Below are positions 1 through 53,699 of a stretch of DNA of 53,699 nt, in pieces (positions within the stretch are counted from its first letter, which is position 1; the number at the start of each line of letters is the position of its first letter). Below the pieces are notes generated by a model, which was not told the origin of the DNA, searched no databases, and worked only from the letters and a program-made list of their open reading frames with translations. Both the position numbers and the translations under genes were made by a program. Source of the stretch: Deltaproteobacteria bacterium (GTDB lineage Bacteria > Desulfobacterota > BSN033 > UBA1163); assembly GCA_016875195.1 (NCBI GenBank), contig VGRY01000023.1, positions 1 through 53,699 on the forward strand, read 5' to 3'.

Positions 1-160
1 GGGTAAGGGGTCGCAATGAGATTTGTCACTGGGTGTAAGTTCACCATGATTGATACCTAACCGTTCGTCTAAAAATTAAATTCAGAAACCCCAAACCCCA
101 ACTACAGCTGAATTTTTTCACAGCTTCGGAGGGAAGGGAGGGGGGGCAAAGGGGGAGAGC
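1..160. other. Region upstream of gcvH, no gene recognised
   Basis: No convincing coding sequence is visible on either strand. The stretch holds an A/C-rich run (about 85-105) and a strongly purine-rich segment (about 126-158) that supplies the ribosome binding site of gcvH. No glycine riboswitch core was recognised, although such switches often precede gcv genes. A minus-strand gene truncated by the left edge cannot be excluded. Confidence 0.4.
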
Positions 161-547
161 ATGGAATTTCCAGAAAACTTACTCTATTCAGAAGATCACG
201 AGTGGGTCAGAGATGAAGGAAGTCGGGCGACGATTGGAATCACAGACTACGCCCAGAACCAGTTGAAGGATATCGTTTACGTTGATCTTCCGGAGATCGG
301 ATCAGAATTTAAGAAAGGGGAGAGCATGGGAGTTGTTGAGTCGGTGAAGACGGTTGCCGACATCTTCTCTCCAGTCAGTGGCAAGGTGATTGAAAAGAAT
401 CTGGAATTGAAGGACCATCCGGAATGGGTGAATACGTCTCCCTATGGGAAAGGGTGGCTTCTCAGGATGGAATTGAAGGAGAAGGGAGAGTTGAAAGAAC
501 TCCTTTCGTCAAAAACCTATCAAGGAAAAATATCAGAGGAATCGTAA
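161..547 (+). CDS. gcvH: Glycine cleavage system H protein
   Basis: H protein is the lipoylated carrier that shuttles the aminomethyl group between the P, T and L proteins of glycine cleavage. The 128-residue length is normal for the family. The lipoyl site is the conserved ESVK motif with Lys63, followed by the usual SPVSG turn near residue 70. The ATG follows a GGGGGAG ribosome binding site. The stop codon overlaps the start of gcvPA by one base (TAATG), so the two should be translationally coupled. It opens a same-strand cluster with the split P protein, the lipoylation enzymes and the L protein, which fixes its role. The last 20 or so residues are hydrophilic and vary in the family. Confidence 0.96.
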   Translation: MEFPENLLYSEDHEWVRDEGSRATIGITDYAQNQLKDIVYVDLPEIGSEFKKGESMGVVESVKTVADIFSPVSGKVIEKNLELKDHPEWVNTSPYGKGWLLRMELKEKGELKELLSSKTYQGKISEES

Positions 548-1917
548 TGGAAGATTACCTTCGCTACCTCCCTCATACCAAAGAGGATGTCAGAGAGATG
601 CTCGAAGCAATTGGCACAAAGAGCGTTGAGAATCTCTTTGAAGCGATTCCAAAGAAATTCAGACTCTCCAAACCATTAAATCTTCCCCAGCCCCTTTCGG
701 AGCCCGACCTCATCCGCCATCTTGAAGGGATTCAATCTCAGCCTTACATCAGTTTTCTTGGGGGTGGGGCGTACCATCATTTTATTCCTGCTGTTGTTTC
801 TCATCTCATTTCCCGTTCGGAGTTTTATACCGCCTACACTCCTTATCAACCAGAGGTCAGCCAGGGAACGCTTCAAGCCATCTTTGAGTATCAGACCCTG
901 ATGTGCCAGTTGACCGGCATGGAGGTGTCTAATGCCTCGATGTATGATGGAGCCTCCAGTTTGGCCGAAGCGGTGTTGATGGCACAGCGAATCACAGGGA
1001 GGAAGAAAATCCTGCTCTCACAATCCGTCCACCCCGAATATCGTAAGGTCATCCAGACTTATATCGACCCTGATGAGCAGGAGATCGTTCTGATCCCATA
1101 TCTGAAAGGAAAAGGGAGAACGGATGAGAAGGCCATGGTCCAATGCCTTGGCCAGGATGTGGGTGCAGTGGTCGTTCAAAATCCAAACTTCTTCGGTGTG
1201 ATAGAAGATTTTAAAAATATGGGTGAAAAAGTCCATCAAACAGGAGGCTTGTTGATCGTCTGCTTCAGCGAGGCGGTTGCCTATGGAATTTTAAGACCCC
1301 CCGGTGAATGCGGAGCTGATATTGTTGTGGGTGAAGGCCAGAGTTTTGGAATACCCGTTTCCTTTGGCGGGCCCTATCTTGGTATCTTCACAACAAACGA
1401 GAAATATATTCGAAATATGCCCGGAAGACTTGTGGGCGAAACCGTTGACCTTGAGGGAAAGAGAGGTTTTGTCCTCACCCTGGCGACCAGGGAGCAGCAC
1501 ATCCGCAGGGAGAAAGCGACTTCGAATATCTGCACCAATGAAGGGCTTTGCGCTCTCATGGCAACGATCTTTCTCTCTTGTCTCGGAAAGGAAGGTTTGA
1601 GGGAATTAGCCCTAATGAACCTGAACAAGGCAGAGTATGCAAAGAAGGTTGTCTCTGGGATTCGAGGCTGCAAGATTGCCTTTTCAGCTCCTACCTTCAA
1701 TGAGTTTATATTAAAGGTTGATGGAGACCCAGAAAAGGTATTGGAGAAGTTAAAGGAGAAGCGAATCTTAGGTGGTCTTTCAATGGAAAAGTTTTATCCT
1801 GAGTTGAATCATCATCTCTTGGTCACAGTAACTGAAATGAATACGAAAGAAGAGATTGATCAGTGGGCGGAAGAATTGGAGAAAGCACTGAAGTCGAATA
1901 GTCCTATCGTCACTTAG
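547..1917 (+). CDS. gcvPA: Glycine dehydrogenase (decarboxylating), subunit 1
   Basis: N-terminal half of the split P protein, which with GcvPB decarboxylates glycine and passes the aminomethyl group to lipoylated H protein. The chosen ATG shares its first base with the gcvH stop and gives 456 residues starting MEDYLRYLPH, the usual family start. A longer reading from 424 lies wholly inside gcvH and is rejected. Family hallmarks are GGGAYHHFIPAVV near residue 75, TPYQPEVSQGTLQAIFEYQT, and the glycine-rich GGPYLGIF segment. The subunit is PLP-enzyme-like but, as expected, the PLP lysine lies in GcvPB. The two-gene form of P is typical of anaerobes, Gram-positives and archaea, unlike the single GcvP of E. 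coli. Confidence 0.96.
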   Translation: MEDYLRYLPHTKEDVREMLEAIGTKSVENLFEAIPKKFRLSKPLNLPQPLSEPDLIRHLEGIQSQPYISFLGGGAYHHFIPAVVSHLISRSEFYTAYTPYQPEVSQGTLQAIFEYQTLMCQLTGMEVSNASMYDGASSLAEAVLMAQRITGRKKILLSQSVHPEYRKVIQTYIDPDEQEIVLIPYLKGKGRTDEKAMVQCLGQDVGAVVVQNPNFFGVIEDFKNMGEKVHQTGGLLIVCFSEAVAYGILRPPGECGADIVVGEGQSFGIPVSFGGPYLGIFTTNEKYIRNMPGRLVGETVDLEGKRGFVLTLATREQHIRREKATSNICTNEGLCALMATIFLSCLGKEGLRELALMNLNKAEYAKKVVSGIRGCKIAFSAPTFNEFILKVDGDPEKVLEKLKEKRILGGLSMEKFYPELNHHLLVTVTEMNTKEEIDQWAEELEKALKSNSPIVT

Positions 1918-1960
1918 TCTCATAGTCATTATATATGACGATATAAGTTCTATCTGGTTT

Positions 1961-2022
1961 GTCATTCCGGGCTTGACCCGGAATCCAGTTTTTTTCTAGA
2001 TTCCTGCTTTCGCAGGAATGAC
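1961..2022. repeat. Intergenic palindromic repeat (GTCATTCC...GGAATGAC)
   Basis: The ends GTCATTCC (1961-1968) and GGAATGAC (2015-2022) are perfect inverted repeats. Each arm holds a smaller hairpin, TTCCGGG/CCCGGAA and TTCCTGC/GCAGGAA. This is the common GTCATTCC-type dispersed repeat of many bacteria. It fills the gcvPA-gcvPB gap, and an ATG at its right edge (2018) mimics a gcvPB start. Confidence 0.8.
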
Positions 2023-2041
2023 GACACATAAGGAAAACATC

Positions 2042-3595
2042 GTGAAAAAAATAAACGATACTGGTCTCATTCAAGATGAACCTCTGATTTTCGAGCAGGG
2101 AGGAGAGGGGAGGAGAGGATATTCCCTGCCCAAGTGGGATGTGCAAAAGGTAGAAGCCAAACAGGTCATCCCCTCCCATCTTTTAAGGAAGGAACTGACA
2201 GGCTTTCCTCAATTGAGTGAGGTGGATGTGGTTCGCCACTTCACCCGGCTCTCTCAGTGGAATTACGGTGTAGATAACGGGTTCTATCCTCTTGGTTCCT
2301 GCACGATGAAATATAACCCGAAAGTCAATGAGGAAGTGGCAAAAATAAGGGGGTTTGCTCAGGTTCATCCTTATTCCCCTCAAGAGATTTGCCAGGGCAT
2401 TCTGAAATTGATGTATGAGCTCGAGAACTATCTCGCAGAGATCACTGGGATGGATGATGTGACCCTTCAGCCTGCTGCCGGAGCGCATGGAGAGCTTGCA
2501 GGTTTAATGATAATTCGAGCCTATTTTCGGGATCGGGGAGAAAGAAGGAGCAAGATCCTTGTGCCGGATACCGCTCATGGGACGAACTGTTCCTCCTCAA
2601 CGGTCGCTTCCTTCCGGATGGTCGGGATTAAATCAAATGAGAAGGGCATCCTCAGCGCCAAACAGGTGGATGAGCAGATGGATGATCAGGTGGCTGCGAT
2701 CATGGTGACCAATCCTAATACCCTCGGTCTATTTGAGGAGGAATTGGGAGAGATTGCCAGGATTGTACACCAAAGGGGAGGCTTTGTTTACTGCGATGGC
2801 GCAAACCTCAATGCTCTGATGGGAATCGTCAAGTTAGGGGATCTCGGGGTGGATATGGTTCACCTCAACCTCCACAAAACCTTCTCTACGCCTCACGGCG
2901 GAGGAGGGCCGGGAGCCGGGCCCCTGGCAGTGAAAAAAGAGCTGACTCCTTTTCTTCCTGTTCCGGTGATTGAAAAAGCGGGAGAAACCTACCGATTCAA
3001 TTTTGATCTACCCAAGAGTATTGGAAAGATAAGGGCTTTTTATGGAAATTTCGGCGTGATGTTGAAGTCCTATGCCTATATCCTCTCCATGGGGGCAGAA
3101 GGTTTGAAGAAGGTCAGCGAGATGGCCGTGCTCAATGCCAATTACCTGATGAAGAGGTTAAAGGATTATTATCACCTTCCTTATGATTGGCCCTGTATGC
3201 ATGAGTGTGTTTTTACTGATCGGAATCAGGAAAAGTATCACATCAATACCCTTGACATCGCCAAACGACTGATTGACTATGGGTTCCATCCGCCCACGGT
3301 CTACTTTCCATTGGTAGTCAAAGGTGCGCTGATGATGGAACCTACGGAGACCGAGAGCAAGGAAGGACTTGATCGATTTATCGAGACAATGATTACCATT
3401 GCGAAAGAGGCAGAGGAAAATCCTGACCTTCTTCGTGAAGCTCCCAGTAGGGTGAAGGTAAGGCGGCTCGACGAAGTCCTTGCCGCCAGAAAACCGAAGT
3501 TGAGATGGACTGGGAAAAATCCCAATAACCAAATTCCAAATCGTAACTCCCCCTCCCCCCCTCTTAATTTAAGAGGGGGTTGGGGGGCGTTATGA
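2042..3595 (+). CDS. gcvPB: Glycine dehydrogenase (decarboxylating), subunit 2
   Basis: C-terminal, PLP-carrying half of the P protein. The PLP lysine is in the NLHKTFSTPHGGGGPG motif (Lys279 from this start). GSCTMKYNPK near residue 90 and PAAGAHGEL are further family signatures. I chose GTG 2042, which has an AAGGA site just upstream. The ATG at 2018 lies in the edge of the preceding repeat and adds eight unconserved residues. The C-terminus is odd: roughly the last 16 codons are read through a palindromic repeat (3544-3592), and the stop sits one base beyond it. The native end was probably near the RWTGKNP segment. Function should be unaffected, as the tail lies outside the conserved fold. 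Confidence 0.95.
   Translation: MKKINDTGLIQDEPLIFEQGGEGRRGYSLPKWDVQKVEAKQVIPSHLLRKELTGFPQLSEVDVVRHFTRLSQWNYGVDNGFYPLGSCTMKYNPKVNEEVAKIRGFAQVHPYSPQEICQGILKLMYELENYLAEITGMDDVTLQPAAGAHGELAGLMIIRAYFRDRGERRSKILVPDTAHGTNCSSSTVASFRMVGIKSNEKGILSAKQVDEQMDDQVAAIMVTNPNTLGLFEEELGEIARIVHQRGGFVYCDGANLNALMGIVKLGDLGVDMVHLNLHKTFSTPHGGGGPGAGPLAVKKELTPFLPVPVIEKAGETYRFNFDLPKSIGKIRAFYGNFGVMLKSYAYILSMGAEGLKKVSEMAVLNANYLMKRLKDYYHLPYDWPCMHECVFTDRNQEKYHINTLDIAKRLIDYGFHPPTVYFPLVVKGALMMEPTETESKEGLDRFIETMITIAKEAEENPDLLREAPSRVKVRRLDEVLAARKPKLRWTGKNPNNQIPNRNSPSPPLNLRGGWGAL
3544..3592. repeat. TAAC/GTTA C-rich palindromic element, copy A
   Basis: Starts TAAC and ends GTTA, with a central palindrome CCCCTCTTAA-ttt-AAGAGGGG. 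Related copies lie at 4408-4462, 34617-34671 and 40284-40332. This copy is translated as the C-terminus of gcvPB. Confidence 0.8.
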
Positions 3596-3643
3596 CATTG
3601 GTGCTTGGATATTGGTTATTCTACCGATTCAAACTTAGATAAT

Positions 3644-4318
3644 ATGGACAGAAAAGGATATATTGTCGACCTCGGCACAATGGATTACGCTAAGGCTTTG
3701 GACCTTCAGCACCTTCTCTGGTCGAGACGAGTGGAAGGGGAAGTACCAGACCTGCTCCTCCTCCTCGAACATCCTCATGTAATTACCCTTGGAAGACGTG
3801 GAGAACGTTCATCCCTCCTCATTTCCCCGGATGTTTTGGAGGCGATGAAAATTCCCATCTTCCACACGGAGCGGGGTGGTGATGTCACCTATCATGGCCC
3901 CGGGCAGATGATCGTCTATCCCATCCTTAACCTGAAGGAGTACGGGTATCGTCTCATTAGTTATGTCAGTGAGCTGGAGGAGGTGATCCTTTCTGTCTTG
4001 AGGGATTTCGGAATCGAGGGAAGAAAGGATTCGTCCAATCGAGGGGTCTGGGCTGAAAGTGCAAAGATTGCCTCGGTCGGCGTTGCGATCAAACACTGGG
4101 TTTCTATGCATGGACTTGCTCTGAATTATGCGACAGACTTGAAATATTTTGACCTGATCAACCCTTGCGGCCTTAAAAAAGTTAAGATAACTTCGATGGA
4201 AAAGATTCTTGGGAAGGAGATCCCTCGAGAAAAATTGCTTAAAAGTATCATCTTCCAGTTTCAGAAAGTTTTCAAGAGAGACTGGGAAGTAAAAGGATTA
4301 AAGGATATTGAAAAATAA
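3644..4318 (+). CDS. lipB: Lipoyl(octanoyl) transferase
   Basis: LipB moves octanoate from acyl carrier protein to the lipoyl domain of H protein and 2-oxoacid dehydrogenases, the first step of endogenous lipoylation. Visible motifs are EHPHVITLGRR near residue 45, ERGGDVTYHGPGQ near residue 75, and NPCGL, which carries the catalytic cysteine and is followed by the conserved lysine region KKVKITSMEK. The start is set at ATG 3644, giving 224 residues. An upstream TTG (3605) would add residues from repeat-like DNA. No strong ribosome binding site is seen at either start. Its place between gcvPB and lpdA, with lipA after, shows it serves the glycine cleavage H protein. Confidence 0.94.
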   Translation: MDRKGYIVDLGTMDYAKALDLQHLLWSRRVEGEVPDLLLLLEHPHVITLGRRGERSSLLISPDVLEAMKIPIFHTERGGDVTYHGPGQMIVYPILNLKEYGYRLISYVSELEEVILSVLRDFGIEGRKDSSNRGVWAESAKIASVGVAIKHWVSMHGLALNYATDLKYFDLINPCGLKKVKITSMEKILGKEIPREKLLKSIIFQFQKVFKRDWEVKGLKDIEK

Positions 4319-4327
4319 ATCTGGTGG

Positions 4328-4346
4328 CACAGGCTTCCAGCCTGTG
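4328..4346. repeat. CACAGGCT hairpin repeat
   Basis: Perfect 8-bp stem CACAGGCT-TCC-AGCCTGTG, right after lipB. A sister hairpin (CACAGGCG-TCA-CGCCTGTG) occurs at 23412-23430. There is no T-run, so it is not a classical terminator. Confidence 0.75.
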
Positions 4347-4407
4347 ACTTCAGATTTGAGAGTTTAGATTAAAAGCAGTTCTTATAGTTTTTCCACACCT
4401 CCAAATC

Positions 4408-4462
4408 TAACGCCTCCATCCATCTTCCCCCTCTTAAGATAAGAGGGGGAAGGGGGAAGTTA
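4408..4462. repeat. TAAC/GTTA C-rich palindromic element, copy B
   Basis: About 55 bp, close to the reverse complement of the copy at 34617-34671. The centre is CCCCCTCTTA-AGA-TAAGAGGGGG. It sits between lipB and lpdA. Confidence 0.8.
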
Positions 4463-4515
4463 TAAGGGGGTTGTGTGGGTTTATTACATTGGGTATATTA
4501 CTGCCAAAATAACCT

Positions 4516-5916
4516 ATGAATCCAAAAAGATTAGTAATTATCGGTGGAGGGCCGGGTGGTTATGTGGCCGCGATTCGGGCGGCTCAATTAGGAGCCAAAG
4601 CGACCCTGATCGAAAAGGACAAGATCGGCGGGACCTGCCTGAATCGTGGATGTATTCCCACAAAAGCCCTTCTTCACGATGCAAGAACATTTCATTCCCT
4701 CAGAAACTCTCCTGTCTTTAAGACCCTTTCCGTTGATCCTTCAGGACTTCTGGAACCGATGATGGATCGGAAGAAGAAGGTAATTGAGGAGTTAGTAAAG
4801 GGTGTAGAAATATTACTCGAATCGCAACGGATCATGGTCAAAAAGGGCAGGGCCGATCTTATCAGCCCCAATCAGGTGATTCTCTTTGATGGTGAAGATG
4901 GGAAAGAAATCCTTGAAGCCGATGCGATCATTCTTGCTCCTGGTTCGAAAACAAAAGCCCTTCAGCATATTGTCCCGGATCATGAAAAAATCATCACCAG
5001 TGATGAGGCATTGGAGATTAAGAAGATACCTCGCGAATTGGTCATCATAGGTGGAGGTTATATTGGCGTTGAGTTTGCCACACTCTTTAACCTTCTGGGT
5101 TCAAAGGTGACGATTGTTGAGATTCTTGAAAACATACTTCCCGGTCTTGAAGGAGAATTAGTCCGGAATCTCAGACGGTTTCTGGAACGAGATGGAGTGA
5201 AGATTTTAACCCAATCCTCTGTGGAAGGGATTCAGGAGGGTGAGAATGGGTTGAGGCTTACGATAAAAACCCAGCAAGGTACCCAGGAGATAAATGCCGA
5301 AAAATTACTGATGGCTGTGGGAAGAGAGCCCAGCCTGGATCTGAATTTTTCAAAGGCAGGTATTGAAACCTCTCCCAAGGGAATTAAAGTCAATCGCCAC
5401 ACGGAGACAACATCTCCCAATGTTTATGCGATCGGAGATGCCATTGAGGGAATTATGCTTGCTCATGTAGCAATGGAGCACGGAATGGTGGCTACTGAGA
5501 ATGCAATGGGACTCGATCGGGAATGGAACTCACCGTTAATCCCCCTCTGCATCTTCAGCCATCCTGAAGTTGCTTCTATTGGTCTTACTGAGAAAGAGGC
5601 AAAGACGAAAGGAGAGATAAAGATCGGCCGATTTCCATTCCGATCCAATCCGAAGGCTGTGATCTCAGGGGAGACCGATGGTCTGATCAAAGTGATTGCG
5701 AATCGAGAAAACGACACCGTCTTAGGTGTTCACATCATCGGACCCGATGCCAGCGTTCTTCTCTCTATTGCATCAACAATGGTAGGATGTAAATTGAAAG
5801 AGTTTACGAGATTCATTCAAGCCCATCCCACGATTCCAGAAGCTTTGAAAGAGGCATGCCTCGATGCAGATGGCTTGGCGATTCATTTACCTAAACCGCT
5901 GCGACCAAAAGCATAG
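4516..5916 (+). CDS. lpdA: Dihydrolipoyl dehydrogenase (L protein)
   Basis: FAD enzyme that reoxidises dihydrolipoyl H protein and reduces NAD+. It shows the N-terminal FAD motif GGGPGGYVAA (residues 10-19), the redox disulfide in GGTCLNRGCIPTK (Cys41 and Cys46), the NAD motif GGGYIGVEFA, the second FAD motif YAIGD, and the C-terminal active-site histidine-glutamate segment AHPTIPEA. At 466 residues it is full length without a fused lipoyl domain. It lies in the gcv/lip cluster, so glycine cleavage is the likely main role, though L proteins are often shared with other lipoyl complexes. Confidence 0.96.
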   Translation: MNPKRLVIIGGGPGGYVAAIRAAQLGAKATLIEKDKIGGTCLNRGCIPTKALLHDARTFHSLRNSPVFKTLSVDPSGLLEPMMDRKKKVIEELVKGVEILLESQRIMVKKGRADLISPNQVILFDGEDGKEILEADAIILAPGSKTKALQHIVPDHEKIITSDEALEIKKIPRELVIIGGGYIGVEFATLFNLLGSKVTIVEILENILPGLEGELVRNLRRFLERDGVKILTQSSVEGIQEGENGLRLTIKTQQGTQEINAEKLLMAVGREPSLDLNFSKAGIETSPKGIKVNRHTETTSPNVYAIGDAIEGIMLAHVAMEHGMVATENAMGLDREWNSPLIPLCIFSHPEVASIGLTEKEAKTKGEIKIGRFPFRSNPKAVISGETDGLIKVIANRENDTVLGVHIIGPDASVLLSIASTMVGCKLKEFTRFIQAHPTIPEALKEACLDADGLAIHLPKPLRPKA

Positions 5917-5936
5917 GGCATGGAAATAATGGGAAG

Positions 5937-6078
5937 CACCAAGTTCCAAGCACCAAATGACAAATAAATTCCAATCACCAAAATTCGAATATATAAACAA
6001 GATTGTTTAGGTCATTTGAATTTGGAGCTTGGATATTATTGGTATTTGGATTTTGGGATTTGGAGTTTTGTGGAAAGG
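5937..6078. repeat. A/T-rich 'CCAAGCACCAAAT' intergenic repeat
   Basis: The left part (CCAAGTTCCAAGCACCAAAT) and the right part (TTTGGAGCTTGGATATT and following) are imperfect inverted copies of one motif around a short AT centre. No gene is visible in the lpdA-lipA gap. Similar TTGGATATTGG text precedes lipB at about 3604. Confidence 0.6.
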
Positions 6079-6103
6079 CAAATAATAACAGAAGGCAAAA
6101 CCA

Positions 6104-6961
6104 TTGAGGAAACCTCATTGGCTTAAAAAACGCATACCTCCATATGAAGACCTCCTTAAAGTGAAGACTCTCCTGGATAAAGGAAGCCTCCACACGGTTT
6201 GTGAGGAGGCGCGGTGCCCGAACCTTGGAGAATGTTTTTCACAAGGGACAGCAACCTTCTTAATCTTAGGGGATGTCTGTACGAGAAATTGTGGATTCTG
6301 TGCTGTACAGCACGGAGCTCCTATTCTTCCAGCTGAAGATGAACCGAATAGAATTGCCAGGGCGGTTGTGGAGATGGGCCTCCATTATGTCGTTATTACC
6401 TCCGTGACCCGCGATGATCTTCCTGACGGCGGCGCCTCTTTTTTTGCGAGAACAATTGAGGCGATTCGAGAGCAGGGTCAAGGAATAAAGATTGAGGTAC
6501 TGATTCCGGATTTCAGGGGAGACCTCTCATCTCTTGAGACTGTCCTTCGTGCATCACCGGATGTCCTTAACCACAATATCGAAACCATCCAGCGGCTTTA
6601 TGCAGAAGTCCGGCCGCAAGCTGACTATAAGAGGTCTCTCAATTTATTAAAACAATCGAAAGACCTTTATCCTCAAATCCAGACCAAATCAGGGTTCATG
6701 CTCGGGCTGGGCGAGACTTATCAGGAGATCATCGAACTGATGGAAGACCTCAGAAAAGCAGAGTGCGACCTCCTGACCATCGGTCAGTATCTCCAGCCCC
6801 GTTCCGACCGGCTCCCTGTCGCGAGATTTATCCCTCCGGAAGAGTTTGAAGAATATAAGAAAATTGGAGAGGGCATGGGATTCCGGGTTGTTGCCTCAGG
6901 CCCCTTCGTTCGCAGTTCTTTTCATGCTTCCCAGATGTTTACGGAAACTCCAATTCAATAA
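6104..6961 (+). CDS. lipA: Lipoyl synthase (radical SAM)
   Basis: LipA inserts two sulfurs into octanoyl-protein to make lipoate. The auxiliary-cluster cysteines are Cys33, Cys38 and Cys44 (CEEARCPNLGEC). The radical SAM cluster is CTRNCGFC (Cys59, Cys63, Cys66). The C-terminal RSSFHA motif holds the serine that ligates the auxiliary cluster. The start is a TTG at 6104, with AGAAGG upstream; 285 residues matches the family. It closes the gcv-lip cluster and, with LipB, completes endogenous lipoylation of GcvH. Confidence 0.95.
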   Translation: MRKPHWLKKRIPPYEDLLKVKTLLDKGSLHTVCEEARCPNLGECFSQGTATFLILGDVCTRNCGFCAVQHGAPILPAEDEPNRIARAVVEMGLHYVVITSVTRDDLPDGGASFFARTIEAIREQGQGIKIEVLIPDFRGDLSSLETVLRASPDVLNHNIETIQRLYAEVRPQADYKRSLNLLKQSKDLYPQIQTKSGFMLGLGETYQEIIELMEDLRKAECDLLTIGQYLQPRSDRLPVARFIPPEEFEEYKKIGEGMGFRVVASGPFVRSSFHASQMFTETPIQ

Positions 6962-6989
6962 CCTTCAAGCAAGAATCGTGATGAATCTC

Positions 6990-7017
6990 TTGATAAAACA
7001 ACCAACAGTGGTATATT
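6990..7017 (+). promoter_or_regulatory. Candidate sigma-70 promoter
   Basis: TTGATA (6990-6995), a 16-bp spacer, and TATATT (7012-7017), placed 32 bp before the small ORF at 7049. The match is good on both boxes, but no experimental evidence is available. Confidence 0.5.
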
Positions 7018-7048
7018 TTCGTTAATAATTCCACAGAAAGAGGAGCCA

Positions 7049-7210
7049 ATGGCCCAAAACTTAATACCTTTTAAAAGAGAATTACTTAAGAAACAATTAC
7101 TCAAAGAGTCGGCCATGGTCGCAACTGATTCTATGGATGTTTTAGAGGAGTTCGAAAGGTTTGACGAAATATTGACGGAAAATGCAGTACAAATCAGAGA
7201 TGAGAAGTGA
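7049..7210 (+). CDS. Small protein (53 aa) coupled to patatin-like gene
   Basis: A short ORF with a good ribosome binding site (AGAGGAG) and a candidate promoter upstream. It encodes 53 highly charged residues, rich in Glu, Lys and Asp, with no membrane segment, and is predicted here to be mainly helical. Its TGA stop overlaps the GTG start of the following lipoprotein gene by four bases (GTGA), the usual sign of translational coupling. I do not recognise the family. It could be a regulatory or leader peptide, or a small antitoxin-like protein. That it is really translated is inferred from the site, the promoter and the overlap. Confidence 0.5.
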   Translation: MAQNLIPFKRELLKKQLLKESAMVATDSMDVLEEFERFDEILTENAVQIRDEK

Positions 7211-8130
7211 AGAAAATTAACTTTTCCTTTTTTAAAACATTTTGCATTTTTCTTATGTTATTGCTGTTGACCTCCTGTACTTTGAAGGAGGCTCAGCCTC
7301 CTCCAATGATTCCGGAGGTTCCTGTTCAGCCTCCGCCTAAACCTGCAAGGATTGCCCTGGTTCTTGGGGCGGGGGCATCAAAGGGGTTTGCTCATATCGG
7401 CGTACTTAAGATCCTTGAAACGAACAAGGTCCCGATTCATATGATCGTGGGGACGAGTGTGGGAAGTGTCGTTGGAAGTTTTTATGCCTATGGGCTCAAT
7501 GCATTTGAGCTTCATAAATTGTCCTCATCCATCGATCAGAAAGATATCGTGGATCTCACCATTCCGGATAACGGGTTCATCAAAGGAGAGAAACTGGAGG
7601 AATTTGTCAATAAGACGTTGAAGAATACACCGATTGAGAAATTGAAGATTCCCTTTTACGCCGTTGCCACAGAAATTCAAGGTGGCCGGGAGGTCGTTTT
7701 TAGCAAAGGGAATACAGGACCGGCCGTGAGAGCAAGTTGCTCTATTCCGGGAGTTTTCAGGCCTGTTAAAATAGGGGACAAGGTTTATGTCGATGGAGGT
7801 GTGGTCAGCCCAATTGCTGTTGAAACCGCTAAACGATTGGGGGCTGATGTGGTTATCGCCGTGGATATCTCGGCTGGTGCGGAGCGAACTCCTCCGGGAA
7901 ATACGGTTGAAACCCTTCTCCAGTCGATTGACATTATGTATTCGAAGCTTGCCGCGATACAAATCTCACAGGCTGATATAGTGATCCGGCCCAAAGTGGG
8001 GCACATCGGAGCCGCCGATTTTTCAAAGAGGCATGAGGCGATCTTGGAAGGGGAGAAAGCAGCCACAGAAGTCCTGCCCAATATCATCGAGATCATCAAC
8101 CATCTCCGCCTGGAAGGAAGGTTGGAGTAA
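7207..8130 (+). CDS. Patatin-like phospholipase, lipoprotein
   Basis: The N-terminus is a lipoprotein signal ending LTSC, with Cys24 the likely lipidated residue, followed by a proline-rich linker (residues 30-46). The patatin domain then shows the oxyanion loop GAGASKG near residue 54, the nucleophile motif GTSVG with Ser84, and the DGG motif with Asp196 of the catalytic dyad. It resembles the NTE/RssA type of bacterial patatin and should hydrolyse acyl esters of phospholipids at the membrane or periplasm. The GTG start overlaps the stop of the preceding 53-residue ORF. The substrate is unknown. Confidence 0.88.
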   Translation: MKKINFSFFKTFCIFLMLLLLTSCTLKEAQPPPMIPEVPVQPPPKPARIALVLGAGASKGFAHIGVLKILETNKVPIHMIVGTSVGSVVGSFYAYGLNAFELHKLSSSIDQKDIVDLTIPDNGFIKGEKLEEFVNKTLKNTPIEKLKIPFYAVATEIQGGREVVFSKGNTGPAVRASCSIPGVFRPVKIGDKVYVDGGVVSPIAVETAKRLGADVVIAVDISAGAERTPPGNTVETLLQSIDIMYSKLAAIQISQADIVIRPKVGHIGAADFSKRHEAILEGEKAATEVLPNIIEIINHLRLEGRLE

Positions 8131-8204
8131 TAATAATTGAGAGTTATGAATGTAGAGTTAAGAGTTAGAATTTTAGTTTTTAAAATAGGATGGGGGAGTA
8201 AAGA

Positions 8205-8624
8205 ATGAATCAGGATCAGGAGCATCTTAACCTATTATCGATTTTTCATTACATTGTCGGAGGGATTGCTGCTCTGTTCTCATTGTTTCCATTAATTTAC
8301 ATCGTTTTAGGAGCTCTCTTCCTTCTTATTCCCAACCGCCTTGTAGGTTCGGGTCCTCCTCCTCCGTTCTTTTTAGGATGGATTTTTATCATCATCGGGG
8401 CAGGATTTATGCTGGCGGGCTTAGCTTTTGCTGTTTGCGTGATTCTGGCCGGGCGGTATATCGTTAGACATAAACATTATATTTTTTGTTTAGTAATTGC
8501 CAGCATGAACTGCCTCTTCATGCCCTTCGGGACAATCCTCGGGGTATTTACAATCGTGGTGCTCATGCGACCATCAGTGAAAGCATTGTTTTATCCAAGC
8601 GAGGATTTAGTGATTTCTGTGTAA
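8205..8624 (+). CDS. Small integral membrane protein
   Basis: 139 residues with three hydrophobic segments (about 14-48, 61-88 and 94-122), starting after a strong GGGGGAG site. The N-terminus (MNQDQEHLNLLSIFHYIVGG) matches a widespread family of small bacterial membrane proteins with no known function. It lies 74 bp after the patatin gene on the same strand and may share its transcript. Confidence 0.7.
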   Translation: MNQDQEHLNLLSIFHYIVGGIAALFSLFPLIYIVLGALFLLIPNRLVGSGPPPPFFLGWIFIIIGAGFMLAGLAFAVCVILAGRYIVRHKHYIFCLVIASMNCLFMPFGTILGVFTIVVLMRPSVKALFYPSEDLVISV

Positions 8625-8676
8625 AGGTTTCTTTTCTTTCCGGGCGTGCTATCGCTTTTAATGAAAAATAAGGCTT

Positions 8677-9015
8677 CTACAAAGAAAGGACGAGACGTAA
8701 ACCGTCATCGATGGACTTAATCAAGTGCCCAGGCAATCGGCCACATTTTTCTGTAAGAAATGTTTGGTCCACTGTGATCACTTGTGATACGTTTGCGACG
8801 GAATCTTTAGGAAGGCCGGAATCAGATGCGGGAACTAATACATTGCCTGGCGCTTCTGCAAGGCGAAGGTTGGAAGTGAGAACAACGGCGATGACGGTTC
8901 GGATTCGGCTGCGATTAAATACATTCGACTGGACAATAATAACTGGTCGTCTATAACCAGGTTCCGAGGCAGTAGGATCTGGCAACTCTGCCCACCAAAC
9001 TTCTCCCCGTTCCAT
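8677..9015 (-). CDS. MazF/PemK-family endoribonuclease toxin
   Basis: 112 residues starting ERGEVWWAELPDP, the MazF signature, with the conserved GYRRPVIIVQ core and a central VLTSN strand. These toxins cleave mRNA at short sequences. The ATG at 9015 follows a GAGGAG site inside the antitoxin gene and overlaps the antitoxin stop by one base (TGATG). An in-frame GTG lies two codons upstream (9021). The antitoxin lies first on the same transcript, the usual order. Confidence 0.92.
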   Translation of the reverse strand: MERGEVWWAELPDPTASEPGYRRPVIIVQSNVFNRSRIRTVIAVVLTSNLRLAEAPGNVLVPASDSGLPKDSVANVSQVITVDQTFLTEKCGRLPGHLIKSIDDGLRLVLSL

Positions 9016-9251
9016 CACCACTCCTCACGTACTAACGACTTGGCCTGAAGTCGGATGAGGTTTGGGGATAAAGAAGAATCTTCTTCCGCATAAATCGCAT
9101 CGAGACGTGTTGTTACATGGCGACCTTGATGCTTTGAAAGGAACTCAGCAATTGCGGTTGTATAGAGTTTGCTTCGGGAAACACCAAGCCGCTTCGCCAG
9201 AGCATCGGCTGACCGAAACACTTTGTCCGGGATAGATATTGCCGTTTTCAT
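9015..9251 (-). CDS. Ribbon-helix-helix antitoxin of the MazF pair
   Basis: 78 residues. The N-terminal part (KTAISIPDKVFRSADALAKR, then LGVSRSKLYTTAI) is a ribbon-helix-helix DNA-binding domain. The acidic C-terminal third should wrap the toxin. It is a CopG/MazE-like antitoxin that would neutralise the downstream MazF and repress its own promoter. The start codon sits exactly where transcription from the promoter at 9258-9286 should begin, so the message may be leaderless. Confidence 0.88.
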   Translation of the reverse strand: MKTAISIPDKVFRSADALAKRLGVSRSKLYTTAIAEFLSKHQGRHVTTRLDAIYAEEDSSLSPNLIRLQAKSLVREEW

Positions 9252-9257
9252 ATGAAC

Positions 9258-9286
9258 AGTATAACCACGGTTATACCGGTTGTCAA
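9258..9286 (-). promoter_or_regulatory. Toxin-antitoxin promoter with overlapping operator
   Basis: Read on the minus strand: TTGACA (9286-9281), a 17-bp spacer, and TATACT (9263-9258), near-consensus for sigma-70. A perfect 8-bp inverted repeat, GTATAACC-AC-GGTTATAC (9259-9276), covers the -10 box and spacer, as expected for an autoregulatory ribbon-helix-helix operator. The expected +1 coincides with the A of the antitoxin ATG (9251). Confidence 0.8.
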
Positions 9287-9296
9287 TATTTATTTA

Positions 9297-9546
9297 CCCC
9301 GTTAGAAAGCCCCGCTGTTTGCCCCATGCGAAGCTTAGTCCATCGATTCATAAATTCGGTAACGAATTTATCTACTCAGGACTCAGTGCTGAGTGAGCAC
9401 TTGCTTTGCTTTTCAGCTTTAAGAATACGTGACCGTATTTGCGAATCGAAGCACTTAGCTTCTATAAGGGTGTGAGCCCCGTATGAGACCGAAGGTATTA
9501 CGGGGTGAGCCTTCTGGTTAGAAGGGCGAAAGTCATTCTAACGGGG
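9297..9546. mobile_element. 250-bp hairpin-rich element with CCCCGTTAGAA ends
   Basis: The ends CCCCGTTAGAA (from 9297) and TTCTAACGGGG (to 9546) are inverted repeats. Inside are several hairpins: ATAAATTCG/CGAATTTAT (9350-9371), ACTCAG-TG-CTGAGT (9381-9394), AATACG-TGAC-CGTATT (9424-9439), CCCCGTA/TACGGGG (9477-9505) and CCTTCT-GGTT-AGAAGG (9510-9525). Shorter relatives with the same ends lie at 11483-11533 and 50266-50325. It encodes no transposase and looks like a MITE or REP-like composite that would be moved in trans. Confidence 0.65.
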
Positions 9547-9918
9547 TTTACTGCGTCGCTTGGAGTTCGGGTTTTGCTGTTGGGGTTTTTCGTATTTAAG
9601 GACTCTCCTCTTACCGTCCCTGGTTGTGATTTTGGCAATGAGGAGATTGTTCTTCCTTTTTTCTGAATATGTTTTAGCCACAGATCGAGCGACATGTTCT
9701 CGCTTGAACAAGGTTGCTTGGTCTAACGACATGCCATAACTATCGCTCGACACATCGAGCCAAAGAAGCCAGCGCCCATCTCCAGAGATATCCGAAAAAA
9801 TAGCGTACCTCACAGGGTTGTTTATGTCGGCAAGTCGTCGCTTCAGTTCCCGCCTGAATTCCGCCGATAACTCTTCCTTTTCTTCTAAAGATTCCTCTGG
9901 ATTGTGTATTTTTCTCAT
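9538..9918 (-). CDS. Hypothetical protein, C-terminus in repeat
   Basis: 126 residues and soluble, with a charged helical N-terminus (about 1-35), a mixed middle containing GDGRWLLWLDVSSDSYG, and a basic C-terminus. The last residues (SKRRSKPR) and the TAG stop are read from the end of the CCCCGTTAGAA element, so the original C-terminus was probably altered when the element inserted. No domain was recognised. No clear ribosome binding site precedes the ATG. The composition of the middle part supports a real protein. Confidence 0.5.
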   Translation of the reverse strand: MRKIHNPEESLEEKEELSAEFRRELKRRLADINNPVRYAIFSDISGDGRWLLWLDVSSDSYGMSLDQATLFKREHVARSVAKTYSEKRKNNLLIAKITTRDGKRRVLKYEKPQQQNPNSKRRSKPR

Positions 9919-10022
9919 CTCTAACGCACCGGACGGTTAACCCATAATGTTATGATTTGTTTGGGCATGGATGTTCTAAGAATACATTTTTATCATGTTC
10001 TGTTCTTGCTGTCGATAATGTA

Positions 10023-10051
10023 TTGATCAGGTATCATATTTCCCATATAAT
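10023..10051 (+). promoter_or_regulatory. Candidate sigma-70 promoter of yjbQ
   Basis: TTGATC (10023-10028), a 17-bp spacer, and a perfect TATAAT (10046-10051), 38 bp before the yjbQ start. The surrounding sequence is AT-rich. Confidence 0.6.
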
Positions 10052-10089
10052 AGCAAAAAATATAAATGTGAGGTCCTTTAGAGGAAGTT

Positions 10090-10506
10090 ATGAAGAGTTA
10101 TCGGAAGGAATTGTGGTTTGAGGTGCCGACTCGCAGGGCTTTTATAAATATCACCCCGGAGGTTGAGAAGTGCCTCAAAGAGAGTGGCATTCGTGAAGGA
10201 TTGGTTCTCGTCAATGCCATGCATATTACAGCTTCTGTATTTATCAATGATGATGAATCCGGGCTTCACCATGACTTTGAGGTATGGCTCGAGAAACTTG
10301 CTCCTCATGAACCTGTTAAACAGTACCGCCACAATGTTGGTGAAGACAATGCCGATGCCCACCTGAAACGGCAGGTCATGGGAAGAGAAGTCATTGTGGC
10401 AGTCACAGAAGGGAAACTCGATTTCGGCCCCTGGGAACAGATTTTTTACGGCGAATTTGACGGCTGCCGAAAAAAGCGAGTGCTGGTGAAGATTATCGGA
10501 GAATAA
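10090..10506 (+). CDS. yjbQ: YjbQ/UPF0047 family protein
   Basis: 138 residues, the full length of the UPF0047 (YjbQ) family, some members of which show weak thiamine-phosphate synthase activity. Recognisable motifs are [16 protein letters not shown], the [15 protein letters not shown] histidine-rich segment, and the C-terminal [20 protein letters not shown]. It starts with ATG after AGAGGAAG and has a good promoter upstream. A broken second copy of its last 38 codons lies at 12100-12212. The true substrate is unknown. Confidence 0.88.
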
Positions 10507-10556
10507 AGAGGGGATAGACCGCATAAGAATATGAGTTAACATCGGAGGAGAACAGA

Positions 10557-11045
10557 ATGAGTTTATCTGCTGAGCGACTTTTAGAGATTGCACAATATTC
10601 GATTGTCCGTCTGGATGGGGCCTGGTTTTTAGCTCTGGCTCAAAAACTTGGAAAAGAAACAGCCTGGGAGATGGATATAGAGGCGTGGAAGCAGTTTTCC
10701 TATCTCTTTGGGAAAAAGATCAGGCAAGAGGTCATTCCTAATCCCGTGTGGCCCGAAAGTTTTTTAGAAACTCTGGAAATTCTGAGCAAGGTTCTAAAAA
10801 TTGAAGGTCGGAAGATAAAGATCGAAGGAGACATCATCACGGTTCAGACCGAAGACTGTGAAGTCCAAAAAGCGATTGCCAAAGCTGGAATTGCGGATTG
10901 TGGAATTGCGACCGTGCATACCTACCAGGGGTTAATCAGGGGTTTATTCGGGAAGGAGATGAATGTTCTTGTTCGGCACACAAAAAATCTGAATCAGGGT
11001 GATGATTGTTGTGAAGTCGTCATTTCAAAGCAGCCTCAAGGGTAA
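10557..11045 (+). CDS. DUF6125-like protein
   Basis: 162 residues, soluble, starting after a strong GGAGGAG site. The N-terminus (ERLLEIAQYSIVRLDGAWF) and the C-terminal TVHTYQGLIRGLFGKEMN and DDCCEVVI segments match a conserved family of anaerobic bacteria that I associate with DUF6125. The four cysteines (near residues 101, 115, 150 and 151) could bind metal. The paired GDDCCEVVI motif recalls the 2-amino-thiazoline-4-carboxylate hydrolase-like fold, but activity is not established. It is 10 bp from the next gene, so the two are probably cotranscribed. Confidence 0.7.
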   Translation: MSLSAERLLEIAQYSIVRLDGAWFLALAQKLGKETAWEMDIEAWKQFSYLFGKKIRQEVIPNPVWPESFLETLEILSKVLKIEGRKIKIEGDIITVQTEDCEVQKAIAKAGIADCGIATVHTYQGLIRGLFGKEMNVLVRHTKNLNQGDDCCEVVISKQPQG

Positions 11046-11055
11046 GGAGGATTCT

Positions 11056-11298
11056 ATGGATATTCAGACGGTTCGAGCATTCTTCATGTGGTGTACGATC
11101 ATCAATGGAGGATTACTCTTCCTCTCGTTTCTTACCTGCGCCTACGCCCGAGAATGGGTTTACCGGATGCACGGCAAGTGGTTTCCCATGCCAAGGGAAA
11201 CCTTCGATGTGGTGATCTACTGCTTCATAGGGATTATGAAGGTCTTTGTTCTTATGTTCAACCTCATCCCATATGTCGCTCTTGTGATCATCGGCTGA
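11056..11298 (+). CDS. DUF6868-like small membrane protein
   Basis: 80 residues with two hydrophobic segments (about 8-30 and 52-79) joined by a short basic loop. The ATG at 11056 follows AAGGAGG. The loop segment HGKWFPMPRETFDVVIYCFI is conserved in the DUF6868 family, whose function is unknown. It lies 10 bp after the DUF6125-like gene. Confidence 0.75.
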   Translation: MDIQTVRAFFMWCTIINGGLLFLSFLTCAYAREWVYRMHGKWFPMPRETFDVVIYCFIGIMKVFVLMFNLIPYVALVIIG

Positions 11299-11302
11299 GT
11301 CG

Positions 11303-11431
11303 AAGATAAATTTTGCCGGGAGAGTGATGATTGTAGCAGATGCAGGACAAGGATTGGATAGAAGTTATGCGATTGAGCTTGCGAGGCGTAGAGAGAAGAT
11401 GGTGTTGGCAGATTCAATAAAGAGGGTGTAA
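11303..11431 (+). pseudogene. Remnant of a short-chain dehydrogenase N-terminus
   Basis: In one frame the sequence reads KINFAGRV, then MIVADAGQGLDRSYAIELAR, then R-rich residues and VLAD. This matches the Rossmann start of short-chain dehydrogenases (family pattern VTGAGQGLGRSYALELARRGAKVV). The family's TG is AD here and one glycine is Asp. The frame stops after 43 codons and the rest of the gene is absent. An internal ATG (11327) could give a 34-residue peptide, but a functional protein is excluded. Confidence 0.6.
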
Positions 11432-11482
11432 ATTTCGACTGATCAATGGTATAAAGAAACTGTTTCTATTTGCAAAATTTTA

Positions 11483-11533
11483 CCTCGTTAGAAAGCCCCG
11501 CTGCTTGCCCCGTGTGAAGCTTTTCTAACGGGG
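11483..11533. repeat. CCCCGTTAGAAA-type element, short copy
   Basis: 51 bp running from CCTCGTTAGAAAG to TTTTCTAACGGGG. The left end shares GTTAGAAAGCCCCGCTG with the 250-bp element at 9297, so it looks like an internally deleted version. It lies just before the truncated pyrophosphatase gene. Confidence 0.65.
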
Positions 11534-11560
11534 TTTACTAATACTCAGGAGGAGATTTAA

Positions 11561-11971
11561 ATGATCGTCAGTGTCATGATTGAAATACCCAAGGGGAGTC
11601 GAAATAAATATGAATACGATAAAGAAAAAAAGGGACTGAAGTTTGATCGAATGCTTTTCTCCGCTGTGCATTATCCAAGTGATTATGGCTTTATCCAGGA
11701 AACATTAGCAATGGATGGAGATGCTCTTGATGCTCTTGTTTTGGTCTGGGAACCAACCTTCCCGGGATGTATCATTGATGCAAAACCGGTTGGATTGTTC
11801 AAAATGTGGGACGAAAAAGGGCCAGATGAAAAAATTCTATGTGTCCCTTTAAACGATCCGCTTTGGAATCATATAGAGTCCATTTCCGATGTCCCCCCGC
11901 ATTTATTGAAAGAAATAGAGCATTTTTTCTCAATCTATAAAGAACTGGAGGAGAAAAAAACTGGTGTTTAA
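11561..11971 (+). CDS. ppa: Inorganic pyrophosphatase, cut by in-frame stop
   Basis: Family I soluble pyrophosphatase. It shows the entry IEIPKGSRNKYEYD, HYPSDYGFI near residue 37, and the metal-binding signature DGDALDALV with Asp52, Asp54 and Asp57 (Ala replaces the usual Pro). The frame stops after 136 residues, short of the usual 170 or so. After the TAA (11969-11971) the same frame continues with 31 codons matching the normal C-terminal GW...VI...RY helix. The catalytic aspartates are intact, but the last helix is lost, so the protein may be unstable. The start has a GGAGG site. Confidence 0.8.
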   Translation: MIVSVMIEIPKGSRNKYEYDKEKKGLKFDRMLFSAVHYPSDYGFIQETLAMDGDALDALVLVWEPTFPGCIIDAKPVGLFKMWDEKGPDEKILCVPLNDPLWNHIESISDVPPHLLKEIEHFFSIYKELEEKKTGV

Positions 11972-12067
11972 GGCTGGGAAAATTGTGAATCAGCCATCCG
12001 GGTCATAAAAGATTCCCGGAAGAGATATAAAGACCAAAGAAGAAAGATGTCAAAAAGAGCCAGATAG
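11972..12067 (+). pseudogene. Detached C-terminal part of the pyrophosphatase
   Basis: In frame with ppa and directly after its TAA, 31 codons read [20 protein letters not shown] and on to a TAG at 12065. The normal family ends KKxxVxGW....A..VI......RY, so this is the missing C-terminal helix. A single nonsense change explains the gap. Confidence 0.7.
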
Positions 12068-12099
12068 CAGCGGAATGGGTGACCCCATGCTTCTTGCCG

Positions 12100-12212
12100 T
12101 TGTGGCAGTCACAGAAGGGAAACTCGATTTCGGCCCCAGGAAACAGATTTTTTGTGGTGAGTTTGATGGTAGGCCAAAAAAACGAGAGTTAGTGAAGATT
12201 ATTGGGGAATAA
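12100..12212 (+). pseudogene. Duplicated 3' fragment of yjbQ
   Basis: The stretch from TGTGGCAGTCACAGAAGGGA to the TAA nearly repeats 10395-10506, the end of yjbQ ([12 protein letters not shown]...IFCGEFDG...LVKIIGE). Identity is high at DNA level with scattered substitutions. The first hundred codons are absent. An ATG at 12087 could give a 41-residue peptide, but without the histidine motifs it cannot be active. Confidence 0.8.
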
Positions 12213-12311
12213 GTGAGCGAACACACATTTGGTAAAAGAGATAAAAGGATACGTATTATCAGCAGCAGGGAAGCAACAAGGAAGGAACAGAGGGAATATG
12301 AAAACAAGTAA
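12213..12311 (+). pseudogene. Remnant of BrnT-type toxin C-terminus
   Basis: Directly after the yjbQ fragment's stop, in the same frame, 32 codons include HTFGKRDKRIRIISSREATR followed by KEQREYE. This is the C-terminal signature of BrnT ribonuclease toxins (RIRIISARxATxxERxxYE). It overlaps the start of the next gene by 14 bp, as intact brnT genes often overlap their antitoxin. The first two thirds of the toxin are gone. Confidence 0.65.
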
Positions 12312-12555
12312 GAAAATCAAAGAAGTCGATGACATGCGAGATGAATACGATTTTTCTGGTGGGGTTCGGGGAAAGCATTTTGAAGCCTACCGAAAAGGAC
12401 ATACCGTTAAAATCAACAAGCAGGACGGATCAATTGAGGTGAATTACTTTACTCAAGAAGATGGAGCAGTCATGCTTGACCCTGACGTAAAAAAGTATTT
12501 CCCCGACTCAAAGTCCGTGAACAAGGCCCTTCGTTCTCTTATTGCGGCACATTGA
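12298..12555 (+). CDS. Orphan antitoxin-like protein (BrnT partner)
   Basis: 85 residues from the ATG at 12298. The motif MRDEYDFSGGVRGKHFEAYR near residue 13 is the recurring signature of small proteins encoded next to BrnT-type toxins. The C-terminal half (DPDVKKYFPDSKSVNKALRS) resembles a DNA-binding or oligomerisation segment. A GGAACAGAGGG site precedes the start. Upstream lies only the toxin's last 32 codons, so this is a solitary antitoxin. It may persist because it still represses its promoter or counters a related toxin elsewhere. Confidence 0.65.
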   Translation: MKTSKKIKEVDDMRDEYDFSGGVRGKHFEAYRKGHTVKINKQDGSIEVNYFTQEDGAVMLDPDVKKYFPDSKSVNKALRSLIAAH

Positions 12556-12827
12556 TAAGCCCTTTTGAGGGCGAGAGAAAAATTGCCAACAAAATAGACC
12601 TGACCCCGTGCTTTAACTGCGCGCCTTATCTCTAACGCTATGCCCTCCTTCGAACGATAGTCTACGTCGTCAAGGACCACACCCCGGTCAACATTCGTAA
12701 GTGGGGTCCATAATTTGCTGCCAACCTGTTTTGACCTCTTCGAAAAAACCAGCCTATTAAAATAGTTATCCAAATCTCGTCGAAAATATGTTAAAAGGTT
12801 AATGACTATCACGACAGGAGTTAAGGT
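12556..12827. other. Intergenic region with hairpin and repeat traces
   Basis: A small hairpin GCCCT-TTTG-AGGGC (12559-12572) follows the antitoxin gene without a T-run. The text around 12593-12608 (AATAGACCTGACCCCG) resembles repeats often found beside REP-associated transposases. A minus-strand open frame across the region matches no family I know and has no good start. A candidate promoter for the next gene is listed separately. Confidence 0.4.
12731..12760 (+). promoter_or_regulatory. Candidate promoter of the gcvT-SHMT fusion
   Basis: TTGACC (12731-12736), an 18-bp spacer, and TATTAA (12755-12760), about 67 bp before the ATG. The -35 box is good and the -10 box is weaker. Confidence 0.4.
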
Positions 12828-15542
12828 ATGCAAAAAGATTTAAAGCGGACGGAGCTGTTTTCCTGGCATAAGGAGCATGGGGCGCAGATGGTGGAGTTTG
12901 CCGGATGGGAGATGCCAGTCTCCTATTCAAAAGGCATCCTGGAGGAGCACCTGGCAACCCGAAAATACGGGGGCCTCTTCGATATCTCCCACATGGGGCG
13001 ATTCCTGATTTACGGAGAAGAAGCCATCCCATTCTTACAGCAGGTCCTGACAAATAATGTCCTTGCCCTGGAGCACGGCATGGCCCAGTACACCCTGATC
13101 CAGAATGAATGGGGCGAGGCCATTGACGATGCCTATCTCTATCGGCTCGATATCGGAAACCTCCCTTCAGAATCGAGATATCTTCTTGTGGTCAATGCCG
13201 CCAATCAGGAGAGAGACTGGAATTGGTTGATCGAGCATAAGAGGCGGTTCAGGGGCCTCATCCTCGAAGATAAGAGTGAGGAGATGGGAATGATTGCCCT
13301 CCAGGGCCCCGTTACTAAAAGGGTGCTGGAGAAGATCGTCATTGAAAGCCATTCCAAGCTTCCCGATCCCTGGAGGAATCGTTTGCGAGTTTGCGAGATC
13401 GAAGGAGTCCGGGTGGCTGTTACCGTCTCAAGAACCGGATATACAGGAGAACCCATCTGCTTCGAGCTCTTTTCTGAGAGAGAGAAGATGCGGATGATCT
13501 GGGAAGCGATCCTTGAGGTTGGAGAGAAAGAAGGAATTGTCCCTGTGGGCTTGGGAGCAAGGGACACCCTGAGGATAGAGGCAGGTCTTCCTCTGTATGG
13601 GCATGAATTGGGGATGGATCAGGAAGGAAAGGAGATTCCCATCTTTGCGGTTTATTCAGCTGGATTGGCAGTCAGCTTTTCTCCTTTGAAAGGGGATTTT
13701 ATTGGAAGAGGGGCGCTGCGGAGACAGTTTGAAGAATTAAAAGCAAGGACGGATGGAACTCCTCTGCCGCCCAGAGAGAAACAGGCCATTCCCAGAAGGA
13801 TTGTTCCCATTGCAGTAATCGGAAGTCAGGGCGGACAGGCGATTGCCAGGCAAGGTTATGAAGTCTTTGTGGATGGAAAGAAAGTCGGATATGTGACAAG
13901 CGGGACGATGATCCCCTACTGGAATTTCTCTGATGAAGGGATTCTTTCAAAGCCCACCGATGAAAAGGGGATGAGGGCTATTGCCTTAGCCTATATCGAT
14001 TCCGATTTTGAAGATGATCAGAGGATAGAGATTCAGCAGAGGGGGAAGACGATCGAAGGGATCATCGTAGAAAAGCATTTGTCCGGGGAGGCGCCTCCCT
14101 ATGCCCGGCCCATCCTTTTTCAGGAAAAGATTTTAAAGAAGCGTGAGCCGGCAAAAGAGTTGAAAAGTTCGGCTAAGAAGTTGATCGAGCGGGCAATCCA
14201 GAACACCCATTGGAGGCAGAGAGAGACGATTAACCTCATCCCTTCGGAACAGACTCCATCCTCCCTGGTCAGACTCCTCACAATCATGGACCCAGCGCAT
14301 CGGTATGCGGAGCACCGTGTTGTCAAAGCCCTTGGAGAAAGGGACATCTTCTATTATCAGGGGACGAAGTTAATTGAAGAAGTGGAGGCTCTTCTTGCAG
14401 ATGAGATGCGGGGCTATTTGGGATGCTCCGAAGTTGAGGCGAGGGTGATCAGCGGGCAGATGGCCAACACGGTTGTCTTCAGCGGTCTGATGGATTACGT
14501 TAACCGGCTCGATCGGAAGAGTGAGCCCCGAAGGATCAGGAAGGTGATGAATCATCATCTTGGAAGAGGAGGCCATCTCAGTGCACAACCCATGGGCGCC
14601 TTGAGGGATTTCATAGCCATTGATCCCCTGACAGAGAGACCGTCCGTTGTTCCTTTCCCGGTAATGAAAGACGATCTTTATCAGATCGATCTTTCAAAGA
14701 CAGAGGAACTTCTGGAAATTCATAAACCCGAATTGATCATCCTGGGCAAGAGCATGGTCATCTATAAAGAGCCTCTCAAAGAGATTACTCAGATGGCATC
14801 CAATATCAAACCGAGGCCGATCATCCATTATGACATGGCCCATGTGCTGGGATTGATCGGGCCCTATTTTCAGGAACCCTTTAAGGAGGGAGCGGATATC
14901 GTCACTGGCTCCACCCATAAAACCTTTTTCGGTCCCCAGAGAGGGGTCATCGGAAGCAACATGTCTGAGGGGACGGAATATGAGGACATCTGGGAGGCTA
15001 TTGTCCGTAGGGTTTTTCCAGGAAGTGTGAGCAACCATCATCTGGGGACCCTTTTAGGAATGCTCATGGCAGCCTATGAGATGAATACTTTTAAATCGGA
15101 ATATCAGAAGGCGGTCATCTCCAATGCCAAAGCCTTTGCCCGTTTCCTTAAGGATCAGGGATTATTGGTAGAGGGCGATCCGGAAAAAGGATACACTGAG
15201 ACCCATCAGGTGATCGTCAGGGTAGGTTATGGAAAGGGGCCAATCGTGGCTGAACGACTGGAAGAGAACAATATCATCGTTAACTATCAGGCCGCTCCGG
15301 ATGATGAGGCCTTCACTGCGGCCAGTTGTTTGAGAATGGGAGTCCAGGAAATGACCCGCTTCGGGATGAAGGAACAGGACTTTGCACAATTAGCAGAGTA
15401 TATGAGTGGGGTCATCCTTCATGGCCGATCCGTGGCTAAGGAGGTTGTTCAATTCCGGAAAAAATTTACAGAGATGAAATACTGTTTGCCGGATGAAGAG
15501 GCGAAATCAATGGTTGAGGGATTGTTGGAAGCGATAAAATAA
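12828..15542 (+). CDS. Aminomethyltransferase-serine hydroxymethyltransferase fusion
   Basis: A single 904-residue frame carries two enzymes of one pathway. Residues 1 to about 435 are GcvT: FSWHKEHGAQMVEFAGWEMP, LFDISHMGRF and the catalytic folate-site aspartate in AIDD (Asp100/101, aligning with Asp101 of E. coli GcvT). After a charged linker (about 440-460), residues 465-904 are SHMT: NLIPSEQTPSS, a RYAEHR segment, the GHLS motif, the PLP-contacting DMAH, and the PLP lysine in GSTHKTFFGP (Lys698). T protein makes methylene-THF from the H-bound aminomethyl group. SHMT uses it with glycine to make serine, or runs in reverse. No gcvT is seen in the gcv cluster, so this supplies T. The SHMT half is divergent from standard GlyA (for example SEQ in place of SEN) but keeps the key residues. 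Confidence 0.9.
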   Translation: MQKDLKRTELFSWHKEHGAQMVEFAGWEMPVSYSKGILEEHLATRKYGGLFDISHMGRFLIYGEEAIPFLQQVLTNNVLALEHGMAQYTLIQNEWGEAIDDAYLYRLDIGNLPSESRYLLVVNAANQERDWNWLIEHKRRFRGLILEDKSEEMGMIALQGPVTKRVLEKIVIESHSKLPDPWRNRLRVCEIEGVRVAVTVSRTGYTGEPICFELFSEREKMRMIWEAILEVGEKEGIVPVGLGARDTLRIEAGLPLYGHELGMDQEGKEIPIFAVYSAGLAVSFSPLKGDFIGRGALRRQFEELKARTDGTPLPPREKQAIPRRIVPIAVIGSQGGQAIARQGYEVFVDGKKVGYVTSGTMIPYWNFSDEGILSKPTDEKGMRAIALAYIDSDFEDDQRIEIQQRGKTIEGIIVEKHLSGEAPPYARPILFQEKILKKREPAKELKSSAKKLIERAIQNTHWRQRETINLIPSEQTPSSLVRLLTIMDPAHRYAEHRVVKALGERDIFYYQGTKLIEEVEALLADEMRGYLGCSEVEARVISGQMANTVVFSGLMDYVNRLDRKSEPRRIRKVMNHHLGRGGHLSAQPMGALRDFIAIDPLTERPSVVPFPVMKDDLYQIDLSKTEELLEIHKPELIILGKSMVIYKEPLKEITQMASNIKPRPIIHYDMAHVLGLIGPYFQEPFKEGADIVTGSTHKTFFGPQRGVIGSNMSEGTEYEDIWEAIVRRVFPGSVSNHHLGTLLGMLMAAYEMNTFKSEYQKAVISNAKAFARFLKDQGLLVEGDPEKGYTETHQVIVRVGYGKGPIVAERLEENNIIVNYQAAPDDEAFTAASCLRMGVQEMTRFGMKEQDFAQLAEYMSGVILHGRSVAKEVVQFRKKFTEMKYCLPDEEAKSMVEGLLEAIK

Positions 15543-15580
15543 GGGGTCAAGGGGCGGAGGGGTCTAGGGTTCGAGATCTT

Positions 15581-15660
15581 TGTAGCGCCTTCATTTACTG
15601 GGGGCGGGAGAATCCGTCAGCAATACCTGCCTGCCGGCTGGCAGGAATGCCGACGCTACA
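15581..15660. repeat. Nested palindromic repeat (TGTAGCG...CGCTACA)
   Basis: Outer arms TGTAGCG (15581-15587) and CGCTACA (15654-15660). Inside is the near-perfect palindrome CCTGCCTGCCGGCTGGCAGG (15626-15645). It follows the fusion gene and may act as a transcription barrier. Confidence 0.7.
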
Positions 15661-15701
15661 CTCTTCAACCCTCGAATCCTGAAGTTAGATGAAAGGGGGA
15701 A

Positions 15702-16295
15702 ATGAAGATGAAAAAGAAACAGAATGGTCGTTCATGGGGGTTAATCGTTTTAGTATGTTTCATGGTGATCGTAGCAGGGGGCGTCTTTATCTCTCCAGGA
15801 TGTGCCAATCCTCCCAAAACACTTGATCGCTCAGTTCCAGGACCGCAGGTTATTGTGAACCCGGAAACGATCCGTCTTGGGGTTGCAAAGTTGATGGATA
15901 CCGTCATCGTTTTTGAAGGCTCCGGGTTTAAACCGGGAGACTCCATCTTTATTACCTTGCTCGGGCCCAATGAGACAAAGGCTATTGTGGCCGAAGGGCC
16001 CATTAAACCGGATGGAACGTTCAAGGTAGAGCTGGGCAAATCCTCTATAAACAAATTGACCAAGGCCATGGAAATTTTAAGGGCAGATATCGAACCCAAT
16101 GAAAAGTTTGAGCCGGTAGTGGTAATTAGCCAGCCCCCCATTCCCAAGGGCGTTTATACGGTGAAAGTCACCAGCATGATGTCGCCATTGACCGCTGAGA
16201 CGAAACTGGAAGTCAAAGGTCCAACGATCATCAATAGCGTGATAGATTGGATCGGAAAACTTACCGGTAAGATCAAACACAAGAAGACTAAATAG
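15702..16295 (+). CDS. Secreted protein with Ig-like fold, function unknown
   Basis: 197 residues. The N-terminus is a signal peptide (basic start, hydrophobic 13-30) ending SPGC. Cys34 could be lipidated, though the box is not canonical. The central part (about 60-165) has two stretches typical of IPT/TIG-like beta-sandwich domains, including VFEGSGFKPGDSIFITL and PKGVYTVKVTS. The basic tail (KIKHKKTK) may bind membrane or wall. No enzyme motif is visible. It starts after AAGGGGG and stands alone between two repeats. Confidence 0.6.
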   Translation: MKMKKKQNGRSWGLIVLVCFMVIVAGGVFISPGCANPPKTLDRSVPGPQVIVNPETIRLGVAKLMDTVIVFEGSGFKPGDSIFITLLGPNETKAIVAEGPIKPDGTFKVELGKSSINKLTKAMEILRADIEPNEKFEPVVVISQPPIPKGVYTVKVTSMMSPLTAETKLEVKGPTIINSVIDWIGKLTGKIKHKKTK

Positions 16296-16402
16296 ATTAG
16301 GAGCACGCTTAATCTCTCTTAAAGTTATTGCAAGATAAAGTTGACTTTATTTCAGTTATAGGGTAAGAGTAATACAGGTAAGAATAGAAAGGAGAATGGC
16401 CT

Positions 16403-16627
16403 ATGAAGATCACATCAAAAGGGCAGGTCACGATTCCTCTTGAGGTCAGAGAAAAGATGGGATTTCTCCCTGAGACAGAAGTTGAATTCATCATTTCAGG
16501 GAATACCGTCCAGCTAAAGAAGGCCAAGTCTCAATCCAAACGCAGCCGGGATCTTATTGCCCGTATGCGAGGCAAAGCAACTGTTAATATGGCCACGGAC
16601 GAAATCATGGCTCTGACACGAGGATAG
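16403..16627 (+). CDS. vapB: AbrB/SpoVT-type antitoxin (VapB-like)
   Basis: 74 residues beginning MKITSKGQVTIPLEVREKMG, the swapped-hairpin AbrB DNA-binding domain. The C-terminal half is basic-acidic and would bind the toxin. It lies 3 bp before the PIN-domain toxin. The start follows AAAGGAG. The upstream AT-rich stretch contains AAAGTTGACTTT, a short palindrome that could be part of an operator. Confidence 0.9.
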   Translation: MKITSKGQVTIPLEVREKMGFLPETEVEFIISGNTVQLKKAKSQSKRSRDLIARMRGKATVNMATDEIMALTRG

Positions 16628-16630
16628 ATC

Positions 16631-17032
16631 ATGGATATCGTAGTGGATAGTAACGTCATCCTGGACATCGTGACAGAAGACAACAGGTGGTTTACGTGGT
16701 CATCCGAAGTACTGGCTCAATATTCGGAAACCCATGTCCTTGTAATCAACCCAGTCATTTATGCAGAGGTTTCGATAGGCTTTGATCGAATCGAAGATGT
16801 TGAGGCCGTTTTATCTCCAATGCTTTTTCGCCGTGCCCCCATCCCATGGGAAGCTGCATTTCTTGCTGGAAAATGTTTTCTCCAATACAGGAAAAAAGAA
16901 GGGAGCAAACGTTCCCCCCTCCCGGATTTTTTCATAGGGGCCCATGCCGCCGTACTCGGTATTCCCTTGTTAACGAGGGATGCTTCCCGATATCGAACCT
17001 ATTTCCCGCAATTGAAATTAATTGCCCCTTGA
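16631..17032 (+). CDS. vapC: PIN-domain toxin (VapC-like ribonuclease)
   Basis: 133 residues with the PIN acidic quartet Asp6 (VVDSNVILDI), Glu46 (YAEVSIGF), Asp99 (LPDFFIGAHA) and Asp117 (LTRDASRY), all present. VapC toxins cleave tRNA or rRNA at defined sites. It overlaps nothing but follows vapB by 3 bp, so translation is probably coupled. The gene looks intact. Confidence 0.9.
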   Translation: MDIVVDSNVILDIVTEDNRWFTWSSEVLAQYSETHVLVINPVIYAEVSIGFDRIEDVEAVLSPMLFRRAPIPWEAAFLAGKCFLQYRKKEGSKRSPLPDFFIGAHAAVLGIPLLTRDASRYRTYFPQLKLIAP

Positions 17033-17041
17033 ATTCCATCA

Positions 17042-17692
17042 TCACTTTAAAAGGCCCACAGAAAAAGCGAGTATGAATTGGCCGGTGTAATAGAGCGGCA
17101 GGCCGACAAGACGGTTTCGGTATTCCTCTTTGATGAATCTATGGCGTGCTACAAAAATGTCTGAAACATAAAAACAGAGAGCCCCGGCCAGGATGAGCGC
17201 CCTTCCGTAAATCTGGAATGGAGATTTCCAGAACACTGCCAACGCCCAAACAGCCATGATTGTTATCACCAGGATGTATATCAACACTGGAATCAGCATA
17301 GATTTTAAATGGGGGCGTAGCCAGAAAAAGGTAAGAACGCTTATTACAACGAGGATAAACGCCCCTGGTGAAATCCAATGGGAAATCGGAGTGAGGGATG
17401 AAAAGCTGAAGACATAGAGAACATGTCCAAGCAGAAAAGCAACTAGACCTGCCATAAAGGTTTTTCTCTGCGGTAAAGCCAGGCACACATCACCCACAAG
17501 ACAAAAAATCAAACCCACCAAAAGATAATAGAAATAAACTGGGACCGGTCGGGGCTGAAGTAACGCCGTTAGCACAAAGAGGAATGAAAGAAGGAATTTT
17601 ATAATGATGCGCGGAATTCTGTTTTTCTTTTTCTCAAAGTAAAGCACTCCGCACAATAAGACGATCCCCAGAAGGATGATCAAGGCATTCAT
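17042..17692 (-). CDS. YhhN/TMEM86 family membrane protein
   Basis: 216 residues from the ATG at 17692, which has a GAGGAGGGGGG site. About seven to eight hydrophobic segments cover the whole length. The signature GDVCLALPQRKTFMAGLVAF and the C-terminal YYTGQFILAFS are those of the YhhN family, which includes the eukaryotic lysoplasmalogenase TMEM86B; the bacterial role is less certain. It lies downstream of atpC on the same strand but appears to have its own promoter. A longer frame from 17758 starts at the -35 box and is rejected. Confidence 0.85.
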   Translation of the reverse strand: MNALIILLGIVLLCGVLYFEKKKNRIPRIIIKFLLSFLFVLTALLQPRPVPVYFYYLLVGLIFCLVGDVCLALPQRKTFMAGLVAFLLGHVLYVFSFSSLTPISHWISPGAFILVVISVLTFFWLRPHLKSMLIPVLIYILVITIMAVWALAVFWKSPFQIYGRALILAGALCFYVSDIFVARHRFIKEEYRNRLVGLPLYYTGQFILAFSVGLLK

Positions 17693-17729
17693 CGTGCCCC
17701 CCTCCTCACAAACACTCTTTGATGGGGAA

Positions 17730-17758
17730 AGTGTATAAAACCTACATGAAGGAGTCAA
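17730..17758 (-). promoter_or_regulatory. Candidate promoter of the yhhN-like gene
   Basis: Minus strand: TTGACT (17758-17753), a 17-bp spacer, and TACACT (17735-17730), 37 bp before the ATG. Confidence 0.5.
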
Positions 17759-17784
17759 ATGGAATCAGAAGATGGAAGCGAGAA

Positions 17785-18195
17785 TTACTGGTTGCTGGAG
17801 AGTTTGAGGCGGGTGATGGCTTTGAGGAGGGCGGCCCTGGCCCGATCGAAATCCGTTTCCGGCGACCTTTCGGCCAGCCGTTTTTCTGCTCTCTCTTTTG
17901 CCTTCTGGGCGCGGGCCACATCGATCTCTTCGGAGCGTTCTGCTGCCTCTGCGAGGAGGATCACCTTTTTACCATCGGTCATGAGAAAGCCGCCGCTTGT
18001 GAAGAGGTTCAATTTTTCTCCGTTGGGTTTGGTGATCTTTGTAATGCCGACCTGAAGGCTGGAGACAAATGGGGTATGTCCTGCAAGGATGCCAAAGTAG
18101 CCAACCGTGCCCGGCGCGACCACAGACTCGATCGGTTCACTGAAAACTACTTTCTTTAAAGTAACAACATCAAGGGTAAAAGGTTGAGTATCCAT
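17785..18195 (-). CDS. atpC: ATP synthase F1 epsilon subunit
   Basis: 136 residues with the N-terminal beta-sandwich (LDVVTLKKVVFSEPIESVV, then GYFGILAGHTPFVSSL) and a C-terminal helical hairpin rich in Ala, Glu and Arg. Epsilon links gamma to the c ring and can inhibit ATP hydrolysis. Last of the F1 genes, it follows atpD with a 94-bp gap filled by an AT-rich repeat. Confidence 0.96.
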   Translation of the reverse strand: MDTQPFTLDVVTLKKVVFSEPIESVVAPGTVGYFGILAGHTPFVSSLQVGITKITKPNGEKLNLFTSGGFLMTDGKKVILLAEAAERSEEIDVARAQKAKERAEKRLAERSPETDFDRARAALLKAITRLKLSSNQ

Positions 18196-18211
18196 AGCTT
18201 AAACATCATGG

Positions 18212-18285
18212 GATGATAGAATGTTGGAATAATGAAAAAATAAAGAAATCCCAATATTCCATTATTCCAGTATTCCAATCTTCCT
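18212..18285. repeat. ATTCCA-type inverted repeat between atpD and atpC
   Basis: The left arm (GGAATAATG and surroundings) and right arm (CATTATTCC and surroundings) are inverted copies around an A-rich centre. Related ATTCCA text occurs at both copies of the long inverted repeat (20691 and 27454). Confidence 0.6.
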
Positions 18286-18289
18286 TGTA

Positions 18290-19795
<1,506 letters not shown>

Positions 19796-20674
19796 CTATT
19801 TTTTTTGGGCAAACCTTAAGGCTTCAGCGCCGGTGGTTACCTCGAGAAGTTCTTTGGTGATCCCAGCCTGTCGTGCCTTGTTGTAACTTAATGTGAGTGT
19901 GGAGATCATTTCCTCCGCATTCTCCGTGGCTGATTTCATTGAGACCATTCGAGCGCCCTGTTCGCTTGCTACAGATTCTACCAGTCCCTTATAGATCTGC
20001 GCCTCCAGATATCTTGGCAGCAAGAGCGCCATAATCTCCTCGGCTGACGGTTCGAAGATCGGTTCCCCTGACACTCCAGCCCCTTTTTTCAAAACCTCGG
20101 TGCTTTCAAGGGGGAGAAGTTTCATCAGCGTTGGCCGTGTCACCATTGGAGACTGAAAGTGCGTATAAATCAGGTGAACCTCATCGTAAAGGGCCTCTTC
20201 AAATCCCTTAATGATCGTTCCTGAAACCCCTTTGACTTCCTGAAGGGAAATCTCCTTTGAGAGTTGAAGCAGGCTGTGGTCAATGGGATAGCCTTTTCTC
20301 CTGAAGAAGTCGAAGCCTTTTCTTCCAACCAGAATCAGTCGAATCTCTTTATCCGAATGCGCATCGATAAACTTTGTCGCCTGTGATAGGGCATTCGTAT
20401 TGTACCCACCGCATAAGCCCTTATCCGAGGTGATGAGGGTGAGAGCAACCTTTTTAACCTCTCGTTTCACTAAGAGAGGATGATCGACGCGGGGGAGACA
20501 GGGAGCCAGACTTTCCATCAGCTCCCGGATCTTCTCGGCATAAGGCCTGGCGGAACGGAGGCGATCTTCAGCCCGCTTGAGCCGTGAGACAGCGATCATT
20601 TCCATGGCACGGGTGATCTGCTGGATGCTGATGACACTTCTTATTCTACGTCTGATCTCTTTGGTTCCGGGCAT
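19796..20674 (-). CDS. atpG: ATP synthase F1 gamma subunit
   Basis: 292 residues from the ATG at 20674, starting MPGTKEIRRRIRSVISIQQI, the family's usual N-terminus. A longer frame from a TTG at 20713 would read from the flanking inverted repeat and is rejected. The C-terminal helix (SATENAEEMISTLTLSYNKA) pairs with the N-terminal helix in the rotor shaft, and ITSDKGLCGGYN is conserved. It is separated from atpA by 137 bp that hold one arm of a long inverted repeat. Confidence 0.96.
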   Translation of the reverse strand: MPGTKEIRRRIRSVISIQQITRAMEMIAVSRLKRAEDRLRSARPYAEKIRELMESLAPCLPRVDHPLLVKREVKKVALTLITSDKGLCGGYNTNALSQATKFIDAHSDKEIRLILVGRKGFDFFRRKGYPIDHSLLQLSKEISLQEVKGVSGTIIKGFEEALYDEVHLIYTHFQSPMVTRPTLMKLLPLESTEVLKKGAGVSGEPIFEPSAEEIMALLLPRYLEAQIYKGLVESVASEQGARMVSMKSATENAEEMISTLTLSYNKARQAGITKELLEVTTGAEALRFAQKK

Positions 20675-20690
20675 CTGCTTAAAACCCCGA

Positions 20691-20809
20691 TGGAAGAATG
20701 GAATAATCGACAAATAGAAGATTAAGGTTAAGGCTAAGGTTAAGAAAATCTCGACCTTAACCTAAACCTTAACCTCAAAATGTTCAATCCATGATTCCAC
20801 CATTCCAGC
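20691..20809. repeat. Long inverted repeat, copy 1 (between atpA and atpG)
   Basis: About 120 bp nearly identical, in reverse orientation, to 27454-27584, with small insertions or deletions. It contains GGAATAATCGACAA, several TTAAGG/CCTTAA units, AAGAAAATCTCGA and TGTTCAATCCA. The two copies bracket parA through atpA. Confidence 0.85.
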
Positions 20810-20811
20810 TT

Positions 20812-22329
20812 TTAAGTGGTTACAAAGTTCTTCTTATATTCCTGAGCTGCTTGATGGAGAAGTTTTACAAGCTCCTCGGAAAGTTCTTTCTTTTCCCGAA
20901 TCCCTTTGGGAACCTGCGGATATTTCTCCCGCACAAAGGGATAGAATCCAGCCTCAAAATCCTTGATCCTGTCCATCGGGAGATCGTCGAGATAACCATT
21001 CTCTCCGACGAAGATGATCATGATCTGATTCTCAACGGGCATCGGGTTATACTGGGGTTGTTTTAAAACTTCCACCAGACGTTCTCCGCGGGTGATCTGG
21101 GCCTGTGTGGCCTTGTCCAGTTCGGAGCCGAATTTGGCAAAGGTGACCAGCTCGCGGTATTGGGCCAGGTCGAGGCGGAGCATCCCTGCCACCTTCTTCA
21201 TGGCCTTGATCTGGGCGTTTCCACCCACACGCGAAACCGAAAGACCGACGGACACAGCCGGACGAACTCCGGCATAGAAGAGGTCGCCTTCCAGATAGAT
21301 CTGGCCGTCAGTGATTGAAATGACATTAGTCGGAATATAAGCTGAATAGTCGCCTGCCTGCGTCTCCACAATAGGGAGCGCCGTAAGAGACCCGCCACCG
21401 AGTTCATCATTCAATTTTGCAGCCCTTTCAAGAAGCCTGGAGTGAAGGTTGAAGATGTCGCCCGGGAATGCCTCACGGCCAGGTGGTCTTCTCAGCAGAA
21501 GCGAAACCTGCCGATAAGCGACGGCATGTTTCCAGAGGTCATCATAGATGACGAGAGCATGACGCTTGGTATCTCTGAATTCTTCACCCATGGCACATCC
21601 TGCATAGGGAGCGATGTACTGCATGGGAGCGGGGTCACTCGCCGTGGCCGAAACGACGATGGTATACTCCATGGCTCCATATTCCTGAAGGGTGTTGACC
21701 ACGGATGCCACGGTGGACTGTTTCTGCCCGATGGCCACATAGATGCAGATGACATCGCCGCCCTTCTGGTTGAGGATGGTATCCACAGCGATGGCCGTCT
21801 TGCCGGTCTGCCGGTCACCGATGATCAATTCCCGCTGTCCCCTTCCTATGGGGATCATGGAGTCGATGCATTTGAGTCCGGTCTGGAGGGGCTCCTTCAC
21901 GGGTTGCCGCTCTACGACGTTGGGCGTTGTCCCCTCGATCAAACGATACTTCTCGATATGTATCGGTCCTTTCCCATCGATGGGCTGTCCTACGGCATTG
22001 ACGATCCTTCCAATCAATGCATCTCCCACGGGAATGGAGAGAACCTTGCCCGTGCGTTTCACAGCGTCGCCCTGCTCGATCTGGGTGTAATCTCCCAGGA
22101 TCATGGCGCCGATATTGTCCTCATCGAGGTTGAGAGCCATTCCATAAATCCCTTTTGGGAATTCGAGCATCTCAGAAGCCATGCAACTCGGAAGGCCTTT
22201 GATCCGGGCGATTCCATCTCCGGCCTCAATGACCTCTCCGACCTCCTCGGCTTCCATCTTTACCTGATACTGTTCGATATGGCGTTTCAGGATGCTGGAT
22301 ATCTCTTCGGGTTTGATCTTCAGTTCCAC
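20812..22329 (-). CDS. atpA: ATP synthase F1 alpha subunit
   Basis: 505 residues. The regulatory nucleotide-binding P-loop is [10 protein letters not shown]. The signature [20 protein letters not shown] follows, with [14 protein letters not shown] beyond it. The N-terminus ([19 protein letters not shown]) is the delta-binding segment. Complete and in frame. It lies 11 bp after atpH on the minus strand. Long open frames on the opposite strand are antisense shadows. Confidence 0.98.
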
Positions 22330-22340
22330 TTTGTCACCCC

Positions 22341-22883
22341 TTAATAGGTTTTCACCATCTCCTGTTTAATCTCTTCGAGACGATGTTTGACGCTGCCATC
22401 AATGATCTTATTTTCGATCTTGACGATCACCCCTCCCAGGATCGATTCATCAATCATGGGTTTGAGGAAGACCTGCTTTTTCGATGCCTTTGAAAGCTCC
22501 TTTTCGAGGCGCTGGACGAGATCCTCGGTGAGAGGAACGGACGTGATCACTTCTGCAGTGACCTTTTCACGAGATTCCTGGGCAAGCGTGAAGAACGTCT
22601 CAATGATATTGGGGAGTTTCCTCTGCCTACCCTGGTCAATCACCAGATTGAGCCAGTTGAGGGTAATTGTGGAGACCTTCTCTCCGAATATCTGAGACAG
22701 GGCGCTCTTCTTTCCTTCGGGAGAGATCTGGAGGTTGCTCAGGAATTCTTTCACTTCCGGATTCGTTTCAAGTGCATTTTTGAGCCGGGTCAATTCCTCT
22801 TCGACCCGATCCAGAACCTCCTCAGCCTGCACCACCTGGAAGAGAGCTTCAGCGTAGCCTTTCACCACCGGATCACTTCCCAT
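22341..22883 (-). CDS. atpH: ATP synthase delta subunit
   Basis: 180 residues from the ATG at 22883. This start has a remarkable ribosome binding site: AAGGTAGGTGATC matches the full anti-Shine-Dalgarno complement at 12 of 13 positions, with 8 bases to the ATG. A GTG nine bases earlier is possible. The protein shows [13 protein letters not shown] near the start and the C-terminal [20 protein letters not shown] family signature. Delta forms the top of the peripheral stalk. The start overlaps the end of atpF by 11 bp. Confidence 0.95.
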
Positions 22884-23367
22884 AGAGATCACCTACCTTT
22901 GAGACGTACTCTTCCACGAGGCGGCGATGGTCTTCGGTGTTGAGCGACTTGTTGATGACCTTTGAAGCGGCCATAATGGAGAGGTCAGCAATCTTCTCCT
23001 GGATTTCAAGGATGGCCTTCTGCTTCTGGAGTCCGATCTCCTCCTGGGCCCTCTTGACGATCTGATTCGATTCCTGCTGGGCCTTCTGGACGATCTCCTT
23101 CCGCATGTTTTCGCCCAGTTCCTTACCCTCGTTCATAATCTTCTGGGCCTCTGAACGGGCCTCGGAAAGCTGGCGTTTGTAATCATCCAGAAGAGCAGTT
23201 GCCTCCTGCTTGGTTTTTCTGGCTTCTTCCAGTTGCTGTTGAATCGTCTCTTCTCTCTTCTTCAATCCCTTAAGGATTTGTGGATAGGCCAATTTGGCCA
23301 GAAGAACGAGGAGGAGAAAGAACGAGATGAGCGTCCAGATGATCAATCCGGGTTCTGCCTTAAACAT
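22873..23367 (-). CDS. atpF: ATP synthase Fo b subunit
   Basis: 164 residues: one N-terminal membrane segment (about 7-27, IIWTLISFFLLLVLLAKLAY), then a long charged coiled coil to the end. It forms the peripheral stalk as a dimer. Only one b gene is visible, so no b/b' pair. Its end overlaps the atpH start, so translation is coupled. Confidence 0.95.
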   Translation of the reverse strand: MFKAEPGLIIWTLISFFLLLVLLAKLAYPQILKGLKKREETIQQQLEEARKTKQEATALLDDYKRQLSEARSEAQKIMNEGKELGENMRKEIVQKAQQESNQIVKRAQEEIGLQKQKAILEIQEKIADLSIMAASKVINKSLNTEDHRRLVEEYVSKVGDLYGK

Positions 23368-23406
23368 GGTCTGCTCCTTCTTTTCTCCCTCACTCTTCCC
23401 TTTCTT

Positions 23407-23434
23407 GTGGCCACAGGCGTCACGCCTGTGCCAC
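23407..23434. repeat. CACAGGCG hairpin repeat
   Basis: Stem CACAGGCG-TCA-CGCCTGTG (23412-23430) with outer GTGG/CCAC. Sister of the hairpin at 4328-4346. It sits between atpE and atpF. Confidence 0.75.
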
Positions 23435-23480
23435 TGAGGAGAGGGATGGGGTGAGGGGCGATTTAATTAAATAAATATCG

Positions 23481-23723
<243 letters not shown>

Positions 23724-23781
23724 TTAGAATCTGAAAATTGAAATACGGAACGTGGCGGTTTCGCCACGCTCTCCGTTCGAA

Positions 23782-24525
23782 TTAATGTTCCGCATGAACT
23801 GCCTCAGCAATATACATCGAGGCCAGAATCGAAAAGATAAATGCCTGAATCAAAGCGACAAAGATCTCGAAAGCCATCATCACCACGGCCATTGCCAGCG
23901 GAAGGGGAGTGACGATGACGCTCTTAAACATGATGATCATTGAAAGAAAAACCAGGATGACCAGGTGACCCGCGGTCATATTGGCAAAGAGCCGGACAGC
24001 GAGAGAAAACGGTTTGGCAAACTGGCTGATGATCTCAATGGGGAGCATCAGGGGGATGATCCAGAGGGGAACCCCCTTGGGGATGAACTTCTTCAGGTAA
24101 CCGAAGGGCCCGTGTTTATAGATTCCTGCCCCCTGCGTGCAGAGAAAGACGACGATCGCCAAAGAGGCGGTCACATTGATGTTGGAGGTGGCCGTGAATC
24201 CCTTTGGAATAAGTCCAAGGAGATTACAGAAGAGGATAAAGAAGAAAAGGGTGGCGATGAAAGGAAACCAGGCCATGCCTTTTTCACCGATGGTTTCATA
24301 AATGAGATTGGTCCTCAGATAGCTCACGATCGATTCCATCAGATTCTGCAATCCCTTTGGGACCAATCTTCCGGCCCTTCCTGCCAGGAAGAGGGTGAGA
24401 AAAACCAGAATACAGGCAATCCACATCATAATCACCGCATTGGTGATGGAGATGTCGATGTTCCCAATCTTAAGAGGAATATAGATATGGGGCTGGAGGT
24501 GTTCCAATAAGTCTATCTTTTCCAT
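23782..24525 (-). CDS. atpB: ATP synthase Fo a subunit
   Basis: 247 residues with about five to six membrane segments. The essential arginine is Arg178 in PFSLAVRLFANMTAGH. The N-terminal HIYIPLKIGNIDISITNAV and the FFFILFCNLLGLIP segment are typical. Subunit a forms the proton half-channels against the c ring. It lies 10 bp after the atpI-like gene. Confidence 0.96.
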   Translation of the reverse strand: MEKIDLLEHLQPHIYIPLKIGNIDISITNAVIMMWIACILVFLTLFLAGRAGRLVPKGLQNLMESIVSYLRTNLIYETIGEKGMAWFPFIATLFFFILFCNLLGLIPKGFTATSNINVTASLAIVVFLCTQGAGIYKHGPFGYLKKFIPKGVPLWIIPLMLPIEIISQFAKPFSLAVRLFANMTAGHLVILVFLSMIIMFKSVIVTPLPLAMAVVMMAFEIFVALIQAFIFSILASMYIAEAVHAEH

Positions 24526-24535
24526 ATTCGAATCC

Positions 24536-24847
24536 TTACCTCCCGATTTGCTTCCATGGGATCGAACCCAGCTTTCGATAAAACCGCATCGTCTTAATGA
24601 CGAGAAAAACGGTGAAGCAGAGGACGAAGGAGAGAAGGGCTGTTTGGAAATGGATCTCCTTCACCCCGGTCAACCCGTAAAAGATGAGGCTCAGTGCCCC
24701 GAGTCTTGCGATAAACCCCCCGAGGGCAATGACAACAGAAGTCAGCTTGGAACGGTAGATCGCTTTCGAAGAGAGGAAAGTAGAGGCTAAGAAATTGAGC
24801 AGAGCTAATCCAACTCCCACCGTTGTTCCCCAAAAATATGGATTCAT
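24536..24847 (-). CDS. atpI: ATP synthase I-like membrane protein
   Basis: 103 residues with four hydrophobic segments. Its position, immediately before atpB, and the basic C-terminal tail fit the AtpI family, which helps c-ring assembly or Mg2+ supply to the synthase. Sequence conservation in this family is low, so the call leans on context. The start lies two bases from the end of atpZ. Confidence 0.8.
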   Translation of the reverse strand: MNPYFWGTTVGVGLALLNFLASTFLSSKAIYRSKLTSVVIALGGFIARLGALSLIFYGLTGVKEIHFQTALLSFVLCFTVFLVIKTMRFYRKLGSIPWKQIGR

Positions 24848-24848
24848 C

Positions 24849-25079
24849 TCAATCCTTATTCTCTTTATCCTGATTGATTAACCGGAAGATGCTTCGAAAA
24901 CCGGCTGCCGACCCAAAGATAAACCCCACAATCATCAACCAGGGACGGGTGTCAAGGAGGTAGTCCAGACCATACCCTCCGAAGGCGCCGATCAGAACCG
25001 AAGCGAGCATTTCCACACCGATGCCGCCATATCTGAACCACTCTTTCATGAATTTTTCTGGTTTTCGATTCTGGGACAT
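24849..25079 (-). CDS. atpZ: AtpZ-type small membrane protein
   Basis: 76 residues from the ATG at 25079: a short basic N-terminus and two membrane segments containing LASVLIGAFGGYGLDYLLDT and MIVGFIFGSAAGFRSIFRLI, the pattern of the AtpZ/AtpQ family. It opens the atp gene run, as usual. No good ribosome binding site is seen, and the predicted leader is only about 16 bases. Confidence 0.85.
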   Translation of the reverse strand: MSQNRKPEKFMKEWFRYGGIGVEMLASVLIGAFGGYGLDYLLDTRPWLMIVGFIFGSAAGFRSIFRLINQDKENKD

Positions 25080-25101
25080 CGGGGGACTACAAAATGTGAA
25101 T

Positions 25102-25130
25102 TTCTTAACACACCTCAAAATAGTTGTCAA
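25102..25130 (-). promoter_or_regulatory. Candidate promoter of the ATP synthase genes
   Basis: Minus strand: a perfect TTGACA (25130-25125), a 17-bp spacer, and TAAGAA (25107-25102), weak at the -10. It is placed just before atpZ and separates the atp genes from bactofilin. Confidence 0.5.
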
Positions 25131-25207
25131 TTATTTTTTAACAAAAATCGGGCTCTGTAAACTGATTTTGGTGATCAAGGGCGCGATACGATAATCATTT
25201 GAAATAA

Positions 25208-25645
25208 TTAAGAAATAGAAAGAGAGCGATCGATATTTGATGCGGTTGAATCAAGATCTTCTTCCCGTACGGTTCCCCTCTCCATCTGGCAATGACCATT
25301 TAGGGTTCCACCTTCATTGATGATGAGCGAAGGAGTGATGAGGGTTCCAGAGAATTTGCCTGTTGAATGGATCTCAGTCCGCTCACTGGCATGGAGCTCT
25401 CCCTCTACCTGGCCGTTGATGATAATGATGTTCACGCCGATCTTTCCTTTAATCTGTGCGGACTCACCCACGATCAGGGTGCCGCTTTCGAAAATCTCCC
25501 CTTCAAATTTTCCATCAAGGCGGAAGACCCCGCGAAACGTCATCTTTCCCTCAAACAGGGTCTCTTTTCCAAGAAAAGCGCTGATCTCTTCCGGGGTAGA
25601 AGAAGTACCCATTCCGCTTTTGGTAAAGATGGATTTTCCTGACAT
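25208..25645 (-). CDS. Bactofilin (polymer-forming cytoskeletal protein)
   Basis: 145 residues. The core (about 25-125) is a regular beta-helix with repeats about 17-18 residues long, including FRGVFRLDGKFEGEIFESG, TLIVGESAQIKGKIG and GQVEGELHASERTEIH. The disordered N- and C-termini are typical. Bactofilins form nucleotide-free filaments at the membrane and in some bacteria anchor ParAB or shape the cell. Its place right after parB makes a chromosome- or pole-related role plausible. Confidence 0.92.
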   Translation of the reverse strand: MSGKSIFTKSGMGTSSTPEEISAFLGKETLFEGKMTFRGVFRLDGKFEGEIFESGTLIVGESAQIKGKIGVNIIIINGQVEGELHASERTEIHSTGKFSGTLITPSLIINEGGTLNGHCQMERGTVREEDLDSTASNIDRSLSIS

Positions 25646-25679
25646 GGTTGGCTCCTTTCAACCCTTAATGGATAATTTC

Positions 25680-25803
25680 AAATGACAAAGTTCAAAGCTC
25701 AAATGAAATCTAAATGATAAAATGTCAATTATAGAAAGCCGGAATTTTCAACATTTGGTATTTGACATTCATTTGAAATTTGGATTTTGAAATTTGAAAT
25801 TCC
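25680..25803. repeat. TTCAAATG-type inverted repeat between parB and bactofilin
   Basis: The left arm (ACAAAGTTCAAAGCTCAAAT) and right arm (ATTTGAAATTTGGATTTTG) are imperfect inverted repeats. No gene is visible here. Confidence 0.55.
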
Positions 25804-25813
25804 CTATGTTCTT

Positions 25814-26671
25814 TCATTTTCCTATGATTGTCTCAATAATTCTTTCCAATTCCTCGAGGGAGTAGTATTCGATTTCGATCTTCCCTTTTTTCCCTTTGGC
25901 CTGAATCCGAACTTTTGTTCCCAGATGTCGCCTGAGCGAATCCTGAAGGCTCTGAAGCTGGCTCTGCAGCTCCTCCCTCTTCCCCGCTGGTCCCATCTTT
26001 TTTTTCGGTTTTACTGACCACCGTTTTGCCCATGCTTCTGCCTCTCTTACCGAGAGACCTTTCTGGATGATCAGGTTACAGAGTTCTTTCTGTTTCTCCT
26101 TGCTCTCCAGACTGAGGAGCGCCCTTGCATGACCTGCAGTGATCCGGTTCTGGATGAGGTGGTTTTTGATTTCAGAGGAAAGGCTGAGAAGACGGAGGGC
26201 ATTAGTAATAGTTGTCCGATCCTTTCCCACCCGCTTACTTGCTTCTTCCTGGCTGATGCTGAAAGTTTCAATCAGGTTCCTGTAACCTTCAGCCTCTTCA
26301 ATCGGGTTGAGGTCTTCCCTCTGAAGGTTCTCAATAAGAGAGATTTCTAAAGCTTCCCTATCATCGGCCTCTCTCAGGATCACAGGGACTTCCATTAAAC
26401 CGGCTTTCTGGGCAGCCCGCCAGCGTCGCTCTCCTGCGAGAAGTTCATAACCTCCCTCGATCCTTCTCACGGTCAGGGGCTGGAGGATTCCTTTCTCCTT
26501 GATGGTTTCAGCCAGCTCCTGGAGGTTTGATTCATCGAAATGTTTCCTGGGCTGAGACCGACGGGGGTGGATCTCTTCGATCCCGCAGTAAAAGAGCTTC
26601 CTCTCGTCGGCTTCCTCAACCTCCGGGATGAGCGCTCCAAGACCTTTCCCTAAAGCCATTCTCTTAGTTGC
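25814..26671 (-). CDS. parB: Chromosome partitioning protein ParB
   Basis: 285 residues from the ATG at 26671, which has GGAG six bases upstream and overlaps the parA end by 8 bp. N-terminal [10 protein letters not shown] is the ParA-contact motif. The ParB/Srx CTPase domain follows, with [33 protein letters not shown] (GERRxRA) and [17 protein letters not shown]. The HTH domain (residues about 140-190) precedes a C-terminal dimer domain. It loads at parS sites and spreads as a CTP clamp. No parS was seen in this window. Confidence 0.96.
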
Positions 26672-27443
26672 CATTCCTTTCTCCATTTCCCATGATTTCT
26701 TTGGCCAGGGTTAAATAGCTTTCAGCACCTTTTGAATGAATATCGTAAAGGAGAGCGGGTTTCCCATGGCTCGGGGCCTCGCTCAGGCGGATGTTACGCG
26801 GGATGATCGTCTTGAACACCTTATCCTTAAAGTGGCTTTTCACCTCATCGGCCACCTGATGGGAGAGGTTGTTGCGGACATCGAACATGGTGAGGAGAAT
26901 TCCTTCAATTTCCAATCTCGGGTTGAGAGATTGTTTGATCAGACGGATCGTTTTGAGCAATTGCCCCAGACCTTCAAGGGCGTAATATTCACATTGCAAA
27001 GGGATGAGGACAGAGTGGGCGGCTGTCAGGGAGTTGATCGTCAAAAGCCCGAGGGAGGGAGGACAGTCGATGAAGATATACTCATAGTCTAATTCTACTT
27101 CTTTAATTAATTGCTCCAGCCTTCTCTCTCGGTTCTTCTCCTGGAGGAGCTCCACCTCAGCACCGATCAGATCAGTATTGGAGGTGACGACATCGAGATG
27201 GGCAAGGGAGGTTTTTTGAATCATATCTTTAAGTCCCGAGCCCCGGAGCAAGGCCTGATAAATCGTCCCGTTGGATTCTTCTTTTGGGAAGCCGATTCCG
27301 CTCGTTGAGTTGCCCTGAGGATCAATATCAATGAGCAACACTTTCTTCTCCGCCACTGCAATGGAGGCGGAGAGATTGACTGCGGTGGTCGTTTTCCCCA
27401 CCCCTCCTTTCTGATTGACAATGCAGATCACCCTGGCCATCAT
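26664..27443 (-). CDS. parA: Chromosome partitioning ATPase ParA (Soj)
   Basis: 259 residues. The deviant Walker A motif KGGVGKTT spans 12-19. The second motif, [16 protein letters not shown], and [14 protein letters not shown] follow. It has no N-terminal HTH, so it is the chromosomal Soj type. Paired with ParB, it moves the origin region. The gene follows one arm of the long inverted repeat and rsmG, the usual near-origin order. Confidence 0.97.
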
Positions 27444-27453
27444 AGAAACCTAT

Positions 27454-27584
27454 GGAATGGTGGAATAGTGGAATAATGGATTGAACACTTTGAGGTTAAG
27501 GTTTAGGTTAAGATCGAGATTTTCTTAACCTTATCCTTAGCCTTAACCTAAACCTTCTACTTGTCGATTATTCCATTTTTCCAG
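27454..27584. repeat. Long inverted repeat, copy 2 (between rsmG and parA)
   Basis: Reverse-complement partner of 20691-20809, about 130 bp, differing mainly by small insertions in the TTAAGG-rich part. It ends with ATTCCATTTTTCCAG. The block parA-parB-bactofilin-atpZIBEFHA lies between the two arms. Confidence 0.85.
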
Positions 27585-27639
27585 TATCCCAATTTTAACT
27601 CTTTATAGCATAAAAAGTGTAACGAGGAAAAGGCTAAAG

Positions 27640-28308
27640 TTACACCTTCTCGAAGAGAAGAATGGATCGCTGGTCAGAACTGAAAGGGAGGGAAAAGGTG
27701 GCGGTTTTTACCAACCGGCATCCGATTCCTTCTGTTGGGAGATGAGATTGCCATTCCTCTTCATCCCCTTTTCCCCTCATCGCTATGATGAATCCTCCTT
27801 GCTTCAGGAAAGGACGGGCAAGGGGTAGAAAGGTTTTTAGATCGGCGAATGCCCTTGAGATGACGGCTTCGAATTGGTTCTGCATCGTTTTTAAAAATTC
27901 TTTATCCTGAATACGGCCATGAATTGCAGTGATCCCTGTTAGCCCAAGTGTCCGGATGATGTGTCTCTGGAAATCGATTTTTTTACGAACGGAATCGATC
28001 AAGGTGACCTCGAGAGAAGGTCGGATCATTTTCAAAGGGATTCCAGGAAAGCCAGCTCCTGAGCCGATGTCGAGGAGGGTGGAGATTGAAGGAAAATGAG
28101 GAACGACTGACAGTGAATCGAGGAAATGTTTCAGGATGATCCCCTTTTCCGTGCGAATGGATGTGAGATTGATTTTTTGATTCCATTTGAGGAGCTCTCT
28201 GAGATAAAGGTCGAAAACCTCCACCATCTTCTCGTCCAATAGAATCCCATAAATTAAAGCCCCCTTGACAAGAAGTTCTTTATTTTCTCTCTCCATAGAA
28301 AGACTCAT
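27640..28308 (-). CDS. rsmG: 16S rRNA m7G527 methyltransferase
   Basis: 222 residues. The SAM-binding motif is LDIGSGAGFPGIPLK near residue 85. WNQKINLTSIR and the FLDSLSV segment are family hallmarks. RsmG methylates G527 of 16S rRNA. Its usual partner mnmG is not seen; the next gene upstream is divergent. The start could be either of two Met codons near the N-terminus. Confidence 0.95.
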   Translation of the reverse strand: MSLSMERENKELLVKGALIYGILLDEKMVEVFDLYLRELLKWNQKINLTSIRTEKGIILKHFLDSLSVVPHFPSISTLLDIGSGAGFPGIPLKMIRPSLEVTLIDSVRKKIDFQRHIIRTLGLTGITAIHGRIQDKEFLKTMQNQFEAVISRAFADLKTFLPLARPFLKQGGFIIAMRGKGDEEEWQSHLPTEGIGCRLVKTATFSLPFSSDQRSILLFEKV

Positions 28309-28360
28309 ATCATAAAAGTTCTTTTTTAGCTATCCATCAGGTTTTGCCCAAATTTTTAAA

Positions 28361-28389
28361 TTGATTTCTTAACAAAAGTTCAATAGAAT
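28361..28389 (+). promoter_or_regulatory. Candidate promoter of the DUF4197 gene
   Basis: TTGATT (28361-28366), a 17-bp spacer, and TAGAAT (28384-28389), 35 bp before the ATG at 28425. Confidence 0.5.
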
Positions 28390-28424
28390 TTCGAGTGAAG
28401 CTTCCTTCCGAAAGGAGTCAAACC

Positions 28425-29138
28425 ATGATCGCTCGAATCATTCCAATCATGATAGTCGTACTGTTAATATCACAACCCGCTTCAGCTCAGTTCGATCGGT
28501 TATTGAAAGGGATCGGGGTAGGCGGGCAGAAAGGGCTCAGCGATGCAAAAATCGGTGAGGGGTTAAAAGAGGCATTAAAAGTAGGGACAGAAAACACAGT
28601 GACCTTTACTGGTAAAACAGATGGGTTTTTTCTCAACCAGGCGATCAAGATCCTGATGCCCGAGAAACTCCGGACCCTGGAAAAGGGTTTAAGAACTGTA
28701 GGTTACGGTCCGCAGGTAGATGAGTTCGTCCTGAGTATGAACCGCTCAGCTGAGAAAGCTGCCCCCTTTGCCAAACAGATCTTTTGGGATGCGATTGGTG
28801 AGATGACCTTCGAGGATGTGAGAAAAATCTTTTCCGGGCACGAGACAGCAGTCACAGAGTATTTTCAAGGAAAGACCACCGATAAGCTGACCGTAGTGTT
28901 CAAGCCCATCGTTGACAAAACGATGAACGAGGTGGGCGTTACCCGCCAGTACAAGGAGTTGGTAGGGCGATATGAGGCTATCCCGTTTGTTAAAAAAGAG
29001 AGCTTCGATATCGACCAATATGTGGTCAGTAAGGCACTCAACGGATTGTTCCACGTGCTCGGCGGGGAGGAAAAGAAGATTCGCACCAATCCTGCCGCTC
29101 GAACCACCGATCTGCTCAAAGAGGTGTTTGGAAAGTAG
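28425..29138 (+). CDS. DUF4197 family exported protein
   Basis: 237 residues from the ATG at 28425, which has an AAAGGAG site. A cleavable signal peptide (1-21, ending ASA) precedes the mature part. The domain is all-helical, with [18 protein letters not shown] and [20 protein letters not shown], the DUF4197 pattern of Gram-negative bacteria. The role is unknown. It lies 36 bp before the AsmA-like gene and 87 bp from the divergent rsmG. Confidence 0.85.
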
Positions 29139-29174
29139 AAGAAAAAAGATGATGTTTCAAAAAGGAGGATCGTC

Positions 29175-30755
29175 ATGAAAAAATGGATGAAAATAGGAAT
29201 CGTTATTCTCGGAATTATTCTCATCCTTTTCATCGGTCTCAATATCCTCGTTAAGAGCTACCTCTCCGGAGATAGGCTGAAAGCGATGATTCTTCCGCAG
29301 GCCGAAGCTCTCACGGGGAGGAAGGTCAATTTAGAGGACGTCAACGTCTCCCTCTTCAAAGGAGTGGTAGCCAAAGGGTTGAGCGTCAAAGAGGTGGACG
29401 GACAGAGGGATTTCCTGAAGATGAAAGAGTTTGTCCTCTCCTATCGCCTATTACCACTTCTCAAGAAACAGGTCGTGATCAGCAAGATCGAATTGATTGC
29501 CCCATTTGTGACGATTGTAATGGATAGGCAGGGGAAGTTTAACTTCAGCAGTATCACCGATCGGTTTTCCCAAAAACCTTCCCAGCCTGCTCAACCGGGA
29601 AGCCAGGGTCTCCCTGTCTCTATTGTGACGGATCGTATCTTTATTAAAGATTTTCAGTTCAAGTTTGTGGATGAAGGAAAAACCATACCCGATGTTTCTG
29701 CTGCTCTGGATATGGTGTTTACGGGTTCGGTCGGGCAGGATGGAACCCCGCGGATGACATCCGGCCAGATTTCGGTAAAGGACATTAAAACGGTTCTCAA
29801 GGGAGTAGAGATCATCACTAATGGTAAGATCGAGATGGATGAACAAACCATTAGGGCAAATCTGAAGACAGCGCTTGGAAAAGATAGCATTGATCTTACG
29901 GCAACGGTAAAAGATTATCTCAAGAATCCTGAGGTGACAGCCAATCTCTATTCAAAAGAACTGGATCTCCAGAAATGGATGGGCATCGGTGGGGAAGAAA
30001 AGGCTCCCCCAAAAACCGTTTCGAAAAAGCCGGAGACTCCAAAAGGAAAGGGTGCTCGACAGGCTGAAAGCGGGACAGAACAGAAGCTGAAAGCTTCCGG
30101 ACAGGTGAAGGTCGATGTGGCGAAATATCAGGGGTATCTCATTAAAAATCTGAGCGTGAATTATCAGTATGTGAATGGAATGGTTAAAATAGAACCTCTG
30201 GGACTTCAGTTTTCAGGAGGGGATGTTTACAATACCGAAGGAAATTTAGGTGGAAAATTCAATTTTAATAGCGCTCGAGTTCAGGAAACCTTGAAGGGAG
30301 ATGCGGATCTCAAACTCGGCAAAGGGGTCATCAAAGGCTCGCAAATTTTCGAGACAATTTCGTCCCTGACCGGCATTCAAGCGCTGAAAAACCCCAGCGT
30401 GGATGAAGGCTCATTCCGTTTTGACATTAAAGAGGCAAAAATATTTTTGGATGGATTTATCCGGTCGGCCCTTTTTAGGCTTTCCCCAAAAGGAAACATG
30501 GGTTTTGACCAGAAATTGGATATCCCCGCCGAACTTAAGCTGGCCCCTGAGCTTAGTAAAAACCTTTCCTCTAATTTGGCTCGGATGAAATTCATGACCG
30601 ATGATCAAGGATGGACCATCCTTCCCCTAAAAATAAAGGGGACAACTGAAAAGCCGGATGTTACCGTTGATACGGAAGGGATGATCAAGCGAGTCGTTCC
30701 GGATTTAACGGGAGAGATCGAAAAAAAGCTGTTTCAGAAAAAGAAGTCGAAATAG
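29175..30755 (+). CDS. AsmA family protein
   Basis: 526 residues. One N-terminal membrane anchor (7-28) is followed by the AsmA start LKAMILPQAEALTGRKVNLE, then a long beta-rich periplasmic region. The C-terminal AsmA_2-like part contains LQFSGGDVYNTEGNLGGKFN. AsmA-like proteins are thought to form hydrophobic grooves that move lipids between inner and outer membrane. It starts after AAAGGAGG. The linker at residues 275-305 is low complexity (Lys, Pro, Gly). Confidence 0.9.
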   Translation: MKKWMKIGIVILGIILILFIGLNILVKSYLSGDRLKAMILPQAEALTGRKVNLEDVNVSLFKGVVAKGLSVKEVDGQRDFLKMKEFVLSYRLLPLLKKQVVISKIELIAPFVTIVMDRQGKFNFSSITDRFSQKPSQPAQPGSQGLPVSIVTDRIFIKDFQFKFVDEGKTIPDVSAALDMVFTGSVGQDGTPRMTSGQISVKDIKTVLKGVEIITNGKIEMDEQTIRANLKTALGKDSIDLTATVKDYLKNPEVTANLYSKELDLQKWMGIGGEEKAPPKTVSKKPETPKGKGARQAESGTEQKLKASGQVKVDVAKYQGYLIKNLSVNYQYVNGMVKIEPLGLQFSGGDVYNTEGNLGGKFNFNSARVQETLKGDADLKLGKGVIKGSQIFETISSLTGIQALKNPSVDEGSFRFDIKEAKIFLDGFIRSALFRLSPKGNMGFDQKLDIPAELKLAPELSKNLSSNLARMKFMTDDQGWTILPLKIKGTTEKPDVTVDTEGMIKRVVPDLTGEIEKKLFQKKKSK

Positions 30756-30792
30756 ATAGACAAGGATGGAGTCAAAAAAGGGGGGGCATGTG

Positions 30793-33700
30793 ATGGGGAA
30801 ATTCATGCAGATCTATCAAAATAAACTGAGGCCGCATCTTAAGCAGGTCGTCATCGGCCTCGTGATTTTCTTTGTCGTGTTTACCCTCGTTGGGTTTTTT
30901 GTCATCCCCCCCATCTTAAAATCTGTTTTGGTTAAGAAACTTTCGGAAACCCTGAAGCGAGAAGTAACGATCACACAAATTAAGTTGAATCCCTATACGC
31001 TTTCCTTATCGGTGAGAGGATTTCTGATTAAGGAGCGTGGCAGTTCGGAAACCTTTGTGTCGTTTGATGAGCTTTTCGTCAATCTCGAGAGCCTCTCTGT
31101 CTTGAAGTTGGCTCTGGTTTTAAAAGAAATCCGGTTGACAAACCCTTATATAAAAATTAGCCGTCAACCCGACCTGACCTTTAATTTCTCCGATTTGATT
31201 GAAAAAAAGGGAAAAGAAGCCCCACCTGCGGAAAAAGGAAAACCCTTCAGGTTCTCTTTGAATAATATTCAGCTCATCAATGGGAGCATTGATTTTTCGG
31301 ATGACCCCAAACAGACCAAACATACGGTGAGAGAGCTGAACATCGGGGTTCCCTTCGTATCCAATATTCCCTCCCACGTTGATATCTTCGTTCAGCCCAA
31401 TTTTTCAGCTAAAGTTAATGAAACACCTTATAAACTTGAAGGAAATACCAAACCTTTTGGGGAGACGCTTGAAACCACTTTTAACATCAATATCAGCGAT
31501 CTGGATATTCCTTATTATCTTGCTTACTCCCCGATGAAATTAAATTTTGAGCTCACCTCTGCTCTTTTGAGTGTCCAGATAAAAGCCTCGTATATTCAAC
31601 CCCGGGACAAGCAACCCTCCCTGACCGTGACAGGGAATGTCTCCTTAAAAAAAGTGGCTCTTGATGATAGCAGAAAGAATCCTATCTTCAGACTTCCACT
31701 GCTCGAGGTCGACATTGCGCCAACCGAGCCTCTCCGACAGATCGTTCACCTGTCAAAGATTTCCATCCAGTCCCCTGAACTTGAAGTAAAGCGCGATGAG
31801 AAGGGAGTCGTCAATCTTCAGATTCTCTTACCTGAAAAAAGCGAGACCAAACCCGCGCCCCAAAAAAGTGAAGCATCGCCCCCCTTGGCCTTAGATATCG
31901 ATGAGATACAACTTACAGGAGGCAAGGTCACGTTCTCCGATCTTTCCAGAAATCCAACTTTTAAAACGATCTTGAATCCGATTGAGTTAAAGGTGGATCA
32001 TTTCAGTAATGGTAAGGAGAAAAAAGCGGCGTATGCACTTTCCGTTCAAACCGAGGCCAAAGAGAGTATTAAGCTCGAAGGTGAATTTTCGATGGATCCT
32101 CTTGGTGCAGGAGGGATGTTGGAAGTCAAATCGATTCCATTAAAGAAATATGCGCCTTATTATCGGGATAGCATTCTCTTTGATATTGAAGAGGGTCGTA
32201 TCGATTTTTCTACACGCTACAAATATGCAGCAGGTGAAAAAGAGCCGGAGGTCCTCCTGTCGGGGCTCACTTTTATCCTCAATTTCCTTCGACTTAAGAA
32301 AGCGGAAGAGAATGAAGACTTTGCCAGGATTCCCAACTTTTCCGTCAGAGAGACCGACGTTGATCTTAATAAGAGAGAGGTGAAAGTCGGGAGAATCTCG
32401 ACACAGAAAGGGGACTTCTCCGTCAAACGTTTTAAAAATGGCGATTTGAATGTCCTCAAGCTCTTTCCTCCCCCTCCATCGTCGGCCTCCCCATCCGTAA
32501 CCCAGGAAAAACCGGCGGAAGACAAAACAAAGGGTCCTGAAAAACCATGGATTGTCTCTTTAAAAAATTTATCGGTCGATGGTTATGCGATTCGAGTAGA
32601 GGATCAAACACCTGTTGAACCTGTGACGATGACGGTAGATGACTTTAAACTGCTTGGAGAGAATCTTTCTACTGCCAAAAATAGCAAGGGCAAACTTTCC
32701 CTTGACCTTCTGTTGAACAAGAAGGGAACCTTTTCCATGACCGGAGTATTCGGTATCGATCCCATGGCAGCAGATTTGAAGATGAATTTAAAAGGTTTAG
32801 ACATTGGGCCCTTCCAGTCTTATTTTACCGATAAGATAAAAATCACCTTAACGAGTGGGGCCTTTTCAACGGCTGGCAACCTTTCCCTGGGGATGTCAGA
32901 AAACAAAGAATTGAAAACCACCTACCGGGGCGAAGCCTCTTTAACTCATTTTGCATCGATTGATAAGCAGAATGCCGAAGACTTCCTGAAATGGGAATCC
33001 CTCTCTTTTGAAGATCTGAACGTTGGGATGAATCCTCTCCTGGTTGATGTCAAGGGGATCGCCCTGACCAATTTCTATACCCGTCTGGCCATCCATCCGA
33101 ATGGATCCCTGAACCTTCAGGAGATGATGGTCAAAGAGGAGCCAAAGAAAGAAACAGATCCGCCTGCAAGCCAGGAGAAGGCTGCCCCTCCGACCCAGGA
33201 GAAAGCGCCCTCTGCGCCGAAAGAAAAAGAGTCACCTCAAAATATCAAGATCGGAACGGTCACCCTGCAGGGAGGAAGAGTTGACTTCTCAGACCAATCC
33301 CTGAAGCCGGAATATTCTGTGAAACTGACTGAGATCGGAGGAAGGGTGTCCGGGCTTTCTTCCGAAGAGACGACGCTGGCCGATATGGAGCTCCGCGGAA
33401 AACTGAATGACTATGCTCCCCTTGAGATCACAGGCAAGATCAATCCTTTGAAAGAGGACCTGCACGTCGATTTAAAAGTCCGGTTTAAAGATATGGACCT
33501 CAGTCCGATGACCCCTTATTCCGGGAAATATGTTGGATATACCATCGAGAAGGGCAAACTTTCTTTTGATCTACAATATCTGATCGTCAAGAAGAAGCTT
33601 GACTCCAAGAATTATATCTTCCTGGACCAATTTACCCTGGGAGATAAAGTCGAAAGCCCTCAAGCGACCAAATTGCCTGTCAAGCTTGCCATTGCCCTTC

Positions 33701-34431
33701 TGAAGGACAGGAAAGGAGAGATCAAGTTAGATATCCCTGTTTCAGGAACTCTGGATGATCCTAAATTCAGCGTATGGGGAATCATCCTGAAGATCCTCGT
33801 CAATCTGATTGCTAAGGCAGCGACTTCACCTTTTTCACTTCTCGGAGCGATCATCGGAGGAGGAGAAGAACTCAGTTATGTCGAGTTTGAATACGGAAGT
33901 TTCGCAGTTGCGGAATCGAATGCCAAGAAACTTGAGGCGATTGTGAAGGCGCTCCATGATAGACCCTCCATCAAGATGGATATCGAGGGTCATGTGGATG
34001 TAGAAAAAGACAGAGAGGGGTTAAAGCAGTATCTCTTCAATAAAAAACTGAAGGCCCAGAAATTGAATGAAATGTTGAAAAAGGGACAACCGGCCATACC
34101 TGTGGATGAAGTGAACATTGAAAAGCAGGAATACGATCAATATCTCAAATTGGCCTACAAAGAAGAGAAATTCCCAAAACCGAGAAATGTCTTGGGCATT
34201 GCCAAGGATATCCCTGGACCTGAAATGGAAAAATTGATCCTGACTCATATCGAAGTCAAGGAAGGGGATCTGAGAAACCTTGCTTCCCAGCGAGCCATGA
34301 AGGTCAAAGAAGCCATCTTAAAATCACAACAGGTGGAACCGGAGAGGGTGTTCATCCTCGAGCCTAAATCCCTGGCGCCGGAAAAGAAAGAAAAACTGAA
34401 AGACAGCCGCGTTGATTTTAAGCTGAAATAA
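30793..34431 (+). CDS. Large DUF748/AsmA-like periplasmic protein
   Basis: 1212 residues from the ATG at 30793, preceded by GGGGGG. One N-terminal anchor (about 14-40) is followed by VKKLSETLKREVTITQIKLN, the DUF748 entry. Repeated beta-rich modules then share the pattern LTGGKVTFSDLSRNPTF / LQGGRVDFSDQSLKPEY, split by Pro/Lys-rich linkers near residues 350-370, 555-585 and 785-815. The C-terminal 180 residues include an OmpA-like stretch (SNAKKLEAIVKALHDRPSIK, then DIEGHVD). It follows the AsmA-like gene by 37 bp. Such giants are candidate bridge-like lipid transporters (YhdP/TamB class); this is inference. Confidence 0.85.
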   Translation: MGKFMQIYQNKLRPHLKQVVIGLVIFFVVFTLVGFFVIPPILKSVLVKKLSETLKREVTITQIKLNPYTLSLSVRGFLIKERGSSETFVSFDELFVNLESLSVLKLALVLKEIRLTNPYIKISRQPDLTFNFSDLIEKKGKEAPPAEKGKPFRFSLNNIQLINGSIDFSDDPKQTKHTVRELNIGVPFVSNIPSHVDIFVQPNFSAKVNETPYKLEGNTKPFGETLETTFNINISDLDIPYYLAYSPMKLNFELTSALLSVQIKASYIQPRDKQPSLTVTGNVSLKKVALDDSRKNPIFRLPLLEVDIAPTEPLRQIVHLSKISIQSPELEVKRDEKGVVNLQILLPEKSETKPAPQKSEASPPLALDIDEIQLTGGKVTFSDLSRNPTFKTILNPIELKVDHFSNGKEKKAAYALSVQTEAKESIKLEGEFSMDPLGAGGMLEVKSIPLKKYAPYYRDSILFDIEEGRIDFSTRYKYAAGEKEPEVLLSGLTFILNFLRLKKAEENEDFARIPNFSVRETDVDLNKREVKVGRISTQKGDFSVKRFKNGDLNVLKLFPPPPSSASPSVTQEKPAEDKTKGPEKPWIVSLKNLSVDGYAIRVEDQTPVEPVTMTVDDFKLLGENLSTAKNSKGKLSLDLLLNKKGTFSMTGVFGIDPMAADLKMNLKGLDIGPFQSYFTDKIKITLTSGAFSTAGNLSLGMSENKELKTTYRGEASLTHFASIDKQNAEDFLKWESLSFEDLNVGMNPLLVDVKGIALTNFYTRLAIHPNGSLNLQEMMVKEEPKKETDPPASQEKAAPPTQEKAPSAPKEKESPQNIKIGTVTLQGGRVDFSDQSLKPEYSVKLTEIGGRVSGLSSEETTLADMELRGKLNDYAPLEITGKINPLKEDLHVDLKVRFKDMDLSPMTPYSGKYVGYTIEKGKLSFDLQYLIVKKKLDSKNYIFLDQFTLGDKVESPQATKLPVKLAIALLKDRKGEIKLDIPVSGTLDDPKFSVWGIILKILVNLIAKAATSPFSLLGAIIGGGEELSYVEFEYGSFAVAESNAKKLEAIVKALHDRPSIKMDIEGHVDVEKDREGLKQYLFNKKLKAQKLNEMLKKGQPAIPVDEVNIEKQEYDQYLKLAYKEEKFPKPRNVLGIAKDIPGPEMEKLILTHIEVKEGDLRNLASQRAMKVKEAILKSQQVEPERVFILEPKSLAPEKKEKLKDSRVDFKLK

Positions 34432-34440
34432 TTATAGTAA

Positions 34441-34550
34441 ACGACTTTAATAAATTGACATCCATCATGTGTCATTGCGAACGAAGTGAAGCAATCCCAT
34501 GAGATTGCCACGTCGCTTCGCTCCTCGCAATGACTACTTTTCAAAGTCGT
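34441..34550. repeat. GTCATTGCGA-type nested inverted repeat
   Basis: Outer arms ACGACTTT (34441-34448) and AAAGTCGT (34543-34550). Inner arms GTCATTGCGA (34471-34480) and TCGCAATGAC (34525-34534), with further pairing GAAGTGAAGCAATC / GATTGCCACGTCGCTTC. This is a widespread bacterial repeat type. Confidence 0.8.
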
Positions 34551-34616
34551 TCACAATAGTGTTCCTCCGGGTATTGAGCGGTTAACATTTTTTTTAACTT
34601 CTTCGGCCTCCCCTTT

Positions 34617-34671
34617 TAACTCCCCCTTCCCCCTCTTATTTTAAGAGGGGGGAAGATGGATGGGGGCGTTA
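34617..34671. repeat. TAAC/GTTA C-rich palindromic element, copy C
   Basis: 55 bp, TAAC to GTTA, with a central CCCCCTCTTA-TTT-TAAGAGGGGG. Reverse complement of copy B at 4408-4462. It lies before mscL. Confidence 0.8.
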
Positions 34672-34778
34672 GATTGGGAGGTGTGGAGGGGTTTCAAAGA
34701 GGATATCCCAACAAAAAAGCCGGAAGAACCATTATTCCAAAAAGTCAATTTAAACAAGTTCGGAAAGGAGGTTTTAAG

Positions 34779-35234
34779 ATGCTGAAAGAGTTCAAGGAAT
34801 TTGCGATGAAGGGGAATGTGTTGGACATGGCGGTCGGAATCATCATTGGTGCGGCCTTTGGCACGATCGTAAATTCACTCGTTCAGGATGTGATCATGCC
34901 CCCCATTGGTCTGCTTCTGGGGAATGTTGATTTCTCGAACATCTTTGTTGTCCTCAAAGAGGGCAAGGTGGCCGGGCCTTACGCCTCAGTGGCTGCGGCG
35001 AAAACAGCAGGGGCCGTGACCCTCAACTTCGGAGTGTTTATAAACACCATCATCAGTTTTATCATCGTTGCTTTTTCCGTCTTTATTCTGGTTCGGACGA
35101 TCAATCGATTGAGGCGTCAGGAAGCGACTCCGCCTCCTGCCCCAGCGACCAAGGAGTGTATCTACTGTTTCAGCTCTATTCCCATCAAAGCCACCCGTTG
35201 CCCTCAGTGCACCTCCGACCTGAAGGGAGTGTGA
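34779..35234 (+). CDS. mscL: MscL channel with C-terminal zinc ribbon
   Basis: 151 residues from the ATG at 34779, which has a perfect AAAGGAGG site. The N-terminal [20 protein letters not shown] and the two membrane helices (about 14-48 and 81-108) are those of the large mechanosensitive channel, which opens under hypo-osmotic shock. The C-terminus is extended by a CxxC-x10-CxxC zinc ribbon (Cys127, Cys130, Cys141, Cys144) in place of the usual short helical bundle end. A longer frame from 34656 would read through a repeat and is rejected. Confidence 0.94.
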
Positions 35235-35263
35235 ACAAAAAGGGGATGGAAAGGGAGAAGGCA

Positions 35264-36592
35264 ATGATTTCAAAGATCATCCATTTTATCAATATCGGCA
35301 TCTGGGAAATCCGGTTAAAAGAGTTGGACCCCCTCAAAGCCTTTTTCGTTAAATACCTGCGCATTATCCTTTTGGCAGCCCAGGGATTTTTTAGGGACCA
35401 CTGTCAAAAGACGGCCTCGGTCTTAACCTATTTTTCTCTGCTCAATGTCGTTCCCGTCGTTGCCGTGGCCTTTGCCATCTCCAAGGGTTTCGGTCTTGAA
35501 AAAATGATCGAAAAACAGATTCTTCAGATGGCGGAAAAAGCAAACTGGCAAGCGGACATCACAAACCAGATTATTACCTTCTCCCACAACCTTCTTAATC
35601 AGGCCAAAGGAGGAATCATCGCCGGTGTTGGCGTGATCTTACTCTTCTGGACCGTGATCTCCATTTTGGGGAAAATTGAGGAATCGCTCAATGAAATCTG
35701 GGAGGTAAAAAAGGCAAGAACCCTCGTAAGAAAATTTAGCGATTATATTGCCATCATGGTCTTCGCTCCGGTTCTCATGATCATCTCCAGCAGTGCGACC
35801 GTGCTCGTGGCCAGCCAGGTGAAGGTGATCGTTCAAAAAATTGCCTTTCTGGGAGTGTTCAGCTCAGTGATCTTCTTCCTGTTGAATCTGTTGCCTTACG
35901 TTTCCACCTGGATTCTGTTAACCATGGTCTACCTGGTGGTGCCCAATACACGAATTCCCCTCAGGTCAGCGATCGTAGGAGGAATCTTCGCGGGGACAAT
36001 TACGCAAGTCGTCCAGTGGTTATATATTAAGTTCCAGATCGGAGCCGCAGGTTACGGAGCCATTTACGGCAGTTTTGCGGCCCTGCCTCTTTTCCTGGCG
36101 ATGCTTCAAATGAGCTGGATGATCGTCCTGTTCGGGGCAGAAGTGTCCCATGCCAACGAGCATTATGAAACATACGGGTTTCAACCGGATTATTCCCGCA
36201 TCAGCATCTCTTCAAAGAAGTGGTTCGCTCTCAAGATCTTTCACCTCTTGACCCAAAAATTTTCCCGTGGAGAAACAGCATTAAGCGTGGAAAAGATTGC
36301 AGTACAATTAGAGATCCCGGTTCGGTTAGTGCGGCAACTCCTGTATGAATTAATTGACGTCGGACTGGTCGTTGAAACAACTGGAGGAGCCAAACACGAA
36401 ATTGCCTTCCAACCCGGGCGGACGATTGAACACCTGAGGGTAAAAGAGGTCCTCGATGCCTATGAACACCGGGGACTCACCTATGATGCTGTTTTTCAGT
36501 CCGATCCATCAGAAAGACTTTCGGAGTCAATGAAAAATCTCTCGGAGGCTATCGAAAAGTCGCCTGGCAATGTTGCGATCAAAGAGATTTAG
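35264..36592 (+). CDS. YihY/BrkB-type membrane protein with winged-helix tail
   Basis: 442 residues from the ATG at 35264, which has GGGAGAAGG upstream. Six hydrophobic segments span about 50-300 and include SVLTYFSLLNVVPVVAVAFA and QIGAAGYGAIYGSFAALPLF, the YihY signature. The cytoplasmic C-terminus (about 330-410, with LSVEKIAVQLEIPVRLVRQL) looks like a winged helix of the Rrf2 type, a common addition in this group. The role is unknown; the old label ribonuclease BN is wrong. It lies 29 bp after mscL. Confidence 0.88.
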   Translation: MISKIIHFINIGIWEIRLKELDPLKAFFVKYLRIILLAAQGFFRDHCQKTASVLTYFSLLNVVPVVAVAFAISKGFGLEKMIEKQILQMAEKANWQADITNQIITFSHNLLNQAKGGIIAGVGVILLFWTVISILGKIEESLNEIWEVKKARTLVRKFSDYIAIMVFAPVLMIISSSATVLVASQVKVIVQKIAFLGVFSSVIFFLLNLLPYVSTWILLTMVYLVVPNTRIPLRSAIVGGIFAGTITQVVQWLYIKFQIGAAGYGAIYGSFAALPLFLAMLQMSWMIVLFGAEVSHANEHYETYGFQPDYSRISISSKKWFALKIFHLLTQKFSRGETALSVEKIAVQLEIPVRLVRQLLYELIDVGLVVETTGGAKHEIAFQPGRTIEHLRVKEVLDAYEHRGLTYDAVFQSDPSERLSESMKNLSEAIEKSPGNVAIKEI

Positions 36593-36612
36593 AAAAAAAC
36601 GAGGACGTTAGA

Positions 36613-37584
36613 TTGAATCAAAGAAAGACGAGATCCTTTTGTTTCTTGTTACTGAGTCTCGTTGGGTTTGTTCTCCTTTCATTGAGTCATCCGGAGTTCT
36701 CTTCTGCTCAACATTCCCGTAGAAGTTCCATTACAGTGGGAGGGTTGGAGCGGACCTACCACCTCTACCTCCCTGCTTCCTATGAACCCTCCAAGTCCCT
36801 TCCAGTGGTCTTCCTCTTTCATGGAGGCGGAGGAACGGGGGAGGGGATGGAGAAGCTGACTCTCGAAGGATTTAATCGCATTGCGGACAGAGAGGGCTTC
36901 ATTGTCCTCTATCCGGATGGGATTGAGAAGCACTGGAACGATGGCAGGGGCCTTCAGGTTTATCGTGCCCATCGGGAAAATATTGATGATGTCGGCTTCC
37001 TATCCGCCCTGATTGACCACCTCATCAGAACTTTCAATATTGATACGACTCGAATCTATGCGGCAGGGATTTCCAATGGCGGACAGTTTTCACAACGACT
37101 GGCCTGTGAACTCTCCGATCGAATCGCGGCGATCGGGGTGGTGGCCATCCAGTTACCACAGCACCTTCCCTTCTCCTGTGCTCTGAAGAAGCCTGTTTCA
37201 GTATTGATGATGCCGGGTACAGAGGATCCTCTTGTGCCCTGGGAGGGAGGGGAGATCGGATTCAGGAAGGGACGCAAGTTTGGAAGGGTTCTATCCGTTT
37301 CGGAGTCCATAAAGTTCTGGACAACAAAGAACCAGTGTCCTTCATCGCCCCAGATCACCTCTGAGCCGGACCGGGACCCAAAAGACGGTACGCGGGTCCG
37401 ACGGGAAATTTATGGTCCGTGTAACCAGGAGACAGAAGTTCTTCTCTACACCATTGAAGGAGGAGGGCATACCTGGCCTGGTGGAGATCAATACCTGCCC
37501 GTGTGGGTGATCGGAAGGACGAGCAGAGACATAGATGCCAATGAGGCGATATGGGAGTTTTTCAAAAGGCATACCCGGCGTTGA
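36613..37584 (+). CDS. Secreted esterase, PHB-depolymerase/LpqC type
   Basis: 323 residues from a TTG at 36613. A signal peptide (1-32) ends SSAQ. The alpha/beta-hydrolase part shows VFLFHGGGGTGEGME (oxyanion hole), the nucleophile in GISNGG (Ser154), and a late histidine in EGGGHTWPGG. This matches the polyhydroxybutyrate depolymerase/feruloyl esterase (LpqC) family. The substrate is unknown, and no PHA genes are nearby. No strong ribosome binding site was seen. Confidence 0.85.
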   Translation: MNQRKTRSFCFLLLSLVGFVLLSLSHPEFSSAQHSRRSSITVGGLERTYHLYLPASYEPSKSLPVVFLFHGGGGTGEGMEKLTLEGFNRIADREGFIVLYPDGIEKHWNDGRGLQVYRAHRENIDDVGFLSALIDHLIRTFNIDTTRIYAAGISNGGQFSQRLACELSDRIAAIGVVAIQLPQHLPFSCALKKPVSVLMMPGTEDPLVPWEGGEIGFRKGRKFGRVLSVSESIKFWTTKNQCPSSPQITSEPDRDPKDGTRVRREIYGPCNQETEVLLYTIEGGGHTWPGGDQYLPVWVIGRTSRDIDANEAIWEFFKRHTRR

Positions 37585-37677
37585 GAATGTTTTTGCGGGT
37601 TCTGGCAAATTTGAAGGAAATGGGATATAAGTAAAAACCTACAATGGGGTGGGGAAAAGGTTTCAGGAGGAAATACG

Positions 37678-38667
37678 TTGTTGAAAAAAATCGCCATTAA
37701 AGGGACGGGGTCCTGTTCCCCGGAACGGGTTGTTCCGAATTCCTATTTTGAAAAGATCATCAACACGAGTGATGAATGGATTACGACCCGAACAGGGATA
37801 AAAGAACGGCGGATGATTGAGAAAGGCCAGGCCATGTCTGACCTGGCCACACTGGCTTCTGCTTCTGCCCTCCAAATGGCAGGCTTTTCTGCTGACGAGT
37901 TGGATCTGATCGTCATCGGAACCTCGACAGCAGACATGCTCAGCCCCTCCTGTGGCTGCATGGTCCAGCATCGGTTGGGTGCGAAGAATGCGGTTGCCTT
38001 CGATGTGAATGCAGCCTGCCCCGGGTTTATCTATGGGCTGGCGGTGGCCCAGAAGTTCTTGCAGGATGGTTCCTATGGCAAAGCCCTGGTGGTGGGTGGG
38101 GAGATCATCTCAAATCGGATCGATTACCAGGATCGCTCCACCTGTGTCCTTTTTGGTGATGGAGCGGGTGCGGTCGTCCTCGGACATTCAAATGGAAATG
38201 ATGACGGAGAGATCCTTGGAATGGATATTGAGTCCGATGGCGACCTCTGGCGTCTGATCCATGTGCCCGGAGGAGGTTCGCGAATTCCTGCCTCTCATGA
38301 GATGCTTGATCAAGGGCTTCAGTATGTGAAGATGCAGGGCAACGAGACTTTCAAACATGCAGTCCGCACCCTGGTCGATTCATCCCGAAAGATCATGGCC
38401 CAACAGGGGATCACGAGCGATGAGATCGATTGGTTCATTCCCCACCAGGCTAATATCCGGATTATGGATGCTGTGGCGGAAAAGTTGGGAATTCCCACCC
38501 AAAAGGTGATCATCACTGTCCATAAGTATGGCAACACCTCAGCCGCTACCATTCCAGTCGCCTTTGATGAAGCGGTCCGAAGCGGTCAGATCCGGAAAGG
38601 CGATCTCGTCCTGGTCAGTTCGTTTGGCGCGGGTTTGACCTGGGGGGCTGCCCTTTTCAGATTTTGA
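37678..38667 (+). CDS. fabH: Beta-ketoacyl-ACP synthase III
   Basis: 329 residues starting at TTG 37678, seven bases after a perfect AGGAGG. FabH starts fatty acid synthesis by joining acetyl-CoA and malonyl-ACP. The catalytic triad is visible: Cys114 in AACPGFIYG, His in IPHQANIR and Asn in YGNTSAATIP. It stands alone rather than with plsX or fabD, so a role in a special acyl pathway is possible. Confidence 0.93.
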   Translation: MLKKIAIKGTGSCSPERVVPNSYFEKIINTSDEWITTRTGIKERRMIEKGQAMSDLATLASASALQMAGFSADELDLIVIGTSTADMLSPSCGCMVQHRLGAKNAVAFDVNAACPGFIYGLAVAQKFLQDGSYGKALVVGGEIISNRIDYQDRSTCVLFGDGAGAVVLGHSNGNDDGEILGMDIESDGDLWRLIHVPGGGSRIPASHEMLDQGLQYVKMQGNETFKHAVRTLVDSSRKIMAQQGITSDEIDWFIPHQANIRIMDAVAEKLGIPTQKVIITVHKYGNTSAATIPVAFDEAVRSGQIRKGDLVLVSSFGAGLTWGAALFRF

Positions 38668-38690
38668 TCCATTCGTCCTTCCATTATTTT

Positions 38691-38719
38691 TTGACCTCCA
38701 GAACCCTTTCTGCTACAAT
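38691..38719 (+). promoter_or_regulatory. Candidate promoter of radA
   Basis: TTGACC (38691-38696), a 17-bp spacer, and TACAAT (38714-38719). The expected start near 38726 gives a leader of about 155 bases before radA. Confidence 0.6.
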
Positions 38720-38767
38720 GCCCACATCTTTTCTTTAGGATCAAAGAAAATATTGTTTGACGGTGAA

Positions 38768-38847
38768 GATGCTCGTATCGTAGGCCGAAGCTCGAAATTG
38801 GAAGTTCGAGTCTCAAGTTTCGATAGACGAGTTTCGATACGAGCGTC
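38768..38847 (+). promoter_or_regulatory. Structured leader (or palindromic repeat) before radA
   Basis: A 13-bp stem with one G-U pair joins 38768-38780 (GATGCTCGTATCG) and 38835-38847 (CGATACGAGCGTC). Inside, CTCGAA (38791-38796) and TTCGAG (38805-38810) form a second stem. If transcribed from the promoter at 38691, it lies entirely in the 5' leader. It may equally be a dispersed DNA repeat. No known riboswitch class was recognised. Confidence 0.5.
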
Positions 38848-38882
38848 AATAACGATGAACGTTTACTTTACTCGATCCTCTT

Positions 38883-40247
38883 ATGGCCAAAGCAAAGACC
38901 CAATTCGTTTGTCAGTCCTGCGGATATCAGGCTCCGAAATGGCTGGGAAGATGTCCTGGATGTCAGGCTTGGAACACCTTTGTGGAGGAACGGATTGTTG
39001 AGGAGAAGGTTCCCGAACGAGACCTTCTCGGTTTCGAGACCCATGCTGTTCCAACAGCCATCACTGAGATTATTGGCGAGGAGAAAGGCAGATTCCGGGT
39101 TGGCATCGGAGAATTCGATCGGGTTCTGGGAGGAGGGATTGTTTTTGGATCGGTGATCCTGGTCGGAGGCGATCCTGGGATCGGGAAGTCAACTCTCCTT
39201 CTTCAGATGATGAGCCACCTGGCATCTGCGGGTAAAAAGGTCCTCTATGTCTCCGGAGAGGAATCGCTTCAACAGACCAAAATGAGGGCAGACCGCCTGG
39301 GGATTTCCTCAGATCATCTCTTCGTGGTCTCAGAGACATCTCTGGAGAAGATCCTTCAAGACATCCAAACACTCAAACCTTCAACCGTGGTGATTGATTC
39401 CATCCAGACAATCTATTCCTCTGACCTTCCTTCAACGCCGGGGTCGATCGGTCAGGTCAGAGAGGCATCGAGCAGATTGCTTTATCTGGCCAAGCATCTG
39501 TCCATCCCCATCTTTCTCGTTGGCCACGTGACGAAAGAGGGTTTTATCGCAGGGCCGAAGGTTCTGGAGCATATGGTGGACACTGTCCTCTATATCGAGG
39601 GGGAAGCCAATCACGCTTTCCGGATACTGAGGGCGGTGAAGAACCGCTTCGGCTCCACCAATGAGATTGGCGTTTTCGAAATGAAGGATTCCGGACTGGT
39701 AGAGGTCATCAACCCTTCGGAGTTTTTTCTTTCAGAGCGAACCCAACCTGCCTCTGGTTCCGTGGTGATGCCCAGCATCGAAGGGTCCAGACCGATTCTC
39801 ATTGAACTCCAGGCGCTGGTCGTTCCCACCAACCTGGGCGTTCCACGGCGCATGGCTCAGGGGATTGATAGCCAGCGGGTATCGCTTTTAGTCGCCGTGA
39901 TGGAGAAGAGGCTGGGGGTACACCTGTTTAACCATGATATTTTTTTAAACATTGCCGGCGGAATGAAAGTGGAAGAGCCCGGAGCTGATTTAGGTATCAT
40001 CGCCGCCATTACATCAAGTTTCCGGAATAAAGTGATCGATCCTGAAATGGCCGTTTTTGGAGAGGTGGGGCTGGGAGGCGAGATAAGAGGGGTGAGCCAA
40101 TCAGAAGTCAGGTTAAAGGAAGCGGTAAGGCTAGGATTTAAACGGATCCTTCTCCCAGCGCCGAACCAGGAAAAGATCAGAGGGATGAAAGGGATCGAAT
40201 TGATCGGCGTTAGAACCGTTGGAGAAGCGATTGAAAAACTATTTTAA
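38883..40247 (+). CDS. radA: DNA repair protein RadA (Sms)
   Basis: 454 residues. The zinc finger uses Cys10, Cys13, Cys24 and Cys27 (CQSCGYQAPKWLGRCPGC). The Walker A is GGDPGIGKST (95-104). The KNRFG motif of RadA follows, and the C-terminus is Lon-protease-like but inactive. RadA drives branch migration in recombination. The ATG follows the structured leader described above. Confidence 0.96.
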   Translation: MAKAKTQFVCQSCGYQAPKWLGRCPGCQAWNTFVEERIVEEKVPERDLLGFETHAVPTAITEIIGEEKGRFRVGIGEFDRVLGGGIVFGSVILVGGDPGIGKSTLLLQMMSHLASAGKKVLYVSGEESLQQTKMRADRLGISSDHLFVVSETSLEKILQDIQTLKPSTVVIDSIQTIYSSDLPSTPGSIGQVREASSRLLYLAKHLSIPIFLVGHVTKEGFIAGPKVLEHMVDTVLYIEGEANHAFRILRAVKNRFGSTNEIGVFEMKDSGLVEVINPSEFFLSERTQPASGSVVMPSIEGSRPILIELQALVVPTNLGVPRRMAQGIDSQRVSLLVAVMEKRLGVHLFNHDIFLNIAGGMKVEEPGADLGIIAAITSSFRNKVIDPEMAVFGEVGLGGEIRGVSQSEVRLKEAVRLGFKRILLPAPNQEKIRGMKGIELIGVRTVGEAIEKLF

Positions 40248-40283
40248 ATTCTTTCGGCCTTCATACGGGTGGATTCTCTTTGT

Positions 40284-40332
40284 TAACCCCTCCACACCTC
40301 CCCTTAATTTAAGGGGAGGCTGGGTGGAGTTA
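40284..40332. repeat. TAAC/GTTA C-rich palindromic element, copy D
   Basis: 49 bp, TAAC to GTTA, with a perfect palindrome CCTCCCCTTAA-t-TTAAGGGGAGG at its centre and outer CTCCAC/GTGGAG. It follows radA and could also act as a terminator-like barrier. Confidence 0.8.
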
Positions 40333-40406
40333 TGATAGGGAGTCTATTAAAAAAGGGGAATTTACCCACTCAATATCAAGATGAAACCTAAAGATTAGGG
40401 GGTTTT

Positions 40407-42008
40407 ATGAAGAAGTTCATCATCGAACTGTTTTTGATCGTCTTAATCTTTTTATCCCTCTCCCTTGCTCAGGGGCAGGAGAAGCCTACTGGTCCGGGAG
40501 AGATGTACGATTCCGCGATGGGGCTCTTTCACAAGGGCAAATATCAGGAAGCCATCGGAGGATTTTCAAAACTGATCCAGTCCTTTCCCACCAGCAAACT
40601 GGCCTCCTATGCCCACTATATGATGGGGCGGTCCTTTATAAAAATGGAAAAGTATGAGGAGGCCATTGAGAAATTTGAATACTATCTCAAAACCTATCCT
40701 GACGGAGACCGTGTGAAGGATTCGGAGCAGGGTTTGAAGGTAGCCCGGGAGAAGATCAGACCGAAGAAGGAGATCGGCGGAACGGTGGTGGAAGTGAAAC
40801 CTGTTCCTGAGACACCGAAAAAGGAAGAGGTGAAAGCTTCCTCGGAGAAACCGGTGACCGAGGTGGTGTCCGAGACAAAGAAGGCCAAGAGACGGGTCTG
40901 CGCTCAGATTTCATATTTAGATGCAAAGAATTTCGCTGAAGTCGAGAAGAGAGTCAAGGAATTAAAAGATGCGGGCGTGGACACAGTCATCTTCAGGGTC
41001 TTTCAGAACAAAGGCGACCGGATGTATAAATTTGCAAAGACTCGTCATGAAGAGGGGGTCTTCTTCAAGACGGAGCATGCGCCGGTTGTGGATGACATTT
41101 TAGGCAAGATCGTAGAGATCGTTCAGCGCCAGGAGCTTCAATTTTTTGCCTGGATGACAACGCGTTATGCAACCTACGGGGTTGAAAAGCAGATGGAGTA
41201 CCGATCAAAACAATACAATTTCGAAACTAAGAAGATGGAGGCGGGAAGGGGGTTGAACCTGTTTCATCACGAGGTTCTCCTTCGATTAGAGGGGCTTTTT
41301 CGCGACCTTGGCCGTTACCCCATTGATGGAGTTCTATTTCAGGATGATCTGATCTTCCGGCATAACGAAGATTTCAGCATCGAGGCGAACAAAGCCTTCT
41401 TAAAAGATTTTGGATATTCTCCTACCCCGGATATCTTCTATGTCGACCCTTTTAAATCGGATTCAGGAAAGTATTACGTCAAGGGATATACAGAACAATT
41501 CTGGACCTGGGCGAAATGGAAGAACCGCTATTTGATGGATGTGGCCATGCGGCTGGTGGCAGCGGCCAAGGAATCGAATCCGAAGTTGCAGTTTGCGATC
41601 AACCTCTATTTTGAAGCGATTCTGAACGATTCGAATGGTGTTGCCTGGTTTTCACAGACTCTGGAAGAAGCCCTGAATAAAGGATTCGACTACTTTGCCA
41701 TCATGGCCTATCATCGCCAGACAATGAAAGGAAGAGGGATTGAATTAAAAGAGTCAATCGATCTGATATCCGAAGCTGCGCAGAAGGCGATCCAATCCGT
41801 AGGTGATCCCTCTCGAGTGATGATGAAAATTTGGATCCTCGATTGGAAAAGTAATGAAGTGGTAGGTTATGAGCTTGCCCCGCAAAAAGAGATCGAAGAG
41901 ATTCTTGGAAAGGTTCTAGAAAAAGGAGAAGTCAGTTTAGCCTTTGTCCCTTACATCCATCAATTTCCCCTCCGCCAACTCAAAGGCAAGTGGACTGGAA
42001 CAAAATAG
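40407..42008 (+). CDS. TPR protein fused to PgaB-like glycosidase domain
   Basis: 533 residues. A signal peptide (1-22) is followed by YbgF-like TPR repeats (about 30-115, with AMGLFHKGKYQEAIGGFSKL), a Lys/Glu/Pro linker (115-165), and a TIM-barrel-like domain (165-533). The latter resembles the C-terminal domain of PgaB (GHL13 type), shown by FFAWMTTRYATYG, GVLFQDDLIFRHNEDFS, WTWAKWKNRYLMD, INLYFEAILNDS and FDYFAIMAYHRQ. PgaB acts on the biofilm polymer poly-N-acetylglucosamine. The deacetylase domain and other pga genes are missing, so its polymer is unknown. Confidence 0.75.
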   Translation: MKKFIIELFLIVLIFLSLSLAQGQEKPTGPGEMYDSAMGLFHKGKYQEAIGGFSKLIQSFPTSKLASYAHYMMGRSFIKMEKYEEAIEKFEYYLKTYPDGDRVKDSEQGLKVAREKIRPKKEIGGTVVEVKPVPETPKKEEVKASSEKPVTEVVSETKKAKRRVCAQISYLDAKNFAEVEKRVKELKDAGVDTVIFRVFQNKGDRMYKFAKTRHEEGVFFKTEHAPVVDDILGKIVEIVQRQELQFFAWMTTRYATYGVEKQMEYRSKQYNFETKKMEAGRGLNLFHHEVLLRLEGLFRDLGRYPIDGVLFQDDLIFRHNEDFSIEANKAFLKDFGYSPTPDIFYVDPFKSDSGKYYVKGYTEQFWTWAKWKNRYLMDVAMRLVAAAKESNPKLQFAINLYFEAILNDSNGVAWFSQTLEEALNKGFDYFAIMAYHRQTMKGRGIELKESIDLISEAAQKAIQSVGDPSRVMMKIWILDWKSNEVVGYELAPQKEIEEILGKVLEKGEVSLAFVPYIHQFPLRQLKGKWTGTK

Positions 42009-42100
42009 TTTAGAATTAAGAGTTTTGAATTAAAAATTATTTTTAAATTCTTCGTTTTCAACTCATAACTCATAACTCATAACTCAAACCTAAGACACTT
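42009..42100. repeat. AACTCATAACTC tandem repeat
   Basis: CAACTCATAACTCATAACTC-like direct repeats (about 42058-42085), preceded by an inverted A/T-rich part (GAATTAAGAGTTTTGAATT). This is a noncoding gap between convergent genes. The same family occurs near 49262-49290. Confidence 0.6.
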
Positions 42101-42101
42101 C

Positions 42102-42668
42102 TTAATCTTTCGGTTTGAGCCAGGCGGGGTCGGCGTTGTCATCTGCGGCCTGCTTGGGCAAGGCATTCTCCACCATATTCTTTGCTTCATCCCTCTCTTT
42201 TTCCCGTTCTTTGAGCTTCCCTTCCAGTTCCTTGATTTCAGCCTTTAATTTCCGTTTGAGGCTATCCGGTTTGAATAACGCGTCCGTCAGTTCTTTTTCC
42301 TTCTGTTTCAGGTTAGAAAAGATGAGATCATAATTCTTCTGGGCGTTCTGGAGTTTTTCGTTCCACTCTTTCATCTTAGCCCTCCACCATTCCTCTCCTC
42401 TTCCCCAAAGGTCCTTTTTGGGGGGTGTTGATTCGGCAGTGGGTGCAGTTGCCTCCGGCCTCGAAGGAGGTCTGGCAGGCGAAGGAGAAGGTTCTTCAGG
42501 AGGCTTCCGTTTCTGAATTTGATCCCGGTATTTCTCCGGGACAAGGGTGAAATCGTCAGCAAAGTGGACAGTTCCCTTCTCATCAACCCAACGATAGATC
42601 TCCTGACCATTGGCAATCCATAGTGGCAATACCAACACAATCAATATCAACAGGGCTATTCTTCTCAT
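42102..42668 (-). CDS. DUF4124 domain-containing secreted protein
   Basis: 188 residues: signal peptide (1-21), then a DUF4124 domain (QEIYRWVDEKGTVHFADDFT, with the following LVPEKYRDQI), a Pro/Thr-rich linker (50-85) and a long charged coiled coil (90-170). The domain is widespread in Gram-negatives and its function is unknown. It is encoded alone, convergent with the TPR protein gene. Confidence 0.8.
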   Translation of the reverse strand: MRRIALLILIVLVLPLWIANGQEIYRWVDEKGTVHFADDFTLVPEKYRDQIQKRKPPEEPSPSPARPPSRPEATAPTAESTPPKKDLWGRGEEWWRAKMKEWNEKLQNAQKNYDLIFSNLKQKEKELTDALFKPDSLKRKLKAEIKELEGKLKEREKERDEAKNMVENALPKQAADDNADPAWLKPKD

Positions 42669-42675
42669 TGTTCTC

Positions 42676-42836
42676 CTCGATAATAGTAAGGAGTTCGTAG
42701 TTCGGAGTTCGGAGAAAAAAACAAAAAATAGATCTCATCCGCAATAAAATCTTTTTTCAAAAACTCCGAACTCCGAACTCATGGCTCCGAACTCCCCTCA
42801 CCCCCTCCCTCTCCCCTTGAAGGGGAGAGGGAGGGT
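42676..42836. repeat. GTTCGGA tandem and palindromic repeats before DUF4124
   Basis: GTTCGGA units (42690-42713) and ACTCCGAACTCCGAACTC units (42769-42800) form inverted arms, followed by a CCTCCCTCTCCCC/GGGGAGAGGGAGG palindrome (42811-42835). It lies between polA and the DUF4124 gene. No coding sequence is visible. Confidence 0.65.
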
Positions 42837-45497
42837 TTAGTGGGCTTCCGCCCAATTTTTACCGGAGCTTATAGAGACCTTGAGAGGGATGGAAAGTTCC
42901 ATCACCGTTTCCATCTCATCACGGATCATCGAAAGTGTGCTTTCTATCTCCCCCTCGGGGACCTCAAAAACCAGTTCGTCGTGGACCTGCATGATCATCT
43001 TCGCTGAGGGATAGTGTTCTTCCAATTGGTTCTGGATCCGGATCATCGCCACCTTGATCATGTCCGCAGCTGTCCCCTGCAAGGGTGTATTGATGGCCAT
43101 CCTCTCAGCGGCCTGGCGGATGGCAATGGTCTGGGAATTGATCTCAGGTAAATAACGCCGGCGGTTGAGAAGGGTGGTGACAAAACCCTTCTTCCTGGCC
43201 TCCTCGAGACTTCTCTGGATATAGGCCTGGACACCGGTATATTTTTTAAAATATTCATCGATGTAAGCCTGAGCCACCCGGGGTTCCTTTTTCAATTGTT
43301 GCGAGAGACCATAAGCGCTCATCCCGTAGATGATGCCGAAATTAATCACCTTGGCTTCCCGCCTCATCACTGATGTCACCTGTTCCATAGGAATGCCGAA
43401 GATCTCTGAGGCAGTTCGGCTATGGATGTCTTCATAGTTCCAGAATGCTCCAATCAGCACCTCATCCTGGGACAGATGAGCCAGAATCCGTAATTCGATC
43501 TGTGAGTAATCGGCAGAGACAAGGACATACCCCTTCTCGGGGATGAATGCTTGGCGGATACGGTTTCCCTCGTCCGTGCGGATGGGGATGTTCTGAAGGT
43601 TAGGGTCGCTTGAGGAAAGTCTTCCTGTGGCCGTAACCGTTTGATTGTAGGAGGTATGAACACGGCCGGTTTCCGGATGAAGCAATTTGGGTAGGGCATC
43701 GATATAAGTCGATTTCAATTTGGAAAGATTACGATACCCTATAATTTCGAGGGGGAGGTCATGATGGATGGAAAGCTTTTCGAGAACTTCCATGTCAGTG
43801 GAGAATCCAGTCTTGGTCTTTTTGATCACAGGCAGTTTCAGTTTGTCGAAGAGGATCTTTCCCAACTGCTGGGAGGAGTTGATATTGAAAGCCTCCCCTG
43901 CCAACAGATAGATCTGCTCGATCTTCTGGAGAAGCTGGCCCTCGATCTCTTTCGAAAAATCGCTGAGGAGATCAACGTCAATCTTCACCCCATTCATCTC
44001 CATCTTAGCCAAGACAGTGGAAAGAGGCATCTCCACCTCCTCGAAGAGTTCCTCGCATTCTCCCTCCTTCAGCTTCGGGAGGAGAAGATGGAAAAGCTGG
44101 AAGGTGACATCCGCATCCTCACAACTGTAGTCCCTGGCCTTTGCAAGATCGACCAGGTCGAAAGTCACGGACTTTCCTCCGGTCACCTCTTTGTAGTCGG
44201 TCACTTCACGATCGAGATATTCACGGGCGATCTCCCCGAGGTTGTGATTATGTTTCGTGGGATTGAGAAGGTAGGAGGCGATCATCGTGTCACATTGAAT
44301 TCCCCGAAGGTCGATGCCGTGATGTTTGAGGACAATCCAGTCATATTTGATATTCTGTCCCACCTTCTTCACCTCTTCATCCTCGAGAAGAGGCTTGAGT
44401 TGTTCCAGCACCCAGGGAAGAGGGAGTTGCTCGCCTCCCTGATGGCCAATGGGGATATAGAAAGCCTGATGGGACGTATGGGAAAGACTGATTCCGACGA
44501 GTTTCGCCCACATCGGATAGATCGAGGTGGTTTCAACATCAATGGCAAAGCATTTTGATTCCCTCAGATCTCGCAACAACGAAAGGAATACATCACGGTC
44601 AATGACCAGGCGATAATCCCTGTCCGGCTTTTCCTGTGGAACTTCTTCGGGAAGTTCCCTGAGCATTTTATTGAATTCCAATTCTTTAAAGAGCTCCCGC
44701 AGGGCTCCAGAGTCCGGAGCAGAGAGGACAAAGTCCTCTTTTTGGCAGGTAATGGGGACATCCGTCCGGACTGTGGCTAACTGGCGGCTGAGCCGGGCTA
44801 AGTCAACATTGTTCTCCAATCGCTCTCTCATTTTTTTCTGAGGGATTTGATCTAAATGGTTTAACAGGTTTTCAATCGATCCAAAGGCTTTGATCAACTC
44901 GATGGCTGTCTTCTCTCCGATTCCAGGGACACCGGGAATGTTGTCAACGGCATCTCCGGCCAGGCCCATCACCTCCACCACCTGTTCGGGCGATACGCCA
45001 AAACGTTCGACGACCTCCTCCTGCCCATACCTCTTCTCCTTCATGGTGTCATAGACCTGGATCTGCTTCCCCACCAATTGAAGGAGGTCCTTGTCTCCGG
45101 TGATGATCACCACATCGACTTCAGATTCCAGGCCTTTGGCTGCGGTTCCGATCAAATCGTCTGCCTCATAGCCATCCATCTGGAGGGTGGCAATACGATA
45201 ACCTTCGACGATCTTTTTGATGTAAGGGATTTGCGGAATCAGTCCGTCCGGCATGGCAGGACGGTTGGCCTTATATTTTTTGAAGGTTTCACTCCGGAAG
45301 GTCGGTGCCTTCGAATCGAAAACGACGGCAAGATAGTCAGGCTGATGATCTTTGAGCACCTTGAGAAGCATCTGGGTGAAGCCATAGATGGCATTGGTCG
45401 GAAAACCTTTCGAATTGGAGAGATGGCGGATGGCGTAAAAGGCCCGATAGATATAAGAAGAACCGTCGATCAGAAAAAGTCGGGGGCGATTGGACAT
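42837..45497 (-). CDS. polA: DNA polymerase I
   Basis: 886 residues from the second Met (45497). The 5'-3' exonuclease domain (1-290) begins FLIDGSSYIYRAFYA. The 3'-5' exonuclease (about 300-490) keeps its metal acidic residues in FAIDVETTS and EDADVTFQL, so proofreading should be active. The polymerase domain shows motif A DYSQIELRI, motif B RREAKVINFGIIYGMSAYGL and motif C MQVHDELVFE. A complete three-domain enzyme. The ribosome binding site is weak. Confidence 0.97.
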   Translation of the reverse strand: MSNRPRLFLIDGSSYIYRAFYAIRHLSNSKGFPTNAIYGFTQMLLKVLKDHQPDYLAVVFDSKAPTFRSETFKKYKANRPAMPDGLIPQIPYIKKIVEGYRIATLQMDGYEADDLIGTAAKGLESEVDVVIITGDKDLLQLVGKQIQVYDTMKEKRYGQEEVVERFGVSPEQVVEVMGLAGDAVDNIPGVPGIGEKTAIELIKAFGSIENLLNHLDQIPQKKMRERLENNVDLARLSRQLATVRTDVPITCQKEDFVLSAPDSGALRELFKELEFNKMLRELPEEVPQEKPDRDYRLVIDRDVFLSLLRDLRESKCFAIDVETTSIYPMWAKLVGISLSHTSHQAFYIPIGHQGGEQLPLPWVLEQLKPLLEDEEVKKVGQNIKYDWIVLKHHGIDLRGIQCDTMIASYLLNPTKHNHNLGEIAREYLDREVTDYKEVTGGKSVTFDLVDLAKARDYSCEDADVTFQLFHLLLPKLKEGECEELFEEVEMPLSTVLAKMEMNGVKIDVDLLSDFSKEIEGQLLQKIEQIYLLAGEAFNINSSQQLGKILFDKLKLPVIKKTKTGFSTDMEVLEKLSIHHDLPLEIIGYRNLSKLKSTYIDALPKLLHPETGRVHTSYNQTVTATGRLSSSDPNLQNIPIRTDEGNRIRQAFIPEKGYVLVSADYSQIELRILAHLSQDEVLIGAFWNYEDIHSRTASEIFGIPMEQVTSVMRREAKVINFGIIYGMSAYGLSQQLKKEPRVAQAYIDEYFKKYTGVQAYIQRSLEEARKKGFVTTLLNRRRYLPEINSQTIAIRQAAERMAINTPLQGTAADMIKVAMIRIQNQLEEHYPSAKMIMQVHDELVFEVPEGEIESTLSMIRDEMETVMELSIPLKVSISSGKNWAEAH

Positions 45498-45527
45498 AAA
45501 CATGAAAGCCTAGCTTAAAGGTTATCA

Positions 45528-45638
45528 GAATATCAGGAAATCAGGCTGTGGACATCAGGATATCAGGGCATCAGGAAAAGCCATTTTTTGATTCTCCCTG
45601 GTCACCTGATGTTCTGATGTCCTGATATCCTGGTTCCC
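45528..45638. repeat. ATCAGGATATCAGG-type inverted repeat
   Basis: Direct ATCAGG units (45531-45577) face inverted CCTGATGTTC/CCTGATATCC units (45606-45634). A noncoding gap between polA and the response regulator. Confidence 0.65.
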
Positions 45639-45640
45639 TC

Positions 45641-46555
45641 TCAGGGACTATGCGTATGAACTCGGTTTCCGCCCGAATGTTTTGCTGTGTACATGGCATT
45701 GTCCGCGGATTTGACAAATGCTTCGATATCCATCTGATCTTTAAATTCTGACAAACCGATGCTTACTGTGATCTTCTCGAATCCAGCCTCTTGAATCGTT
45801 GAACGAATTCGTTCGGCAATCTGGAGGGCCTGATTTCGGGTGGCGCCGATGAGAAGGGCGGCAAATTCATCCCCTCCGTAACGATATCCGGAATCGACAT
45901 TGCTCCGAATGGAGTGACTGACAATCTCTCCAATCTTCTTCAATACACGGTCTCCCTCAAGGTGTCCGTAAAGGTCATTGTACCTTTTGAAATGATCGAT
46001 ATCGAACATCAGAAGGGAGAGTGTGGTCTTCTGACGTTCTTTCCGGATAATTTCAGATGCCAGGGTTTTAAAGAAGTGGCGATGGTTGTAAAGGCCGGTC
46101 AGGTCATCGGTAATGGAGAGCCGACGCACCTCATCCTCCAGCCTTTCTTTTTCCTTCAGGGTGAGGTGTTTTTCAAGCGTCTGGTTGACGACATGGATCA
46201 GATGCGCATTTTCAAAGGGTTTCTTGATGAAGTCTGAGGCTCCTTCCTTAAGCGCCTGAATGGCATTGTCCAATGTGGCATAGGCGGTGAGCATGATGAC
46301 GCATTGAATGGGATTAATCTCCCTGATCTTTCTAAGAGCCTCGGTTCCATCCATACCAGGAAGATTGATGTCCATCAAAATAATCTCCGGTTTCTCTTCT
46401 TCAGCTATTTTCACCCCTTCTTCGCCGGTCGAGGCATTGCTGACTTCGTATCCTTCGTAGTTCAGGAGTTTTTGAATAATCTCCCGTGTGTCCGGAGCAT
46501 CGTCAACGATCAATACCTTACCCTTAGTCTCTCTCGGAATGAACCGATCTTCCAT
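45641..46555 (-). CDS. Response regulator with GGDEF (diguanylate cyclase) domain
   Basis: 304 residues. The receiver domain (13-125) has the DD pair at 18-19, the phospho-acceptor Asp62 (LMDINLPG) and Lys111/112 in KKPF. The GGDEF domain (about 140-304) has an intact GGDEF at 227-231 after YRY, so it should make c-di-GMP. The inhibitory site is degenerate: the RxxD positions 218-221 read SNVD. Its start has AAGGAG and overlaps the end of the upstream kinase gene by 32 bp, so the kinase is the likely partner. Confidence 0.92.
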   Translation of the reverse strand: MEDRFIPRETKGKVLIVDDAPDTREIIQKLLNYEGYEVSNASTGEEGVKIAEEEKPEIILMDINLPGMDGTEALRKIREINPIQCVIMLTAYATLDNAIQALKEGASDFIKKPFENAHLIHVVNQTLEKHLTLKEKERLEDEVRRLSITDDLTGLYNHRHFFKTLASEIIRKERQKTTLSLLMFDIDHFKRYNDLYGHLEGDRVLKKIGEIVSHSIRSNVDSGYRYGGDEFAALLIGATRNQALQIAERIRSTIQEAGFEKITVSIGLSEFKDQMDIEAFVKSADNAMYTAKHSGGNRVHTHSP

Positions 46556-48089
46556 TTTCTTTCTCCTTGCAGGCAGGAAGGGTAAAATAGAAAGTAGAGC
46601 CTTTCCCCAGCCAGGATTCTACCCAGATTCTTCCACCATGTTCTTCAATCACGCGCTTGGCAATAGCAAGGCCCAGGCCAGTTCCACCATATTTACCCCC
46701 CTCGACCTGGAAGAATTCTTCAAAAACCTTTTTAATTTTATCTTGCGGGATACCTATCCCGGTGTCCCGGATTTCGTGGAGAATGTCGTGATCTTTTGGA
46801 CGGGCGATGACGGAGACCGTTCCTCCCTCCGGAGTAAATTTAAAGGCGTTGGAGAGGAGATTGATAAAGATATCGTGAAGCCGGTTTCGGTCGGCATAGA
46901 CAAACAGGTTTTCAGGAATATCAACCTGAATGGCGAGAGCTTTATCCACGGGTTTCACATTATGGACATATCCATCCACCGCTTCAGAGAGGAGGATCGG
47001 TTCTTTATTGATGGGAAGTTGGCCTGATTTGATCCGGGAGAGGTCGAGTAGATGATCCATCGTTTCCTGGATCCGATTCGTATTTCGCTGAATAGTGAGA
47101 AAGTGGGACTTCAAATCATCTGATACTTCCTCCCCTTTCGTGGCGAGTATGAAATCGATATTGGCTTTAATGGCGGTGAGCGGAGTTTTGAGCTCATGAG
47201 AGGCCATCCCAACAAATTTCATTCGGGTCTCATCTGCCTCCTTTAATTCGAAATTCATCCTCTCAAGTTCAGCCTTAGCGGACTGAAGGTTTTCAAGCAT
47301 TTGGAGCGTCGCTGTCCTGGCATGATTGAGCTCGGCGATGTTCTCCTCCAGTTGACGTGTCCGTTCCTCCACTTTTTTCTCCATCTCATTCCGGGAGTCT
47401 TTTAACTGGAGGGTCATCTGATTGAAGGATCCGGCCAGATCCCCAATCTCATCTCTGGAGTGAATTTCAACGGCCTGGGATAGATCGCCCTCTGCGATCT
47501 TCTCCGTGGCTGATGCCAATTTTTCAATGGGTTTGAGGAGAATGCGGGTGAAGAAAAGGGTGAGCAAAAATCCAATACCAGTGACCCCCAAGCTGAGGAA
47601 GAGGATATCCCTCCTCAATTCAGCGATCCGTTCTTGAACCTGATTATAAGAGAGGCCGAGCTGGAGTGTTCCGAGGGCCTGACCGTCTCTGGATTTGATG
47701 GGATGAGTAAGGAGATAGGCGTTTCGAACATCCAATGAAGAGTTTTTGCGAACCGCATGAGCCACCCAATCCCCTTGATTATTTATGAAAGTGGAGAGGA
47801 GGACGTCTTTTTCTGTCACCATTCTATCGGCCATTCCCTGCAGGAGCGGACATTGGGTTAAACCGACTCCGTGTTCGAGAAGAAGGCTGAGGGATTGATC
47901 GGAAAGATAATGGCTGATCATGGATCTTCCATAATCATCTAACCTGTTTTGGAGTTGAGAAGCTTCTCTCCCGAGAAAAAACCATCCAAAGGCAGCAGAG
48001 GTGATAAAGACCAGAAAAATCATGGCCATGAGAAACTTGACGGTCAAGCTGATCCGGAAGCGGAAGAAGGATTTAAGAAATGAGTTCAT
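46524..48089 (-). CDS. Sensor histidine kinase (HAMP, HisKA, HATPase)
   Basis: 521 residues. Two membrane segments (about 15-38 and 164-184) enclose a periplasmic domain of about 125 residues. The HAMP domain is near 190-240 (TEKIAEGDLSQAVEIHSRDE), followed by a coiled coil, HisKA with the phospho-histidine in GMASHELKTPLTA, and the ATPase domain with N box, DTGIGIPQDKIKKVFEEF and GGTGLGLAIAKRV. The signal is unknown. Downstream of hemB-ahbD by 57 bp, it may be in that transcript. It overlaps the GGDEF regulator gene. Confidence 0.92.
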   Translation of the reverse strand: MNSFLKSFFRFRISLTVKFLMAMIFLVFITSAAFGWFFLGREASQLQNRLDDYGRSMISHYLSDQSLSLLLEHGVGLTQCPLLQGMADRMVTEKDVLLSTFINNQGDWVAHAVRKNSSLDVRNAYLLTHPIKSRDGQALGTLQLGLSYNQVQERIAELRRDILFLSLGVTGIGFLLTLFFTRILLKPIEKLASATEKIAEGDLSQAVEIHSRDEIGDLAGSFNQMTLQLKDSRNEMEKKVEERTRQLEENIAELNHARTATLQMLENLQSAKAELERMNFELKEADETRMKFVGMASHELKTPLTAIKANIDFILATKGEEVSDDLKSHFLTIQRNTNRIQETMDHLLDLSRIKSGQLPINKEPILLSEAVDGYVHNVKPVDKALAIQVDIPENLFVYADRNRLHDIFINLLSNAFKFTPEGGTVSVIARPKDHDILHEIRDTGIGIPQDKIKKVFEEFFQVEGGKYGGTGLGLAIAKRVIEEHGGRIWVESWLGKGSTFYFTLPACKEKENGRSVHSERD

Positions 48090-48146
48090 ATCTAATCACA
48101 CATGAGGGACACTTCCCGATTTTTTCATTGGGGAAATGATCTGATG

Positions 48147-49271
48147 CTAAACATTGGGAATCGCCCCCATCGCCGGTTGATAGATGCAGTAGGGTTCCTC
48201 TGCCATGTAGTCTCCGGTGATTTCATAGGCACGGGCCCGGCAACCTCCGCAGACCCTTCTAAATTCACAGGGACCGCATTTGCCGCCATACCCGTCAAAA
48301 TTCCTGAGATCCTGAAAAATGGGAGACTCCTTCCAAATTTCTGGAAACGATTTTTCCCTGACATTTCCGCAGTTCAGTTCGAGATAGCCACAGGGCTGAA
48401 CCTGCCCCGTATGGGAGATAAAGCAGAAAGAGATGCCTCCGAGGCAGCCGCGAGTGACGGCATCCAGGCCGTGGGTTTCAAAAGTAATCTTCTTCCCCTC
48501 TGTTTTGGCTCTTTGCCGGAGGATCCGATAGTAATGGGGGGCGCAGGTCGCTTTAAGCTGGAGGTCCACCTGATCGTGTTGTTCGTAAAACCAGTGAAGG
48601 GTCTTTTCGTAATCGAGCGCTGAGATCTCCTGGTCCTGAAGTTCCTTTCCCCTCCCCGTGGGGACGAGCAGGAAAATATGATGGGCTACAGCGCCGAGGT
48701 CAACCGCAAGGCGGAGGATCTTTTCAATCAAATGGAGATTACTCTTGGTGATGGTGGTATTGATCTGGAAGGGAAGGCCATGTTTTTTTGCAATCTCAAT
48801 GCCCCGGAGCGATCCTTCAAAAGCCCCCTTCACTTTTCGGAAGGCGTCATGTGTCTCTGCATCAGGGCCGTCGATGCTGACGCTGATCCTCTGGATTCCA
48901 GAGTTTATCATCGCTTTGACATTCTCTTCGGTGATCAGGGTACCGTTGGTTGCCATCACCATCCGGAACCCCTTGTTTGTCCCGTATTGAGCCAGATCAA
49001 AGATATCGGCCCGCATCAGAGGCTCTCCGCCAGTGAGGATGATGATGGGTTTGGCGATGGTGGCGATTTCGTCCATCACGCGGAAGCATTCCTTTGTCGT
49101 CAGCTCTCCGGGATAAGGGCCTCGCTCGGAAGAGGCGCGGCAATGAACACAGGCAAGGTTGCAGCTTCGGATCAGCTCCCAGGCCACCATCCTCAATTCA
49201 AAGTTCGGAGTTCGGAGTTCGGAGTTCGGAGTTTTTAACTTATGTTTATTTTCTTTTAACTCATCATTCAT
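48147..49271 (-). CDS. ahbD: Heme b synthase AhbD-like radical SAM enzyme
   Basis: 374 residues. The radical SAM cluster motif is CNLACVHC (Cys37, Cys41, Cys44 from this start). A SPASM-like C-terminus shows CLGGISFCFISHTGQVQPCG and CGPCEFRRVCGGCRARAY, characteristic of AhbD. AhbD makes heme b from Fe-coproporphyrin III in the anaerobic siroheme-derived path. It lies 10 bp after hemB, which supports tetrapyrrole work. The first 27 residues are read from heptamer repeats; the true start may be the ATG at 49190 (MVAWELIRSC). Confidence 0.85.
   Translation of the reverse strand: MNDELKENKHKLKTPNSELRTPNFELRMVAWELIRSCNLACVHCRASSERGPYPGELTTKECFRVMDEIATIAKPIIILTGGEPLMRADIFDLAQYGTNKGFRMVMATNGTLITEENVKAMINSGIQRISVSIDGPDAETHDAFRKVKGAFEGSLRGIEIAKKHGLPFQINTTITKSNLHLIEKILRLAVDLGAVAHHIFLLVPTGRGKELQDQEISALDYEKTLHWFYEQHDQVDLQLKATCAPHYYRILRQRAKTEGKKITFETHGLDAVTRGCLGGISFCFISHTGQVQPCGYLELNCGNVREKSFPEIWKESPIFQDLRNFDGYGGKCGPCEFRRVCGGCRARAYEITGDYMAEEPYCIYQPAMGAIPNV
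49203..49230. repeat. GTTCGGA tandem heptamer (4 copies) in ahbD 5' end
   Basis: Four tandem GTTCGGA units within the frame of the annotated AhbD N-terminus. Units of 7 are not multiples of 3, so copy changes would shift an upstream start out of frame. Confidence 0.8.
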
Positions 49272-49281
49272 ATCTCATCAC

Positions 49282-50250
49282 TCATAACTTCCTGGCAGCT
49301 TCTTTGGCGAAATAGGTAAGGATCAGATCGGCCCCTGCTCTTTTAATAGCGATCAGGGATTCCATCATCACGAGATCTCCGTCGATCCAACCCAGTTTGG
49401 ATGCAGCCTTGACCATCGCAAATTCGCCGCTCACGTTGTAAGCGGCAACCGGGATGTTGAAACTCTGTTTCACCCTGCAGATAATATCGAGGTAGGGAAG
49501 GGCGGGTTTGACCATGATCATATCCGCACCTTCTTCGATATCAAGCTCGACTTCTCTTAAGGCTTCGTCCCCATTGGCAGGGTCCATCTGATAGGATTTT
49601 CGGTCGCCAAACTGGGGTTTTGATTCTGCGGCTACGCGGAAAGGTCCGTAAAAGGCAGAGGCGTATTTCGCCGCATAGGAGAGGATGGGAGTGTCTTCAT
49701 ACTGGTTTTCATCGAGGATCCTTCGGATGGCTCCCACTCTTCCATCCATCATGTCCGAAGGGGCAATGATGTCCGCGCCTGCCTCGGCATGGGAAAGGGC
49801 CTGAGCGCTGAGAAGTTCAAGCGTCTCATCGTTTAAGATCTTACCATTTTTGACCACCCCACAATGACCGTGGCTGGTATATTCACAGAGACAGACATCA
49901 GTGATCACCAGGATTCCATCCACCTTTTCCTTAATCTGACGGATCGTCCTCTGAATAATTCCATCTTTGGCATAACCTTCAGAACCCATCTCATCCTTCT
50001 TCTCGGGGATACCGAAAAGGATCACTCCGGGAATTCCTAATGATTTGGCTTCCTTGACCTCTTTAAGGATAAGATCAACGGATAATTGAAAGTGGCCGGG
50101 CATGGATGAGATCGCTTTCTTCACCCCTTTGCCGGGGCGAACAAAGAGGGGAAGGATGAAATCATCCGGTCTTAAATGGGTTTCTCGAATCATTTCACGA
50201 AGCAACCCATCCTTTCGCAATCTTCTTGGCCTGTATTCCGGAAATCTCAT
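49282..50250 (-). CDS. hemB: Porphobilinogen synthase
   Basis: 322 residues from the ATG at 50250, which has an AAAGGAGG site. HemB joins two 5-aminolevulinates. The zinc cysteines are in [14 protein letters not shown], and the active lysine is in [23 protein letters not shown] is conserved. A longer frame from 50298 would start in a CCCCGTTAGAAA element and is rejected. It is followed by ahbD. Confidence 0.96.
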
Positions 50251-50265
50251 TTGTCCTCCTTTATA

Positions 50266-50325
50266 CCCCGTTAGAAAGCCACATCTGAGCAGTCCCATTG
50301 AAAAATCGAAGATTTTCTAACGGGG
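50266..50325. repeat. CCCCGTTAGAAA-type element, third copy
   Basis: 60 bp from CCCCGTTAGAAAGCC to TTTTCTAACGGGG, with inverted ends and an inner GAAAAATCGAAGATTTTC hairpin. It is located upstream of hemB. Confidence 0.7.
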
Positions 50326-50417
50326 TTTATGCTCCAGCGGCGACCTGAATTGGCATAAAAAATGAGTATTTACGATTATTTTTACAACATTTTAAATCAA
50401 AAGTCTACAAAGGAATT

Positions 50418-50446
50418 TTGACTTTTTGAGGAGTAATTGATACATT
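50418..50446 (+). promoter_or_regulatory. Candidate promoter of the NtrB/NtrC-like pair
   Basis: TTGACT (50418-50423), a 17-bp spacer, and TACATT (50441-50446), 36 bp before the ATG. Confidence 0.5.
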
Positions 50447-50481
50447 GGACTCATTCGATTCAACATATGAAAGGGCCCTGA

Positions 50482-51960
50482 ATGAAACTTGGCACGAAAT
50501 TAACCATTTACCTCTCCCTTATCATCATGGTTGTTCTGATAGGGTACGGATATTTCCATATTCTTTCGCGCAGGGATATCCTCATCACAAAGATGAAAGT
50601 TGAAGTGAGAAGCACCGGCCGAACACTTAAGGTTTCTCTCGAAAAGATATCGCTTCCGCGGGAGATGGAATACGTCCAGGACTTAATTGATGCCGTGGAA
50701 GACTATGAGAGGACCCTGGGTGCGATTGTTTACCATCAAGAGAAAAACCTTGTTTTTCGGTCCCGTTCGATCAAGGAGAGGATTGAGCCTTACCTAGAGA
50801 TGATCAAAAAGTCAATTCGAGAAGATCTTCACCAAGAGGAATTTGGTGTTTACGACCGATCTCCTGTATTTTCCTACGTTTTTCCGCTTAAGGATAGAAA
50901 GGGACGAAATATCGGCGGAGTCTCTCTTCTTCAGCATACTTCTTTTATGGAAGAGGACATTACAAGAGCAAAATGGTCCATTTTCATCACCCTCTTCATC
51001 CTCATCGGGGGAACCGTGATATTGATTCTTTTTACGACCAGGAGATGGATTAGCCATCCCATATCCAAATTGATGGCCGGCATTAAAGAGTTAGCCCGGG
51101 GGAACCTCCATTCACAAATCGATTTGAGAGGAAAGGATGAACTCTCCGCGCTGGCTCAGGCCTTCAACCAGATGGCAATGGATCTGAACGAAGCTCAAAA
51201 GAAGATCATCCAGGAAGCTGAAAACAAACTGGAGCTGGAAAGAGGGCTCAGACACTCCGAAAGATTGGCAACCCTTGGGCAACTCGTTTCAGGGCTGGCC
51301 CATGAGATCGGAACGCCTTTGAATATCATTGGTGGACGGGCGGAGTTTATTAAAAGAAAGCTCGACGATCGGGAGGGAGCAGAGAAAAATTTAAATATCA
51401 TCATACACCAAACTGAAAGGATCACAAAAATCATTCAACAACTCCTCGGTTTCGTCAGGAAAAAGAAACCGGGGCATACGACCCTGGTGATCACTCCCTT
51501 GTTGGAGACGACACTCGATTTTCTTGAACATGAAATTCAAAGGCATAAGGTAAAGGTGATTAAGGAATTGGAAAACGATCTTCCCTCTGTCATGGGCGAT
51601 CCAGAACAACTTCAGCAGGTCTTCTCAAATCTCATCCTCAATGCCATCCAATCGATGCCCGCGGGAGGAGAACTTCGCCTCTCCACGTCCTCAAAGCGGC
51701 TTTCAAAACAGGGGCTTGAAGACCATCAGCATCTCTATGTGGAGGTCTGTGTTCAGGATACCGGTGTGGGGATGGCGCGTGAGGTACTGGAGAATATCTT
51801 TCATCCCTTTTTTACCACCAAGGATGCAGGAACAGGGTTGGGTTTGATGGTCACCCAGGGGATCATCCAGGACCATGAGGGGTGGATTGAGGTCAATAGC
51901 AAGGTAGGGGAAGGATCCACGTTTCAAGTCTACCTCCCTGCTTATGAAGGTGAAAGGTAA
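50482..51960 (+). CDS. Sensor histidine kinase (NtrB-like)
   Basis: 492 residues. Two membrane segments (7-27 and about 165-187) flank a periplasmic sensor of about 135 residues. A HAMP domain (MAGIKELARGNLHSQIDLRG) leads to HisKA with the phospho-histidine in SGLAHEIGTPLNII, then the ATPase domain (NLILNAIQSMPAGG, VQDTGVGMAREVLENIFHPF, GTGLGLMVTQGII). This kinase type usually pairs with sigma-54 activators, and the next gene is one. Its stop lies inside a heptamer tandem shared with the next gene's start. Confidence 0.92.
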   Translation: MKLGTKLTIYLSLIIMVVLIGYGYFHILSRRDILITKMKVEVRSTGRTLKVSLEKISLPREMEYVQDLIDAVEDYERTLGAIVYHQEKNLVFRSRSIKERIEPYLEMIKKSIREDLHQEEFGVYDRSPVFSYVFPLKDRKGRNIGGVSLLQHTSFMEEDITRAKWSIFITLFILIGGTVILILFTTRRWISHPISKLMAGIKELARGNLHSQIDLRGKDELSALAQAFNQMAMDLNEAQKKIIQEAENKLELERGLRHSERLATLGQLVSGLAHEIGTPLNIIGGRAEFIKRKLDDREGAEKNLNIIIHQTERITKIIQQLLGFVRKKKPGHTTLVITPLLETTLDFLEHEIQRHKVKVIKELENDLPSVMGDPEQLQQVFSNLILNAIQSMPAGGELRLSTSSKRLSKQGLEDHQHLYVEVCVQDTGVGMAREVLENIFHPFFTTKDAGTGLGLMVTQGIIQDHEGWIEVNSKVGEGSTFQVYLPAYEGER

Positions 51961-51990
51961 AAGGTAAAAGGTGAAAGATGAAAGGTAAGA
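51949..51990. repeat. Tandem heptamer GGTRAAA spanning a stop and a start
   Basis: Six units: GGTGAAA, GGTAAAA, GGTAAAA, GGTGAAA, GATGAAA and GGTAAGA. The kinase stop (TAA 51958-51960) lies in unit 2 and the regulator ATG (51978) in unit 5. The units also supply its ribosome binding site. Confidence 0.85.
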
Positions 51991-53330
51991 ATTACCAAAT
52001 TTTGGTTGTGGATGATGATCTCGGGATGTGCCAGATGCTTTCCGAGGTCTTAGGGGAAGAGGGATTTTCCGTATCCACTACGAGTGAAAGTTTAGAGGCT
52101 TCCAAACTGCTCAAGAGAGAGGAATTCGATGTCTTGATCACCGATTTAAAAATGAAAGGGTTAAAAGGCCTCGACCTTCTGGATGAGGCCAACCGGGTAG
52201 CCCCTTTAACGCCGGTCATCATCATCACCGCATTTGGGACGATTGAGTCCGCCATCAAAGCCATGAAGATGGGCGCTTATGACTACATCACGAAGCCCTT
52301 TCAGATGGATGAACTTCTCCTGACGGTGAGGAAGGCCCTGGAAACCCGCCTCTTAAAGAAAGAGGTGATCCGGTTAAAGAAAGAGGTCGAATCCCGATAT
52401 GATTTCCATCAACTGATAGGCAAAAGCCCTGCGATGCAAAAGATTTATGACATGATTGAAAGGATCAGCGATAGTTCGAGCAGTGTCTTGATCACCGGGG
52501 AAAGTGGGACGGGAAAAGAGTTGGTGGCGAAGGCGGTTCATTACAGCGGGTGCAGAAAGGCAGGCCCCTTTATAGCCGTCAATTGCGCCGCCATCCCGGA
52601 GACCCTCCTTGAGAGTGAACTGTTCGGTTATAAGAAGGGCGCCTTTACCGACGCCAGGTCGGACAAAAAAGGACTCTTTGTTGAAGCCCATGAGGGAACC
52701 CTCTTTCTGGACGAGGTTACTGAAATGGCGCTTACCCTCCAGGCCAAATTGCTCCGGGCGATCGAGGACAGAGAGATACGGCCTCTTGGAGATACGCATT
52801 CCTATCCCATTGAGGTGAGAATCATCTCCACGTCGAACCGCGATATCGAAATGGCGATCAAGCAAGGGCGATTTCGAGAGGACCTTTACTACCGGTTGAA
52901 GGTGATCGATATTGAGATGCCGCCTCTTCGTGAACGGAGGGAGGATGTCCCGATGCTGATTCAACATTTTATCGCCAAATTCGGCAGCGAATCCAAGAAG
53001 AACATATCTGGAATTTCAGAAAATGCCCTGAAACTTTTATTAAACTATTCATGGCCCGGAAATGTGAGGGAATTGGAGAATGTGATTCAGAGGGCGATCG
53101 CCCTGGGCCAGCAGGAGGTCATTCTCCCGGATGATTTGCCCGCCTCGATGATTCAGAAAACCGATGAGAGACTGTTTGAAAGAGCGATGGATGAAAAGTT
53201 TACTTTGGATCAGTTGGAAAAAGAATATATCAAAAGGGTTCTCACAGAGGCAGGAGGCAACAAGTCCAAAGCCGCCGAACGGCTTGGGCTCGACCGAAAA
53301 ACTCTCTACCGGAAGCTTGAAGAGATGTGA
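51978..53330 (+). CDS. Sigma-54-dependent response regulator (NtrC-like)
   Basis: 450 residues. The receiver domain (1-125) has Asp11-13 and the acceptor Asp56 (LITDLKMKG). The AAA+ domain (145-385) has Walker A GESGTGKE (174-181), a GAFTDA loop (221-226; the usual sequence is GAFTGA) that contacts sigma-54, and Walker B GTLFLDE. A Fis-type HTH closes it (AERLGLDRKTLYRKLEE). Its targets should have -24/-12 promoters; none was assigned here. Full-length and paired with the preceding kinase. Confidence 0.95.
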   Translation: MKGKNYQILVVDDDLGMCQMLSEVLGEEGFSVSTTSESLEASKLLKREEFDVLITDLKMKGLKGLDLLDEANRVAPLTPVIIITAFGTIESAIKAMKMGAYDYITKPFQMDELLLTVRKALETRLLKKEVIRLKKEVESRYDFHQLIGKSPAMQKIYDMIERISDSSSSVLITGESGTGKELVAKAVHYSGCRKAGPFIAVNCAAIPETLLESELFGYKKGAFTDARSDKKGLFVEAHEGTLFLDEVTEMALTLQAKLLRAIEDREIRPLGDTHSYPIEVRIISTSNRDIEMAIKQGRFREDLYYRLKVIDIEMPPLRERREDVPMLIQHFIAKFGSESKKNISGISENALKLLLNYSWPGNVRELENVIQRAIALGQQEVILPDDLPASMIQKTDERLFERAMDEKFTLDQLEKEYIKRVLTEAGGNKSKAAERLGLDRKTLYRKLEEM

Positions 53331-53397
53331 TTTCCCCTCAGATTATCTTTTAAGTGGTCTCGGCTTGCCCTCCTAAAATCCCAAATGCCAGTCGGCT

Positions 53398-53537
53398 AGT
53401 GTCGTGCGTCCGACACTTCTTTACATAATCCGTTCACCCTGAGCTTGTCGAAGGGTGAATCATATCAAGGGGTTCCGTTCATGGTTCGACAGGGTCACCA
53501 CGAACGGACTAAAAAGGGATTTATGACGCACTACACT
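53398..53537. mobile_element. MITE-like element with 13-bp inverted ends
   Basis: The ends AGTGTCGTGCGTC (53398-53410) and GACGCACTACACT (53525-53537) pair at 12 of 13 positions. Inside are a common TTCACCCT/AGGGTGAA hairpin (53433-53459) and CCGTTC/GAACGG arms. No ORF, so it is probably moved in trans, or a composite of dispersed repeats. Confidence 0.6.
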
Positions 53538-53582
53538 TGACAGGTAGTTTCGCTTCTGGTTCCTCATCTTTAAAAAATTTTT

Positions 53583-53699
53583 TCAAACCGCTCCCTCGGT
53601 ACCGATCAATTCCGCTGCCTCTTTGGCTGCATCGAGAAACGGGAAAAGGACCAGATCTGCCCCTGATTCCCTCAGGATCTCTGCATCATGGTTATTATG
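53583..53699 (-). CDS. Partial: C-terminus of a TrkA-domain/antiporter protein
   Basis: 38 codons and a TGA are visible, cut by the right edge. The text EILRESGADLVLFPFLDAAK is typical of the C-terminal end of TrkA-N (RCK) domains in KefB-type cation:proton antiporters. Everything upstream lies outside the window, so the family call is tentative. Confidence 0.5.
   Translation of the reverse strand, partial: HNNHDAEILRESGADLVLFPFLDAAKEAAELIGTEGAV

Follow-up and report, generated by a model that had tools for sequence, protein, structure and literature searches.

A gene joining the glycine cleavage T protein to serine hydroxymethyltransferase in a deltaproteobacterial genome and its relatives

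Is a single frame that encodes both the T protein of the glycine cleavage system (GcvT) and a serine hydroxymethyltransferase (SHMT) a real gene, and what would be gained by keeping the two enzymes on one chain? The question is raised by a contig of a Deltaproteobacteria bacterium (GenBank assembly GCA_016875195.1, contig VGRY01000023.1). The whole stretch analysed, 53,699 nucleotides, is called here the window. A fusion gene of the gcvT-glyA type, 904 amino acids long, occupies 12828..15542 of the forward strand as a single open frame of 904 codons from ATG through stop. An AGGAGT motif lies 5' of the ATG; further upstream, the frame is closed by a stop at 12822. The initial annotation had not seen such a fusion described as a characterised enzyme. 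Likewise, we found neither a description of a GcvT-SHMT fusion nor any biochemistry of the fusion protein among the open-licence papers we searched.

The GcvT part comes first, followed by a short linker and then SHMT. The GcvT folate-binding domain (residues 11-264, 12858..13619) matches Pfam PF01571 (GCV_T) with 254 bits against a cut-off of 25.6, and the NCBIfam equivalog model of GcvT, TIGR00528, gives 247.6 bits, which is above its cut-off of 235.85. A partial profile match to the GcvT C-terminal barrel domain (PF08669, GCV_T_C; 42 bits, cut-off 25.9) covers residues 323-361 (13794..13910). The SHMT domain (residues 453-859, 14184..15404) matches the Pfam SHMT profile with 127 bits against a cut-off of 27. 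The linker, defined for our counts as residues 419-448 (14082..14171), is the least constrained part of the fusion. All these features are on the forward strand. An AlphaFold model of the full-length fusion, based on 14 sequences, is poor (mean pLDDT 62.6, pTM 0.54) and too weak to place the two sites.

Production of two proteins from the window gene through an internal ATG start was considered and rejected. There is no in-frame ATG from residue 395 to 486, the linker region included, and the first ATG past the linker, at residue 487, is already downstream of the serine at 473; the TTG codons at 418, 445, and 452 are possible starts. A methionine within 75 residues upstream of the SHMT core is present in 10 of the 24 other fused rows (G425, in which the motif is missing, was omitted from this count), and an internal start is possible there.

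The catalytic residues of both enzymes are retained. Asp100 and Asp101 (13125..13130) align with D97 and D98 of E. coli GcvT, where we take D97 to be the catalytic aspartate. They are D in 34/34 fused rows, in which the G-L-G-A-R-D motif of the GcvT half is identical as well. K698 (14919..14921) aligns with K229 of E. coli GlyA and is K in 34/34 fused rows. Identity in 34/34 rows also holds for the fusion residues at E. coli SHMT positions S35, Y55, E57, Y65, H126, S175, D200, H203, H228, K229, and R363; these positions other than S175 are presumably the PLP lysine and the catalytic residues of the E. coli enzyme. Thus the reading of a continuous 904-codon frame with both catalytic sets, proposed in the initial annotation, is borne out. 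The pN/pS ratios in four pairs are 0.085-0.137 for the GcvT half, 0.110-0.135 for the SHMT half, and 0.22-0.55 for the linker. Both halves are under purifying selection, and a chance open frame is thereby ruled out.

A full-length fusion in one frame was found in 31 of 395 genomes sampled across the phylum, and in four more of the 395 it is cut by contig ends. The 31 genomes represent 11 families; the same junction occurs in G475, G425, and one gammaproteobacterial MAG. The copy in G016 is broken, with a run of N where the two frames meet.

The genomic partners of GcvT, namely gcvH, gcvP, and lpd, all lie in the window within 161-5916, about 9 kb upstream of the fusion. They are gcvH (161..547; TIGR00527, 154 bits, above cut-off), gcvPA (424..1917; PRK00451, 640 bits, and PF02347), gcvPB (2018..3595; PRK04366, 752 bits), and lpd for dihydrolipoyl dehydrogenase, the L protein (4516..5916; TIGR01350, 494 bits). 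The octanoyl transferase gene lipB (3605..4318; TIGR00214, 150 bits) and the lipoyl synthase gene lipA (6104..6961; TIGR00510, 385 bits) are located among and after them, all on the forward strand. The gcvPA frame overlaps the end of gcvH, and the true start of gcvPA is probably later than 424. The whole genome, whose assembly is 87% complete, has one GCV_T match and one SHMT match, both being the fusion frame; a profile search of this assembly found no stand-alone gcvT or glyA. This agrees with the earlier suggestion that the fusion replaces a missing gcvT, and it answers the accompanying question about a separate glyA.

Of 38 fusion-bearing genomes checked, 27 have no SHMT other than the fusion, 11 have an ordinary SHMT besides it, and 36 give a GcvP-family match. 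The fusion is adjoined by gcvH, with or without gcvP, in seven genomes from seven other families. Within its own family, gcvPA or gcvPB is 5-16 kb away on the same contig in 8/17 genomes. A Pfam search of 20 frames chosen from 10 loci without adjacent gcvH or gcvP revealed no neighbour common to several families. The gammaproteobacterial MAG has a creatininase-family frame whose 3' end overlaps the fusion, a setting that looks catabolic.

We consider it likely that the product works both as T protein and as SHMT, and that labile methylene-tetrahydrofolate (methylene-THF) is captured by it at the source. Bifunctionality, with both activities predicted, is well supported; local capture is an inference. 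The N-terminal half would be the organism's T protein and would carry the aminomethyl carbon from the lipoylated H protein to tetrahydrofolate (THF) or back. The C-terminal half would be a PLP-dependent SHMT from a branch related to archaeal SHMTs, and would make serine from methylene-THF and a second glycine or catalyze the reverse reaction. The short variable linker would keep both sites together, and methylene-THF from one site would be captured at the other before its decay to formaldehyde or its dilution.

The alternative that survives best, at a little short of an even chance, is that the link merely sets equal amounts and co-expression of two working halves, with methylene-THF freed to the bulk. 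The variable, less constrained linker fits this. So does the occurrence of the halves as separate adjoining genes in G571 and G401; separate versions of the halves exist in these two genomes and in G023 and G097, and the tether is therefore not essential. In addition, one study indicates that free SHMT in trans already clears methylene-THF in vitro, as formaldehyde from methylene-THF was about zero when the glycine cleavage system was combined with E. coli SHMT (PMC7227101); the same result also counts in favor of the capture reading.

Two independent joinings in opposite orders speak against such a passive link. A second fusion with the reversed order (SHMT, GcvT-like, GcvT) is located near gcvPA-gcvPB in three other families. 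Its SHMT belongs to a different branch from that of the forward fusion; thus the joining arose independently. This recurrence in other lineages suggests that it is useful to keep the two steps together. A branch apart is made up of the GcvT halves of the fusions and a few separate GcvTs. For the GcvT half, a single-origin clade of fusions only is rejected (p-AU 0.012; 3 of 49 rows dropped as long branches, i.e., two FAD-GcvT and one gammaproteobacterial GcvT, with the long fused row G425 retained); for the SHMT half it is not (p-AU 0.147). Unfused genes are nested within the fusions, which means that either splitting or repeated joining took place.

The main flux may be reductive, as in the reductive glycine route: C1 units of formate would enter via Fhs, reversed GcvT would give glycine, and the SHMT half would then give serine. 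We regard this as possible, with the balance somewhat against it. Fhs is encoded in 35/38 genomes with the forward fusion and in 6/6 genomes with the opposite-order fusion, and a 2026 study describes an ancestral reductive glycine pathway inferred for Desulfobacterota (PMC12827605). However, other routes use Fhs too, its presence is compatible with either flux direction, the gene set is identical for both directions, and the creatininase-family overlap looks catabolic.

A stronger form of the capture proposal is more doubtful still, and we put it forward tentatively. The protein would be a natural glycine-to-serine synthase, in which the T protein hands methylene-THF to the SHMT of the same chain without release and the folate site is retuned in the fusion's SHMT branch (N347Q); it would have originated at least twice, in opposite orders, since uncontrolled methylene-THF or formaldehyde would come at a cost for these bacteria.

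For the second half of the protein, sequence comparisons make a threonine aldolase or transaldolase that has abandoned THF chemistry the strongest rival, albeit an unlikely one to which we give very little weight. The NCBIfam SHMT model PRK00011 scores only 248.4 bits against its cut-off of 335. Among solved structures, L-threonine transaldolase 7k34 (106 bits) is the second-best kind of match and outranks E. coli SHMT (83 bits) and other non-archaeal SHMTs; a second comparison ranked the matches alike. A fluorothreonine transaldolase model also matches, with 156 bits, far below its cut-off of 650. Finally, Q821 of the fusion stands at the position of E. coli N347, which we take to be a folate-contact residue; this position is Q in 31/31 rows of the fusion's SHMT branch and N in 25/25 other rows. 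The substitution weakens the case for a standard THF site but has no bearing on the assigned SHMT fold or the PLP site. The half sits on the archaeal-type side of the SHMT tree, apart from canonical SHMTs; archaeal-type rows have in common Q in place of E. coli R235 and N in place of G263 (10/10 in the alignment set).

Nevertheless, the nearest homolog of the half is an SHMT, that of M. jannaschii (179 bits), and not 7k34. The M. jannaschii enzyme aligns to 16-449 of the 465 residues, including the region of Y55, E57, and Y65, whereas 7k34 aligns only to about the last two thirds (significant stretch 159-442). At the places of E. coli N345 and N347, in an alignment read by eye, the residues are T and I in 7k34 but N and Q in the fusion. 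Moreover, the SHMT catalytic residues are invariant, the fusion is the only SHMT in most of the genomes checked (27/38), and this half is joined to another folate enzyme.

The chance that an assembly or binning error merged two adjoining genes, a concern raised in the initial annotation and favored by the fragmentation of the source assembly into 187 contigs, is negligible: the one-frame, full-length fusion in 31/395 genomes rules it out, the junction recurs in 11 families and in the three further genomes named above, both halves are under selection, and the broken G016 copy carries its run of N at the frame junction.

Several known systems resemble the predicted bifunctional enzyme in part. 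GcvT (PDB 1yx2, 1woo; E. coli b2905) is of the same family as the N-terminal half, with the catalytic Asp and folate-site motifs, but the fusion bears a C-terminal SHMT. Among solved structures, the archaeal-type SHMT of M. jannaschii (PDB 4bhd, 4uqv) is closest to the SHMT half in sequence, and it is also the best structural match of the half's predicted model (TM 0.84 over the target); in contrast to it, the fusion branch has Q for N at E. coli N347, inserts, and an N-terminal GcvT. The transaldolase 7k34 has the SHMT-type fold in common with the half, with the weaker and shorter match described above. The E. coli glycine cleavage system and SHMT carry out the same two reactions as predicted for the fusion, but there they are separate proteins encoded by distant genes. 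Dimethylglycine dehydrogenase (PDB 4pab, 5l46) is among the fold matches to the fusion model. In that enzyme a GcvT-type domain is joined to another enzyme so that the C1 intermediate meets THF. Its partner domain, an FAD oxidoreductase, produces the C1 unit, whereas the partner domain in the fusion is predicted to consume methylene-THF. DHFR-thymidylate synthase and formiminotransferase-cyclodeaminase are bifunctional folate enzymes that perform consecutive steps on one chain, with reactions and folds other than those of the fusion.

The SHMT half scores below the NCBIfam SHMT cut-off, and genomes with the fusion may therefore be annotated as having no glyA. Photorespiration couples glycine cleavage to SHMT, and so does the reductive glycine pathway on which synthetic C1 fixation draws. 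With separate enzymes it is difficult to find out whether methylene-THF moves freely from one to the other or is handed over. The natural fusions, which exist in both orders, and the separate versions from the same branch open such a hand-over to direct testing, and the fusions are ready-made parts for formate-using strains.

The forward fusion (GcvT, linker and SHMT; 12828-15542, + strand) is one open reading frame of 904 codons; ahead of its start lie a plausible ribosome-binding site and, at 12822, an in-frame stop. Pfam locates GCV_T (residues 11-264), GCV_T_C (323-361) and SHMT (453-859) in its protein, P0001. Thus the continuous two-enzyme frame proposed in the initial annotation is borne out by both the ORF check and the domain matches. 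The N-terminal half exceeds the cut-offs of two NCBIfam GcvT models; the SHMT model PRK00011 scores 248 bits, below its cut-off of 335. By sequence, the solved structures closest to the whole protein are the T proteins 1yx2 and 1woo and the SHMT of M. jannaschii (4bhd, 4uqv). An AlphaFold model (mean pLDDT 62.6, pTM 0.54) matches M. jannaschii SHMT in Foldseek with TM 0.84 on the target, and T proteins weakly (TM about 0.5, rmsd about 14). The fusion is followed by a gene for a 197-aa protein (15702-16295, +) for which Pfam gave no match; homologs of this protein are encoded close 3' of the fusion in many members of family f1, to which the window's genome belongs (e.g., L004-L010, L063, L065).

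At E up to 0.001, the assembly that contains the window (G000; 4.08 Mb, 187 contigs, 87% complete) gives a single match each for SHMT and GCV_T, and both are the fusion frame; at this completeness, no separate glyA was found. The window also contains the remaining glycine cleavage genes: gcvH (161-547), gcvPA (424-1917), gcvPB (2018-3595) and lpd (4516-5916). In addition, lipB lies between gcvPB and lpd, and lipA follows lpd, ending at 6961. The fusion sits 9.2 kb downstream of gcvPB. It therefore provides this genome's otherwise absent T protein, in agreement with the earlier suggestion that it replaces an absent stand-alone gcvT.

The SHMT halves of P0001 and of 33 fused proteins from other loci (14 of these 34 are from f1 or are 88-91% identical to P0001) were aligned with E. 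coli GlyA (NC_000913), canonical SHMTs and archaeal-type SHMTs. The positions equal to E. coli S35, Y55, E57, Y65, H126, S175, D200, H203, H228, K229 and R363, which we take to be catalytic or contact residues as in E. coli, are identical in all 34. The same is true in the GcvT half for D100/D101 (E. coli D97/D98), N123, Q159-G-P, G204-Y-T-G-E and G241-L-G-A-R-D. Both sets of catalytic residues, including the PLP-lysine position (K229), are thus intact, as had been claimed for the window gene. Among the conspicuous changes in the SHMT half, R235 is replaced by Q and R372 by F, and archaeal-type sequences also differ from E. coli at these positions. The third is N347 to Q (residue 821 of P0001). 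In a second set of 56 sequences, Q was found in 31/31 members of the fusion branch, i.e., the tree branch with the halves of forward fusions and their neighbouring or stand-alone versions (26 fused, five stand-alone or adjacent), and N in 25/25 sequences outside it. The glutamine may retune folate binding.

A search for the extent of the fusion revealed full-length, stop-free single frames in 31 of 395 genomes from the window's phylum, 12 in f1 and 19 in ten other families (f21, f23, f35, f51, f59, f70, f89, f91, f97, f99); this is not a frequency, because the sample includes 14 f1 genomes. Four further copies are cut at contig ends (G013, G014, G064, G214). Near relatives come from MAGs labelled Deltaproteobacteria, Syntrophaceae and Thermodesulfobacteriota, and a gammaproteobacterial MAG (L011) also carries the fusion. 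In the latter the fusion frame (L183:6554-9289) overlaps the end of a creatininase-family frame (L183:5728-6564), and an ordinary gcvT-gcvH-gcvP cluster is also present (L153), which hints at a catabolic use. Among 343 genomes from the phylum of a record labelled Blastopirellula marina, the genes are fused in two (G475, G425) and separate but neighbouring in two others (G571, G401). In G425, the second half of the frame directly after the fusion (L167:2870-5101, an open frame with a putative start) contains a D-2-hydroxyacid dehydrogenase that may belong to the serine pathway; a Pfam scan of the first half gave no match.

In quick trees, each half belongs to a supported branch that includes neighbouring and stand-alone versions (31 SHMT and 34 GcvT sequences), and separate genes are nested among the fused ones. 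In the GcvT tree, G571 and G401 group with the fused G357 (support 95), and G097 and G023 fall among fused sequences (support 97); in the SHMT tree the grouping of G571 and G401 with G357 has support 81 only. An exclusive clade of the 26 fused sequences was rejected for the GcvT half (p-AU 0.012, after removal of three long sequences from 49) but not for the SHMT half (p-AU 0.147). The simplest reading of these trees would be one old joining that was split later; GcvT and SHMT may also have been joined repeatedly in this order. The two genes are 41 bases apart, stop to start, in G571 and about 200 bases apart in G401. The G401 pair may be a former fusion broken in assembly, since in a genome search the match on the SHMT side continues across one TGA as far back as query residue 329. 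The SHMT of the fusion branch lies apart from GcvT in L013, L014 and G097; in G097 the two genes are on different contigs, and a further SHMT is present. G023, which belongs to the same family as G097, has only the GcvT of this branch, and its single SHMT is archaeal-type (L089-L092 for the two genomes).

Four within-genus comparisons gave pN/pS values of 0.085-0.137 (GcvT half) and 0.110-0.135 (SHMT half), so purifying selection acts on both. The linker has higher values (0.22-0.55) and therefore behaves like a tether. No in-frame ATG was found in residues 395-486 of the window gene; a Met occurs within 75 residues ahead of the SHMT core in 10/24 other fused sequences.

We counted related genes in 38 genomes with the forward fusion (17 from f1 and 21 others, edge-cut or gapped copies included). 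Of these, 27 have no SHMT besides the fused frame; the other 11 (G064, G124, G245, G257, G267, G285, G304, G306, G315, G325, G357) also have an ordinary SHMT. Thirty-six have a GcvP-family match (in G005 below the cut-off), and none was found in G006 or G012. Fhs is present in 35 and was not found in G002, G015 and G167. The fusion is the only GCV_T match in five of the 17 f1 genomes; G014, whose copy is truncated at its start by a contig end, has none. In eleven, G000 not among them, GCV_T also matches another frame, 771-841 aa long. The one examined (G005, L051:208-2655) encodes an FAD oxidoreductase-GcvT protein and was rejected as a stand-alone gcvT.

A gcvH or gcvH-like gene, with or without gcvP, lies next to the fusion in at least 7 of the 21 genomes outside f1, in seven families, a lower bound because for some of the 21 the flank read was no longer than about 1.5 kb. 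Downstream of the fusion come gcvH-gcvPA-gcvPB (G257, G315), gcvH (G192) or a gcvH-like gene with lipB, lipA and an lpd-like gene (G176); gcvH-gcvPA-gcvPB (G285, G304) or gcvH-gcvPA (G064) are divergent from it. An lpd-like gene is just upstream in G245. In eight f1 genomes (G000, G002, G003, G004, G007, G008, G009, G010) gcvPA or gcvPB is 5-16 kb away on the same contig. Neither gcvH nor gcvP was found in the stretches read around the fusion in G040, G077, G236 (f21), G124, G306, G325 and G357.

A reverse-order joining of the two enzymes exists as well: a single reading frame (1085-1222 aa) in G041, G047, G078 and G019 encodes SHMT, a GcvT-like region matching part of the profile only, and a full GcvT (L083:4105-7362, L084:4035-7571, L085:3690-7358, L086:3585-6875), each time after gcvPA-gcvPB. 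It directly follows gcvH-gcvPA-gcvPB in G041 and G078, and begins 1.1-1.5 kb past gcvPB on the same strand in G019, G047 and G018. In G018 its two parts are at two contig ends, and in G113 an 852-aa frame is cut by a contig end. In total, this fusion occurs in 6/395 genomes of three families (f3, f22, f28) at E up to 1e-100, and all six have Fhs. Five sequences form one fully supported group in the trees of both halves. Their SHMT groups with canonical SHMTs, distant from that of the window fusion; therefore the two joinings are independent.

The T-protein half would make methylene-THF, and the SHMT half would use it with glycine to give serine. According to PMC7227101, methylene-THF from the glycine cleavage system of E. 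coli decays to formaldehyde in vitro, and added SHMT holds formaldehyde near zero. By analogy, we infer that the fusion captures methylene-THF at its site of synthesis, where the tether would keep formaldehyde down. There is a small chance that the SHMT half performs other chemistry: it resembles a transaldolase, and when it is searched alone L-threonine transaldolase (7k34) ranks second (106 bits, about two thirds covered), after M. jannaschii SHMT (179 bits, spanning the half) and before E. coli SHMT (83 bits). The invariant N347Q may reflect a modified folate site in this half.

The GcvT-SHMT fusion is genuine and, within the open-licence full texts covered, undescribed. The initial remark that it was not known to have been described as a characterised enzyme agrees with this, as the PMC matches listed contain no description of it. 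The words fused, fusion, bifunctional and chimer are absent from the main text of PMC12827605, the most pertinent paper, which deals with the reductive glycine pathway of Desulfobacterota, and in the portion of PMC10327494 seen “bifunctional” is applied to CODH/ACS only. Since the literature covered is open-licence full texts, the combination may already have an entry in domain-architecture databases. Both component enzymes are known, and what is new is their joining, which is notable for its spread, for being the sole SHMT and T protein in the window's genome, and for the independent case in reverse order.
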